A stretch of 43,800 nucleotides of DNA from Actinomycetota bacterium (GTDB lineage: Bacteria > Actinomycetota > Acidimicrobiia > Acidimicrobiales > JAJPHE01). A program made the translations under genes and the position numbers. Positions within the stretch are counted from its first letter, which is position 1, and every line of letters begins with the position of its first letter. Under the pieces are notes generated by a model. It worked only from the letters and a program-made list of their open reading frames with translations, had not been told where the DNA came from and ran no database searches. The stretch spans positions 1 through 43,800 of the forward strand of contig DAHUYE010000052.1 in the NCBI GenBank assembly GCA_027315345.1, given 5' to 3'. Shown piece after piece: positions 1-43,800 of this stretch.

Positions 1-368
1 GCTTCGCGGATGAGCTGTCCGTCTCGGACTTCGTAGATGACGCTGGCGGCCACTTCGATGTGACGATCGGTGGCGGGGATGCCCATGAACGGGCCGCCAT
101 GGGTCCCGGAGAAGACGAGCTCGTCGATAATGACCGAGCCGTCCTGGTATCGATGGAGGAGCCGAGGCTCCAGATCGGGAAAGGCGCCGAAGAGATCTTG
201 GTAGAAGACCCGGATCTCGGCGGGTCCGATGAACTCGCGACCGGTCGGCTTGGGCTCCAGCACGGCGTCGGGTCCGAAGGTGGCGACCACCCCCTCGACG
301 TCCTGGGCGGCCTCGGCCTCTTCGTGGCGATCGATGGCGGTGAAGTCCTGGTCGGTCATGGCGGTCAT
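1..368 (-). CDS. SnoaL-like / ester-cyclase family protein (3' end cut by window)
   Basis: About 122 residues are visible, read leftwards and running off the window edge. The visible part has the NTF2/SnoaL pattern: an N-terminal helix (EAEAAQDVEGVVATFGPDAV), a GPAEIRVFYQDLFGAFPDLE segment, and a strand series ending FSGTHGGPFMGIPATDRHIE. This matches ester-cyclase-like SnoaL proteins of about 130-140 residues, so little is missing. The ATG at 368 is chosen because AAGGAGG (380-374) lies 5 bases upstream; an in-frame ATG at 359 is the alternative. Family members range from polyketide cyclases to proteins of unknown substrate, and no biosynthetic neighbours are visible, so no reaction is assigned. 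It is divergent from the LuxR-hydrolase gene. Confidence 0.75.
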   Translation of the reverse strand, partial: MTAMTDQDFTAIDRHEEAEAAQDVEGVVATFGPDAVLEPKPTGREFIGPAEIRVFYQDLFGAFPDLEPRLLHRYQDGSVIIDELVFSGTHGGPFMGIPATDRHIEVAASVIYEVRDGQLIRE

Positions 369-536
369 GCGCGCCTCCTTGGCTATTGACAGGGCCTGAA
401 GGGCTCAGGCCTGTGTCAGGGTGACAGTCCTGTTCGTTCGACGCATCGGGGATGACCCCAAATCTGGGCCGGCCGGCATCAGGGATTCCACCCAGGCCGG
501 CCCGTCCGGCCCGGTTCGGTTGACGACCCGGATTGG

Positions 537-548
537 TACCCTTTCCAG
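537..548 (+). promoter_or_regulatory. Candidate leaderless -10 element for the LuxR-hydrolase gene
   Basis: TACCCT (537-542) fits the actinobacterial TAnnnT -10 pattern and is followed by exactly 6 bases before the GTG at 549. There is no Shine-Dalgarno sequence in between, which fits a transcript starting at the GTG. This is inference from spacing only. Confidence 0.4.
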
Positions 549-1628
549 GTGGATCGGCGGTCCCTCACGCGCATGCTGACCGGACGCGAGAGCGACGTGG
601 TCCAAGGGGTGGTGGACGGCAGATCCAACAAAGAGATCGCCAATTTCTTGACCATCAGCCCTCGTACGGTCGAGCACCACCTGACCAGCATCTTCCGGAA
701 ACTGGATGTGAGCTCCCGGACCGCTCTTCTGGCCAAGCTGGGGACTGCGACCTCCGAGGAGTCGGGCTCCTCCTGGGGCAAGGCCCCGGTGCCCACCAGC
801 TACGCCGTGAGCAACGGGGCTCGTATCGCCTACCAGGTGCTGGGAGAGGGACCGGCGGACCTCGTTCTGGTGCCGGGTTTCGTCTCCAACGTCGACATGG
901 GGTGGACGTGGCCGGAACTGGCGGCCTTCCAGTTCGGGCTGGCCTCGCGTCACCGACTCGTGCTGTTCGACAAGAGGGGGACCGGGCTGTCCGATCCGGT
1001 GCCGTCGCCCGCTCATCTCAGCCTCTCCCACCGCATGGACGAGCTCCGGGCCGTCATGGACGCCGCCCATTGCCGGAGGGCGACGCTGTTCGGCTTCTCC
1101 GAAGGAGCGGCCATGGCCATGCTCCTGGCCGTTACCTATCCCGAGCGGGTGGAGCGGCTGATCCTGTGGGGAGCGCGGGTGACCGGCGGGACCGACCCGG
1201 ATGATGCGACCAGCCCTTTGATGGCCGATGACTTGGCCGAGCGGTGGCGGCGGATCCAGGATTGCTGGGGCACCGGTCGCTACCTGGCTCCATTCGTCCC
1301 CTCCCTGGCCGGTGATCCCGTCGCCTTGGAACACCTCGCCCGTTTCGAGCGCCACGGAGCCAGCCCGGCGTCGGTCTTCGAGACCGTTCGTCTGGCCGGC
1401 GAGGGCGATGTCCGCCATTTCTGCCCGGCTATCCGCGTGCCCACGCTCGTGCTCCACCGACTCGGGGACCGCCTGGTGCCGGTGGCCCATGGCCGCTACC
1501 TGGCGCAGAACATCCCCGGCGCCTCCTACGTCGAGCTCGAAGGGGCGGACCATCCCCCCTGGGTGGGCGACACGGAACGGGTGAACCGCGAGATCAACGA
1601 CTTTCTCAGCCGTCCCGACCCACGGTGA
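549..1628 (+). CDS. LuxR-type HTH fused to alpha/beta hydrolase
   Basis: This 359-residue protein has two domains. Residues 9-65 form a LuxR/GerE winged helix (LTGRESDVV, GRSNKEIA, ISPRTVEHH, IFRKLDVSSRT). Residues 80-355 form an alpha/beta hydrolase with nucleophile elbow G-F-S184-E-G, acid D307 (LGDRLVP) and H335 (GADHPPW), so a full catalytic triad is visible. The HTH is at the N terminus, whereas LuxR-type HTHs usually sit at the C terminus. It could be a regulator sensing or processing a small ester through the hydrolase domain, or simply an enzyme with a DNA-binding module. The GTG at 549 starts directly at the HTH and is supported by a -10-like TACCCT 6 bases upstream; no ribosome-binding site is visible. 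It converges on the SpoIID gene 21 bases downstream. Confidence 0.85.
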   Translation: MDRRSLTRMLTGRESDVVQGVVDGRSNKEIANFLTISPRTVEHHLTSIFRKLDVSSRTALLAKLGTATSEESGSSWGKAPVPTSYAVSNGARIAYQVLGEGPADLVLVPGFVSNVDMGWTWPELAAFQFGLASRHRLVLFDKRGTGLSDPVPSPAHLSLSHRMDELRAVMDAAHCRRATLFGFSEGAAMAMLLAVTYPERVERLILWGARVTGGTDPDDATSPLMADDLAERWRRIQDCWGTGRYLAPFVPSLAGDPVALEHLARFERHGASPASVFETVRLAGEGDVRHFCPAIRVPTLVLHRLGDRLVPVAHGRYLAQNIPGASYVELEGADHPPWVGDTERVNREINDFLSRPDPR

Positions 1629-1649
1629 GCGAAGCGCTCAGGTCGGCCC

Positions 1650-3923
1650 TCAGGAAGCCGAGTGGGCCAGGGCGGTGACGGTCTGTTGAGTCACCGCTGT
1701 GGTGCCGCCGAAGACCTCGAGGGAGTTGAGCGTCGGGCCGACGCTACCCAGGTAGCCCGCTACCGAGGCGGGCAGCGGGGAGCCCGAGGGCACCAGGAGC
1801 AGCGGGCTGGTGACTCCGAGGGCCGGCCCGGCCGCCAGGGCGTCGGGGAAGTTGGCGCCGGTGGCCACGCCCACGACGGAGGGCCGGGAGAAGAACCGCT
1901 GGGCCACGGCCACGGAGGTGGCGTAGCGATCCGGTCCCTGGATGGCGGTGGCGCCCCGATCGGCCCGAGCGGCCGGTCCGCCGATGGCGTAGCGGGCATC
2001 GGAGGGGTGGGCGCTGAGATAGGCACTCGTCTCGCTCGACTGTGTTGCACCGGCGGTCAGGAGGATGGCCGCGCCCTGAGCGATGGCGGCTGGACCGGCC
2101 GACAGCCCATCGGGGAAGTCCTGGCCGGTCACCTCGAAGATGGTCCTGGGATTGCCGAGCTGTTCGGCTATGGCCACGGCGGTGGCGTAACGGGTGTCCC
2201 CCTCGATGCGCACGACCTTGAAGCCGCTCCCCGTCAGGGTCGAGTCGATGCCTGGATTCAGCGCCGCCGCACCGCCGAGGACGTAGACGACGGCGCCGGG
2301 GCGGGCGACACGTCGGATCTCGGCCAGGACGGCAGCATCGAGTTGCTGAGGCGCGCTCAGCAGCAGCGGGCCGCCTTCCCTGGCCGCCAAGGGGGCCCCG
2401 GCCAGGGCGTCGGCGTAGTCATCCGAGCGGGTCAGGACCACGGCCTGAGCCGAGTGGGCCACCGGAAAGGCGGCCTGGGAGGCGGCGATGGCCGTTCCCT
2501 CCCGGTCCGCGCCCGACACCCTCTCGGATTTGATCCGGAGGCTGGCCACGGTCGTGGAGGTGGTCGTCGTCGGTGCCACCGAGGTCGAAGTGGTCGACGA
2601 GGTGCTCGAGGTGGTCGTGCCCGTCGGAACGGAGCCGGTGAAGTTGAACCAGTCCGACTTGAGACCGAACTGAGCGGCAAAGGTGTCTCCGGTGATGCTC
2701 ACCGATCCGGTGCTCCCCGTCAGGGTGACCTGCGTGGCCCGACCCCCGAAGTCGGCCTGGGCCGGACCGCTGCGGGCCGTGACCGCCGCCGACTGCAGGG
2801 TCCCGATGGATGGATAGCTCGACTGGATGGTGGAGACGGGCACCGACGCCGACCAGTCGTGGTTGGGATTGCAGGCGTAGGCGACACAGACGCCGTCCCC
2901 GGCGTCGACCACCGCCGGGAACTGGCCGCCGGCGGTCCAGCCCCCGGTCGAGGAGGAGAACTCGGCCAGGGCCGGGGCGCCGGCCGAGGTGAGGACCACC
3001 TGTCCGGCCGTGTCGTTGACGGCCAGGATCCCAAGGGCCGTCTCCCCCGCCACGCCGCGGTAGACCTGACAGGCGGTCGTGTCACAGATGTCGGCGTAGC
3101 CGAACTCACCGGAGCCGTGGTTGGAACCCATGTCGGCCATGGCGTAGGAGCGGGCGGCCACCGCCTGGGCCTCCAGGGCCTGGAAGCCCTGGGGCTCGCC
3201 CTGGGGGCCGGGGGAGCCGAGGCTGCCCCAGTAGGACGGGGACTCGGAGGTGACCACGCCCTGTAGGTAGGAATCGATGGGCAGCACGTCGACGGTCCGG
3301 GCCACGCCCGACACCTGGGCCGCCACGATCGATCCCCGCAGGGTCATGTTCCCCCCGGGCAGGCACAGTTGGAGCAGGGATGACCCAGGCGCGCTGGGGC
3401 TGGTGCCGGCGGGCACGGCCACCGCATCGGGCTGGGCGCCGTTGTCCACGGCCTGGCCGACGTTGGTCCAAGGACCACCGCAGTTCGGCGCCGTGTCCAC
3501 CTGCCAGGTGTCGGGGGTGGCGGTGAGGTGCATCCGGGCGGCCTGTCCGGCCGGGATGGTCCGGCCGGCCACGGTGAAGGTCGAGGCGGAGGTCAGGATG
3601 ATGTCGTTACCGTCGTTCTCGACTATCCGGACCCGGATGTCGGAGTCGGGGACGGTGCCGGGGGTGGTGCCGCCGTAGTAGTGGGAGGTGATCCAGGAGT
3701 AGCTCTGGCCCGCCAACGCGTAGCCCAGTGCCCCCCACTGGCCCATGCCCCGACCGTGGCCCCAGCCATGACCGGCCAGCGATAACGACGTGGGCGGGGG
3801 TGGGGCCGAGGTGGCCTCCGCCGGCCGGGCGGCGGCCAAGGCGGCCGCGCCGGTGGCGGCCAAGCCGAGGGCGGCGGTAGCCACCAGGGCCAGGCTGGTC
3901 TTCAGTAGGGATCTTCTGCCCAC
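1650..3923 (-). CDS. Secreted SpoIID/LytB-domain protein with three CWB2 repeats
   Basis: This 757-residue protein is exported: an Arg-containing N terminus and hydrophobic stretch (residues 8-33) precede an Ala-rich cleavage region. Residues 51-64 carry the GHGWGHGRGMGQWG motif that accompanies SpoIID/LytB proteins. The SpoIID core (about 205-300) has VVTSESP and ALEAQAVAARSYA. A Ser/Thr-rich linker (about 438-462) is followed by three cell-wall-binding repeat 2 units (PF04122) to the C terminus, with the usual (A)DALAG and LGG motifs. SpoIID enzymes trim peptidoglycan strands; here CWB2 probably holds the protein on the wall. Catalytic residues were not checked against a structure. The start is GTG with GGAGAG 8 bases upstream. 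A TTTAAT about 45 bases upstream could be a -10. Confidence 0.88.
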   Translation of the reverse strand: MGRRSLLKTSLALVATAALGLAATGAAALAAARPAEATSAPPPPTSLSLAGHGWGHGRGMGQWGALGYALAGQSYSWITSHYYGGTTPGTVPDSDIRVRIVENDGNDIILTSASTFTVAGRTIPAGQAARMHLTATPDTWQVDTAPNCGGPWTNVGQAVDNGAQPDAVAVPAGTSPSAPGSSLLQLCLPGGNMTLRGSIVAAQVSGVARTVDVLPIDSYLQGVVTSESPSYWGSLGSPGPQGEPQGFQALEAQAVAARSYAMADMGSNHGSGEFGYADICDTTACQVYRGVAGETALGILAVNDTAGQVVLTSAGAPALAEFSSSTGGWTAGGQFPAVVDAGDGVCVAYACNPNHDWSASVPVSTIQSSYPSIGTLQSAAVTARSGPAQADFGGRATQVTLTGSTGSVSITGDTFAAQFGLKSDWFNFTGSVPTGTTTSSTSSTTSTSVAPTTTTSTTVASLRIKSERVSGADREGTAIAASQAAFPVAHSAQAVVLTRSDDYADALAGAPLAAREGGPLLLSAPQQLDAAVLAEIRRVARPGAVVYVLGGAAALNPGIDSTLTGSGFKVVRIEGDTRYATAVAIAEQLGNPRTIFEVTGQDFPDGLSAGPAAIAQGAAILLTAGATQSSETSAYLSAHPSDARYAIGGPAARADRGATAIQGPDRYATSVAVAQRFFSRPSVVGVATGANFPDALAAGPALGVTSPLLLVPSGSPLPASVAGYLGSVGPTLNSLEVFGGTTAVTQQTVTALAHSAS

Positions 3924-4167
3924 GGGGAAGTCTCTCCAAAGCGAGGGGGAGGTGGCCTTTCGAGCCGGTGCATTAAAGGTCTCGGCAGTTGGCGGCTGGA
4001 AATTGAGTGGCCCCGGGCACCTCTACCCCTTTGGTGACGCCGTCTACGCCGGATGGGCCGGGCAGTCCCCCTAGTCGGGCGGGGGCCACCATTAGGGTGG
4101 AGCGGCTCTGATCCAACCGCACTCGCCCCCGGCGTGGTCCTACGCCGCTTCGATCCTCGGGGCGGGC

Positions 4168-5193
4168 GTGCTGACCACACTGCTGACCCCGTGGGCCCTC
4201 CGATTCGCCCAGCGGCGCGGCGTCCTGGACCACCCCGGACCCACCAAGGTCCACCCCAAGGCCGTTCCCTACCTGGGAGGGGTGGCCATCGTGGTGGCCT
4301 TCTCGGTCATGGTGGTGGGCATGGCCCTGGTCTGGCAGCCCTCGGGGGCCGACCTGGGGGCGCTGGGCATGACGTTGGGGCTGGGGGTCGGACTGGCGGT
4401 CCTCGGCCTCCTGGATGACCTCAAGGACCTGGCCATCTGGCCCCGCCTCCTGGTGGAGACGGCGGCCGGGGTGGTGGTCTTCGCCACCGGCACCCGGGCC
4501 GGCGTGGCCGGGCTATCCGGGGGCGCTGACCTGGTCCTGACCGTGATCTGGGTGGTCGGCATCACCAACGCCTTCAATCTGCTCGACAACGCCGACGGCC
4601 TCTCGGCCGGGGTGGCCGGCCTGGTGGCGGTCAGCTTCGCCGGCATCGGGCTGGTCAACGACCAGTACTTCGTGCCCCTCCTGGCCCTGGCCCTGGCCGG
4701 CTGCGCAGCCGGTTTCCTGCGCCACAACTTCCATCCGGCCCGCATCCACATGGGCGACGCCGGCAGCCTGTTCCTCGGCTTCGTGCTGGCCGTCCTGGCC
4801 CTGAGGCTGCGGGCCCATGTCGCCCATCAGGTCAGCTTCGCCGTGCCCCTGGTGGCCCTGGCCGTGCCCATCTTCGATACCAGCCTGGTGGCCGCCACCC
4901 GTTCCTGGCACCGGCTCAACCCGCTGCGCGGCCGACGGGACCACGTCAGCCATCGACTGGTGGCGCTGGGCTGGACGGTGCCCCAGGCGGTGGCCGCCAC
5001 CTACGCCGTGGCCGCCGCCTGCGGGGGCCTGGCCATCGGGCTCACCCGGGTGGGGAGGGGGGTCGGCTTCGCTGTCGTGGCCGGGTTGGCCGTCTTGGCC
5101 GTCCTGGCCGGCGCCGGCCTGGCCCGGGTGCCCGTATACCCCGGGTCGCCCGACTACGGCTCCGGGAACGGCTCCGGGAGCGGATCGGGTTAG
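4168..5193 (+). CDS. MraY/WecA/TagO-family UDP-sugar:undecaprenyl-phosphate glycosyl-1-phosphate transferase
   Basis: This polytopic membrane enzyme (341 residues from the GTG) carries the family signatures in order: KVHPKAVPYLGG, LLDDLKD, NAFNLLDNADGLSAG, GDAGSLFLGF and the GRRDHVSHRL loop with conserved His. Such enzymes load a sugar-1-phosphate onto the lipid carrier that starts wall polysaccharide or teichoic-acid synthesis. The NLLDN and HxxxH loop resemble WecA/TagO more than MraY. The GTG at 4168 cuts into the first membrane helix. The frame is open back to 4096, and translation from CTG 4108 (GGTGGAG 5 bases upstream) would complete that helix; no in-frame ATG, GTG or TTG exists there. 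The last residues are Gly/Ser-rich. It is divergent from the SpoIID gene, and both act at the cell wall. Confidence 0.88.
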   Translation: MLTTLLTPWALRFAQRRGVLDHPGPTKVHPKAVPYLGGVAIVVAFSVMVVGMALVWQPSGADLGALGMTLGLGVGLAVLGLLDDLKDLAIWPRLLVETAAGVVVFATGTRAGVAGLSGGADLVLTVIWVVGITNAFNLLDNADGLSAGVAGLVAVSFAGIGLVNDQYFVPLLALALAGCAAGFLRHNFHPARIHMGDAGSLFLGFVLAVLALRLRAHVAHQVSFAVPLVALAVPIFDTSLVAATRSWHRLNPLRGRRDHVSHRLVALGWTVPQAVAATYAVAAACGGLAIGLTRVGRGVGFAVVAGLAVLAVLAGAGLARVPVYPGSPDYGSGNGSGSGSG

Positions 5194-5214
5194 GTTCCTT
5201 GTGGCATGCTCCTT

Positions 5215-5242
5215 GGCATCATCTGATGTCTTGTTTGATGCC
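5215..5242. promoter_or_regulatory. Inverted repeat upstream of the first vapBC pair
   Basis: GGCATCA (5215-5221) and TGATGCC (5236-5242) form perfect 7-bp arms separated by 14 bases. An inner TGATG (5224-5228) adds a third half-site. It ends 10 bases before the antitoxin ATG. RHH antitoxins normally bind such repeats to repress their own operon, so this is the probable autoregulatory operator. Confidence 0.5.
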
Positions 5243-5252
5243 GGGAGGCAAC

Positions 5253-5450
5253 ATGCGGACGACCCTCGCCCTGGACGATGACCTGCTCATCCAGGCCCAG
5301 CGCCTGACTGGCACCACCGAAAAGACCGCCTTGGTGCGTGAGGCGCTCCGGGCCCTGATCGAACGGGAGAGCGCCCGGCGCCTGGCCCGGTTGGGCGGGT
5401 CGGAACCGGGCCTGGGCGATGTGCCCCGCCGACGCAGCCCGCACCGGTGA
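5253..5450 (+). CDS. VapB-type antitoxin (ribbon-helix-helix)
   Basis: This 65-residue protein begins MRTTLALDDDLLIQAQRLTG, a typical VapB ribbon strand and helix, followed by KTALVREALRALIERE. The C-terminal segment is basic and flexible, as expected for the part that wraps the toxin. The ATG at 5253 has GGGAGG 4 bases upstream. A longer frame from GTG 5199 has no plausible ribosome-binding site and would cover the operator-like inverted repeat. Its stop overlaps the toxin start as GTGA, so the two are translationally coupled. It should neutralise the PIN toxin and repress the operon. Confidence 0.88.
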   Translation: MRTTLALDDDLLIQAQRLTGTTEKTALVREALRALIERESARRLARLGGSEPGLGDVPRRRSPHR

Positions 5451-5821
5451 TCCTGGTCGACACCTCCGTATGGGTCGATCACCTCCGGATCGGGAACACG
5501 GCCCTGTCCCGTCTCCTCGATGACAGCTCGGCCCTGATCCACCCCTGGGTCATCGGGGAGCTGGCGTTGGGGAAACTCGGGCGTCGAGACGACATCCTCG
5601 AGCTGTTGGGTGCCCTGCCCCGGGCCACGGTGGCCGAGGACGATGAGGTCCTGGGCCTGATCGACCGGGAGGAGCTCCACGGCACGGGGATCGGCTATGT
5701 CGATGCTCAGCTTCTGGGTTCCACCCGCCTCACCCCGGACGCCAGGCTTTGGACCCACGACCGGGCGTTGTCGGCCGCCGCGGCCCGGCTGGGCATCGGA
5801 TTCGCCCCGTCCCAGCCGTAG
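5447..5821 (+). CDS. VapC-type PIN-domain toxin
   Basis: This is a 124-residue single PIN domain of normal family length. Acidic metal-binding positions are visible in VDTSVWVDHL, GELALG, GIGYVDAQLL and LWTHDRAL. VapC toxins are Mg2+/Mn2+-dependent ribonucleases that cut tRNA or rRNA. The GTG at 5447 shares bases with the antitoxin stop (GTGA). The target RNA cannot be inferred from sequence alone. Confidence 0.9.
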   Translation: MILVDTSVWVDHLRIGNTALSRLLDDSSALIHPWVIGELALGKLGRRDDILELLGALPRATVAEDDEVLGLIDREELHGTGIGYVDAQLLGSTRLTPDARLWTHDRALSAAAARLGIGFAPSQP

Positions 5822-5842
5822 GGGGCTCAGGTTCTGGGGCCG

Positions 5843-8617
5843 ATGTGCCGATGCAGAAACGGCATGCGATTTGCCCCAATCAAACGGCGCCGGCTCAGGC
5901 GAGCCCTGGTTCCCGCCGTCCTGGTCTGCGGCCTGCTGGCCGGTGGACTCGGCCAGCCGGCTCTGGCCGCCGCCTCGGCCCGGGGGCAGTCTCGGGCCCT
6001 GGTCCAGTTCCACCTCCGGCCCGCCGTGGCGCCGGCGGGGTCCACCCGGCTCGGACCGGCGGCCGGCGTCCAGGCCCTCCACCTGACCTTGACCCTCGCC
6101 TCCCGGGATCCGGCCGGCTTGTCCGCCTTGGCCTCGGAGGTCAGCAACCCGGCCAGTCCGGAGTACCGGCGCTTCATCAGCCCGGGTCAATTCGCCGCCC
6201 GGTTCGGAGCCTCGCCGGCCGAGGTGAGTTCGCTGCGGGCGTCCCTGCGGTCGAAGGGCCTGGCCGGGGGGCGGCTGGCTAGCAATGGCCTGTCCCTGGC
6301 CGTGACCACCACCGTGGCCACGGCGGAGCGGGCCTTCCACACCTCTATGGCCGCCGAACGGCTGGCGTCGGGCCGCCTGGCCTACGCCAACGTCAGCGCC
6401 GCCACCTTCCCGCCCGGCGTTTCGGGGGTGCTCGGTCTGGACGACCTGGCCCAGGCCCACTCGGCCCTGACCCGCAGCGCCCTGACCCGCAGCGCCCTGA
6501 CCCGTACCGCCCTGGCCGAGCCCCGGACCACGGAAACGTCCTTGCCGGTGAGCAGTTGCGTTTCGTCATCGACGGCTAATTCGCCGTCGTCGTTGGCGGC
6601 GGCCTACGGGCTCGGGGGCCTGTACTCCCAGGGAGTGGACGGGACCGGGATGACCGTGGCCCTCTTCGAGCTGGCCGACTTCGCACCCTCCGACGTGGCC
6701 GCCTTCGCCTCCTGTGACGGCATATCCGGTGAATCGGTCAGCGTGGTGGCCGTCGACGGTGGGGCGGCGGTGGGAGCCGGCACCACCGAGGCCACCGCCG
6801 ACATCGAGGATCTCATGTCCCTGGCCCCCGGAGCCGCCATAGTGGCCTACGAGGGCCCCAACACCACCTCGGGCCTCTACGACACCTACTCCGCCATCAT
6901 CTCGGCCGACCGGGCCCAGGTGGTGGCCACCAGCTGGGGCATCTGCGAGGCCCAGAACGACCCCGGCTTGATGCAGGCCGAGAACACCCTGTTCGAGCAG
7001 GCCGCCACCCAGGGTCAAACCATTCTGGCCGCATCCGGGGACTCGGGCTCCCAGGACTGTTATGGGCCCCCCGCCAGCTCGGATACCTCCCTGGCCGTCG
7101 ATGACCCCTCCAGCCAGCCCTACGTCACCGGTGTGGGTGGGACCTCTCTTTCCTCCACCAGCCCCCGGACGGAGGCGGCGTGGAACAGCGACGGCGGAGC
7201 CGGCGGCGGGGGCATCTCCAGTGTCTGGCCCATGCCCTCCTGGCAGACGGGGGCGGTCACCAGCCAGTCCTCGGGCTTGCCCTGCGCAGCCGCCAGCGGT
7301 GACTGCCGTCAGGTCCCGGACGTCTCGGCTTCCGCCGATCCCAACTACGGCTACCTCGTCTACTGCACGGCGGGGGACTGCAGCGGCCGGGGCTGGGGCA
7401 CGGTGGGAGGGACCAGCATGGCCTCCCCCCTATGGGCGGCCGTGGTGGCTCTGGATGACCAGTCCTGTGCCACGTCCAACCGGGCCGGTCTCATCAACCC
7501 CGTCCTCTACGGAGCGGGACGGAGCGATCTCAACGACGTGACCAGCGGTAACAACGACCTCAACGGGACCCATCCCGGGGACTACAACGCCGGGACCGGC
7601 TACGACATGGCCACCGGCCTGGGCAGTCCCGATGCCACCGCCTTGGCGTCGGCTCTCTGCGCCTCATCCAGCCGGGTCTCCGCCGGGGGCTCCGCGGGCG
7701 GGAGCTCGGGGGGCGGAGGGACCGGGACCACCACGACCACCACTACGAGTACGACCACCACCAGTACCACCACCACGACGACCACAGCTCCGACTACCAC
7801 GACCACCACCGCTCCGACGACGACCACCACGACTGCCCCGCCGGTAGTCGCCGCGCCGGCCCCGGCCGTCGCCCCCGGCTACCGCTTCGTGGCCTCCGAC
7901 GGTGGCGTGTTCGACTTCGGCACCGCCGCCTTCGAGGGTTCGGGCGCCGGCACCGGACTCGGGGCGCCGGTGGTGGGTATGGCCGCCGCCCCGGGCGGAT
8001 CGGGCTACTGGCTGGTGACCTCAACCGGGCGGGTCCTGGCTTTCGGGACCGCAGCCAACCTCGGATCGCTCGGCGGTCTGCCGGCCGGCCCGATAGTGGG
8101 CATGGCCGCCACCCCGGATGGCGGGGGCTACTGGCTGGTCTCCTCCGCCGGGGCCGTCTACTCCTTCGGTGACGCCGCCTTCCACGGTTCGACTGCCGGC
8201 CTGGCCCTGGCCGCCCCGGTGGTGGGGATGGCCGTCGACCCGGTGACGGGCGGCTACTGGCTGGTGGCCGGGGACGGGGGGATCTTCAGCTACGACGCCC
8301 CCTTCTACGGCTCGGCCGGCGCCATCCACCTGGCCAAGCCCATCGTGGGGATGTCGGCCATGCCCGACGGGCGGGGCTACCGCTTCGTGGCCTCCGACGG
8401 TGGCGTGTTCGACTTCGGGGACGCCGCCTTCTACGGCTCGGCCGGCGCCATCCGCCTGGCCCGCCCGGTGGTCGGGATGTCGGTGACCCCCGACGGGGCC
8501 GGTTACTGGCTGGTGGCCTCCGACGGGGGCATCTTCTCCTACGGGGATGCGCCCTTCCTGGGCTCCACCGGCGCCATCCGGCTGGCCCAACCCATCGGGG
8601 GGATGGCCGGGGTCTGA
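5843..8617 (+). CDS. Secreted S53 sedolisin-type protease with a C-terminal six-blade propeller-repeat domain
   Basis: This 924-residue exoprotein has a signal peptide (about residues 15-42, KRRRLRRALVPAV then a hydrophobic run), an S53 activation pro-domain (about 45-200), and a sedolisin domain (about 225-610). The catalytic set is visible: E316 and D320 in TEATADIED, oxyanion D400 in SGDSG, and S525 in GTSMASP. A late Asp-rich Ca2+ site (SDLNDVTSGNND) is present. A Thr-rich linker (7729-7845) leads to six repeats of about 42 residues with the GYWLVASDGG...FGDA...PVVGM pattern, ending at the C terminus. Sedolisins are serine-carboxyl peptidases active at acid pH; the propeller probably binds wall or matrix. 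A SALTR triplet repeat lies at the end of the pro-domain. The start is ATG 5843 or ATG 5864, and the second leaves a more usual signal peptide. Confidence 0.92.
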   Translation: MCRCRNGMRFAPIKRRRLRRALVPAVLVCGLLAGGLGQPALAAASARGQSRALVQFHLRPAVAPAGSTRLGPAAGVQALHLTLTLASRDPAGLSALASEVSNPASPEYRRFISPGQFAARFGASPAEVSSLRASLRSKGLAGGRLASNGLSLAVTTTVATAERAFHTSMAAERLASGRLAYANVSAATFPPGVSGVLGLDDLAQAHSALTRSALTRSALTRTALAEPRTTETSLPVSSCVSSSTANSPSSLAAAYGLGGLYSQGVDGTGMTVALFELADFAPSDVAAFASCDGISGESVSVVAVDGGAAVGAGTTEATADIEDLMSLAPGAAIVAYEGPNTTSGLYDTYSAIISADRAQVVATSWGICEAQNDPGLMQAENTLFEQAATQGQTILAASGDSGSQDCYGPPASSDTSLAVDDPSSQPYVTGVGGTSLSSTSPRTEAAWNSDGGAGGGGISSVWPMPSWQTGAVTSQSSGLPCAAASGDCRQVPDVSASADPNYGYLVYCTAGDCSGRGWGTVGGTSMASPLWAAVVALDDQSCATSNRAGLINPVLYGAGRSDLNDVTSGNNDLNGTHPGDYNAGTGYDMATGLGSPDATALASALCASSSRVSAGGSAGGSSGGGGTGTTTTTTTSTTTTSTTTTTTTAPTTTTTTAPTTTTTTAPPVVAAPAPAVAPGYRFVASDGGVFDFGTAAFEGSGAGTGLGAPVVGMAAAPGGSGYWLVTSTGRVLAFGTAANLGSLGGLPAGPIVGMAATPDGGGYWLVSSAGAVYSFGDAAFHGSTAGLALAAPVVGMAVDPVTGGYWLVAGDGGIFSYDAPFYGSAGAIHLAKPIVGMSAMPDGRGYRFVASDGGVFDFGDAAFYGSAGAIRLARPVVGMSVTPDGAGYWLVASDGGIFSYGDAPFLGSTGAIRLAQPIGGMAGV
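7729..7845 (+). repeat. Thr-rich low-complexity linker (ACC/ACG/ACT codons)
   Basis: An imperfect run of CCACGACCA-type triplets encodes almost only Thr with occasional Ala-Pro, joining the sedolisin and propeller domains. Such linkers are flexible and likely glycosylated. The repeat is coding and has no spacer structure, so it is not a CRISPR array. Confidence 0.8.
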
Positions 8618-8632
8618 TCCCCGATGGGGGAC

Positions 8633-9073
8633 TCAGGCCCCCAGCGGTAGTCGCAGGCGCTTGGCCGCCGCCGTAGGGGACTCGGCCAGTCCGGCGGCTT
8701 GTAGCTGCTGATCGGCGCTGACGAGGGAGGACTCGAGCGCCTCGGCCGCCGCCGCCCAGGCGGCGTCGTAGAAGGTGAGGCGGTGATTCGAGCCGATCAC
8801 TGCGGCGCGTCGAAGCCAGGCGGGTTCCATGGCCAGCGGGGCTCCGCAGATGGCGATCAGGTCATCCAGTTGATCGGCTACGTCTGCACCGTCCCATCCG
8901 AGGCTTCGCAGCAGGACGTTGCCCAACTCGTAGAGGGCCAGGTCGAGGATCAGGCTGCGCAGTTCGCCTCGACGGGTGGCGTCCCGGATGGCGCGGGCCT
9001 GAGGAAGTTCAGACTCACCTGGGCCGTGGAACCACTTGACCAGGACCGACGTGTCGATGAGGAGGGTGGTCAA
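8633..9073 (-). CDS. PIN-domain toxin (VapC-like)
   Basis: This 146-residue PIN domain begins TLLIDTSVLVKWF, continues with LALYELGNVLLRSL (second acidic position) and has LTFYDAAWAAAAEAL and LVSADQQLQAAG at the third and fourth acidic positions. It is expected to be a metal-dependent ribonuclease. The start is TTG 9073, whose bases overlap the antitoxin TGA as TTGA, so it is coupled to the upstream RHH gene. It ends 15 bases from the sedolisin gene stop, in convergent orientation. Confidence 0.88.
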   Translation of the reverse strand: MTTLLIDTSVLVKWFHGPGESELPQARAIRDATRRGELRSLILDLALYELGNVLLRSLGWDGADVADQLDDLIAICGAPLAMEPAWLRRAAVIGSNHRLTFYDAAWAAAAEALESSLVSADQQLQAAGLAESPTAAAKRLRLPLGA

Positions 9074-9306
9074 GCTCGGCTGTCGCGGTCCCGTCTGACC
9101 AACTCGGCCGCTTCAAAGGCCGGCTCGGACTGGAAGCGCCGCTCGGATCTGGCGATCGCCTCCGACACCGCGTCTGGATCCGGGCGATCCAGCTCGCGCC
9201 GGGCGGCCGTCGCCAAGAGGGCGCTGCGGCTGACCGAGCGCCGGGCGGCCTCCCGGTCGAGCTCCCGGACCAGGTCCTCGGGCAGTGAGACCATCACCTT
9301 GGCCAT
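9070..9306 (-). CDS. Ribbon-helix-helix antitoxin paired with the PIN toxin
   Basis: This 78-residue protein starts MAKVMVSLPEDLVRELDREA and continues SVSRSALLATAARRELD, the standard RHH strand-helix-helix. The acidic and charged C terminus (EAAELVRRDRDSRA) would contact the toxin. The ATG at 9306 lies exactly 6 bases after a consensus TATAAT, with no ribosome-binding site, so translation is probably leaderless. The inverted repeat that overlaps this -10 is a likely binding site for the protein itself. Confidence 0.88.
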   Translation of the reverse strand: MAKVMVSLPEDLVRELDREAARRSVSRSALLATAARRELDRPDPDAVSEAIARSERRFQSEPAFEAAELVRRDRDSRA

Positions 9307-9312
9307 CCAGGA

Positions 9313-9318
9313 ATTATA
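9313..9318 (-). promoter_or_regulatory. Consensus -10 (TATAAT) for the RHH/PIN operon
   Basis: On the minus strand TATAAT is followed by six bases (TCCTGG) and then the ATG at 9306. It is the only perfect -10 consensus noted among the promoters here and sits in an AT-rich island. The spacing predicts a leaderless mRNA. Confidence 0.6.
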
Positions 9319-9345
9319 GCTCTCATTATTGCTATTGAGCTATAA
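9314..9345. promoter_or_regulatory. Operator-like inverted repeat over the RHH/PIN promoter
   Basis: TTATAGCTC (9314-9322) and GAGCTATAA (9337-9345) are perfect 9-bp arms separated by 14 bases, the same spacing as the repeat at 5215-5242. The left arm overlaps the -10, so binding would block transcription. A third GCTAT half-site (9331-9335) lies inside. The right arm also covers the stop codon of the neighbouring metallohydrolase gene. Confidence 0.6.
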
Positions 9346-9831
9346 CGAGCAGGGCGGGGCCGTCGAGGGGACCAAGCCCGCCAGCTCTGCCCGCCGGCTC
9401 AGGGCGGCCCGGTAGTCGACCCAGGCCTCCACGCCCATCTCGTTCCTGACCAGCTCCAGCTGGACGGCCAGGAAGCCGGCGCCGTGGCCCTCCCCCGGGC
9501 CGGCCAGCACGTGGGCCAGCTCGTGCAGCAGGACGGCCTGGGTCAGATGGCCCGGGGCGAGCAGGACGACGGCCCCGGCCGGCCCTGGGGCTTGCCTGTT
9601 GTCCTCGCCCAGGGCGGCGGCGGTCGAGTACCGGGCCCCGGAGCCCCGCCGTTCCACCTGAACGCGGCCGAAGAGGGGCCAACGGGCGGCGAACCACTCC
9701 CGGCCCACCAGCGCCTCCGCATAGGCCTGGGCCTGGGCCAGGCGGGCCCAGCGCTGACCCCAGCCCTCCAGGGCCTCGGCCTCGGCGGCGTAGACGGCGG
9801 CCTGGACCACCCCGAGCTGTCGTGGGGCCAT
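9340..9831 (-). CDS. Putative zinc metallohydrolase (TIGR04338-like)
   Basis: This 163-residue protein contains a thermolysin-like zinc motif H-E-L-A-H followed by VLAGPGEGH and GAGFLAVQLELV, so two His and a further downstream His can bind zinc. The arrangement resembles the actinobacterial TIGR04338 putative metallohydrolases. No signal peptide is visible, so it is probably cytoplasmic. The substrate is unknown. It lies about 60 bases downstream of the DUF2786 gene on the same strand, and they probably form one transcript. The ATG at 9831 has no clear ribosome-binding site, and the start is less certain than the domain. Confidence 0.75.
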   Translation of the reverse strand: MAPRQLGVVQAAVYAAEAEALEGWGQRWARLAQAQAYAEALVGREWFAARWPLFGRVQVERRGSGARYSTAAALGEDNRQAPGPAGAVVLLAPGHLTQAVLLHELAHVLAGPGEGHGAGFLAVQLELVRNEMGVEAWVDYRAALSRRAELAGLVPSTAPPCSL

Positions 9832-9890
9832 ATCAGACGGGCCGCCCTCGGCCCGAGCGGGCCATGACGATCACCGACGCCGGGCCGGCC

Positions 9891-10748
9891 TCAGGCGCTC
9901 AGGCTGCGCCGGCCCGACAGGGGGGCCTTGGCCAGCTGGGCCCGGCTGCCGGCATCCCGGCCCGGCTGGTAGCCGGACCAGCTCTGCAGCCGGACGTAGC
10001 GGTGCATGGTCCTCACGTGGGGAAAGTGGACCTTGAACTCATCGTCCACCCGCTTGTCCTTGGCCGCCAGGACCAGGGCGACGGACGGTCCCTCGACCGG
10101 GGTCCCTGGCCGGTCCCGGCCTGCGGGGCCGGCCCCGCTGCCCCCTGACCCGCCCGCCCCTGACCCGCCGGCCCCTGACCCGCCGGCCCCGGCCCGCTCG
10201 GCGGCAAAGGCGGACACGGCGTCGGCCACGGCCTGGCGCCGGGCCCGCAGCAGGCGCTCGCCCACCTCATCGGTGAAGCCCTTGACGAAGCCGACCGAGA
10301 AGGTCCGGCCGTGGACGTGTTCGGGCTTGGCCCGGCTGGCCTGGGCCAGGGCGATGGACAGCTGCAGATCCAGGGAGGCGGCCAGGGTCTGGACCCAGTC
10401 CACGTCGTGGGGGAAGCCGACCACGCTGACCTGGTGGGCCCCGCCCCCGAGGCGGGCGTAGATGGCCCGGCAGTCGTTGGACCGGGCGGCGGAAAAGACC
10501 ATGTCCAGCTTGTGGGCCGAGTACGGACCGTTCACCTTCCATACCTTGACCACCACCTGGTCGGCCCGGTCGGCGTCGACCACCATGGCCAAATCGATGC
10601 TGTATTTGGTCATCAGCTGCTGGGCCTTGGCCGTGAAGGTGGCCGCCTCCTCCGGGGTGGCCCCGGGGTCCTCGGCCTGGGCCAGCAGCTTGCGGACCTT
10701 CTCGGCCATGTCGGCCCGCATCTCGTCAAAAAGACCGTTCTTGCTCAT
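9891..10748 (-). CDS. DUF2786-domain protein
   Basis: This 285-residue protein starts with the DUF2786 signature: MAEKVRKLLAQAEDPGATPEEAATFTAKAQQLMTKYSID is visible over residues 12-50. A middle domain (about 60-165) contains AHQVSVVGFPHDVDW and GRTFSVGFVKGF. A Gly/Ala/Ser-rich linker of GAGGS units (10137-10195) precedes a charged tail. DUF2786 proteins have no established activity; phage and actinobacterial members exist. The ATG at 10748 is chosen because it starts the conserved domain; the open frame runs upstream to 10976 but that part is GC-rich filler. It is divergent from the following RHH gene by about 100 bases. Confidence 0.78.
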   Translation of the reverse strand: MSKNGLFDEMRADMAEKVRKLLAQAEDPGATPEEAATFTAKAQQLMTKYSIDLAMVVDADRADQVVVKVWKVNGPYSAHKLDMVFSAARSNDCRAIYARLGGGAHQVSVVGFPHDVDWVQTLAASLDLQLSIALAQASRAKPEHVHGRTFSVGFVKGFTDEVGERLLRARRQAVADAVSAFAAERAGAGGSGAGGSGAGGSGGSGAGPAGRDRPGTPVEGPSVALVLAAKDKRVDDEFKVHFPHVRTMHRYVRLQSWSGYQPGRDAGSRAQLAKAPLSGRRSLSA

Positions 10749-10844
10749 GTCCCCATCCTGGCGGCCCCCTGTGACGCGGCCACGGATGGGTGCCCGCCTG
10801 ACCCGTCCCCTTCGACGGCCAGGGGCCGTCGGGGTCTGACCTGC

Positions 10845-10850
10845 TACTAT
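10845..10850 (+). promoter_or_regulatory. Candidate leaderless -10 for the second RHH/PIN operon
   Basis: TACTAT lies directly before ATG 10851 and exactly 6 bases before ATG 10857. The 6-base spacing seen at other starts in the window favours 10857 as the real start. A weak inverted repeat (GCT-N2-TATA-N2-AGC, 10843-10856) overlaps it. Confidence 0.45.
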
Positions 10851-10856
10851 ATGAGC

Positions 10857-11105
10857 ATGTTGGACCGGAGACTCCAGGTCCTCATCGATGAGGAACGCTG
10901 GCAGCGCCTTCAGAGCGAAGCCGACCAGCGGCGGGTGTCGGTCAGCACGCTGGTGCGCGAGGCCATCGACTCTCATTACCCCATCGATGCCTCCGGCCGC
11001 CGGGCTGCCCTGGAGAGACTGCTCGGGGCCGAGCTCATTGATGTGCCCGACGCCGATGAGCTGGTGCAGGAGTTGGACGAGCTTCGCGCCTCTCGATCCG
11101 AGTGA
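10857..11105 (+). CDS. Ribbon-helix-helix antitoxin
   Basis: This protein of 82 residues (84 if ATG 10851 is used) begins MLDRRLQVLIDEERWQRLQ and continues RRVSVSTLVREAIDSHY, a CopG/Arc-like RHH fold. The C terminus (ELIDVPDADELVQELDELRA) is acidic, as in antitoxins that shield a basic PIN toxin. Its stop codon overlaps the toxin GTG as GTGA. The start at 10857 is preferred because a TACTAT -10 is 6 bases upstream. Confidence 0.85.
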   Translation: MLDRRLQVLIDEERWQRLQSEADQRRVSVSTLVREAIDSHYPIDASGRRAALERLLGAELIDVPDADELVQELDELRASRSE

Positions 11106-11539
11106 TCGTTCTCGACACGACCATCCTGGTCTATTCCGGGGGCCGTCAGCCTCAGCTGCGGGAACGGTGTCAGTCGCTCCTGGTCTCGATAGAACAGAAA
11201 CAGATCCGCGCCACTACATCCGTGGAGGTGATCCAGGAGTTCTGCCATATCCGGGCCCGCCGGACGGGAGCCGCCGAGGCGGCGGCCCGGGCCAAGGACC
11301 ACCTTGATCTCCTCCGGCCACTCTTGCGTCCTGATGAGGACGACCTGACCGCCGGATTAGCGGCCTACGCCGCGTCCGGAGGACGCCCGGGCGCCTTTGA
11401 CGCCGTGCTCGGCGCCACTGCCCAGCGCCGAGGGCTGCCGGTGGTGTCGGCCGACCGGGGATTTGGGCGAGTGGGAGGCCTCACGTGGCTGAACCCGGCC
11501 TCATCTTCCTTTCTGGAGGACTGCCTCTCGTACGGGTGA
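11102..11539 (+). CDS. PIN-domain toxin (VapC-like)
   Basis: This 145-residue PIN domain begins MIVLDTTILVYSGG and continues TTSVEVIQEFCHIRAR, AFDAVLGATAQRRGL and PVVSADRGFGRVGGL, giving the four acidic positions of the metal site. It should be an RNA-cleaving toxin. It is the third PIN toxin within 6.5 kb and is clearly different in sequence from the other two, which argues against recent duplication. The GTG start is coupled to the antitoxin stop. Confidence 0.88.
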   Translation: MIVLDTTILVYSGGRQPQLRERCQSLLVSIEQKQIRATTSVEVIQEFCHIRARRTGAAEAAARAKDHLDLLRPLLRPDEDDLTAGLAAYAASGGRPGAFDAVLGATAQRRGLPVVSADRGFGRVGGLTWLNPASSSFLEDCLSYG

Positions 11540-11540
11540 G

Positions 11541-11575
11541 GGGGCCTCGGACCCCCCGACCGCAGGCGAGGCCCC
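11541..11575 (+). terminator. Hairpin after the second RHH/PIN operon
   Basis: GGGGCCTCG (11541-11549) pairs perfectly with CGAGGCCCC (11567-11575), loop 17 bases, starting two bases after the toxin stop. No U-tract follows, so it may be a stem-type terminator or an mRNA 3' end structure. The remaining stretch to 11721 holds nothing else recognisable. Confidence 0.4.
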
Positions 11576-11721
11576 GACCGGGACGACCACGCCCTGTCGC
11601 CATGATCCCCTAACCGGCCGTTCACCCGGCGTTCCCCTGCGACCCAGGCCTCCGCCTCAAGGCCGCCCCGATCCTGCCGAGGGATAGGGGCAACTCCCTC
11701 TTTTCACGGCGGAACGGTGGA

Positions 11722-13326
11722 ATGTCCCTCTCCCTCCCTGGGCGCGTGCGCCCCTCCATGCAGCGCTTGATCCGGGCCGGCCTGGCCGGCCTGGCCGCCG
11801 CGGCGGCCGCTGTCGGCGGCCTGGCCCTGAGCGTGGCCTCCCCGGCTCTGGCCGCTACGGCCCCAGCCGCCGCCGCCGCTCCGGCCGCCACTGCTCCGGC
11901 CGCCGCCAGCCCGGTCCCGGCCTCCGGCCCGGTGGCCACCCCGGCGGACCGGCCGGTCACCTCGGGCTACTGGCTCCTCACCGACAACGGCGGGATCATG
12001 AGCTTCGGCGGGGTCCAGCTCTTCGGTTCGGCCACCGGGCTCGGGTCCAAGGTGGCCGGCATGGCCACCACCCCGGACGGCCAGGGCTACTGGATAGTCG
12101 GCGCCGACGGCGTGGTGGCCGCCCTCGGGGATGCTCCGAACTTGGGTTCGGCCCAGAATCTGGTGGCCCCCATCGTGGGTATCACCGCCACCCCCGACGG
12201 CGGGGGCTACTGGCTGGTGTCCTCGGACGGAGGCGTGTTCAGCTTCGGTGACGCCCGCTTCTGGGGCTCGGCCGGGGACATCCACCTGGCCCGGCCCGTC
12301 GTCGGCATGTCGGCCAGCCCGGACGGCCGCGGCTACTGGCTGGTGGCCTCGGACGGGGGGATCTTCAGCTTCGGGGACGCCGTCTTCCACGGCTCGACCG
12401 GGGCGGAGCGGCTCAACCAGCCCATCGTCGGCATGGACACCACCCCGGATGGCGGCGGCTACTGGCTGGCCGCCGCCGACGGAGGGATCTTCACCTTCGG
12501 GGATGCCCCCTTCTACGGCTCGGCCGGGGGAGCGCCCCTCGACGCGCCGGTGGTGGGCATCTCCCGGGTCCCGGGCGGCGCCGGCTACTGGCTGGTGGGC
12601 GCCGATGGCGGCGTCTTCACCTACGGGGACGCCCCCTATCGGGGCTCGGTGGGCGGCATCCCGATGCTGCATGCCGTCAAGTCCATCGAGGAGGGCCCCG
12701 GCTACGGCACCGGCATCGTGGCCAGCGCCAACGAGGGACTGGGCCCGTACACCTCAGGCAGCACCGGCTATGACATCGCCTGGCCCCAGTGCGGCGGCCC
12801 CTATCCCGGTGCCCACCAGGTCGGCATCGTCGGGGTCAACAACGGCCACGCCGACTCCACCAATTCCTGCCTGGGCGATGAGGTGGCCTGGGCCGGCCCG
12901 GCCCACAGCCTCTACATGAACTTGAACTCACCCCCCGGCTCACAACCGCCCTACGACTACGGCTACAACGCCGCCGTCTACTCCGTGGCCGCCGCCACCG
13001 CGGCCGGGGCGGTGGCCCAGCAGTGGTGGATGGACGTGGAGACAGCCAACTACTGGAGCGGGGACACGGCGGCCAACACCCAGGTCATCCAAGGGGCGGT
13101 GGCGGGCTTGCGCCACGCCGGGCTGAGCGTCGGCGTCTATTCCACCCCCTACCAGTGGTACGAGATAACCGGAGGGGCCCAGCTGGGCCTGCCCGTCTGG
13201 GTGGCCACCGGCACCGGCCTGGCCAACCCGTCGTCCTGGTGCAGCGCCGGCCACGCCTTCAACGGGGGCCCGGTCTGGATGGTCCAGTACGGCCTCAACG
13301 GCTTCGACGGGGACTACGCCTGCTGA
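11722..13326 (+). CDS. Secreted propeller-repeat protein with C-terminal glycoside-hydrolase-like domain
   Basis: This 534-residue protein has a signal peptide (basic start then LAGLAAAAAAVGGLALSVA, cleaved near SPALA) and an Ala/Pro-rich linker. Six repeats of about 42 residues (GYWLVASDGGIFSFGDA...PVVGM pattern, residues about 80-330) match those of the sedolisin at 5843. The C-terminal region (about 345-534) starts YDIAWPQCGG and continues WWMDVETANYW and VGVYSTPYQWYEI, resembling the DUF1906/GH25-like TIM-barrel family, with a D-E pair in MDVET that could be catalytic. A lytic or polysaccharide-binding role on the cell surface is inferred. The start may be ATG 11758, which gives a more standard signal peptide. 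Confidence 0.87.
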   Translation: MSLSLPGRVRPSMQRLIRAGLAGLAAAAAAVGGLALSVASPALAATAPAAAAAPAATAPAAASPVPASGPVATPADRPVTSGYWLLTDNGGIMSFGGVQLFGSATGLGSKVAGMATTPDGQGYWIVGADGVVAALGDAPNLGSAQNLVAPIVGITATPDGGGYWLVSSDGGVFSFGDARFWGSAGDIHLARPVVGMSASPDGRGYWLVASDGGIFSFGDAVFHGSTGAERLNQPIVGMDTTPDGGGYWLAAADGGIFTFGDAPFYGSAGGAPLDAPVVGISRVPGGAGYWLVGADGGVFTYGDAPYRGSVGGIPMLHAVKSIEEGPGYGTGIVASANEGLGPYTSGSTGYDIAWPQCGGPYPGAHQVGIVGVNNGHADSTNSCLGDEVAWAGPAHSLYMNLNSPPGSQPPYDYGYNAAVYSVAAATAAGAVAQQWWMDVETANYWSGDTAANTQVIQGAVAGLRHAGLSVGVYSTPYQWYEITGGAQLGLPVWVATGTGLANPSSWCSAGHAFNGGPVWMVQYGLNGFDGDYAC

Positions 13327-13346
13327 ACCGAGGACTGGGTCCTAGA

Positions 13347-13523
13347 TCAGAGGTGCGGGGCGGCAATGGCGATAGACACGGCGGTGACGATCACCACTGT
13401 TATCCGCCAGGTCATGAGCCTGAGTTCGTGTTCAAGCCGGTGAGCGAATCTGGCTTCCAAGAGGTCCGGATCGCGTCGAGTGGCTACATCGGTCCAGCCG
13501 ACCGGGGGCAAGTAGGCGGTCAC
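13347..13523 (-). CDS. Small membrane protein (58 residues) coupled to the pseudoprotease
   Basis: This short gene lies on the minus strand. Its GTG (13523-13521) shares bases with the TGA of the upstream trypsin-fold gene, making a GTGA overlap. The product starts TAYLPPVGWTDVATRRD, then has a charged helix (LLEARFAHRLEHELRLM), then a hydrophobic helix (ITVVIVTAVSIAIAA) and stops. A short coiled segment followed by one C-terminal membrane helix is therefore predicted. The N-terminal LPPVGW-DVAT pattern resembles small actinobacterial proteins with a PPEGW start, from memory and not verified. Function is unknown; coupling to the membrane-anchored pseudoprotease suggests a stoichiometric partner. 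Confidence 0.65.
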   Translation of the reverse strand: MTAYLPPVGWTDVATRRDPDLLEARFAHRLEHELRLMTWRITVVIVTAVSIAIAAPHL

Positions 13524-14458
13524 GAGTTGCCCTGGCTGCCGACCCCGCCGATGGTCCCGCCCGGACAGCGCAGAATGTGCTGACAGGCGTTGGAGATGGG
13601 GACGCTGAAGTAGACCCCGGCGCTGGGGAAGCCCAGGGGTGCGTAGGACAGCGACGCCACCCCCACCACGTCCCCGGCCGTGTCCAGGAGCGGTCCGCCC
13701 TGGCCGGCCACCCCCACCGGGGCGTCGTCCTGGATGAGGTTGGAGGACCGGTCCGCCACCGCCCCCTGGGTGATTGACCCCCCGGCCGAACCCAGCCCCG
13801 ACACCGCGTACACGGTGTCGCCCACGTTGAGCCCGGGCGCGGTCGGGGCGAAGTTCAACTTGGGCAGGTTGGGCTGGTTGATGATCAGGAGAGCCAGGTC
13901 GTTGCCCTGATCCCAGTTGTAGAGCTGCACCCGGGTGTCCTGGCCGTTCTTGCGCACGTAGATGGGCGGGGCGGGCAGATGGGTGGCCGCCTCGATGGTC
14001 GTGTACGAGGTGACGAGAAGCGACTGGTTGGAGTCGGCCGCCACCACGAAGGCCGTGCCCACCGAGGGGGCGCCCGAGCTGTCCAGGGTGTGGACGAAAT
14101 AGACCGACGGCGCCGCCTTGGACAGGGCCGCGGACAGCTGGGCCCCGGCCGCTTGGACCTTGAGCAGGGGCGCCAGGGCCTTGTCGATCTCCGCCTTACC
14201 GTTGGCGGTGTCGGCGGTGATGGTGGAGGCGGCCGTCTTGAACCGGTTGTCGAAGCCGTTGATGTAGGTGTTGATCCGGGCGTTGGTCTTGTTGAGCTGG
14301 TAGCTGTAATAGGCGAAGAGCACCGTTCCGCTGAAGGCCGCTCCCAGGGCCATGGCCAGGATGAGGACCACCAGGCTGATGAGGGACCGGGGCAGGAGGC
14401 GGATGGGCCGGTCCGAGCGCCGGGCGGCGCGGCTCCCCGGCGCGGTGGTGGTGGCCAT
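13520..14458 (-). CDS. Membrane-anchored trypsin-fold protein lacking catalytic His and Ser (pseudoprotease)
   Basis: This 312-residue protein has one N-terminal membrane helix (about residues 25-50, LISLVVLILAMALGAAFSG), a helical spacer (55-105) and a chymotrypsin-like domain (about 110-305). In the HtrA/S1C layout, the His strand normally reads VTNxHVV; here it is VTSYTTIEA, with Thr at the His place. The Asp strand GNDLALLII is kept. The Ser loop GNSGGPL is replaced by AGQGGPLLD, with Gln at the Ser place. The domain should be catalytically dead and act as a binding or sensing module outside the membrane. A TAACTT -10 lies 9 bases before the ATG. It is followed by a 58-residue gene overlapping its stop. 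Confidence 0.82.
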   Translation of the reverse strand: MATTTAPGSRAARRSDRPIRLLPRSLISLVVLILAMALGAAFSGTVLFAYYSYQLNKTNARINTYINGFDNRFKTAASTITADTANGKAEIDKALAPLLKVQAAGAQLSAALSKAAPSVYFVHTLDSSGAPSVGTAFVVAADSNQSLLVTSYTTIEAATHLPAPPIYVRKNGQDTRVQLYNWDQGNDLALLIINQPNLPKLNFAPTAPGLNVGDTVYAVSGLGSAGGSITQGAVADRSSNLIQDDAPVGVAGQGGPLLDTAGDVVGVASLSYAPLGFPSAGVYFSVPISNACQHILRCPGGTIGGVGSQGNS

Positions 14459-14481
14459 GGCCGCCCAAAGTTACAGACCCG

Positions 14482-14487
14482 TATGGT
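14482..14487 (+). promoter_or_regulatory. Candidate leaderless -10 for the leader ORF before the Nudix gene
   Basis: TATGGT is followed by 7 bases (GGGGGTC) and then ATG 14495, the first codon of an 11-codon ORF. This is the same spacing as at other candidate leaderless starts here. Confidence 0.4.
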
Positions 14488-14494
14488 GGGGGTC

Positions 14495-14530
14495 ATGTCC
14501 AGGGTCGCTTCCACCGAGCCAACCCCGTGA
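14495..14530 (+). CDS. Eleven-codon leader ORF overlapping the Nudix start
   Basis: The frame ATG...CCG-TGA encodes MSRVASTEPTP. Its TGA (14528-14530) overlaps the Nudix GTG (14527-14529) as GTGA. A TATGGT -10 lies 7 bases upstream of the ATG, so the peptide would be made from a leaderless transcript and could deliver ribosomes to the downstream start, which has no Shine-Dalgarno sequence. No attenuator hairpin or regulatory codon run is apparent. This is a candidate, not a proven gene. Confidence 0.4.
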   Translation: MSRVASTEPTP

Positions 14531-15402
14531 GCACGGTTCCGGCCATCCGGGACGCCGCCACCGTGATGCTGGTCCGGGACGGGCAGGCCGGCATGGAAGT
14601 CTTCATGCTCCGCCGTAACCTCAACTCGGATTTCGTGGGCGGGGCCTATGTCTTCCCCGGGGGGGCGGTCGACCCCGCCGACCGGGAGGCCGAACTCGAG
14701 CCGCTGTGCTCCGGGCGCACCGATAAGGAGGCCTCGTCCCTCCTCACGGTGGATTCCGGAGGCCTGGCCTACTGGGCCGCCGCCATCCGGGAGTGCTTCG
14801 AGGAGGCCGGGGTCCTCCTCGCCTACGACCGGACCGGCGCCATCCTCTCCCTGGCCGATCCCGACACGGCCGAGCGGTTCGAGACCCACCGGGAGGCCGT
14901 CTATGACGGCACCGCCCGCCTGGTCGGGCTGTGCGAGGCCGAGGGATTGACCCTGGCCGCCGACCGCATCCATTACTTCAGCCACTGGATCACCCCGGTG
15001 GGACCGCCCCGGCGCTATGACACCCGTTTCTTCGTCGCCCAGGCCCCGCCCGAACAGGTCCCCCTGGAGGACCGGCGGGAGACGATCGCCTCTCTTTGGG
15101 TCCGCCCCGCCGACGCCATCGAGCGCCACCGGCGGGGGGAGTTGGACATCATCCTCCCCACCATCCGCAACCTGGAGGCCATCGGCCGCTTCGAGCGCAG
15201 CGCCGACCTGCTGGCCGCCGCCGAGGCCATCGAATCGGTTCCCACCATCCTGCCCCGGGTGGTGGCCGACGGGGACGGCATGCGCATAGTCCTGCCCGGG
15301 GACCCCCTCTACGACCAGCTGGGCGAGGACGCCGGCCTTCCCGACGGCACCCCATGGCCGGGCCGGGAGGGCGGCCCCCGGATGCCCACCAGCGGTGCCT
15401 GA
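14527..15402 (+). CDS. Nudix hydrolase (acyl-CoA diphosphatase / NUDT7-NUDT19-like)
   Basis: This 291-residue protein has FVGGAYVFPGGAVDPAD near the N terminus (about residues 36-52) and a Nudix helix with AAIRECFEEAGVLLA (about 84-98). An insertion of about 40 residues separates these, as in the eukaryote-like NUDT19/RP2 group rather than in MutT. Members of that group cleave CoA or acyl-CoA. The substrate here is inferred only. The GTG at 14527 lacks a ribosome-binding site; translation may depend on the leader ORF that overlaps it. It is followed, after 74 bases, by the metallo-beta-lactamase-fold gene on the same strand. Confidence 0.83.
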   Translation: MSTVPAIRDAATVMLVRDGQAGMEVFMLRRNLNSDFVGGAYVFPGGAVDPADREAELEPLCSGRTDKEASSLLTVDSGGLAYWAAAIRECFEEAGVLLAYDRTGAILSLADPDTAERFETHREAVYDGTARLVGLCEAEGLTLAADRIHYFSHWITPVGPPRRYDTRFFVAQAPPEQVPLEDRRETIASLWVRPADAIERHRRGELDIILPTIRNLEAIGRFERSADLLAAAEAIESVPTILPRVVADGDGMRIVLPGDPLYDQLGEDAGLPDGTPWPGREGGPRMPTSGA

Positions 15403-15476
15403 GCCGATCCGGCCCCGGCCGATCCGGCTTGAGCCGACCCTCCGCCCGCCGATGGGCGACCCCACGGTCCGCAGGC

Positions 15477-16352
15477 GTGCCTGAACTGACCCCGGGGGCG
15501 GTGGTCACCCTGGCCCCCCGGCTGCGGCGCATCCTGGCCCCCAACCCGGGCATCTTCACCGGGCCCGGGACGAACACCTACCTCCTGGGCGAGGACGAGC
15601 TGGCCGTCATCGACCCCGGCCCCGATGACCCTGTCCACATCGAGGCGGTGGCCGCCGCCGGGGCCGGCCGGATCCGCTGGATCCTGGTGACACACACCCA
15701 CCCCGACCACGCCCCCGGGGCGGCCGGATTGGCCAAGCTGACCGGGGCCGAGGTCCTCGGCTTCGACGCCCGGGACGACTTCAACCCCGACACCGAGATC
15801 GGGGACGGCTGGTCGCTGCGCACCCCCGAGATCCACCTGAGCGCCGTCCACACCCCCGGCCATGCCTCCAACCACCTCTGCTACCTGCTGGAGTCCGAAC
15901 GCATCCTGTTGTCCGGGGACCACATCATGAGCGGGTCCACCGTCATCATCTCCCCGCCCGACGGGGACATGGCCGCTTACATGCAGGCCCTGGCCCGACT
16001 CGAGCTCATCAAGCCGCCGATCAGGACCATCCTCCCCGGCCACGGGGACGTCATCGATGACCCGAAGGCCAAGGTGGAGGAGTACATCACCCACCGGCGG
16101 GCCCGGGAGGAGGAGGTCTACGCGGTGGTGGCCGAGTCCGGTAAGGCCGGCCTGGACGACATCGTGAGCGTCGTCTACGCCGGCGTGGCTCCCGAGTACC
16201 ACCCCCTGGCCCGCTTCAGCGTCTGGGCCCATCTGCGCAAGATGGCCGATGAGGGCCGGGTCCGCTCTGCCGACCGGGACGACATGAGTGCCGAGTGGCA
16301 CCCCGTCCGGCGGAGGAGCCAGGCCCGGCGAAGTCGAACAAAACAGACGTGA
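15477..16352 (+). CDS. Metallo-beta-lactamase-fold hydrolase with C-terminal winged helix (LACTB2-like)
   Basis: This 291-residue protein has the zinc motif HTHPDH, followed by HTPGHASNH, SGDHIMSG and LPGHGDVI, so all metal ligands are present. The C-terminal region (about 200-280) has a winged-helix pattern (HRRAREEEVYAVVAESG, HPLARFSVWAHLRKM) as in the LACTB2/RNase-related subfamily. Members hydrolyse diverse substrates, with RNA likely for LACTB2. The GTG at 15477 follows a stretch that repeats the GTGCCTGA found at the Nudix stop. The stop TGA overlaps the histidine kinase GTG at 16349. Confidence 0.87.
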   Translation: MPELTPGAVVTLAPRLRRILAPNPGIFTGPGTNTYLLGEDELAVIDPGPDDPVHIEAVAAAGAGRIRWILVTHTHPDHAPGAAGLAKLTGAEVLGFDARDDFNPDTEIGDGWSLRTPEIHLSAVHTPGHASNHLCYLLESERILLSGDHIMSGSTVIISPPDGDMAAYMQALARLELIKPPIRTILPGHGDVIDDPKAKVEEYITHRRAREEEVYAVVAESGKAGLDDIVSVVYAGVAPEYHPLARFSVWAHLRKMADEGRVRSADRDDMSAEWHPVRRRSQARRSRTKQT

Positions 16353-18142
16353 CCAATCGGGAGACGGGCCGGTCCCTGCTGCCCCTGGCGGAGGCGGCCG
16401 CCTATCTGAGCCTCCCGGTTTCCGCCGTCGAGGCGCTGGTGGCCGGCCAGTTCCTGCCCATCGCCGGCTCCTCGGCTGCCGGCGCGCCGGCCCCCGGGGC
16501 GACCACCCCTGGTGCGGGCGCGACCGGCGCCATCCCCCCGGAGTTCCGCATGGTCGATCTCAAGGCCTTCCTGGCCCGCAACGCCGATTACGGGTCGGGC
16601 AACCTCCTGCACTTTCCGCCCGATGATCCCGATCCCCAGGCCCTGCTGGACGATCTGGACGCCCGGTCGGAGGAGATGGCCCGGCGGGCCTTCGAGATCT
16701 TCGCCGCCGCCATCACCGAGGCCCGGAGCTGGTCGGAGGAGGAGAAGGGCCGCTTCGTGGCCCAGGCCAAGGCCCGCTTCGAGGCCATCCTGGCCGTGAC
16801 CGCCCAGGGGGCCGAGGTGGATCAGGCCCTGGTGGCCGACCTGGGTGAGGTGGGCGCCGCCGCCGCCTGGTCGGCCTCCTCCCTGCCCCAGCTCCTGGTG
16901 GTGCTGCGCATCTCCCGGGACCTGGTGGTCCAGACGGCGGTGGAGCTGGCCGAGGAGCGGGGTGGGCGCTGGGGCCTGGCCCTGTCGCTGCTCCTGACCC
17001 GGGTCCTGCCGGCCATGGACCGCCTGACCGACGCCCTGGCCCAGGGCTACTGGGACGCCGTGGTCCGCCGGGAGGAGGAGGCCAGCGCCCGCTACGCCCA
17101 CGTAGTCGAGCACTCCAGCGACGGCGTCTGGGAGGCCGACCTGGACGGGCGGATCTCCTACGCCAACGCCGCCTTTGCGGTCATCGTGGGCTGGGACATC
17201 GACGCCCTCGAAGGCGTCGCCCTCACCGACCTCTTCCCGGCCCCGGGATCAGGGGTGACCCTGGACACCCTGACCCCGACCAGGCCGGGACCGTCCGAGC
17301 CCTTCGAGGTGTCCCTGCGCCGCCCCGACGGGATCCGCCGGGTGCTGGCCGTGCGGGTCCAGCCCCGGCGGGTGGACGACCAGGTGGTCGGCTTCCAGGG
17401 CGTGGCCCGGGACACCACGGCCGTGCACGACCTGGAGGCGGAGAAGAACGAGTTCCTCGCTCTGGTCACCCATGACCTTCGCACCCCGCTGTCGACCATC
17501 GTGGGCATGGGCGCCACCCTGGAGACCCACGGGGACGAACTGCCCGCCGACCGCATCAAGCGCATGGGCGAGGCCGTCCGCCGCCAGGCCGAGCGCATCT
17601 CCCGCCTGGCCGACGACCTCTACGACGTCAGCCGCCTGGAGGCCAGTTCCCTGCTCATAGCCGTGCGCCCCGTCGACCTGGCCCAGGTGGTCCAGGCCGC
17701 CCTCGACACCGTCGACCCCCACCGGGAGGTGGTGGCCCAGGTAGAGGTGGGAATTCCCTCCGGCGTAGCGGTCATGGCCGACCCCCGCCGGCTGGAGCAG
17801 ATCGTGGCCAACCTGGTGGCCAACTCCTTCGAGCACGGTTCGGCGCCCATCGCCATCCAACTGGCCCGCACCACCCCCAGCGAAGTCACCTTCACCGTTT
17901 CGGACTCCGGCCCCGGCGTCGCCCCCGAGGTGGTTCCGGTCCTCTTCAGCCGGGTGCACACCCTGTCCCGGAACCACCACGCCGGCCGGGTGGGCCTCGG
18001 CACCGGCCTGGGCCTGTTCCTGGTCCGGGGCCTGGTGGAGGCCATGGGCGGCCGGGTCGCCTACCACCCCGGTGAGCCCGGCTCCTGCTTCGAGGTCACC
18101 CTCCTCCCGCCCCGTCGCCCCGCCGACTCCCTGGTGCTCTGA
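16349..18142 (+). CDS. PAS-containing sensor histidine kinase with N-terminal excisionase-like HTH
   Basis: This 597-residue protein has an N-terminal helix-turn-helix resembling MerR/excisionase domains (LPLAEAAAYLSLPVSAVEAL, then FRMVDLKAFLARN). A helical region (about 105-240) follows, then a PAS domain (about 250-365; SDGVWEADLDGRISYANAAF), HisKA with H in VTHDLRTPLS (about 375-440) and HATPase_c with NLVANSFEHG, SDSGPGVAP and GTGLGLFLV. No membrane helix is visible, so it is a soluble kinase. No response regulator gene is adjacent, so the partner is elsewhere. The GTG at 16349 overlaps the preceding stop; GTG 16295 would add 18 residues. The HTH plus kinase combination is unusual. Confidence 0.85.
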   Translation: MTNRETGRSLLPLAEAAAYLSLPVSAVEALVAGQFLPIAGSSAAGAPAPGATTPGAGATGAIPPEFRMVDLKAFLARNADYGSGNLLHFPPDDPDPQALLDDLDARSEEMARRAFEIFAAAITEARSWSEEEKGRFVAQAKARFEAILAVTAQGAEVDQALVADLGEVGAAAAWSASSLPQLLVVLRISRDLVVQTAVELAEERGGRWGLALSLLLTRVLPAMDRLTDALAQGYWDAVVRREEEASARYAHVVEHSSDGVWEADLDGRISYANAAFAVIVGWDIDALEGVALTDLFPAPGSGVTLDTLTPTRPGPSEPFEVSLRRPDGIRRVLAVRVQPRRVDDQVVGFQGVARDTTAVHDLEAEKNEFLALVTHDLRTPLSTIVGMGATLETHGDELPADRIKRMGEAVRRQAERISRLADDLYDVSRLEASSLLIAVRPVDLAQVVQAALDTVDPHREVVAQVEVGIPSGVAVMADPRRLEQIVANLVANSFEHGSAPIAIQLARTTPSEVTFTVSDSGPGVAPEVVPVLFSRVHTLSRNHHAGRVGLGTGLGLFLVRGLVEAMGGRVAYHPGEPGSCFEVTLLPPRRPADSLVL

Positions 18143-18303
18143 CGCCGGTCCCATCCGCCCGGCGGTCCCTCCTTCGCCTGGGCTGGGTCACCCGGGCGGC
18201 GGCCCTAACACTTTCCTCATCTTCTTCCTCAACAATCACAACCGGCGGCCCGCACACTGGCCGTCAGTCAGCCTCGCTCGAGGCCCCCAGAGGAGAGACA
18301 CCG

Positions 18304-18894
18304 ATGAGCAAGCTCCGTATCCCCCACCTTCCCCACGCCAAGGCCGTCGTGGCCGCCGGCGTCTCCGCCGCCGTGATCGGCTCCGGCGCCATGGCCTACG
18401 CCGCCATCGGCCCCAGCTCCTCGGCGCCCACCGCCGCTCTGACCTCGGCCCGGCTCACTGCGGCCACGAACGCCGGAGCCGGCGCCAACGCCGCGGGCAA
18501 CCGGGCCGCCCGCCGGACCGGGACCGGTACCGCCGGGGCCCGGAGGGCCCCCCTGCGCCAGCTCGGCAGGCTCGCCATAGGGGAGGTCACCTCCCTGTCC
18601 ACCTCGGGCGGGGCCGCTTCGGCCGGGACCATCACCATCCAAACCCCGGACAGCAAGTCGGTGACGGCCAACCTGGCCACGCGCACCCGGGTGGTCGCCT
18701 ACCAGGGCCCCGGCACGAAACCGACCCCCGAGAATCTCTCGACCCTTGAGACCAAGACCGACGAGTTGGTGGCGGTCCGGATCGTGGCCCGGAAGAAGCC
18801 GACCGCCTCGACGGCCACCGGTACGCAGGCCCCGGTCCGCTACGCCGTCCTGATAGTCGACCTGGGCTACGCCGCCGGCACCCCCACCTCGTAG
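18304..18894 (+). CDS. Secreted protein of unknown function with a beta-strand (OB-like) domain
   Basis: This 196-residue protein has a signal peptide (KAVVAAGVSAAVIGSGAMA, cut near AYA), an Ala/Thr-rich linker, then a strand-rich segment (about 88-190): IGEVTSLSTSGG, TITIQTPDSKSVTANL, TRVVAY, TDELVAVRIVA. That layout resembles DUF5666-like OB-fold surface proteins, though no match could be confirmed. It is preceded by GAGGAGAG about 6 bases before the ATG, so the start is firm. A candidate terminator follows at 18909-18929. Confidence 0.65.
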   Translation: MSKLRIPHLPHAKAVVAAGVSAAVIGSGAMAYAAIGPSSSAPTAALTSARLTAATNAGAGANAAGNRAARRTGTGTAGARRAPLRQLGRLAIGEVTSLSTSGGAASAGTITIQTPDSKSVTANLATRTRVVAYQGPGTKPTPENLSTLETKTDELVAVRIVARKKPTASTATGTQAPVRYAVLIVDLGYAAGTPTS

Positions 18895-18908
18895 CGCCCC
18901 ACCTGGTA

Positions 18909-18929
18909 GCGCCCCCACCTGGGGGGCGC
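18909..18929 (+). terminator. GC-rich hairpin between the secreted and LysM genes
   Basis: GCGCCCCC (18909-18916) pairs with GGGGGCGC (18922-18929), loop 5. It lies in three imperfect tandem copies of a CACCTGGTAGCGCCC unit just after the stop. There is no U-tract. Confidence 0.4.
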
Positions 18930-19008
18930 CCCGCCCGGAGTCCGCAGCGGTGGACGGGCCAAATGTTCCCCTTGTGGCTTGTGTGGCCAGAGTGAAGAAT
19001 GTGAGGTC

Positions 19009-19893
19009 ATGCGACGCGGGGTGGGACGGTCGGTGCTGGGCCTGTCCGTTCTGGGCCTGGTGGCCGGCGCCGGCCTGGCCGTCGGGTTGGGCTCGGCGGC
19101 CCAGGCCGACCAGGTCACGGTCCGCGGCGGGGACACCCTGACCGCCATAGCGGTGCGCTACGGCACCACCTCCTGGGCCCTGGCCCGAGCCAACCGCCTC
19201 CCTGATGCCAACCACATCGAGATCGGCCAGCGCCTGACCGTCCCCTCCCCGGTCCAGGTCTCCAGGGCGGCCGGAACGGGCGGGGTCTCCCGGCGGGTGA
19301 CGGTGGCCCGGGGCCAGACCCTCTCGGCCATCGCTTCCCACTACGGGGTGACCGTGGCCCAGCTGGTGGCGGCCAACGACATCGCCAACCCGGACCGGGT
19401 CGAGGCCGGCTCGACGCTGGTCATCCCGGGGGCGGTGGCGTCCTCCTCGGGCCTGACCTCGCTCGGCGGCCCGTCCGCAGCCGTGCTCGACTCCTCCTAC
19501 GGCCGGGGCCTGCTGGCCGACTTCTCTTACTGGTCCGCTCACTACGGGGTGCCGGTCAACGTCCTGGAGGCGCTGACCTGGTGGGAGTCGGGCTGGAACA
19601 ACGCCGAGGTCTCCGCCACCGGAGCCGTGGGCATCGGCCAGCTGGAGCCGGCCACCGTCGCCTACGTCAACACCGTCCTGCTGGGCGGCGCCGACCTCAA
19701 CCCCCGGGTCGCCTCGGACAACATCCGGATGACGGCCGCCTTCCTGGCCCACCTCATCAGCCACAGCGGGGGCAACCTCAGCCTGGCCGTGGCCGCCTAC
19801 TACCAGGGACTGGCCTCGGTCCAGGCTCGGGGCGAGTACCACGTCACCGCCCACTACGTCGCCGGCGTCATGGCCTACGCCCGGGTCTTCTGA
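19009..19893 (+). CDS. Secreted protein with two LysM domains and a lytic-transglycosylase-like domain
   Basis: This 294-residue protein has a signal peptide (VGRSVLGLSVLGLVAGAGLA, cut after GSAAQA). Two LysM domains follow: about 35-80 (VRGGDTLTAIAVRYGTT, IEIGQRLTVP) and about 95-140 (VARGQTLSAIASHYGVT). The C-terminal domain (about 165-294) carries LEALTWWESGWNN with the Glu typical of SLT-type lytic transglycosylases, then GAVGIGQLEPATVAY and LAVAAYYQG. It probably cleaves glycan strands and binds peptidoglycan through LysM. The ATG at 19009 starts the signal peptide; a GAGG 2 bases upstream is too close to be a good ribosome site. Confidence 0.85.
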   Translation: MRRGVGRSVLGLSVLGLVAGAGLAVGLGSAAQADQVTVRGGDTLTAIAVRYGTTSWALARANRLPDANHIEIGQRLTVPSPVQVSRAAGTGGVSRRVTVARGQTLSAIASHYGVTVAQLVAANDIANPDRVEAGSTLVIPGAVASSSGLTSLGGPSAAVLDSSYGRGLLADFSYWSAHYGVPVNVLEALTWWESGWNNAEVSATGAVGIGQLEPATVAYVNTVLLGGADLNPRVASDNIRMTAAFLAHLISHSGGNLSLAVAAYYQGLASVQARGEYHVTAHYVAGVMAYARVF

Positions 19894-19929
19894 CCGCCGG
19901 CACTCGTAACACCTCCACTTTGGGGTCAT

Positions 19930-21168
19930 TCAGCGAGTCGGGTCAGACGATCCGAGGGCGGCCTCGATGTTGTCCAGCATGCGGGCGGTGCAGCCGGCCA
20001 GCTCCACGACCGGGGCGACCTCGGTGGCGATGCGCTCGGCCAGAGCGATGAAGGCATCCCGGACTGCCAGTCGACTCGGGGCACCGGGGGATACGGCGGG
20101 GGCGTCGGTGCCGGCCGGGGAGTCATGGGGACCGGCCAGGACGGCGGGGCGGCCGGCGTCTCCGCCGGCGGCCACGGCCGGGTCCAGGGGGATCCGGGCC
20201 AAGAGGGGGGCGCCGATCTCATCGGCCAGGCGCTGGCCGCCGCCGGAGCCGAACAGGGGATAGGAGACGCCATGGTCGCACTCGAAGGCGCTCATGTTCT
20301 CGATCACGCCGGCCACCCGCAGGTAGCCCCGGCGGGCCATGTCGGCGGCCCGGGCGGCCACCTTCTGGGCGGCCAGGGCCGGAGTGGTGACGATGATCAT
20401 GTCGGCCCGGGGCAGCATGCGGGCCAGGCCCATCTGCACGTCCCCGGTACCGGGGGGCATGTCGATGAGCAGGTAGTCCAACTCGCCCCAGTCCACGTCC
20501 TCCAGGAAGTGCTGGACGGCCCGGTTGAGCATCAGACCCCGCCACATCACCGCCTCGTCCTCCCCGGAGAGGAAGCCCATGGACACCACATCGATGCGGC
20601 CTCCGTGGGGGCCGACCGGGAGGCGGAGGGGGATCATTTTGCCGGCCTTGGCTTCCAGGCGGGCGTCCAGGCCGAGCATGCGGGGCACGGAGAAGCCCCA
20701 GATGTCGGCGTCGAGGATGCCGACCTGGAGGCCCCGCAGGGCCAGGGCGGCGGCCAGGTTGACGGTGACGGAGGACTTGCCCACCCCGCCTTTGCCCGAG
20801 GCGATGGCCAGGGCCCGGGTGGAGGGGTGCACGGCCGTGGGGGCGGCGGCCTCCCTGGCCTTCCAGCGGGCCCGGGCCATGACCGCCGAGCGTTGGTCGG
20901 CGTCCATGGTCCCGACGGCCACCTCCACCGAGCTGACCCCGGGCAGGGAGGCCAGCCGGCGGTTGACGTCGCCTTCTATCTGGGAGCGGAGGGGACAGGA
21001 GGCAATGGTGAGTGCGACCGAGACGCTGACCTGGCCGGTCGGGGAGATGGCGATGTCCCCGACCATGCCCAGGGAGACGATGTCCTCGCCCAGCTCGGGG
21101 TCGACCACGCCGGCCAGGGCGCCCCGGACGGCGTCGGCCGAGGGGGCAGGGGGGCGGGTGTCCGGCAC
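19930..21168 (-). CDS. mrp: Mrp/NBP35-family iron-sulfur carrier ATPase
   Basis: This 412-residue protein has an N-terminal MIP18/DUF59 domain (about 12-95, VRGALAGVVDPELGEDIVSLG) and a P-loop ATPase with GKGGVGKSSVTVNLA, DADIWGFSVP and LLIDMPPGTGDVQ. The late GSGGGQRLADEIG motif is present. The CxxC pair that bridges a [4Fe-4S] cluster in many Mrp dimers is incomplete (VIENMSAFECDHG has one Cys), so cluster binding may differ. The C terminus has a Pro/Gly-rich insertion and an extra helix. The start is GTG, 6 bases after a TAGAAT -10 within the palindrome at 21171-21204. It is divergent from the HTH gene and close to an A-type carrier, forming an Fe-S block. Confidence 0.9.
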   Translation of the reverse strand: MPDTRPPAPSADAVRGALAGVVDPELGEDIVSLGMVGDIAISPTGQVSVSVALTIASCPLRSQIEGDVNRRLASLPGVSSVEVAVGTMDADQRSAVMARARWKAREAAAPTAVHPSTRALAIASGKGGVGKSSVTVNLAAALALRGLQVGILDADIWGFSVPRMLGLDARLEAKAGKMIPLRLPVGPHGGRIDVVSMGFLSGEDEAVMWRGLMLNRAVQHFLEDVDWGELDYLLIDMPPGTGDVQMGLARMLPRADMIIVTTPALAAQKVAARAADMARRGYLRVAGVIENMSAFECDHGVSYPLFGSGGGQRLADEIGAPLLARIPLDPAVAAGGDAGRPAVLAGPHDSPAGTDAPAVSPGAPSRLAVRDAFIALAERIATEVAPVVELAGCTARMLDNIEAALGSSDPTR

Positions 21169-21170
21169 GG

Positions 21171-21204
21171 CCGAATTCTACCGGTCTGGGCCGGTACAAT
21201 TCGG
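21171..21204. promoter_or_regulatory. 34-bp palindrome with leaderless promoters on both strands
   Basis: The left arm CCGAATTCTACCGG (21171-21184) and right arm CCGGTACAATTCGG (21191-21204) match as inverted repeats at 13 of 14 positions, loop 6. It fills nearly all of the 39-bp gap between the mrp GTG (21168) and the HTH GTG (21208). On the plus strand TACAAT (21195-21200) precedes the HTH GTG by 7 bases. On the minus strand TAGAAT (21180-21175) precedes the mrp GTG by 6 bases. A regulator bound here would cover both -10 elements. Confidence 0.7.
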
Positions 21205-21207
21205 GGT

Positions 21208-21465
21208 GTGGATCTGGAGCCACTCGACGTCTACAAGGCGCTGGGGGACCAGACCCGCTACCAGCTCTTCTCCGAGCTCCTGAGCTCAAGGGCGGCCCTG
21301 TCGACCTCGGAGCTGGCCGACCGGCTCTGCCTGCACCCCAATACGGTCCGGCCCCACCTGGAGCGGATGCGGGAGGTGGGCCTGGTCGAACTGGAGGTGG
21401 ACGGACGGGGGGCGGTGGGCCGGCCCCGGCACCGTTACCGGCCCGCCCCGGACCGGCGGGCATAA
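21208..21465 (+). CDS. Short helix-turn-helix regulator (SufR/ArsR-like, DNA-binding part only)
   Basis: This protein has 85 residues and is essentially one winged helix: VYKALGDQTRYQLFSELL, then LSTSELADRLCLHPNTVRPHLERMREVGLVEL and GRGAVGRPRHRYRPAP. The GRPRHRY ending is typical of the point at which larger SufR-like regulators continue into a cysteine-bearing sensor domain; here a stop follows at once. The gene sits between mrp and an A-type Fe-S carrier, so regulation of Fe-S assembly is likely, with sensing done by another molecule or not at all. No frameshifted extension is seen before the next gene. The GTG is 7 bases after TACAAT and within 4 bases of the palindrome. Confidence 0.8.
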   Translation: MDLEPLDVYKALGDQTRYQLFSELLSSRAALSTSELADRLCLHPNTVRPHLERMREVGLVELEVDGRGAVGRPRHRYRPAPDRRA

Positions 21466-21488
21466 CCGCCCGGGCTTGTCGGTTAGTA

Positions 21489-21504
21489 GACTCGGTACCA
21501 AGTC
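21489..21504. promoter_or_regulatory. Near-palindrome upstream of the A-type carrier
   Basis: GACTCGGTACCAAGTC reads as an inverted repeat with one mismatched pair. It overlaps a TAGACT (21487-21492) that could be a -10 and lies 21 bases before the carrier start. It is a possible second site for the HTH regulator, though its sequence differs from the 21171-21204 palindrome except for the central GGTACC/CCGGTAC part. Confidence 0.3.
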
Positions 21505-21525
21505 TCCTCAGGAGGACAACTACTC

Positions 21526-21888
21526 GTGACCATGACGTCCACGGTCAAGATCGGCCGGAAGCCCACACCCATCACCCTCACCGACGCCGCCATCGCCAAG
21601 GTGGCCGAGCTGATCGAGAAGGAAGGCGAGGAAGGTCTGGCCCTGCGGGTGGCGGTCCGTCCGGGGGGCTGCTCGGGCTACAGCTACGAGATGTTCTTCG
21701 ATACAGAGGTCAATGATGACGACATCAGCCGGGAGTTCAGCGGCGTCAAGGTGGTCATCGACAACGCCTCGGCCGAGCTGATCAAGGGCGCCTCCCTGGA
21801 CTACAAGGACGGCCTGCAGGGGGCGGGATTCCACATCTCCAACCCCAACGCCCAGCGCACCTGCGGCTGCGGCAGCTCCTTCTCCTAA
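21526..21888 (+). CDS. A-type iron-sulfur carrier (HesB/IscA/ErpA family)
   Basis: This 120-residue protein has the family markers: ITLTDAAIAKVAELI, VRPGGCSGYSYEM (first Cys), IDNASAELIKGASLDY, and C-terminal RTCGCGSSF (Cys pair). These three Cys bind or transfer Fe-S clusters. The GTG at 21526 has AGGAGGA (21510-21516) 9 bases upstream; ATG 21532 would be too distant. It probably belongs to one unit with the HTH gene upstream and with the [2Fe-2S] gene downstream, which is in the same reading frame after the TAA. ErpA or IscA identity cannot be separated by eye. Confidence 0.93.
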   Translation: MTMTSTVKIGRKPTPITLTDAAIAKVAELIEKEGEEGLALRVAVRPGGCSGYSYEMFFDTEVNDDDISREFSGVKVVIDNASAELIKGASLDYKDGLQGAGFHISNPNAQRTCGCGSSFS

Positions 21889-21904
21889 GCCCAGCTCCTT
21901 CTCC
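21873..21904 (+). repeat. 13-bp direct repeat around the carrier stop codon
   Basis: CAGCTCCTTCTCC occurs at 21873-21885 and 21892-21904. The first copy encodes the carrier's last residues and the second lies just beyond the TAA in the same frame. It looks like a slippage duplication. Confidence 0.7.
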
Positions 21905-21954
21905 CCGCCCCTCAGCCCCTGATCTCCTTCACCCTCGACGGGGCGCCCGTCGAG

Positions 21955-23571
21955 GTGGTCGATGACGGCTGCTCCCTGCTCGAGGCGCTGAGGGACCGCC
22001 TGGGCCGGCGTTCGGCCAAGGACGGCTGCTCCCCCCAGGGCCAGTGCGGTTGCTGCACGGTATGGGTGGACGGGGCGGCCCGGGTGGCCTGCGTGACTCC
22101 GGTCCGGCGGGTGGCCGGCCGGTCGGTCACGACATTGGAGGGTCTGGACCCGGCCGTTCGGGACCGCTGGGCCGGGGCTTTCCTCGACCACGGGGCCAGC
22201 CAGTGCGGGTTCTGCACCCCGGGCATCATCATGCGCCTGGCCGCCCAGGAGGCCCGCCAGGGCGGGAGTTTGACCGAGGACCAGGCCGAGTCGGCCCTGC
22301 TGGCCCACCTGTGCCGCTGCACCGGGTGGCAGACCATCGTGGAGGCGGCCACGGCGCCGGCCACCGCGCCGGCCACAGTGCCGGCCACCGCTCCGGCCGG
22401 CGCCGGGCGGACCCGGGACCTGGCTGCTGCCGCCCGGCGGGCCCGGCTGGAAGGAGGAGCCGTCCAGGCCGTCGGGGCCGAGGTGGCGCTGGGGTTGGGG
22501 GGCTTCGCCGATGACACCGCCCCCGCCGACGCCCTGGTGGCCGTGCCCGACGCCGCCGGGGGCTGGGCCGTGGGCGAGACCCTGTCCGAAGCCCGGGCGG
22601 CGGCCGGCAAGGTCCAAGGCCGGCGCACGACCCTTGAGTTGACCTGGCCCATCGAGATCCCGCTGGGGGACTGGGACCTGCGGCTGGCCACCACCTGGGT
22701 CGAGCCCGCCTACCTGGAGACGGATGCATCCTGGTGCCTCCCCGGAGGGGAGCCGGTCACCCCGCTGGCCAACGGGGGCGCCTTCGGAGCCAAGACCACC
22801 AGCCCGGTCGGCCGGGCCGCCCGGGAGCTGGCCGACCGCCATGGCCGGGCCGTCCGGGTGGTGTTCTCCCGGGAGGACGCCGTGCGGTGGGGGCCCAAGC
22901 GTCCCCCGCTGGCCGCCGGGGTGCGGGCGGACGGCACCGGCCTGGTCCGGGTGGCCCGCACGGCCGGGATAGTCGAGGCCATCGCCTCGGTGGCGCCCGG
23001 GCTGGAGGTGGAGGAGGTCGACGTCCCCGGGCCCCCGACTTCGGCGGCCATCCGGGGAGCGGGTTGGATGGAGGCGGCCGTCCTGCTCGCCGCGGTGGGT
23101 CAGGCCGGCGTGGCCGGGAGAGCCGCCGCCGCTGGGCCTACCGCCGCCGCTCGGCCCGCCGCCGCCGGCAGGGCTCGGGCCGCCGTCAGCGCTCCGGGCG
23201 GGGGCCGGGCCGAAGCCGGCATCGGCTCCGACGGCGGGATATCGGTGCGGGTGGCCTGCGGGGACCCGCTGGACGAGGTCGTCCTGCGCTCCTACTGCAT
23301 CGGCGCCGCCCACATGGCCCTGGGTTGGGTGCGCAGCGAGGGCCTGGCCGTGGACCCGCAGGGCGAGATCCAGGACCTGACCATCCGGTCCTTCGGCATC
23401 CTGCGGGCCAAGGACATGCCGAGGGTCGAGGTCGAGATCGAGGCCGGCTCCGGTCCGGCGGTCAACGGTTCCGACGCCGTCATGGCGGCCGTGGCGGCGG
23501 CGGTCTGGCTGGCCGACGGCCTCCCGGAGCGCTGGCCTGGGCGCCAAGCCGGAGGCGCATCCCGGCAATGA
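21955..23571 (+). CDS. [2Fe-2S] protein fused to a shortened molybdenum-hydroxylase-like domain (xanthine dehydrogenase family)
   Basis: This protein has 538 residues from the GTG. The N-terminal half has the XdhC/CoxS-type clusters: KDGCSPQGQCGCCTVWVDG, SQCGFCTPGIIM and LLAHLCRCTGW (about 20-125). An ATAPATAP linker follows, then a partial large subunit: YLETDASWCLPGG, LANGGAFGAKTTS, VRVVFSREDAVRWGPKRPP, SAAIRGAGW, and LTIRSFGILRAKDMPRVEVEI. The large part is about 360 residues against roughly 700-750 for a full subunit, so the cofactor site is likely incomplete. The N terminus is probably longer: from CTG 21919 the product begins ISFTLDGAPVEV, the normal ferredoxin-like start, but no standard start codon exists there. 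Confidence 0.75.
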   Translation: MVDDGCSLLEALRDRLGRRSAKDGCSPQGQCGCCTVWVDGAARVACVTPVRRVAGRSVTTLEGLDPAVRDRWAGAFLDHGASQCGFCTPGIIMRLAAQEARQGGSLTEDQAESALLAHLCRCTGWQTIVEAATAPATAPATVPATAPAGAGRTRDLAAAARRARLEGGAVQAVGAEVALGLGGFADDTAPADALVAVPDAAGGWAVGETLSEARAAAGKVQGRRTTLELTWPIEIPLGDWDLRLATTWVEPAYLETDASWCLPGGEPVTPLANGGAFGAKTTSPVGRAARELADRHGRAVRVVFSREDAVRWGPKRPPLAAGVRADGTGLVRVARTAGIVEAIASVAPGLEVEEVDVPGPPTSAAIRGAGWMEAAVLLAAVGQAGVAGRAAAAGPTAAARPAAAGRARAAVSAPGGGRAEAGIGSDGGISVRVACGDPLDEVVLRSYCIGAAHMALGWVRSEGLAVDPQGEIQDLTIRSFGILRAKDMPRVEVEIEAGSGPAVNGSDAVMAAVAAAVWLADGLPERWPGRQAGGASRQ

Positions 23572-23607
23572 GAGGTAGACCTCTACCTCCCAAGAGGCAG
23601 ACTTGGG
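23572..23607 (+). terminator. Two adjacent stem-loops after the [2Fe-2S] gene
   Basis: GAGGTAGA/TCTACCTC (23572-23579 and 23582-23589, loop 2) and CCCAAG/CTTGGG (23589-23594 and 23602-23607, loop 7) are perfect inverted repeats immediately downstream of the stop. They may terminate or attenuate transcription toward ridA. No U-tract follows. Confidence 0.4.
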
Positions 23608-23611
23608 CCTG

Positions 23612-23803
23612 ATGAGTCCCAATAGCGAGAACGAAGAGACGGCTCGTCTGGCCCGAACCCGGGAGATGGCCCAAGGGTCCGGAGCGCGGTGGAAGGAGCC
23701 TTACCGGTCCGAGGACCATGGCGATCTCCTCTATAAGGGCTGGGAGCTCTATAAGGGCTGGGAGCGCGCCGATCCGCCCAACGAGGGGGACAGAGATGAC
23801 TGA
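23612..23803 (+). CDS. Doubtful small ORF with a duplicated LYKGWE hexapeptide
   Basis: From ATG 23612 a 63-residue hydrophilic product can be read, rich in Glu, Arg and Asp, with LYKGWE repeated by an 18-bp tandem duplication. Its stop overlaps the ridA start by 8 bases. Third-position GC is high but lower than that of confident neighbours, and no ribosome-binding site is clear. It may be non-coding leader sequence for ridA. Confidence 0.25.
   Translation: MSPNSENEETARLARTREMAQGSGARWKEPYRSEDHGDLLYKGWELYKGWERADPPNEGDRDD
23729..23764 (+). repeat. Perfect 18-bp tandem duplication upstream of ridA
   Basis: CTCTATAAGGGCTGGGAG occurs twice in a row (23729-23746 and 23747-23764), 32 bases before the ridA ATG. 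Each unit holds a TATAAG that could act as a -10-like element. Confidence 0.8.
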
Positions 23804-24137
23804 GCGACCGTATCGACCGCTGGTCAAAGCGGGGGACTGGCTGGTCTGTTCGGGCCAGATCGGGATGGTGGACGGAAAGCTGGCCGACGGGGGCCTGCGG
23901 GGCCAGCTGGCCCAGGCGGTGGCCAACCTGTCCGCCCTCCTCGAGGCCGAAGGCGCGTCGCTCGAGGACGTGGTCAAGACCACCGTCTTCCTCACCCACA
24001 TGAGCGACTACGACGTGATGAACGCCGCCTACCTCGAGGCCTTCGGGGACCACCGGCCGGCCCGGTCGGCCGTGGCCGTGGCCGGCCTGCCCTTCAGCGC
24101 CATGGTGGAGATAGAGGCCTGGGCCTACCGGGGGTAG
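23796..24137 (+). CDS. ridA: RidA family (YjgF/UK114) deaminase
   Basis: This 113-residue protein spans the whole single-domain RidA family. Markers are LVKAGDWLVCSGQIGMVDGKL, the conserved Arg in HRPARSAVAVAGLP, and C-terminal VEIEAWA. RidA proteins hydrolyse reactive 2-aminoacrylate and other enamine/imine intermediates released by PLP enzymes. The subgroup cannot be fixed by eye, as some RidA-like proteins have other roles. The ATG has GAGGGGGA 5 bases upstream. The tandem 18-bp repeat lies just upstream. Confidence 0.88.
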   Translation: MTERPYRPLVKAGDWLVCSGQIGMVDGKLADGGLRGQLAQAVANLSALLEAEGASLEDVVKTTVFLTHMSDYDVMNAAYLEAFGDHRPARSAVAVAGLPFSAMVEIEAWAYRG

Positions 24138-24144
24138 CTCGTGT

Positions 24145-24165
24145 TGCTATCACCTCTTGATAGCA
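24145..24165. promoter_or_regulatory. Operator-like inverted repeat upstream of the fourth TA pair
   Basis: TGCTATCA (24145-24152) and TGATAGCA (24158-24165) are perfect 8-bp arms with a 5-base spacer. The right arm overlaps a TAGCAT -10 (24161-24166) that ends 6 bases before the antitoxin ATG at 24173. Binding of the antitoxin complex here would shut the promoter. Confidence 0.6.
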
Positions 24166-24172
24166 TCTAAGC

Positions 24173-24382
24173 ATGGCTTCATCCCGTACCACCTTCACGC
24201 TGGACGAGGAGCTGGCGGAGAGGGCCCGCCAGCTGGGGATCAACATCTCGGCGGCGGCCCGCCAGGGGGTGGCCGACGCGGTCCGGGCCGCCCTGGCCCA
24301 GTCGGACCGGGAGGCCTACCGGAGACACCCGGAGAGGACTGATGCCGCCTGGGCCGCAGCCGAGGTCTGGGGTGAGCCGTGA
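24173..24382 (+). CDS. CcdA/RHH-type antitoxin
   Basis: This 69-residue protein starts ASSRTTFTLDEELAERARQLG and continues ISAAARQGVADAVRAALAQ, an RHH-like strand and helix pair with a CcdA flavour. The tail has conserved-looking acidic and Trp residues (TDAAWAAAEVWGEP). The ATG has a TAGCAT -10 6 bases upstream and no ribosome-binding site, so the transcript is probably leaderless. Its stop overlaps the toxin GTG as GTGA. Pairing with a PemK/MazF-like partner is mixed with respect to textbook CcdA-CcdB. Confidence 0.82.
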   Translation: MASSRTTFTLDEELAERARQLGINISAAARQGVADAVRAALAQSDREAYRRHPERTDAAWAAAEVWGEP

Positions 24383-24687
24383 GGCGCGGTGAAGTCTGGC
24401 TGGCCGAGGTGGGTGGGAAAAGGCGGCCCGTCCTCGTGCTCACCCGGTCGGAGGTGCTCGACGTCCGCCTCCTGGTCACGGTGGCGGAGGTGACCACTTC
24501 CGTCCGGGGCCTGGCCGCCGAGGTCGAGCTGGACCACGCCGAAGGCGGCCTGGACCGCCCATCGGTCATCAACTGCGACGGTCTCCATACCGTCGCCCAA
24601 TCGTCACTGTCCGGCCCGGTGGGCCGGGTCGGGGACGAGGCCATGGACCGGGTCTGTCTGGCCGTCAGCCACGCCCTGGGCTGCTGA
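24379..24687 (+). CDS. MazF/PemK-family toxin
   Basis: This 102-residue protein opens with RRGEVWLAEVGGKRRPVLVLTR, the usual MazF strand pattern, and has EVTTSVRGLAAEVELDHAEGGLDRPSVINCDGLHTV, with the SVINC-D core seen in PemK/MazF endoribonucleases (over positions 45-75). Members cut mRNA or other RNA at short motifs. The recognition site cannot be predicted. The GTG is coupled to the antitoxin. It ends 21 bases before the stop of the GGDEF-EAL gene. Confidence 0.88.
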   Translation: MRRGEVWLAEVGGKRRPVLVLTRSEVLDVRLLVTVAEVTTSVRGLAAEVELDHAEGGLDRPSVINCDGLHTVAQSSLSGPVGRVGDEAMDRVCLAVSHALGC

Positions 24688-24708
24688 GGGCGCCGAGCCG
24701 ATAGGCGA

Positions 24709-26607
24709 TTACGGGACCAGTTTGAGGCCGTCGAGAGCGGCGGCCCCCCAGACTCCGGCCGCCTCGGTCCCGGCGGGGCCGGATGATCGGAGGGTGTGCA
24801 TGGGCAGGTCGTGGGGGGCCAGGAGTAGGAGCCCGGCCTCATCGATGTCGATGCGGCCCTCCTCGGCGGCCCGGAAGTAGGCCTCGATCACCTCGGCCGG
24901 TATGGGCCGGCTGTAGTGGTAGCCCTGGGAGTGGGCGCAGATGGTGGAGCGGATGAAGGCGTCTTCGCCGGGGGTTTCCACTCCTTCGGCCACGATCTCG
25001 ATGGCCAGGTCCCGGGCCAGGTTGACGATGCCTTTGAAGACGGCCTGAAGGCGGGGATCGAGGTCGACCCCGGCCACCAGGCTGTGGTCCAGCTTGAGGG
25101 CCCCCACCGGCAGCTGGCGCAGGCGGCTCAGGGAGGAGTAGCCGATCCCGAAGTCGTCCAGGGCCACCGTCATGCCCATGTCGGTGAGCTGCTTGATGCT
25201 GGCATCGGCCCGGGAGCCTGCTCCGAAGATGGCCGTCTCGCTGATCTCCAGGATCATCTGGCGGGCGGGCAGGCCATGGCGGGCGAGACGGGCCTGGATG
25301 GCGCGGGCCAGGCCGGGTCGGCTGAGCTGGTCATCGGACAGGTTGACGCCCACCCGCATGTCCCGGGCCACCCAGAACTCGGCCCGCCAGGCCGCCATCT
25401 GTCGGCAAACCTCGTCCATCATCCAATCGTCGATGCTGCCCATCAGGCCGGCTTCATCCGCCACGGGCAGGAACTCGGCCGGGGTCAATAGCCCCCGGGT
25501 GGGATGACGCCAGCGGATCAGGGCTTCGAGCCCGCCCAGGCGCTGGCCGGCCAGTTGGATGATGGGCTGGTAGACGACGGTCAATTCGCCGTCGTCGATG
25601 CCGACCCGCAGGTCCTTCTCCATCTCGATGCGCTCCACCAGCTCCCGGCGCATGTCCTCGGAGAAGACCCGGAAGGCGCCGGTGCGGCTCTCCTTGGCCC
25701 GGTACATGGCCAGATCGGCGTCCCGCAGCATCAGCCCGGGCGGGCCCTCCGGGGACGGGCCCAGGGCGATCCCGATGCTGGCGCTCACTTGGATCTCCCG
25801 GCCGGCCACGGTGAAGCCGGGCTGGAAGGCGGCCAAGAGGTGGGCGGCCACCACTTCGGCCTGTTGTCGGCTCTCGAGGTCATCGACCAAGACGGCAAAC
25901 TCATCGCCTCCCAGCCGGGCCACCGTGTCCCCCGACCGGGTGGCCTCCGACAGCCGGGCGGCCACGGCCTGGAGCAACTCGTCCCCGGTGGCGTGGCCCA
26001 GGGTGTCGTTGACCAGCTTGAAGCCGTCCAGGTCCATGAACAGCACGGCTATGGCGCTCTTACGGCGCTGCGCCTTGGCGGCGGCGGTCTCCAGCCGGTC
26101 CAGGAACAGGGTCCGGTTGGGCAGGCCGGTGAGGGGGTCGCGCAGCGACTCTCGGGCCCGGCGCTCGCTCTCCCGACGAAGTGACCTCTCCGCCGCCACC
26201 GCGTCCACCGACCGCAGGCTGAGCCCGAGGATGCGGCCCAGGCCCCGCAGCAACAAGATCTCCTCCCGGTCGAACTCCTCGACGGAGCGGGCCACCACCA
26301 GGCGGCCCCCGTCCCCCACGGGCACCACGGCGGCGTGGAAGACGGTGGCGCCGATGCGGAGCTCGTCGGCCTGGCCGGCCAGCACCGGGGCCAGCAGGGC
26401 CGAAGCCTTCTCCTTGGGGCCGAAGCCGACGTCCACCACCAGCTTGTCCTGCCACACCACGGCGGCAAATTCCGCCTCCACCGCCTCCGCCGCCCGCTCC
26501 GCTCCACTCTGGAGGGTGGAGGACCGGGTCGGGCGGCGCTCGGGCGACGGGGTCAGCTCGGACAGGTAGCGGATCAGCTGCTGGGTGACCCAGCTGCCGT
26601 CGGCCAC
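24709..26607 (-). CDS. GGDEF-EAL bifunctional c-di-GMP protein with N-terminal GAF-like region
   Basis: This 632-residue soluble protein has a GAF-like segment (about 30-140), a GGDEF domain (about 150-325) with RLGGDEF intact and DPLTGLPNR before it, and an EAL domain (about 335-590). The EAL domain keeps E-A-L in LGGLEALIRW, the Glu in LEISETAI, DDFGIGYSSL and EGVET. Both cyclase and phosphodiesterase motifs are intact, so activity may be switched. It makes or breaks cyclic di-GMP. The start is GTG. It lies 33 bases downstream of the FIST gene, and the two probably form one operon in which FIST senses a ligand. Confidence 0.9.
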   Translation of the reverse strand: MADGSWVTQQLIRYLSELTPSPERRPTRSSTLQSGAERAAEAVEAEFAAVVWQDKLVVDVGFGPKEKASALLAPVLAGQADELRIGATVFHAAVVPVGDGGRLVVARSVEEFDREEILLLRGLGRILGLSLRSVDAVAAERSLRRESERRARESLRDPLTGLPNRTLFLDRLETAAAKAQRRKSAIAVLFMDLDGFKLVNDTLGHATGDELLQAVAARLSEATRSGDTVARLGGDEFAVLVDDLESRQQAEVVAAHLLAAFQPGFTVAGREIQVSASIGIALGPSPEGPPGLMLRDADLAMYRAKESRTGAFRVFSEDMRRELVERIEMEKDLRVGIDDGELTVVYQPIIQLAGQRLGGLEALIRWRHPTRGLLTPAEFLPVADEAGLMGSIDDWMMDEVCRQMAAWRAEFWVARDMRVGVNLSDDQLSRPGLARAIQARLARHGLPARQMILEISETAIFGAGSRADASIKQLTDMGMTVALDDFGIGYSSLSRLRQLPVGALKLDHSLVAGVDLDPRLQAVFKGIVNLARDLAIEIVAEGVETPGEDAFIRSTICAHSQGYHYSRPIPAEVIEAYFRAAEEGRIDIDEAGLLLLAPHDLPMHTLRSSGPAGTEAAGVWGAAALDGLKLVP

Positions 26608-26640
26608 CTCAGGCAGCGCCCACGTCAGGCCACGCCCATG

Positions 26641-27876
26641 TCAGGCCAGCGCCAGCACGACGAGGGTCTGGTTGTGGAAACCGGTCATGCCCTGGGTACG
26701 GGCGAATTCCCCGTAGGTGTAGAAGCCGGCCACGGCCGCCTCCGGGGCCAGGGCCGCCAGCCGGCAGGCCTCCCCGGCGATTCCTTCGTCCCCGAGGACC
26801 CCCCGCCGGGCGATGCAGTCGAAGGCCAGCAGGGCGACCGGGGGCCGGCCGCCCAGACCGGCCAGCGCCTCCCGGCCGGCCTCATCGCTGGCGTCGAGGA
26901 CCGAGGCGGCGTCGCCTTCCATCAGGTAGGCCAACCCGTCCTCGGGCACCTGGGCGATGCAGATGAGCTCCCGGGTGGCGAAGTCGGCCCCGGCCACGAA
27001 GCGGATGCTCACCCCGGTGCGCCGGTCCAGGCCCAGGGGATGGGTCTGGGCGAAGTGGGTGAAGGCCACGCCGTCGGTGTGGGCCAGGTCGGGGGGATTC
27101 AGGTGCTCGAGATAGACGTCGAGGGCGGGGCGGTCGTTGAGCTTGGCCACCCGGGTGCCGGAGGAGGACGTCACCACCAACGGCTCGCCCACCTTGACCC
27201 AGCCGTGGCCCACGCCGATGCCGAGCGGGGCGTCCGAGGCGATGGAGACGGCCACCACGGCGTCCTCGAAGACGGTGTCGTCGCAGATCTGGCGGGTGCG
27301 GGTCATGCGCAGGTCGTCCCCGGCGCAGCCGCCCACCAGCGGGATGGACGCGCCGGCGGCGCTGTAGGCGCCCCGCACCACCTCGTTCTGGTCCCCGGCC
27401 AGACCGTCGGTCAACAGCATGAGGACCTGGTGGGCGCCGCTCTGTCCGGCCAGAGCGGCGGCGGCGGCGTTGGCGCCGGCGGCCCGCAGGTCGGCCGAGG
27501 CCCGGGGGGCCACGGCCGTGGAGACCGAGATGCCGTCCCCGCCCAGGGCGAAGACCACGGTCCCGTTGGAGCCGGCCTGGCCGGTCCAGATCTCCCCGGC
27601 GGTGCTGCAGCCCACCAGCGGAGCGCTCCCGATGCAGGGGCGGATCCCTTCCACCAGGGCCTCCAGGTCATGGTCGTCGGAGGCGAAGACGACCACCAGG
27701 GCGGCGTCCCGGCCGGCCACGGCGGCGGAGGCGGCGTCCCGGCCGGCGGCTTCCGAATCAGTGAGGGAGGAAGCGCCGGTGCCGGCCCAGTGGGCCCCGG
27801 CCGGCGGGATGGAGCCGTCGGCGCCCTCCCCGATCACCGATGTCGGCGGGCCGGTCCCGATCGGGGGGACAGTCAT
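26641..27876 (-). CDS. FIST-domain sensory protein
   Basis: This 411-residue protein has FIST N and C domains. Markers are LVGCSTAGEIWTGQAG, LMLLTDGLAGDQNEVVRG, IPLVGGCAGDDL, and C-terminal AVAGFYTYGEFARTQGMTGFHNQTLVVLAL. FIST domains are proposed to bind small ligands such as amino acids and often feed signalling proteins. Here the partner is the adjacent GGDEF-EAL gene. No membrane helix or signal peptide is seen. The ATG at 27876 is the best start; the open frame continues to 27999 but carries low-complexity Ala/Gly sequence. Confidence 0.85.
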   Translation of the reverse strand: MTVPPIGTGPPTSVIGEGADGSIPPAGAHWAGTGASSLTDSEAAGRDAASAAVAGRDAALVVVFASDDHDLEALVEGIRPCIGSAPLVGCSTAGEIWTGQAGSNGTVVFALGGDGISVSTAVAPRASADLRAAGANAAAAALAGQSGAHQVLMLLTDGLAGDQNEVVRGAYSAAGASIPLVGGCAGDDLRMTRTRQICDDTVFEDAVVAVSIASDAPLGIGVGHGWVKVGEPLVVTSSSGTRVAKLNDRPALDVYLEHLNPPDLAHTDGVAFTHFAQTHPLGLDRRTGVSIRFVAGADFATRELICIAQVPEDGLAYLMEGDAASVLDASDEAGREALAGLGGRPPVALLAFDCIARRGVLGDEGIAGEACRLAALAPEAAVAGFYTYGEFARTQGMTGFHNQTLVVLALA

Positions 27877-28000
27877 GTCTAGGTATCGGCCGGCCCCGGG
27901 GACGCCTTTAGTCCCACCGTTGGGCCGCTCGGGCCGGGCCGCTCGGGCCGCGCCGCCAGCGATGGCCCACCCGGGGGGGAACCACCTCCTGGGGTCCATC

Positions 28001-28017
28001 GGTGACTATTTTCTCAC
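28001..28017. promoter_or_regulatory. Weak inverted repeat between FIST and DUF3311 genes
   Basis: GGTGA (28001-28005) and TCACC (28013-28017) flank CTATTTTC (the inner TATTTT could be a -10). It resembles a CRP site but the spacer is 7 bases rather than 6 between the five-base arms. It lies 44 bases before the DUF3311 ATG. Confidence 0.25.
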
Positions 28018-28060
28018 CAAGGCCGGCCCGGGGGGGCGGCCCTGGAAGAGGGAGGCAAAG

Positions 28061-28357
28061 ATGGCTCTCGATTCGGACCGGGCCGGAGGCCCGGGGCGCG
28101 CCGCGGACACCCCGCTCGGCGCCAACGTGATAGCCGGGGTCCTACTGGGCCTGACCGGGGTGGGTCTTCTCTGGGTGGGGATCTACAGCCGGCTGCGCCC
28201 GACGCTGGGCGGCATCCCCTTCTTCTACTGGTACTCCATGCTCTGGGTGATCGTTAACGCCGGGCTGCAGGCCATCGCCTACCGCCTGGTCGTCCGCCGG
28301 CGCCCCTCGGTGGCCGGCTCGGCTTCAGCCTCGATGTCGGGAGGTGCCGGCCGATGA
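28061..28357 (+). CDS. DUF3311 small membrane protein, partner of the SSS transporter
   Basis: This 98-residue protein has two membrane helices (NVIAGVLLGLTGVGLLWVG and FYWYSMLWVIVNAGLQAIAY) separated by a short RPTLGGIPFF turn. This is the DUF3311 layout. It precedes a sodium:solute symporter gene and overlaps it as ATGA, a common arrangement for MctP-type transporters, so it is likely a small auxiliary subunit. The ATG has GGGAGG 6 bases upstream. Confidence 0.85.
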   Translation: MALDSDRAGGPGRAADTPLGANVIAGVLLGLTGVGLLWVGIYSRLRPTLGGIPFFYWYSMLWVIVNAGLQAIAYRLVVRRRPSVAGSASASMSGGAGR

Positions 28358-29973
28358 GCACCAGCCTGGATGGCGTCGCCCTGACCGTATTCATCGTCCT
28401 CTTCGCCGTGGTCACCGGCCTCGGCTTCTACGCGGCCCGCTGGCGCCGGCGGGACCTGTCGAGCCTGGACCAGTGGGGCCTGGGCGGGCGCAGCTTCGGG
28501 GGGTGGGTCACCTGGTTCCTGCTCGGAGGTGACCTCTACACCGCCTACACGTTCATAGCCGTGCCCGGGGCCATGTACGCCCTGGGGGCGGTGTCGGGCT
28601 GGTTCGCGGTCGCCTACACCATCCTGGTATGGCCGATCGTGTTCGTGCTGATGCCCCGGCTGTGGTCGGTGGCCCATCGCCACGGCTATGCCACCCCGGC
28701 CGACTTCGTGCGGGGTCGCTTCGACTCCAGGGGTCTGGCCCTGGCCGTGGCCTTCACCGGCATCCTGGCCCTCATGCCCTACATCGCCCTGCAGCTGGTC
28801 GGCATCCAGTCCGTGCTTCAGGTGATGGGGTTGGGCAACGGCGCCAGCTCCTTCGTGAAGGACCTGCCCCTCATCATCGCCTTCGTGATCCTGGCCGCCT
28901 ACACCTACACCTCGGGGCTGAGGGCGCCGGCCCTGATCGCCTTCGTCAAGGACAGCCTCATCTACATCGTGGTGCTGGTGGCCATCATCTACATCCCCAT
29001 CCGCCTGGGCGGCTTCGGCCACATCTTCCACGCCGTGTCGGCCCACGCCGCGGCGGTCAACGGTAAGGCGGCGGCGGCGCACAAGCCGCCCGTCTTCGCC
29101 CTCATACCCGGGGGCAAGACCTACTGGGCCTACGCCACCCTGGCCCTGGGCTCGGCTATGGCCCTGTTCATGTACCCCCACGCCATCACCGGGGTGCTGG
29201 CCTCCAAGCAGCGCGAGACCATCCGGCGCAACACCGCCTTCCTGCCCCTGTACTCCCTGGCCCTGTCCCTCATCGCCCTGCTCGGCTACATGGCCATAGC
29301 CGCCGGCATCAAGACCACCAATCCCCGGCTGGCGGCGCCGCTGTTGTTCCGGGCCATGTTCCCGTCCTGGTTTGCCGGCGTTGCCTACGCGGCGGTGGCC
29401 ATCGGGGCGCTGGTCCCGGCCGCCATCATGTCCATAGCCGCCGCCAACCTGTTCACCCGCAACATCTACCGGGAGTTCTTCCGCCCCTCCGCCGGGGCTG
29501 CCGAGGAGGCCCGGGTGTCCAAGCTGGTGTCGCTGGTGGTCAAGTTCGGGGCCCTGGCCTTCGTGCTCGGCATGAACACCCAGAACGCCATCAACCTCCA
29601 GCTGCTGGGGGGAATCTGGATCCTCCAGACCTTCCCCGCCATCGCCGTCGGCCTGTTCACCCGCTGGCTGCACCGCTGGGCCCTCCTGGTGGGCTGGGCG
29701 GCCGGCATGGTCTACGGGACCTGGACCGCCTACGACGTGGCCACCCCGGCCGTGCATCACTTCGCCGGGTCGGTGGCCAAGATCCCCGTCTTGGGCCAGA
29801 CCGGCTACATCGCCCTGACCGCCCTGGTGCTCAACCTGGTCGTGTCGGTGGTCCTCACCGCCGGCCTGCGCCTGGTGGCGGCCCGCACCGCCGGTGACCC
29901 CGACGCCGTCCGGGCGGAGGACTTCACCGCCGATCTGGGTGATCCCGGCGTGGAGCCGGCCGTGGTCTCCTAG
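28354..29973 (+). CDS. Sodium:solute symporter family transporter (MctP-like)
   Basis: This 539-residue polytopic protein has the SSS/LeuT-like pattern with about 13 helices. Visible motifs include GLGGRSFGGWVTWFLLGGDLYTAYTF, a first helix with LTVFIVLFAVVTGLGFYAAR, ATPADFVRGRF and SIAAANLFTRNIYREF. The coupling to DUF3311 and the long LGGRSFG start resemble the monocarboxylate transporter MctP, which takes up lactate, pyruvate or acetate. Substrate is inferred from family only. The ATG shares bases with the DUF3311 stop. Confidence 0.87.
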   Translation: MSTSLDGVALTVFIVLFAVVTGLGFYAARWRRRDLSSLDQWGLGGRSFGGWVTWFLLGGDLYTAYTFIAVPGAMYALGAVSGWFAVAYTILVWPIVFVLMPRLWSVAHRHGYATPADFVRGRFDSRGLALAVAFTGILALMPYIALQLVGIQSVLQVMGLGNGASSFVKDLPLIIAFVILAAYTYTSGLRAPALIAFVKDSLIYIVVLVAIIYIPIRLGGFGHIFHAVSAHAAAVNGKAAAAHKPPVFALIPGGKTYWAYATLALGSAMALFMYPHAITGVLASKQRETIRRNTAFLPLYSLALSLIALLGYMAIAAGIKTTNPRLAAPLLFRAMFPSWFAGVAYAAVAIGALVPAAIMSIAAANLFTRNIYREFFRPSAGAAEEARVSKLVSLVVKFGALAFVLGMNTQNAINLQLLGGIWILQTFPAIAVGLFTRWLHRWALLVGWAAGMVYGTWTAYDVATPAVHHFAGSVAKIPVLGQTGYIALTALVLNLVVSVVLTAGLRLVAARTAGDPDAVRAEDFTADLGDPGVEPAVVS

Positions 29974-30100
29974 CCGGACCCGGACCCGGCGCCGGCGCCG
30001 GCGCCGGCGGTGGTCGGCTGAGCGGCGCCGGCGGCCCGGAGAGGACACCTGATCGAGGAGTCCCCCCGGGCCGCCGACCGTGAGGCCGGGACCTCCGGGC

Positions 30101-32026
30101 CTATCCGGCCACGTTCATCGGGTACTCCCCGGAGATGTCGAAGCCGGTTACCGGTCCGGAAAGCGGCTTGGCCGGCCCTGGGATCGGGGTGGCGGAGCCG
30201 AAGTTGTAGACCTTTCCGTTGGCGTCGACCATCCAGTAGCCCGGTCCGGCCGCGGACCGCGCCGCCACGATGGGCGCAGCCAGGTGCTGGTTGCCCAGCG
30301 AGCCGGCGAAGCCGGAGTCACCGAAGTTGAACACGCCACCGGCGGCGGACACCAGGGCGTAGCCGTGGTTGTCCGTGGTCGGGATGATGGCCACGATCGG
30401 CTGGTTGATCTTCTTGCCGCCCAGTGACCCGTAGAAGGCGGCGTCACCGAAGCTGAACACGCCGCCGTCGGCGGCCACCAGCCAGTAACCCTCACCGTCG
30501 GCGGTGGCGGCCATGCCGACCACCGGGGCGGCCAGGCGGAGGTTGCCGGTCGAACCCTTGAAGGGGGCGTCACCGAAGTTGAACACCCCGCCGCTGGAGC
30601 TGAACAGCCAGTAGCCGAGGCCGCCTGTCCCCGCGCCGATACCGCCCGAGGAGTCCGGGGTCGGAACGATCCCGACTATGGGATGCGCCGGGGTCACGTG
30701 CTCGGCCGGCAGCGACGTCGGCGCCACAGGCGATCGGAGACCGGCGTCCCCGAAGGCATAGACGTTGCCGTCCCGGCCGGCCAGCCAGTAGCCGCCGGAG
30801 TCACGGGCCGCGGCCAGTCCCACCACCGGAGCGGTCAGCTTGGTGGCCGAACCGAAGTTGTCCACCGCCCCGCTGGTTGTGACCGCTCCCGAGCCCGTAG
30901 ACAGGAAGGCGCCGGCGCCGGTGGCCGGTCGGGTGTAGAGGGGGAAGGCGGCCCCGCTGATCGAGTTGGTCTGCATGATGGTTCCGTTACCGAAGCCCAC
31001 GTTCGAGACCTGGGAGGACGAGGAGAGCCAGACGCCGTAGTACTCGTAGCTGATCTTGTTGGCCGAGATGGTGGTGTCGGTGATCCTGGGCGCCGCTGGG
31101 CCGGGGATGGCCTCGGCCTCGAGGGCTATGGCCGTCGGCTCAGGGCCGCCGTTGGACTTGCTCCAGTTGTTGCGGCTGAGGGTGTTCCCGGTGATGTTCG
31201 TCCCGCTGATGACATCTCCAGGGGCGTTGGCATGCAGGACTATGCCCGTGGGCAGGCTCTGGGTGACGGTGTTGTCGGTGACACTGACGTTCTGCAGCTG
31301 GGCGCCCACCCCGTCACCGGCCAGGACGATCTGGCCGATCACCGGGCCGTGGGGACCGAACTGGGCAATGGCGCCGGTGATGGTGTTACCGGTCACGGTG
31401 ATGCCCTGCACGCCGGGCCCGGAGTTGTAGGTGGCCACGATGATCGAACAACCGCCGTAGACCGAGGAGTACTTGTTGTCCGACACGGTGTCGTTGACCG
31501 ACGGAACCTGCCCTGAAGGCCCGGCGTTCGGCGCGGCCGGGTCGAGCGGTCCGTCGTCGGCCACCCGGGTCCCCCCGGCGTAGTCACCGCTGACCGTGTT
31601 GCCGGTGATGGTCGAATTCGAGACACCGGCGAAGAAGATGGCGTCGTCCCCGGCCACCTTCGGATTGGGGTTGGTGCCGTCGTTGCTGATCGTGCTGTTC
31701 TCGACGGTCACGTTGGAGGTTTCCTCGGCCAGGATGGCGTGGTCCGTGGCGTTGCTGACCGTGGCGTTGTCGACCGTCACCCCGGTGACCCCCGGACCGA
31801 TGTAGATCCCGAGGTTGCAGCCGGTGGCGTCCACGGAGCCGGTGATCATCTGGCCCGGGGTGGCTACGACGGCGGCGGTGAAGCCGGTGGAGCCGGCCGG
31901 ACTGCAGGAGCCGGCGGCAGCGGAGGCGGCCGGCTCGGTGAGGACCGCCATGCCGGCGCAGGTGAGGAGCACCAAGGCGGTGGCCATCCATCGAAAGGCG
32001 GTTTTGCGGGAATTTCCAGACTTCAT
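30101..32026 (-). CDS. Secreted beta-helix protein with C-terminal propeller repeats
   Basis: This 641-residue protein has a signal peptide (FRWMATALVLLTCAGMAVL, cut near ASAAA). Residues about 50-370 form a right-handed parallel beta-helix with repeated N-x-T/S-I-x-N-N patterns (VTVDNATVSNAT, STITGNTVSGDY, ITVTGNTITGAI, VSVTDNTVTQ). This fold is used by polysaccharide lyases and adhesins; no catalytic residue set is recognised. The last about 240 residues carry the same GYWLV propeller repeats as the proteins at 5843 and 11722, about six units with some degenerate blades. The ATG has GAGGGGG 4 bases upstream. It is probably surface-exposed and glycan-binding. Confidence 0.83.
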   Translation of the reverse strand: MKSGNSRKTAFRWMATALVLLTCAGMAVLTEPAASAAAGSCSPAGSTGFTAAVVATPGQMITGSVDATGCNLGIYIGPGVTGVTVDNATVSNATDHAILAEETSNVTVENSTISNDGTNPNPKVAGDDAIFFAGVSNSTITGNTVSGDYAGGTRVADDGPLDPAAPNAGPSGQVPSVNDTVSDNKYSSVYGGCSIIVATYNSGPGVQGITVTGNTITGAIAQFGPHGPVIGQIVLAGDGVGAQLQNVSVTDNTVTQSLPTGIVLHANAPGDVISGTNITGNTLSRNNWSKSNGGPEPTAIALEAEAIPGPAAPRITDTTISANKISYEYYGVWLSSSSQVSNVGFGNGTIMQTNSISGAAFPLYTRPATGAGAFLSTGSGAVTTSGAVDNFGSATKLTAPVVGLAAARDSGGYWLAGRDGNVYAFGDAGLRSPVAPTSLPAEHVTPAHPIVGIVPTPDSSGGIGAGTGGLGYWLFSSSGGVFNFGDAPFKGSTGNLRLAAPVVGMAATADGEGYWLVAADGGVFSFGDAAFYGSLGGKKINQPIVAIIPTTDNHGYALVSAAGGVFNFGDSGFAGSLGNQHLAAPIVAARSAAGPGYWMVDANGKVYNFGSATPIPGPAKPLSGPVTGFDISGEYPMNVAG

Positions 32027-32165
32027 ACTGCCCCCTCTTCAGCCCGGCGGGCGCCGGTCAGGGAGCAGGGTAGGTCACCGTGGCGGCGATTAGAAGGGCC
32101 GAACCGCCGGCCGGGTCGGACCGGGTCCCGCCGGCTCGAGACCAGCCGGCCCATGGGCCGGCCCG

Positions 32166-32176
32166 GGAGGGCGATG
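32166..32176 (+). promoter_or_regulatory. Strong ribosome-binding site with ATG, first of three copies
   Basis: GGAGGGCGATG occurs at 32166, 33616 and 35463. At 32166 and 33616 a further eight bases (ACCCGGCG) are also identical. The third copy initiates the sigma factor gene. The first two start short ORFs. Confidence 0.6.
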
Positions 32177-32227
32177 ACCCGGCGCGCTCAGTCCCGGGGC
32201 CCGGAGATGACAGGATCGGGTCGATGA
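32174..32227 (+). CDS. Candidate 17-codon leader ORF before the MFS gene
   Basis: ATG 32174 with GGAGGGCG directly upstream begins MTRRAQSRGPEMTGSGR. Its TGA (32225-32227) overlaps the MFS ATG at 32224 as ATGA. The MFS ATG has no good ribosome-binding site of its own, so ribosomes could reach it through the leader. The peptide is basic. This is candidate status only. Confidence 0.35.
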   Translation: MTRRAQSRGPEMTGSGR

Positions 32228-33588
32228 CCCCCTCGGGCCGAATGGGGGCCCCCTCGGGCGCCCGCTCGGGCGGGCGGAACATGCGCATCGTGCTGGTGGC
32301 CCGGGGCCTCATGAGCGCGGCCCGGGCCGTGGCCGGAGTGGTCGTGGCCCTGTACCTCAGCGCCGAGGGCTTTACCGCCCTCGAGCTCGGCCTGGTCTTC
32401 GGTGTGGTGGCGCTGACCTCGGCCCTCATGAGCGCGCTCATCGGGCTGGCCTCCGACGCCATCGGGCGCAAGGTCTTCCTGGTGGTGATCCCCGGGCTGG
32501 CCGCCCTGGCGGCCGCCGCCTTCGCCGTCTCCCGGACCGACGTCGTGCTGGTGGTCCTGGCCGCCCTCGGCAGCTTCGGACGCGGAGCGGGGGCCGGGGC
32601 GGGCAATGTCGGGCCCTACCAGCCGGCCGAGGCGGCCTTCGTGGCCGAGTCCGTGCCCGAGGAACTCCGCACCCGGGCCTTCGGCCGGCTGGGCTTCGCC
32701 TCCTCCCTCGGCGCCCTGGCCGGCGGGCTCCTGGCCGGTTTGGCCCGTCCGGGCCATTTGACCGGCGCCGCCGCCATGGCCGCCTACCGGCCCGCCTTCG
32801 TGGCCGCGGCAGGTCTGGCCGGGGCGGCCGGGCTGGTGGCCCTCGGGCTCAAGGAGACCCGCACCGCCCCTCGCCCGCCCGCCGGCGGGCGGCGCCTGGT
32901 CTTTCCCCGGAAGTCCTGGAACGTCCTGTGGCGCTTCTGGATCACCAACGGCCTCAACGGGCTGGCCGTCGGGATGTTCGGGCCTTTCGTCAGCTACTGG
33001 TTCCACCGCCGTTACGGGGCCAGCCCGGCCCAGATCGGGCTCCTCTTCGCCGTCATCAACGTGGCCACGCTGGGCTCCGCCCTGTCGGCCGCCGGCATCG
33101 CCAGGCGGGTGGGAACCCTGCGGGCCATCGTGGCCGTCCGGCTCATCCAGGGGGCCCTGCTCGTGCCCATGGCCCTGTCGCCCTGGTTCTGGACGGCGGG
33201 AGCCGTGTACCTGGTGCGGATGGTCGTCCAGCGCGTCGGCCTGCCGTTGCGGCAGTCCTTCACCCAGTCGGTGGCCGACCCGGCCGAGCGGGCCAGCCTG
33301 GCGGCGCTGTCGACCCTGCCCGCCCAGGGCACCCAGGCCGGCAGCCAGGTCCTGGCCGGCTATCTCTTCGCCGAGGTGGCCCTGGCCGCCCCCCTGCTCC
33401 TGGCCGGCCTGCTGCAGATGGTCAATGCGCTGGCCTACGCCGGGTTGTTCCGGGGCCTCTTCGCCGCCGCCGAAGGGGCGGAGCCGGCCGGCGCCGGGGT
33501 GGAGGGCGCCGGAGTGGGGGAGCGTGCCGGCGGGGCCGGGGCCGGCGCCGGGGTGGACGGTTCCGGGGTCGAAGAGCGCCGGCACTGA
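32224..33588 (+). CDS. MFS transporter
   Basis: This 454-residue protein has about 12 membrane helices with the MFS loop motif ASDAIGRKVFLV (helix 2-3) and SVPEELRTRAFG near helix 5. Two helical halves are joined by a charged segment (KETRTAPRPPAGGRR). The tail is Gly/Ala/Glu-rich and repetitive. Substrate is unknown; the closest style is drug or metabolite efflux. The start is ambiguous: ATG 32224 is coupled to a leader ORF, while ATG 32281 gives a shorter cytoplasmic N terminus. The upstream beta-helix gene is divergent. Confidence 0.85.
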   Translation: MTPSGRMGAPSGARSGGRNMRIVLVARGLMSAARAVAGVVVALYLSAEGFTALELGLVFGVVALTSALMSALIGLASDAIGRKVFLVVIPGLAALAAAAFAVSRTDVVLVVLAALGSFGRGAGAGAGNVGPYQPAEAAFVAESVPEELRTRAFGRLGFASSLGALAGGLLAGLARPGHLTGAAAMAAYRPAFVAAAGLAGAAGLVALGLKETRTAPRPPAGGRRLVFPRKSWNVLWRFWITNGLNGLAVGMFGPFVSYWFHRRYGASPAQIGLLFAVINVATLGSALSAAGIARRVGTLRAIVAVRLIQGALLVPMALSPWFWTAGAVYLVRMVVQRVGLPLRQSFTQSVADPAERASLAALSTLPAQGTQAGSQVLAGYLFAEVALAAPLLLAGLLQMVNALAYAGLFRGLFAAAEGAEPAGAGVEGAGVGERAGGAGAGAGVDGSGVEERRH

Positions 33589-33623
33589 GTCGCCGGGCGG
33601 CTTGGGTCGGCCCCCGGAGGGCG

Positions 33624-33668
33624 ATGACCCGGCGTTTATCTCAAGGCGGCGGCGGGGCGCGTCGATAG
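33624..33668 (+). CDS. Doubtful 14-codon ORF starting MTRR
   Basis: A second copy of the GGAGGGCGATGACCCGGCG segment starts MTRRLSQGGGGARR, ending 48 bases before the CWB2 gene. It is not overlapped with a downstream start. It is recorded because it shares its first 19 bases of initiation region with the MFS leader. Confidence 0.2.
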   Translation: MTRRLSQGGGGARR

Positions 33669-33716
33669 GCGGATCCACGGCCCGACGCGGCGCAAGGGCA
33701 GAGATCGGAGGACGGA

Positions 33717-35387
33717 GTGGGACGACGGAAGCTGGTGACCACCTTTGGCATCGCCCTGGGGCTGGCAGCCATGAGCGCGGCCACCCTGGCGCCCTCGGCC
33801 CAGGCTGACGATCAGCCCGGGGGGGCCTCCCAGGTCAGCGGGGAGCCCAACTCGGCCATGAGGGTCACCGTCTTCCCCCACCACGCCCAGGTGGGCGAGC
33901 CGGTGACGGTGATGGCGTCCTACCGTCTCGGCGGAGGGGCTGATGGTCCCGACGCGCCCCTGCCCCTGCCTCCCGCTCCCGCCACCTCCTGCTCCAGCTC
34001 CAGCGGGGGTTCTGGGAGTACTGCCACCCCCGCTACTCCCTCGGATGTCCGATCGGGCGATACCGGCACGACGACGTCCACTTCGGCGCTGCCGGTGAGT
34101 TTCAGTATCGACTTCGGTGACGGCACGCCGGTCACCCCCACCGCTTCCACCGGGGCCGGCGCCGACTATGCCGTCGCTTCCCATGCCTATGCCGCCGACG
34201 GTTCCTACACCGTGACCGTCACCGCCACGCCGCTGGCGTCCACGTCGACGCCGACCGGGGGCACATCGACCTCCGCCACGCCGCCGGCGGGCACGTCAAC
34301 GTCGGGCACACCAACGTCGGGCACATCAACGTCGGGCACATCAACGTCGGGCACGTCAACGTCGGGCACATCAACGTCCGCCGGCGGGACCCCGGTCGTC
34401 TACACCACGACCGTGGTGGTCGGTACGCCCGGCCCCGCCACCAAGCAGGGGGTCCGCCTGGACGGGACCGACCGGTTCGGGACCGATGTTGCCATCGACC
34501 GCCAGGAGTTCCCGCCCTGCTCGGCCAGCAGCGCCATCCTGGCCACGGCCGGCTCTTACAAGGACGCTCTCTCGGCGGCTCCTCTGGCCAGCATCCTCAA
34601 CGCCCCCCTATTCCTCACCGATCCGGCCCAGCTGCCCGCCGACGTCCAGAACGAGATCACCCGGACGGTCAAGCCGGGGAGCAACGTCTACATCCTCGGG
34701 GGTCAGGCCGCGGTCAGTTCCTCCATCGACGCCATGCTGAGCGGCCTGGGCTACACCCCGGTCCGCATAGCCGGCGCTGACGCTCCGGCCACCTCGGTGG
34801 CCGTGGCCCAGGCCATCGTCACGGCCGGGGTGCCGATCACCAAGGTCGTGATCGGATCCGACACGGATTTCCCGGACATGACCGCCGCCGCCGCCTTCGC
34901 CGCCCATGAGCGCGAGCCAGTGCTCCTCACCGATCCGGCCACCCTGTCCCCCGAGGTGGCGACCTTCCTCGGCTCGTTGGCCCAGCCGGATATCACCGTG
35001 GTGGGCGGCCCCGCCGCCGTGTCGGACGCGGTCTATACGGCGCTGTCCTCCCTGGCGGGCAAGATCACCCGCCTGGCCGGGGAGGACCGTTACGCCACCG
35101 CCGTGGCCGTGGCCGAGGCCGGCTTCACCGCTCCGTCCTCGGTGACGGTGGCCACGGGCACCAACTTCCCCGACGCCCTGGCCGGGGGCGCCTTCGCCGC
35201 CGGAAACGACGGACCGGTGCTGCTGGTGCCCTCCACCGGGGTGCCGTCCTCGGTGGCCGCCTATCTCCAGGCCAACGCTTCGAGCATCGCATCGACCTTC
35301 GTGCTGGGTGGTACCAGTGCGGTCCCGGCCTCGGTGTCCGATGACATCGCCGCCGCCGTGGGGGTCAGTAGCTCCGAGCTCGGCTGA
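33717..35387 (+). CDS. Secreted protein with PKD-like region and three CWB2 repeats
   Basis: This 556-residue protein has a signal peptide (KLVTTFGIALGLAAMSAATLA, cut near SAQADD). Residues about 40-185 have a PKD-like fold (VTVFPHHAQVGEPVTVMA, IDFGDGTPVTP, YAADGSYTVTVTA) broken by Ser/Gly-rich loops. A run of GTSTS-type repeats (34286-34375) is a flexible stalk. Residues about 240-556 are three CWB2 units with DALSAAPLAS, DALAGGAFAAG and several LGG motifs. The protein is likely wall-anchored. The GTG at 33717 has GGAGGA 4 bases upstream. It lies just upstream of the ECF sigma/anti-sigma-like pair and may be under its control. Confidence 0.85.
   Translation: MGRRKLVTTFGIALGLAAMSAATLAPSAQADDQPGGASQVSGEPNSAMRVTVFPHHAQVGEPVTVMASYRLGGGADGPDAPLPLPPAPATSCSSSSGGSGSTATPATPSDVRSGDTGTTTSTSALPVSFSIDFGDGTPVTPTASTGAGADYAVASHAYAADGSYTVTVTATPLASTSTPTGGTSTSATPPAGTSTSGTPTSGTSTSGTSTSGTSTSGTSTSAGGTPVVYTTTVVVGTPGPATKQGVRLDGTDRFGTDVAIDRQEFPPCSASSAILATAGSYKDALSAAPLASILNAPLFLTDPAQLPADVQNEITRTVKPGSNVYILGGQAAVSSSIDAMLSGLGYTPVRIAGADAPATSVAVAQAIVTAGVPITKVVIGSDTDFPDMTAAAAFAAHEREPVLLTDPATLSPEVATFLGSLAQPDITVVGGPAAVSDAVYTALSSLAGKITRLAGEDRYATAVAVAEAGFTAPSSVTVATGTNFPDALAGGAFAAGNDGPVLLVPSTGVPSSVAAYLQANASSIASTFVLGGTSAVPASVSDDIAAAVGVSSSELG
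34286..34375 (+). repeat. 15-bp tandem repeat encoding the Gly-Thr-Ser stalk
   Basis: About six units of GTCGGGCACATCAAC, with one or two variant bases, encode Ser-Gly-Thr-Ser-Thr. Copy number is likely to vary between strains by slippage. Confidence 0.85.
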
Positions 35388-35470
35388 GCCGCCTCGGCCG
35401 GCGGCCGGCGCGCCTCATGCCAGGGTCGAATGGCGTCGATACTGATGCCTGAGCCGGTCCCGGGAGGGCG

Positions 35471-36040
35471 ATGTCGCTCGGAGAGCAGTTCGAAACGATC
35501 CTGCCCGCCGCCCAGCGGGGGGCGGCCTGGGCCTTGGAGGCGCTGTACCGCGCCCTGGCGCCGGCGGTGGTGGGCTACCTGCGCCTGCAGGGGGCCGAGG
35601 ACCCCGAGGACCTGGCCAACGAGGTCTTCCTGGGGGCCTTCCGGGGTCTGGCCGGCTTCCAGGGTGGGGAGGAACAGCTGCGCTCCTGGGTCTTCTCCAT
35701 CGCCCACCGACGCATCATCGACGAGCGCCGGCGCCGGGCCCGCCGGGTCCCGGTGGTGCCGCTGGAGGAAGCCGGGACCTACCGCTCCAGCGGGCCCAGC
35801 GTCGAGGACCGGGCCTTGGGGGCCCTGGAGGAGGAGCGGCTCCGCCGGGTCTGTGAGCGCCTGGCCCCGGACCAGCGGGATGTGGTCCTGCTCCGCTTGC
35901 TGGGCGACCTGAGCGTGGAGCAGACGGCCGCCGCCCTGGGCAAGCGACCCGGCGCGGTCAAGGCCCTCCAACACCGAGGGGTGGAGGCCCTGCGGAGGGC
36001 CCTGGCCGAAGAAATCTCTGCGGAAGGCGTATCCGGATGA
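35471..36040 (+). CDS. ECF-type RNA polymerase sigma factor
   Basis: This 189-residue protein has sigma-70 region 2 (about 20-90: AWALEALYRALAPAVVGYLRL, EDLANEVFLGAFRGL, LRSWVFSIAHRRIID) and region 4 (about 125-180: LAPDQRDVVLLRLLGDLSVEQTAAALGKRPGAVKALQHRGVEAL seen in part). Region 3 and region 1 are absent, as in extracytoplasmic function sigma factors. The ATG follows the strong GGAGGGCG site. Its stop overlaps the next gene as ATGA. The downstream protein is a plausible cognate anti-sigma factor, and the target promoter cannot be derived from the window. Confidence 0.9.
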   Translation: MSLGEQFETILPAAQRGAAWALEALYRALAPAVVGYLRLQGAEDPEDLANEVFLGAFRGLAGFQGGEEQLRSWVFSIAHRRIIDERRRRARRVPVVPLEEAGTYRSSGPSVEDRALGALEEERLRRVCERLAPDQRDVVLLRLLGDLSVEQTAAALGKRPGAVKALQHRGVEALRRALAEEISAEGVSG

Positions 36041-36954
36041 GCGAAGGCGGCGATTACCCAGACGAGATGCGCAAGCCCCGAGCACTGGACGACCGGGCCG
36101 TGGAGGCCTTCTTCGCCGGGCGGACTCCGCCCGAAGAGGAACTCCTCGGTACCTTCGCCCAGTCCGTTCGGGCGTTCAGCCGCCAGCCGGCTCCCGTCCC
36201 TCGGGGCGAGTTGGCCGCGGTACTCATGGACGGTCTCACCATCGAAAAGGGCGACCTGCCGGTGACGGCAGCCAGCAACGCCACCGGGCCTCGACGCGAG
36301 GTATCCGGGCTACCGAAGTGGAGGAGACCACGAATGACCGTATCCGGATTGCTCTCAGCACTCATTACCAAGCTCGGTGCCTTGGGCCTGGCGGCCAAAG
36401 CCGGCCTGGCCATAGCCCTGACCGCCGCCGGCGTTACCGCCGCCGGCGCCGCCGGCGCCCTGCCCGCCCCGGTGCAGAACGTGGTGTCCCACGCTGTGAG
36501 CGACGTCACCCCGTTCAGCTTCCCGACCACCGCCAACAGCCACGCCGCCTTCGGCGGCAAGACCGCGACCCTCGCCCACACCAGCCACCACGGGGGGATC
36601 GGATCCACGGTCAGCAAGGCGGCCAAGAGCCAGGGCACCAACGAGAGGGCCCACCCGACCACCGGTGCCCCGACCAACCCCGGCTCCCATGGTTCCACCG
36701 ACCTCAACCAGGCCAACCCCAGCTCCCAGAGCTCCACCGGCCTCAACCAGGCCAACACCACCCCGGCCAAGGGACACGCCCCCACCTCGGTGCCCGCACC
36801 CACCAACCCCGGCAGCCAGTCCGGCTCCCACCCGAGCGGCCCGCCGACCGGCTCCACCGGCTCCAGCTCCGGCAGCACCAACTCCGGCTCCGGCTCCGCC
36901 AGCTCCGGCTCCAGCAACCCCGGCAGCACCAACTCGGGCAGCCATAGGCCGTAG
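36037..36954 (+). CDS. Single-pass membrane protein coupled to the sigma factor (anti-sigma candidate)
   Basis: This 305-residue protein has a cytoplasmic-type N-terminal segment (DDRAVEAFFAGRTPPEEELL, then FAQSVRAFSRQPAPVP), a membrane helix (about 112-140, LGLAAKAGLAIALTAAGVTAAG), and an extracellular tail rich in Ser, Gly, Pro and Asn. It has no HxxxCxxC zinc-binding anti-sigma motif. Overlap with the sigma gene, topology and the Ser/Pro tail fit an atypical anti-sigma factor that senses the wall. This role is inferred from context. A strong terminator follows at 36989. Confidence 0.7.
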   Translation: MSEGGDYPDEMRKPRALDDRAVEAFFAGRTPPEEELLGTFAQSVRAFSRQPAPVPRGELAAVLMDGLTIEKGDLPVTAASNATGPRREVSGLPKWRRPRMTVSGLLSALITKLGALGLAAKAGLAIALTAAGVTAAGAAGALPAPVQNVVSHAVSDVTPFSFPTTANSHAAFGGKTATLAHTSHHGGIGSTVSKAAKSQGTNERAHPTTGAPTNPGSHGSTDLNQANPSSQSSTGLNQANTTPAKGHAPTSVPAPTNPGSQSGSHPSGPPTGSTGSSSGSTNSGSGSASSGSSNPGSTNSGSHRP

Positions 36955-36988
36955 CGCACCTGTTCGTCAGTCGCAGAGAAGTTTGAGC

Positions 36989-37011
36989 GGGGTGGGCGTC
37001 ATGCCCACCCC
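36989..37011. terminator. Strong stem-loop between convergent operons
   Basis: GGGGTGGGC (36989-36997) and GCCCACCCC (37003-37011) form a perfect 9-bp stem with a GTCAT loop. It lies 34 bases after the sigma operon and 87 bases beyond the glnA operon stop, so it may end transcription in both directions. No clear T-run on either side. Confidence 0.6.
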
Positions 37012-37022
37012 GTTCAGCTGTA

Positions 37023-37078
37023 ACCGACCGACCGACCGACCGACCGACCGACCGACCGACCGGCCGGCCGGCCGGCCG
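37023..37078. repeat. Tetranucleotide tract (ACCG)10(GCCG)4
   Basis: Ten perfect ACCG units (37023-37062) are followed by four GCCG units (37063-37078). The change from A to G splits the tract in two. It lies between the terminator and the regulator stop at 37098, outside genes. Copy number is likely variable. Confidence 0.95.
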
Positions 37079-37097
37079 CAGCCCGGGACGGAGTTGC

Positions 37098-37778
37098 TCA
37101 GCCCGGCCAGCGGGACTGGCCGAAGCGGTAGCCCACGCTGCGCACGGTGGAGATGAGATTGGCGTGCTCCTCGCCCAGCTTGGCCCGCAGCCGGCGGACA
37201 TGGACGTCCACCGTCCTGGCCCCGCCGTAGTACTCATAGCCCCATACCCGGGACAGCAGCGTCTCCCGGGTGAAGACCTTGCCGGAGTGGGTGGCCAGGA
37301 ACCGGAGCAGTTCGTATTCCATGTAGGTGAGGTCCAGGGGCCGCCCGCCGATGGAGGCCTGGTACGTCTCCAGGTTGAGCACCAGCGGGCCGTGCTCGAC
37401 CAGCTCGGGGCGCAGGCCCCGCCCCGTCCGCCAGAACAGGTGCTTGAGGCGGGCCTCGAGCTCATCGGCCCGCAGCGGTGCCAGCACGAAGTCGTCGAAG
37501 AGATCGTCGCGCAGCTCCAGTTGATCAAGGGCGGCAGGCTCCACGATCAGTAGCAACGGCTCCAGGGGCACGTCCCGCTTGCGCACCGCCCGGCAGACGG
37601 CAAAGGCATCCTCGGCCCGCACCCCGGTGTGCACGATGGCCCCGGCCCAGCCGTCGTCGGGCTCGGACTTGGTGGCCTGCTCGGCCACGCTGACCGCCTT
37701 CCAGGGGTAGCCGGCCCGGTCCAGGACGAGGACCAGGTCGGCCGCCGGCGGGTCGGGATAGATGAGCAGGGGTTCCAC
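37098..37778 (-). CDS. OmpR/GlnR-type winged-helix regulator with degenerate receiver
   Basis: This 226-residue protein has a receiver-like fold (residues 1-115) and an OmpR-type winged helix (about 125-222: PLDLTYMEYELLRFLATHSGKVFTRETLLSRVWGYEYYGG, then VDVHVRRLRAKLG). The receiver lost key residues: the phosphoacceptor place in strand 3 is H50 (AIVHTG), and the conserved Lys near strand 5 is A100 (LAPLRAD). Phosphorylation is therefore not expected. Its neighbour glnA, 13 bases upstream on the same strand, suggests a GlnR-like role in nitrogen control, though actinobacterial GlnR keeps an Asp there. The GTG has AGGAAG 9 bases upstream. Confidence 0.85.
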   Translation of the reverse strand: MEPLLIYPDPPAADLVLVLDRAGYPWKAVSVAEQATKSEPDDGWAGAIVHTGVRAEDAFAVCRAVRKRDVPLEPLLLIVEPAALDQLELRDDLFDDFVLAPLRADELEARLKHLFWRTGRGLRPELVEHGPLVLNLETYQASIGGRPLDLTYMEYELLRFLATHSGKVFTRETLLSRVWGYEYYGGARTVDVHVRRLRAKLGEEHANLISTVRSVGYRFGQSRWPG

Positions 37779-37791
37779 GTTGGGCCGCTTC

Positions 37792-39129
37792 CTAGAGCCG
37801 GGGTAGGTAGCGGTCCAACTCGAACCGGCTGACGTGGGCCTTGTAGTCCTGCCACTCCGACTGCTTGTTACGCAGGAACCACTCGAAGACGTGATCGCCC
37901 AAGGTGGTCTGGACCAGCTCTGAACTCTCCATCAACTTGAGGGCGTCGGACAGGGAGCCGGGCAGGGAGGTGATCCCCCCGGCGGCCAACTGGGCCGGGG
38001 TCATCTCGTAGAGGTTGGCGGCGGCCTCCCCGGGAAGGTCGTAGCCCTCGTCGATGCCCTTCATGCCGGCGGCCAGGATGACGGCGAAGGCCAGATACGG
38101 ATTGCACGCCGGGTCCGGCGCCCGATACTCGAGGCGGGTCGCCTCGGCCTTGCCGCCCTTGGGCACGGGGATGCGGATGAGGGCGGAGCGGTTGTTGCGG
38201 GCCCAGGAAACATGCACGGGCGCCTCGTAGCCCATGACCAGGCGCTTGTAGGAGTTGACCCACTGGTTGGTGATGGCGGTGATCTCGGGGGCGTGGCGCA
38301 GCAGGCCGGCTATGAAGCCCTTGGCCGTCTTGGACAGGCCGTGGGGATCGCCCGGGTCGTGGAAGGCGTTGACCTCACCCTCGAAGAGGGAGAAATGCGT
38401 GTGCATCCCCGAGCCCTGGACCCCCTCCAGAGGCTTGGGCATGAAGGTGGCGTGCACGCCCTTCTCCTGGGCGATCTCCTTGACCAGCAGGCGGGCGGTC
38501 ATGACCGTGTCGGCCATGGTCAGGGCGTCGGTGTGGCGCAGGTCGATCTCGTGCTGGCTGGGGGCGTCCTCGTGGGTGGCGTACTCGACCGGGATGCCCA
38601 TCTCCTCCAGGGTCAGCACCGTCCGCTTGCGCAGGTCCCCGGTCAGATCGGCCACGGTCAGCTCGAAGTAGCTGCCGCTGTCCAACGGGGTGGGGGCCGT
38701 GCCGGGCTTCCGATCCCCGGCGAAGTAGAAGTACTCCAGCTCCGGGGCGGCATAGAACGTGTAGCCCCGGCTGCGGGCCTCGGCCAGGGTCCGGCGCAGC
38801 ACGTGGCGGGGGTCGCCCTCGAAGGGGGAGCCGTCCAGGTTCAAGATGTCGCAGAACACCCGGGCCACCGACAGCTCGGCCTGGCGGGAGGGGAGGATCT
38901 GGAAGGTCTGGGGGTCGGGGCGGGCCAGGACGTCGCTCTCCTGGACCCGGGAGAAGCCGTCGATGGCCGAGCCGTCGAAGGTGGTGCCCTCCTCCAGGGC
39001 GTTCTCCAGCTCGGCCGGCGGGATGTTGAAGCTCTTGGGCGTGCCCAGGATGTCGGTGAACCACAGCTGGATGAAGCGGATGCCCCGCTCCTCCACCGTC
39101 CGCAGGACGTACTCGTGCTGACTGCGCAT
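37792..39129 (-). CDS. glnA: Type I glutamine synthetase
   Basis: This 445-residue enzyme is full length. Motifs seen are FTDILGTPKSF, FDGSAIDGFSRVQESD, catalytic-site ELEYF, HEDAPSQHEIDLR, GSGMHTHFSLF, NQWVNSYKRLVMGYEAPVHVSWARNNRSALIRIP and EYRAPDPACNPYLAFAVILAAG. It makes glutamine from glutamate, ammonia and ATP. The C-terminal ANLYEMTPAQLAAGGITSLPGSLSDAL region resembles the GSI-alpha group, lacking the classic adenylylation loop, though a Tyr is present. The ATG has GGGAGAAG 3 bases upstream. It forms one unit with the downstream winged-helix regulator and has a TTAAC direct repeat upstream. Confidence 0.92.
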   Translation of the reverse strand: MRSQHEYVLRTVEERGIRFIQLWFTDILGTPKSFNIPPAELENALEEGTTFDGSAIDGFSRVQESDVLARPDPQTFQILPSRQAELSVARVFCDILNLDGSPFEGDPRHVLRRTLAEARSRGYTFYAAPELEYFYFAGDRKPGTAPTPLDSGSYFELTVADLTGDLRKRTVLTLEEMGIPVEYATHEDAPSQHEIDLRHTDALTMADTVMTARLLVKEIAQEKGVHATFMPKPLEGVQGSGMHTHFSLFEGEVNAFHDPGDPHGLSKTAKGFIAGLLRHAPEITAITNQWVNSYKRLVMGYEAPVHVSWARNNRSALIRIPVPKGGKAEATRLEYRAPDPACNPYLAFAVILAAGMKGIDEGYDLPGEAAANLYEMTPAQLAAGGITSLPGSLSDALKLMESSELVQTTLGDHVFEWFLRNKQSEWQDYKAHVSRFELDRYLPRL

Positions 39130-39224
39130 CTCTTCTCCCGATTGCGCCGCCGGCCGGCCACGCCCCCCCATTCTCCCAGGCCTGGCCCACGGCCGCACTG
39201 GCCTGGGGCCCAGGATGGGGGTCA

Positions 39225-39240
39225 TTAACAAGCAGTTAAC
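39225..39240. promoter_or_regulatory. TTAAC-N6-TTAAC direct repeat upstream of glnA
   Basis: Two TTAAC sites (39225-39229 and 39236-39240) are separated by 6 bases, a repeat period of 11 bp. Read on the glnA strand it is GTTAA-N6-GTTAA. GlnR boxes have GTNAC-N6-GAAAC with the same 11-bp period, and OmpR-family proteins bind such direct repeats. It lies 96 bases from the glnA start and 109 bases from the surface-protein start, so it could act on either. Site identity is inference. Confidence 0.5.
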
Positions 39241-39348
39241 GCGCCGGGCGGCGCGCCTGGGCCGCGCATGGCTCAAATGAGGGCCTCTGTGTCAGACTTG
39301 GACCCGGTCAGGCGTAACGGGGCGCCCAGACGATTCCGGGGAGCAGGC

Positions 39349-42300
39349 ATGAAGATGGGACTACGGCGGCTGTCTCGAGGTGTGGTCTGCGGCGTGGTCC
39401 TGGGGGCCATGGCGGCCTCGGCCCTCGTCGTCGGCGCCCCGGCTTCGGCCAACGCCACGTTCAGCTTCACCCGGGTGGCGGGAGCTGATCGCTTCGCCAC
39501 GGCCGCCCAATTGGCTGAGAGTGCCTTCCCGTCGGGGGCCTCGGTGGCCTTCCTGGCCAACGGGACGACGGCCCATTTCCCCGATGCCCTGACCGGCGCC
39601 TACGCGGCGGGATTCGTGAAGGGGCCGGTGCTGCTGACAGACACCGACTCACTTCCCTCCGCCACCGCTTCGGCCCTCCAGGCCCTGCACACCACCAATG
39701 TCGTCATCCTGGGCGGCCCGGCCGCCATCAGTTCGGCCCAGGAGACCCAGCTGGCGTCCAGCTACAAGGTCACCCGGCTGTACAACCAGGATGGCTGTAC
39801 CACCAGCTGCAACCGATACGACACCTCTCGATCCGTCGCCATCTCCATACCGGTCAGCCACGTGGGGACGATCGGGGGCCGTCCGGCCGCCATCGTGGCC
39901 AGCGGCGCCAACTTCCCCGACGCCTTGGTGTCCGGGCCCCTCAGCTACGCATCCGGTCTGCCGGTGCTGATCACCGATCCGGCCAGCCTGTCCCCCCAGA
40001 CCAGCCAGACGCTCAAGGACCTGGGCATCGGCTTCGTACTGATACCCGGTGGCACCGCCGCGGTGTCGGCGGGAGTGGAAACCCAGATTCAGGCTCTCGG
40101 GATCACGACCCGTCGCTTCAGCGGTCAGGACCGCACGGACACCGCCGCTCAGGTGGCTCACTTCGCCGTGGACAACCTCGGCTTCACCAACAAGACGGTG
40201 GATCTAGCTCGTGGCGATGACCCCGCCGACGCTCTGGCCGGAGGACCGTACGGGGGAGCGTCCATGACCCCACTGCTCCTGACGGACGACCCGAACACCC
40301 TCGGCGCCTACAGCGCCCGATATCTCACTGATCTGGCCCCCAGCCTGGCCAGCGGCACCATCTTCGGCGGGACCAGCGCCGTTTCCCAGGCGGTCCAGAA
40401 CCAGGCCACCACCGACGCCCAGAACACAGCCGGTCCCCGCTTGGCCACCGCCTCGATCAGCACCGGCTCCTCCACCCTGACCCTCACCTTCACCGAGGCC
40501 ATCGTGTGTTCCAGCCTGGACGCCAACGGGAGTGATTTCCAGGTGAGTGTCGGCTCGGCCGCGGACAACCCGAGCGCGGCCGCCTGTGTCAGCCCGACCG
40601 GGGGCGCAGCCGCCACGGTCGCACTGACCCTTCCCACGGCCGTGCCCGCCGGCAGCACCGTCGCCGCCACCGCCGAGGCCGGCGGGGACGGGAACACCGT
40701 CCTCGACGCCCAGGGCGCATCCGAGCCCGTCGGGGATACGGTCAGCACCAGCACGGGGGTGGTGCCTCTCTTCAGCGGCGCGTCCTCGGTCGTGGGCTCG
40801 ACCAGCGTCACGGCCGTGTACCAGGAGGCTGTGCAGTGCTCCTCAGTCGACACCGGGGACTACTCCGTCACCGTGGGCGGCGCCGGAGACTCGGTGAGTT
40901 CGGTCAGCTGCCCGCCGGGGTCTTCCCCGAGCGCCGGGACGACCTCCAACTCGGTGCTCATCACCGTCGCCACCGCTCCGACCAGTACCGCCCAGACCGT
41001 CTCCGTCACGGCCCAGGTCGGGACCGACGGGAACACCGTCCTGGATTCAGCGGGTATGGCCCAGCCGGTCGGGAACTCGGCCTCAACCTCACCGACCGCC
41101 ACCACTCAGCCCCGGATCGAGGCCTTCACCGCCGGTGATGCCACCAACGCCTATGTCACCTACAACGAGTCAATTGTCTGTTCCAGTGTGGACGCCAACG
41201 GGAGCGACTACTCCGTGGTGGACAACACCACGGCTGATAATCCCACCGCCGCCAGCTGCGTCAGCCCGTCGGGAGGCGCCGCTTACCAGGTGGAACTGAC
41301 CCTGCCCACCGCCCCGGCCAAGGGAGACACCGTGACGGTGACGGTCAAGAGCGGAGCGGATGCCAACACCGTGACCGACGCTCAGGGTGGAGCCGAGACG
41401 GTCGGGGACTCCGCCGCCACCACCGCCATTGCGCCCGTCTTCACTGGGGCCACGGTCTCGGCTGGATCCTCCACGGTCACCGCCGTCTACAGCGAGGCCA
41501 TCGTCTGCTCCAGCGTCGACCCGCTCGATTACACGGCCAGCGGCAATCTGGTGACGGGGGCCGCCTGCCCGTCCACCGCCACAGGCGGCCAGTCCAACCA
41601 GGTCGTAATTACCCTGGCCAATTCGGTGGCGGGCAACGCCAGCGAGACCATCACGGCCCAGAAGGGCAGCGATCAGAACACCGTCCTGGACGCCAACGGC
41701 TACAGCCAGCCGGCGGGCGACACCACCACGGCCACGGCCAAGGTGGTGCCGGCCATGACCGCCATCAGCGCCACTCCCGGTACCAACTCGGTCACGGTCA
41801 CCTACAACGAGACGATCGTGTGCTCGACCGTGGACGCCAACGGCAGCGACTACGCCGTGACCAGCTCCACCGGATCGGGCAGCCCCACGACCTACACCGT
41901 GACCGGGATCACGTCCTGCAGCACGTCCAGCCCGCAGACGGTGACCATTTCCCTCGGCCAGAGCGTGCCGTCGGGCCAGACCATGACGGTCACGGCCCAG
42001 AACGGCAGCGACGGCGACACGGTCAAGGACTCGGCCGGCAACCAGGAGGCCGTCGGGGACCATGTGTCGACCTCCAGCGGGGCCGCCTCCACCACGCCGA
42101 CCTTCACCGGCCTGACCCAGCCGTCCATGGACACGCTGGTGGCCACCTACAACGAGGCGATCAACACCACCAGCTGCGACACCACGCCGGCCTACGACTT
42201 CACCGTCAGCCAGCTCAGCAGCACGCCGGGCTCGAGCGCATCGCCTCTGCCCATCGCCTCGGTGTCCTGTGACAACAACGGCTCCTATACCCCGTCAGGG

Positions 42301-43251
42301 GGCACCACCCAGACCGGTGTCGGTGAGGCTGTCATCACCCTGACCCAGGACGCCACCTCGGGCGACACCATCACGGTCACGTCCCAGGTAGGCGCGGACA
42401 GCAACACGGTGTGCGCGTCGGGCTCGACCTCCAACTGCCAGGCCGCCGGCCAGACCGAGACGACCGCGGCCACCACCATCGTGCCCAAGATCACCTCGGT
42501 CACAACGTCCGACGGCTCCAACCCGGCCACGCCCCAGGCCACCATCACGGTGACCTACAACGAGGACATCCTCTGCTCGACGGTGGACAGTGGGGACTAC
42601 ACGGTGTCGTATGCGCCCCAGTCGGGCGGGTCAGCCTCCAACTACCCGGCCGGCTCCTTCGTGCCGTCCTGCTCCCCGTCTACGGGCAGCTCCAATCAGG
42701 TGCTGTTGAGCTATCAGACGGCCGGTGTCCCCTTCACGCCCGGCTACACCATCACCGTCACGGCCCAGACCGGCTCGGACACCAACACCGTCTGCACCAA
42801 TCCGGCCGCGGCCCCGGCCCCGTTGGGATCCCCGAGCAACTGTGAGGCGGCTGGGGACTTCGGATCCACCAGTTCCCCCAACGCGGCGCCGGTGATGACC
42901 GGTGTGGTCCTGTCCAGCAACACCGGAGCCAATCCCGTCGTCACCGTTACCTACAGCGAGCTGATCACCTGTAGCACCGTGGACACCAACGGCTCGGACT
43001 ACACGGTGGTGGCCAACCCGACGACGGGCTCGGCCATTCCGACGCCGGCCACGGCGGCCAGCTGCGTCAACCCCAACAGCAACGGCTACAGCGACCAGGT
43101 CACCATCACCACGTCCGACGGCCCGTATCAGAGCGGACAGACCATCACAGTCACAGCCAAGAACGGGGGAGACGGGAGCACGGTCGTGTCGCCCTACAGC
43201 GCCCAACCCGAGCCGGTTGGTGACTCCAAGACCTCGGCGGCCGTGACCTGA
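39349..43251 (+). CDS. Large surface protein: three CWB2 units and eight Cys-bearing Ig/SwmB-like repeats
   Basis: This 1300-residue protein has a signal peptide (RLSRGVVCGVVLGAMAASALVV, cut near SANA). CWB2 units occupy about 35-380 (RVAGADRFATAAQLAESAF, FPDALTGAYAAGF, VVILGGPAAISS). Eight repeats of about 95-130 residues follow (SwmB-like, VTVTYNEAIVCSSVDANGSDY ... ITVTAQNGSDGNTVLDSAG...PVGD). Each has a Cys after the first strand and another in a central loop (SCVSP-like), so an internal disulfide per repeat is likely; repeats 6 and 7 have an extra pair. The protein may form a surface layer or stalk. The ATG at 39349 has GGGAG 6 bases upstream; the frame is open back to 39268. Confidence 0.88.
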   Translation: MKMGLRRLSRGVVCGVVLGAMAASALVVGAPASANATFSFTRVAGADRFATAAQLAESAFPSGASVAFLANGTTAHFPDALTGAYAAGFVKGPVLLTDTDSLPSATASALQALHTTNVVILGGPAAISSAQETQLASSYKVTRLYNQDGCTTSCNRYDTSRSVAISIPVSHVGTIGGRPAAIVASGANFPDALVSGPLSYASGLPVLITDPASLSPQTSQTLKDLGIGFVLIPGGTAAVSAGVETQIQALGITTRRFSGQDRTDTAAQVAHFAVDNLGFTNKTVDLARGDDPADALAGGPYGGASMTPLLLTDDPNTLGAYSARYLTDLAPSLASGTIFGGTSAVSQAVQNQATTDAQNTAGPRLATASISTGSSTLTLTFTEAIVCSSLDANGSDFQVSVGSAADNPSAAACVSPTGGAAATVALTLPTAVPAGSTVAATAEAGGDGNTVLDAQGASEPVGDTVSTSTGVVPLFSGASSVVGSTSVTAVYQEAVQCSSVDTGDYSVTVGGAGDSVSSVSCPPGSSPSAGTTSNSVLITVATAPTSTAQTVSVTAQVGTDGNTVLDSAGMAQPVGNSASTSPTATTQPRIEAFTAGDATNAYVTYNESIVCSSVDANGSDYSVVDNTTADNPTAASCVSPSGGAAYQVELTLPTAPAKGDTVTVTVKSGADANTVTDAQGGAETVGDSAATTAIAPVFTGATVSAGSSTVTAVYSEAIVCSSVDPLDYTASGNLVTGAACPSTATGGQSNQVVITLANSVAGNASETITAQKGSDQNTVLDANGYSQPAGDTTTATAKVVPAMTAISATPGTNSVTVTYNETIVCSTVDANGSDYAVTSSTGSGSPTTYTVTGITSCSTSSPQTVTISLGQSVPSGQTMTVTAQNGSDGDTVKDSAGNQEAVGDHVSTSSGAASTTPTFTGLTQPSMDTLVATYNEAINTTSCDTTPAYDFTVSQLSSTPGSSASPLPIASVSCDNNGSYTPSGGTTQTGVGEAVITLTQDATSGDTITVTSQVGADSNTVCASGSTSNCQAAGQTETTAATTIVPKITSVTTSDGSNPATPQATITVTYNEDILCSTVDSGDYTVSYAPQSGGSASNYPAGSFVPSCSPSTGSSNQVLLSYQTAGVPFTPGYTITVTAQTGSDTNTVCTNPAAAPAPLGSPSNCEAAGDFGSTSSPNAAPVMTGVVLSSNTGANPVVTVTYSELITCSTVDTNGSDYTVVANPTTGSAIPTPATAASCVNPNSNGYSDQVTITTSDGPYQSGQTITVTAKNGGDGSTVVSPYSAQPEPVGDSKTSAAVT
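40432..43251 (+). repeat. Eight imperfect protein-coding repeats
   Basis: Units of about 290-400 bp encode the Cys-bearing domains. They share the protein pattern but have diverged in DNA, so they are old duplications. Approximate junctions are 40755, 41100, 41430, 41740, 42090, 42470 and 42890. Confidence 0.8.
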
Positions 43252-43268
43252 CCGGCCACCTGGTCGAG

Positions 43269-43282
43269 CGCGCCGGAGCGCG
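43269..43282 (+). terminator. Weak hairpin after the surface-protein gene
   Basis: CGCGC-CGGA-GCGCG lies 18 bases beyond the stop. The region 43252-43509 holds no gene that can be supported. Confidence 0.25.
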
Positions 43283-43509
43283 GACTTCTTGGACCGGCTG
43301 GACCAGGAACCGGTGCTCGCTCCTCGACCGGCCGCAAGAAGCACTCGTGCCGGCGGCGCGCCGCTCGGGCCGCTGGCCGCGGCCTGCACAGAATCGATTA
43401 GCTCCGCCGAGGTGGCGCCGCCTCGGCCCCGCCGACTCCGCCCCGCCGTGCGCTCCGCCGGCGTCGCCGAGCCGCCCCACGCCGTCGGGCCCGGCTCAGG
43501 GCCACCGGC

Positions 43510-43800
43510 TCAGGTCCGCCGGCGGGTTCCCCCCGAACCGGCCATGGCTGCGGCCTTGGCCCCCGCCTTCGTCTTGGTCCGGATCCGATCCGCCACCGCC
43601 GCCTGGCGCCGGCGATAGCCCGAGGTCCCCTCCGGGAAGTCCCGGGCCGTCTTGGCCCTATGACAGGCCCGACAGCGGGGCCGGAGGTTCTCGAATGAGG
43701 TCACCCCGCCCTTGGCCGAGGGCTGTAGGTGGTCCCACTCCAGACCCAGGCCTCGGCCACAGTCGATACAGGAGTTGAACATCGACGCCAGCGCCGAACG
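43510..43800 (-). CDS. HNH endonuclease (5' part outside window)
   Basis: This minus-strand ORF runs off the right edge; 96 residues are visible. The HNH core has CIDCGRGLGLEWDHLQP, GGVTSFENLRPRC and CRACHRAKTARDF, with zinc Cys pairs CxxC and CxxC and the D-H catalytic dyad. A basic tail follows. Actinobacterial HNH proteins of this sort often have an upstream DUF222 domain, but that part is not visible. An ATG at 43782 is in frame but probably internal, since the frame continues beyond it. DNA nicking is likely; the target is unknown. No phage or restriction genes adjoin it in this window. Confidence 0.8.
   Translation of the reverse strand, partial: RSALASMFNSCIDCGRGLGLEWDHLQPSAKGGVTSFENLRPRCRACHRAKTARDFPEGTSGYRRRQAAVADRIRTKTKAGAKAAAMAGSGGTRRRT

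Follow-up and report, generated by a model that had tools for sequence, protein, structure and literature searches.

Background

The closest described counterparts of the locus reported here are the SufR repressors. In S. avermitilis, the SufR site, CAAC-N6-GTTG, overlaps the -10 element of sufR itself, and the site is retained in C. glutamicum (PMC11995493). SufR of M. tuberculosis, Rv1460, has three essential cysteines with the spacing C203-x12-C216-x27-C244 (PMC6034842). Leaderless promoters of the TANNNT type have also been documented in M. tuberculosis, together with a leaderless habit of its toxin-antitoxin pairs (PMC3898074). With regard to divergent transcription, E. coli has bidirectional promoters in which one -10 element is shared and the starts lie 10, 18 or 23 bp apart (PMC12825309). 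A literature search on SufR with Mrp, ErpA and Actinobacteria returned only a review and work on Fe-S enzymes in a foreign host.

Here we describe a 43,800-nucleotide stretch of DNA (hereafter, the window) in which mrp and the gene for a short SufR-like winged helix-turn-helix (wHTH) protein diverge from either side of a palindrome. On the basis of sequence comparison, we consider it likely that this palindrome is the autoregulatory operator of the adjacent regulator, spanning two interlocked, probably leaderless promoters. Such an operator would be a new variant among the SufR type: common to two predicted leaderless promoters, situated outside the suf operon and, in this genome, served by a regulator that has no sensor. 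Uncultured Acidimicrobiales-type actinobacteria would gain a defined and testable Fe-S switch for mrp and erpA, apart from the suf operon. The window genome, represented by one draft assembly, offers a natural experiment in which the operator and the DNA-binding half are kept and the sensor is gone.

Results

Geometry of the locus

The gap between the GTG codons of mrp and the regulator gene (21169-21207) measures 39 bp, of which the palindrome takes up 34 bp, most of the gap. The features of the locus are the following:

19930-21168, minus strand: mrp/ApbC-type Fe-S carrier P-loop ATPase gene, 412 aa, GTG at 21168
21171-21204, no strand: putative operator palindrome, arms of 14 bp with 13/14 pairs (93% complementary), spacer of 6 nt
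21175-21180, minus strand: -10 element TAGAAT of the mrp promoter, ending 6 nt before the GTG; predicted leaderless
21195-21200, plus strand: -10 element TACAAT of the regulator promoter, ending 7 nt before the GTG; predicted leaderless
21208-21465, plus strand: truncated SufR-like regulator gene, GTG at 21208, 85 aa, winged HTH complete, C-terminal sensor absent
21526-21888, plus strand: erpA, A-type Fe-S insertion protein gene (PRK13623 ErpA, 131.4 bits, cut-off 117)

The palindrome reads CCGAATTCTACCGG-tctggg-CCGGTACAATTCGG, with arms at 21171-21184 and 21191-21204, and its conserved core is ATTYTACCGG-N6-CCGGTANNAT. The coordinates bear out the preliminary description both in the 34-bp inverted repeat with 13 of 14 arm pairs between the two GTG codons and in the mirror positions of TACAAT and TAGAAT, 7 and 6 bases before the starts. 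Taken by itself, the repeat occurs at about chance frequency: using a threshold of arm 14, at most one mismatch and a spacer of up to 20, 2 inverted repeats in the entire window reach this quality, against 1.2 +/- 1.4 expected from dinucleotide shuffles. Its significance rests on position and conservation, and since the repeat alone is within chance, conservation was taken as the deciding evidence. A second 14-bp inverted repeat at 36984-37016 (TGAGCGGGGTGGGC-gtcat-GCCCACCCCGTTCA, 13/14) could be a terminator.

The two -10 elements are separated by 14 bp and the predicted starts by 40 bp, and each -10 is placed in the -35 region of the opposite promoter. Counting both strands, the 43.8-kb window has only about nine occurrences of the pattern TANNNT-5..8-[AG]TG, two of them in the mrp/regulator gap. 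Like recognized leaderless promoters, the locus has a conserved TANNNT about 6-7 nt before ATG/GTG, and in both directions transcription probably starts at the start codon.

Elsewhere in the window, TANNNT-6-RTG also precedes small antitoxin-like genes: a CcdA-like antitoxin gene followed by a PemK/MazF-like toxin gene (24173/24379; 24173-24687, plus strand), an RHH protein gene at 9306 (minus strand) and the gene of an 82-aa protein at 10857 (plus strand), with starts 6 nt after the hexamer. These are probable leaderless toxin-antitoxin genes, which fits the habit known from M. tuberculosis (PMC3898074).

The flanking genes are assigned through their domains. Mrp matches PF10609 (8.8e-80) and the N-terminal FeS_assembly_P domain PF01883 (3.6e-19), while erpA has a Shine-Dalgarno-like AGGAGG upstream and is probably co-transcribed with the regulator gene. 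The original designation of mrp and the HTH gene as two divergent Fe-S genes holds for mrp, an Fe-S carrier gene, but not for the 85-aa HTH protein, which itself lacks a set of Fe-S ligands.

Conservation of the putative operator and promoters

The arrangement in which mrp diverges from regulator-erpA was found in 29 orthologue loci of the same order, as far as the contigs extend, and nearly all of the 73 distinct loci taken from two collections have it too, many of these loci being from Acidimicrobiales/Acidimicrobiia. The regulator and mrp are still divergent in genomes of the phylum outside Acidimicrobiia. In three loci from another class (L139, L140, L141), the gap holds a different palindrome, TGCACGGT-N4-ACCGTGCA; the putative operator sequence is shifted there and the gene arrangement is kept.

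Conservation of the palindrome before mrp in related genomes had been proposed as a check of the initial interpretation, and the palindrome, the mirror -10 elements and their distance of 6-8 nt from the two starts proved to be kept across the order. Relatives aligned on the regulator start have ATTYTACCGG-N5..7-CCGGTANNAT or the CCGTGTAA variant. A joint test demanded ANNNTA and TANNNT, each 4-9 nt away from an in-frame start, that of mrp for the former and that of the regulator for the latter. Both mirror -10s were present 5-9 nt before in-frame starts at 44 of 71 loci, compared with 0.03% of shuffled regions; this is given as a count without a significance level because related genomes are not independent trials. 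Within the 44 loci, the distance from TANNNT to the start is 6-8 nt for mrp and 5-9 nt for the regulator. On either side, the -10-to-start spacings are grouped at 6-7 nt, and the two -10s are in most cases separated by 14-16 bp. Mean arm complementarity is 8.7/14 versus 3.5 with shuffled arms, with spacers mostly of 5-7, and the window palindrome (13/14) has the best symmetry among 57. Not all relatives have the overlap on both sides: in a minority (L086, L089 and L093 among others) the regulator -10 has apparently moved downstream, by a dozen or more bases, and the palindrome would then sit near the regulator's -35.

Searching 8 relatives for the operator gave one good site per genome, at the mrp/regulator gap, the remaining matches having 3 mismatches and lying on one strand only. 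A wider regulon was also sought, and no second good operator site was found in the window genome or in the 8 relatives.

The regulator ends at a domain boundary

The window regulator is an ArsR-type winged HTH protein (HTH_20, 1.8e-11) with a weak match to the SufR_cyano model (1.7e-6). Its AlphaFold model is a complete wHTH that ends after the wing (mean pLDDT 80); in the predicted model of a full-length relative (mean pLDDT 91) there is a second domain, of alpha/beta type. The protein stops at 85 aa, before the region where SufR proteins carry C-terminal Cys ligands for a [4Fe-4S] cluster, and is therefore a SufR-like remnant and not a complete SufR. Against the curated SufR model TIGR02702, which is cyanobacterial, it scores 27.9 bits and full-length orthologues 32.6-35.3, below the cut-off of 178.8. 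In common with SufR, it has an inverted-repeat candidate operator overlapping its own -10. Control of the suf operon, the other hallmark of SufR, is not indicated: the operon lies on another contig, and no operator of the palindrome's type was found upstream of it. Just before it, upstream of sufB, there is an inverted repeat GATAGG-N8-CCTATC (L043, ~7990-8020), possibly the operator of an unrelated regulator.

The 69 orthologues that are not cut by contig ends have lengths of 197-261 aa, versus 85 aa in the window, and most of them carry the putative Cys/His sensor domain. In these orthologues, C173-x13-C187-x2-H190-x26-C217 (L004 numbering) is nearly invariant, and the region is missing from the window protein. 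The window gene is the only short form among the regulators examined, and the two other genomes of the family have the regulator at full length. What had been called a short HTH regulator does keep its recognition helix, but it is the remnant of a SufR-like repressor of ~220 aa, with the putative Fe-S-sensing half missing only here. A search of the genome for the sensor domain, using the C-terminal half of a family orthologue as query, matched only the paralogue SufR2. Searches of the PDB by sequence and by fold returned mainly ArsR-type wHTH proteins and no solved SufR.

The remaining domain is among the fastest-evolving (terminal branch rank 68 of 70). It deviates at five alignment columns conserved at >=95%, among them one (A19Q) that is invariant in all other sequences, although the recognition helix, LHPNTVRPHLERMR, is unaltered. 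Without the C-terminal domain, the protein may dimerise less well. The sensor-less regulator might be constitutive, dimer-impaired or decaying.

SufR2 belongs to a second divergent sufR-like/mrp pair, SufR2/mrp2, on another contig of the same genome (L044 5724-7329, contig C65), and this pair is also present in both family relatives. It is intact at 234 aa, with 76-79% identity to family orthologues. Its locus has TAGAAT 6 nt before the GTG and a related palindrome with an N6 spacer, ATTCTACCTA-tgcccg-TAGGGGAAAT, with the half-site CTACCTA versus CTACCGG in the window operator.

Discussion

Proposed function

We propose that a regulator dimer sitting on the pair of TACCGG half-sites would mask the -10s of both overlapping divergent promoters and would thereby repress mrp in one direction and regulator-erpA in the other; repression of both is expected by analogy with the S. 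avermitilis SufR site, which overlaps the sufR -10. In the relatives, the C-terminal Cys/His domain would relieve repression at Fe-S cluster shortage, as in SufR. Also, polymerases at promoters interlocked in this way, with each -10 inside the -35 region of the opposite one, should exclude each other; next to the repressor, this exclusion would be another way in which the two sides might be coupled. The idea, put forward in the preliminary description, of one binding event gating two leaderless promoters and the regulator's own gene gains partial support from the order-wide conservation and the single-copy site. It stays a prediction, and polymerase exclusion might also contribute to the coupling.

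In the window genome, where the gene stops directly behind the DNA-binding domain, the operon retains the operator and the DNA-binding half and has lost its own sensor, and regulated release is not expected from the window protein. Most likely this protein acts as an autorepressor that is weak or constitutive; the cases to be weighed are weak repression of a constitutive kind, decay, and control by SufR2. We advance only tentatively, as a somewhat doubtful extension, that an Fe-S-sensing autoregulatory switch was made sensor-less in one lineage by clean domain loss while its operator became more symmetric, the 85-aa wHTH now constitutively setting the level of mrp and erpA or leaving sensing to SufR2.

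Alternative explanations

The regulator gene could instead be a decaying pseudogene and the palindrome an operator relic, with mrp and erpA unregulated or taken over by SufR2. The missing sensor domain and the long terminal branch agree with this, as do the intact SufR2, its own divergent mrp2 and its related operator; we nevertheless think it unlikely, if by no means negligible, because the ORF is intact up to a clean domain boundary, the recognition helix is unchanged, the palindrome is the most symmetric of its set and the SufR2 half-site differs. Alternatively, the short regulator may result from faulty assembly, with ~400-450 bp missing from a single draft genome, in which case the sensor-less reading would fall and the operator reading would stand. 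This we judge improbable: it would account for a single short regulator in a draft assembly of 106 contigs, but the boundary falls at a domain edge in otherwise intact coding sequence, between the stop and erpA there is a spacer with a good Shine-Dalgarno sequence, and the evolutionary rate of the remaining domain exceeds that of its sisters.

Two further explanations do without a repressor site. The symmetry might arise only from two back-to-back -10s, that is, from a bidirectional promoter, as the good conservation of the mirror -10s would allow and as pseudo-symmetric divergent promoters, common in bacteria, would suggest (PMC12825309). Against this, the inner CCGG...CCGG is conserved although it lies outside both hexamers, the spacer stays at 5-7 bp, and a repressor gene from a family that binds such sites adjoins the palindrome; the known class, moreover, has one shared -10 and closer starts, whereas here there are two -10s. 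This explanation is, in our estimate, quite improbable. Hardly any credence is given to the palindrome acting as an RNA hairpin, whether terminator or leader structure: the 13/14 stem-loop has GC-rich inner arms, but transcription would need to start within the gene next to it, the palindrome is not followed by a run of T, and conservation tracks the DNA geometry of the -10s and the start codons on both strands.

Comparison with known systems

The locus resembles the SufR systems of S. avermitilis and C. glutamicum (PMC11995493) in having a 6-bp-spacer inverted repeat that overlaps the regulator's own -10, an ArsR-type wHTH with C-terminal Fe-S ligands (in the orthologues) and a target in Fe-S biogenesis. 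It differs from them in the half-site, TACCGG and not CAAC, in facing mrp and regulator-erpA divergently and not the suf operon, in a site common to two predicted leaderless promoters and in the window regulator being without a sensor domain. The C173-x13-C187-x29-C217 of the orthologues resembles the Cys set of M. tuberculosis SufR (PMC6034842); unlike Rv1460, the first gene of the suf operon, our locus is linked to mrp/erpA, and the window copy is without any of these cysteines.

As in actinobacterial leaderless promoters (PMC3898074), TANNNT stands at its usual distance before the start codon, but the locus has two such predicted promoters, pointing apart within one palindrome. With the E. 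coli bidirectional promoters (PMC12825309) it shares divergent transcription, overlapping symmetric promoter DNA and possible polymerase exclusion; it falls outside the shared -10 class, its two -10s being 14 bp apart and its predicted starts 40 bp apart.
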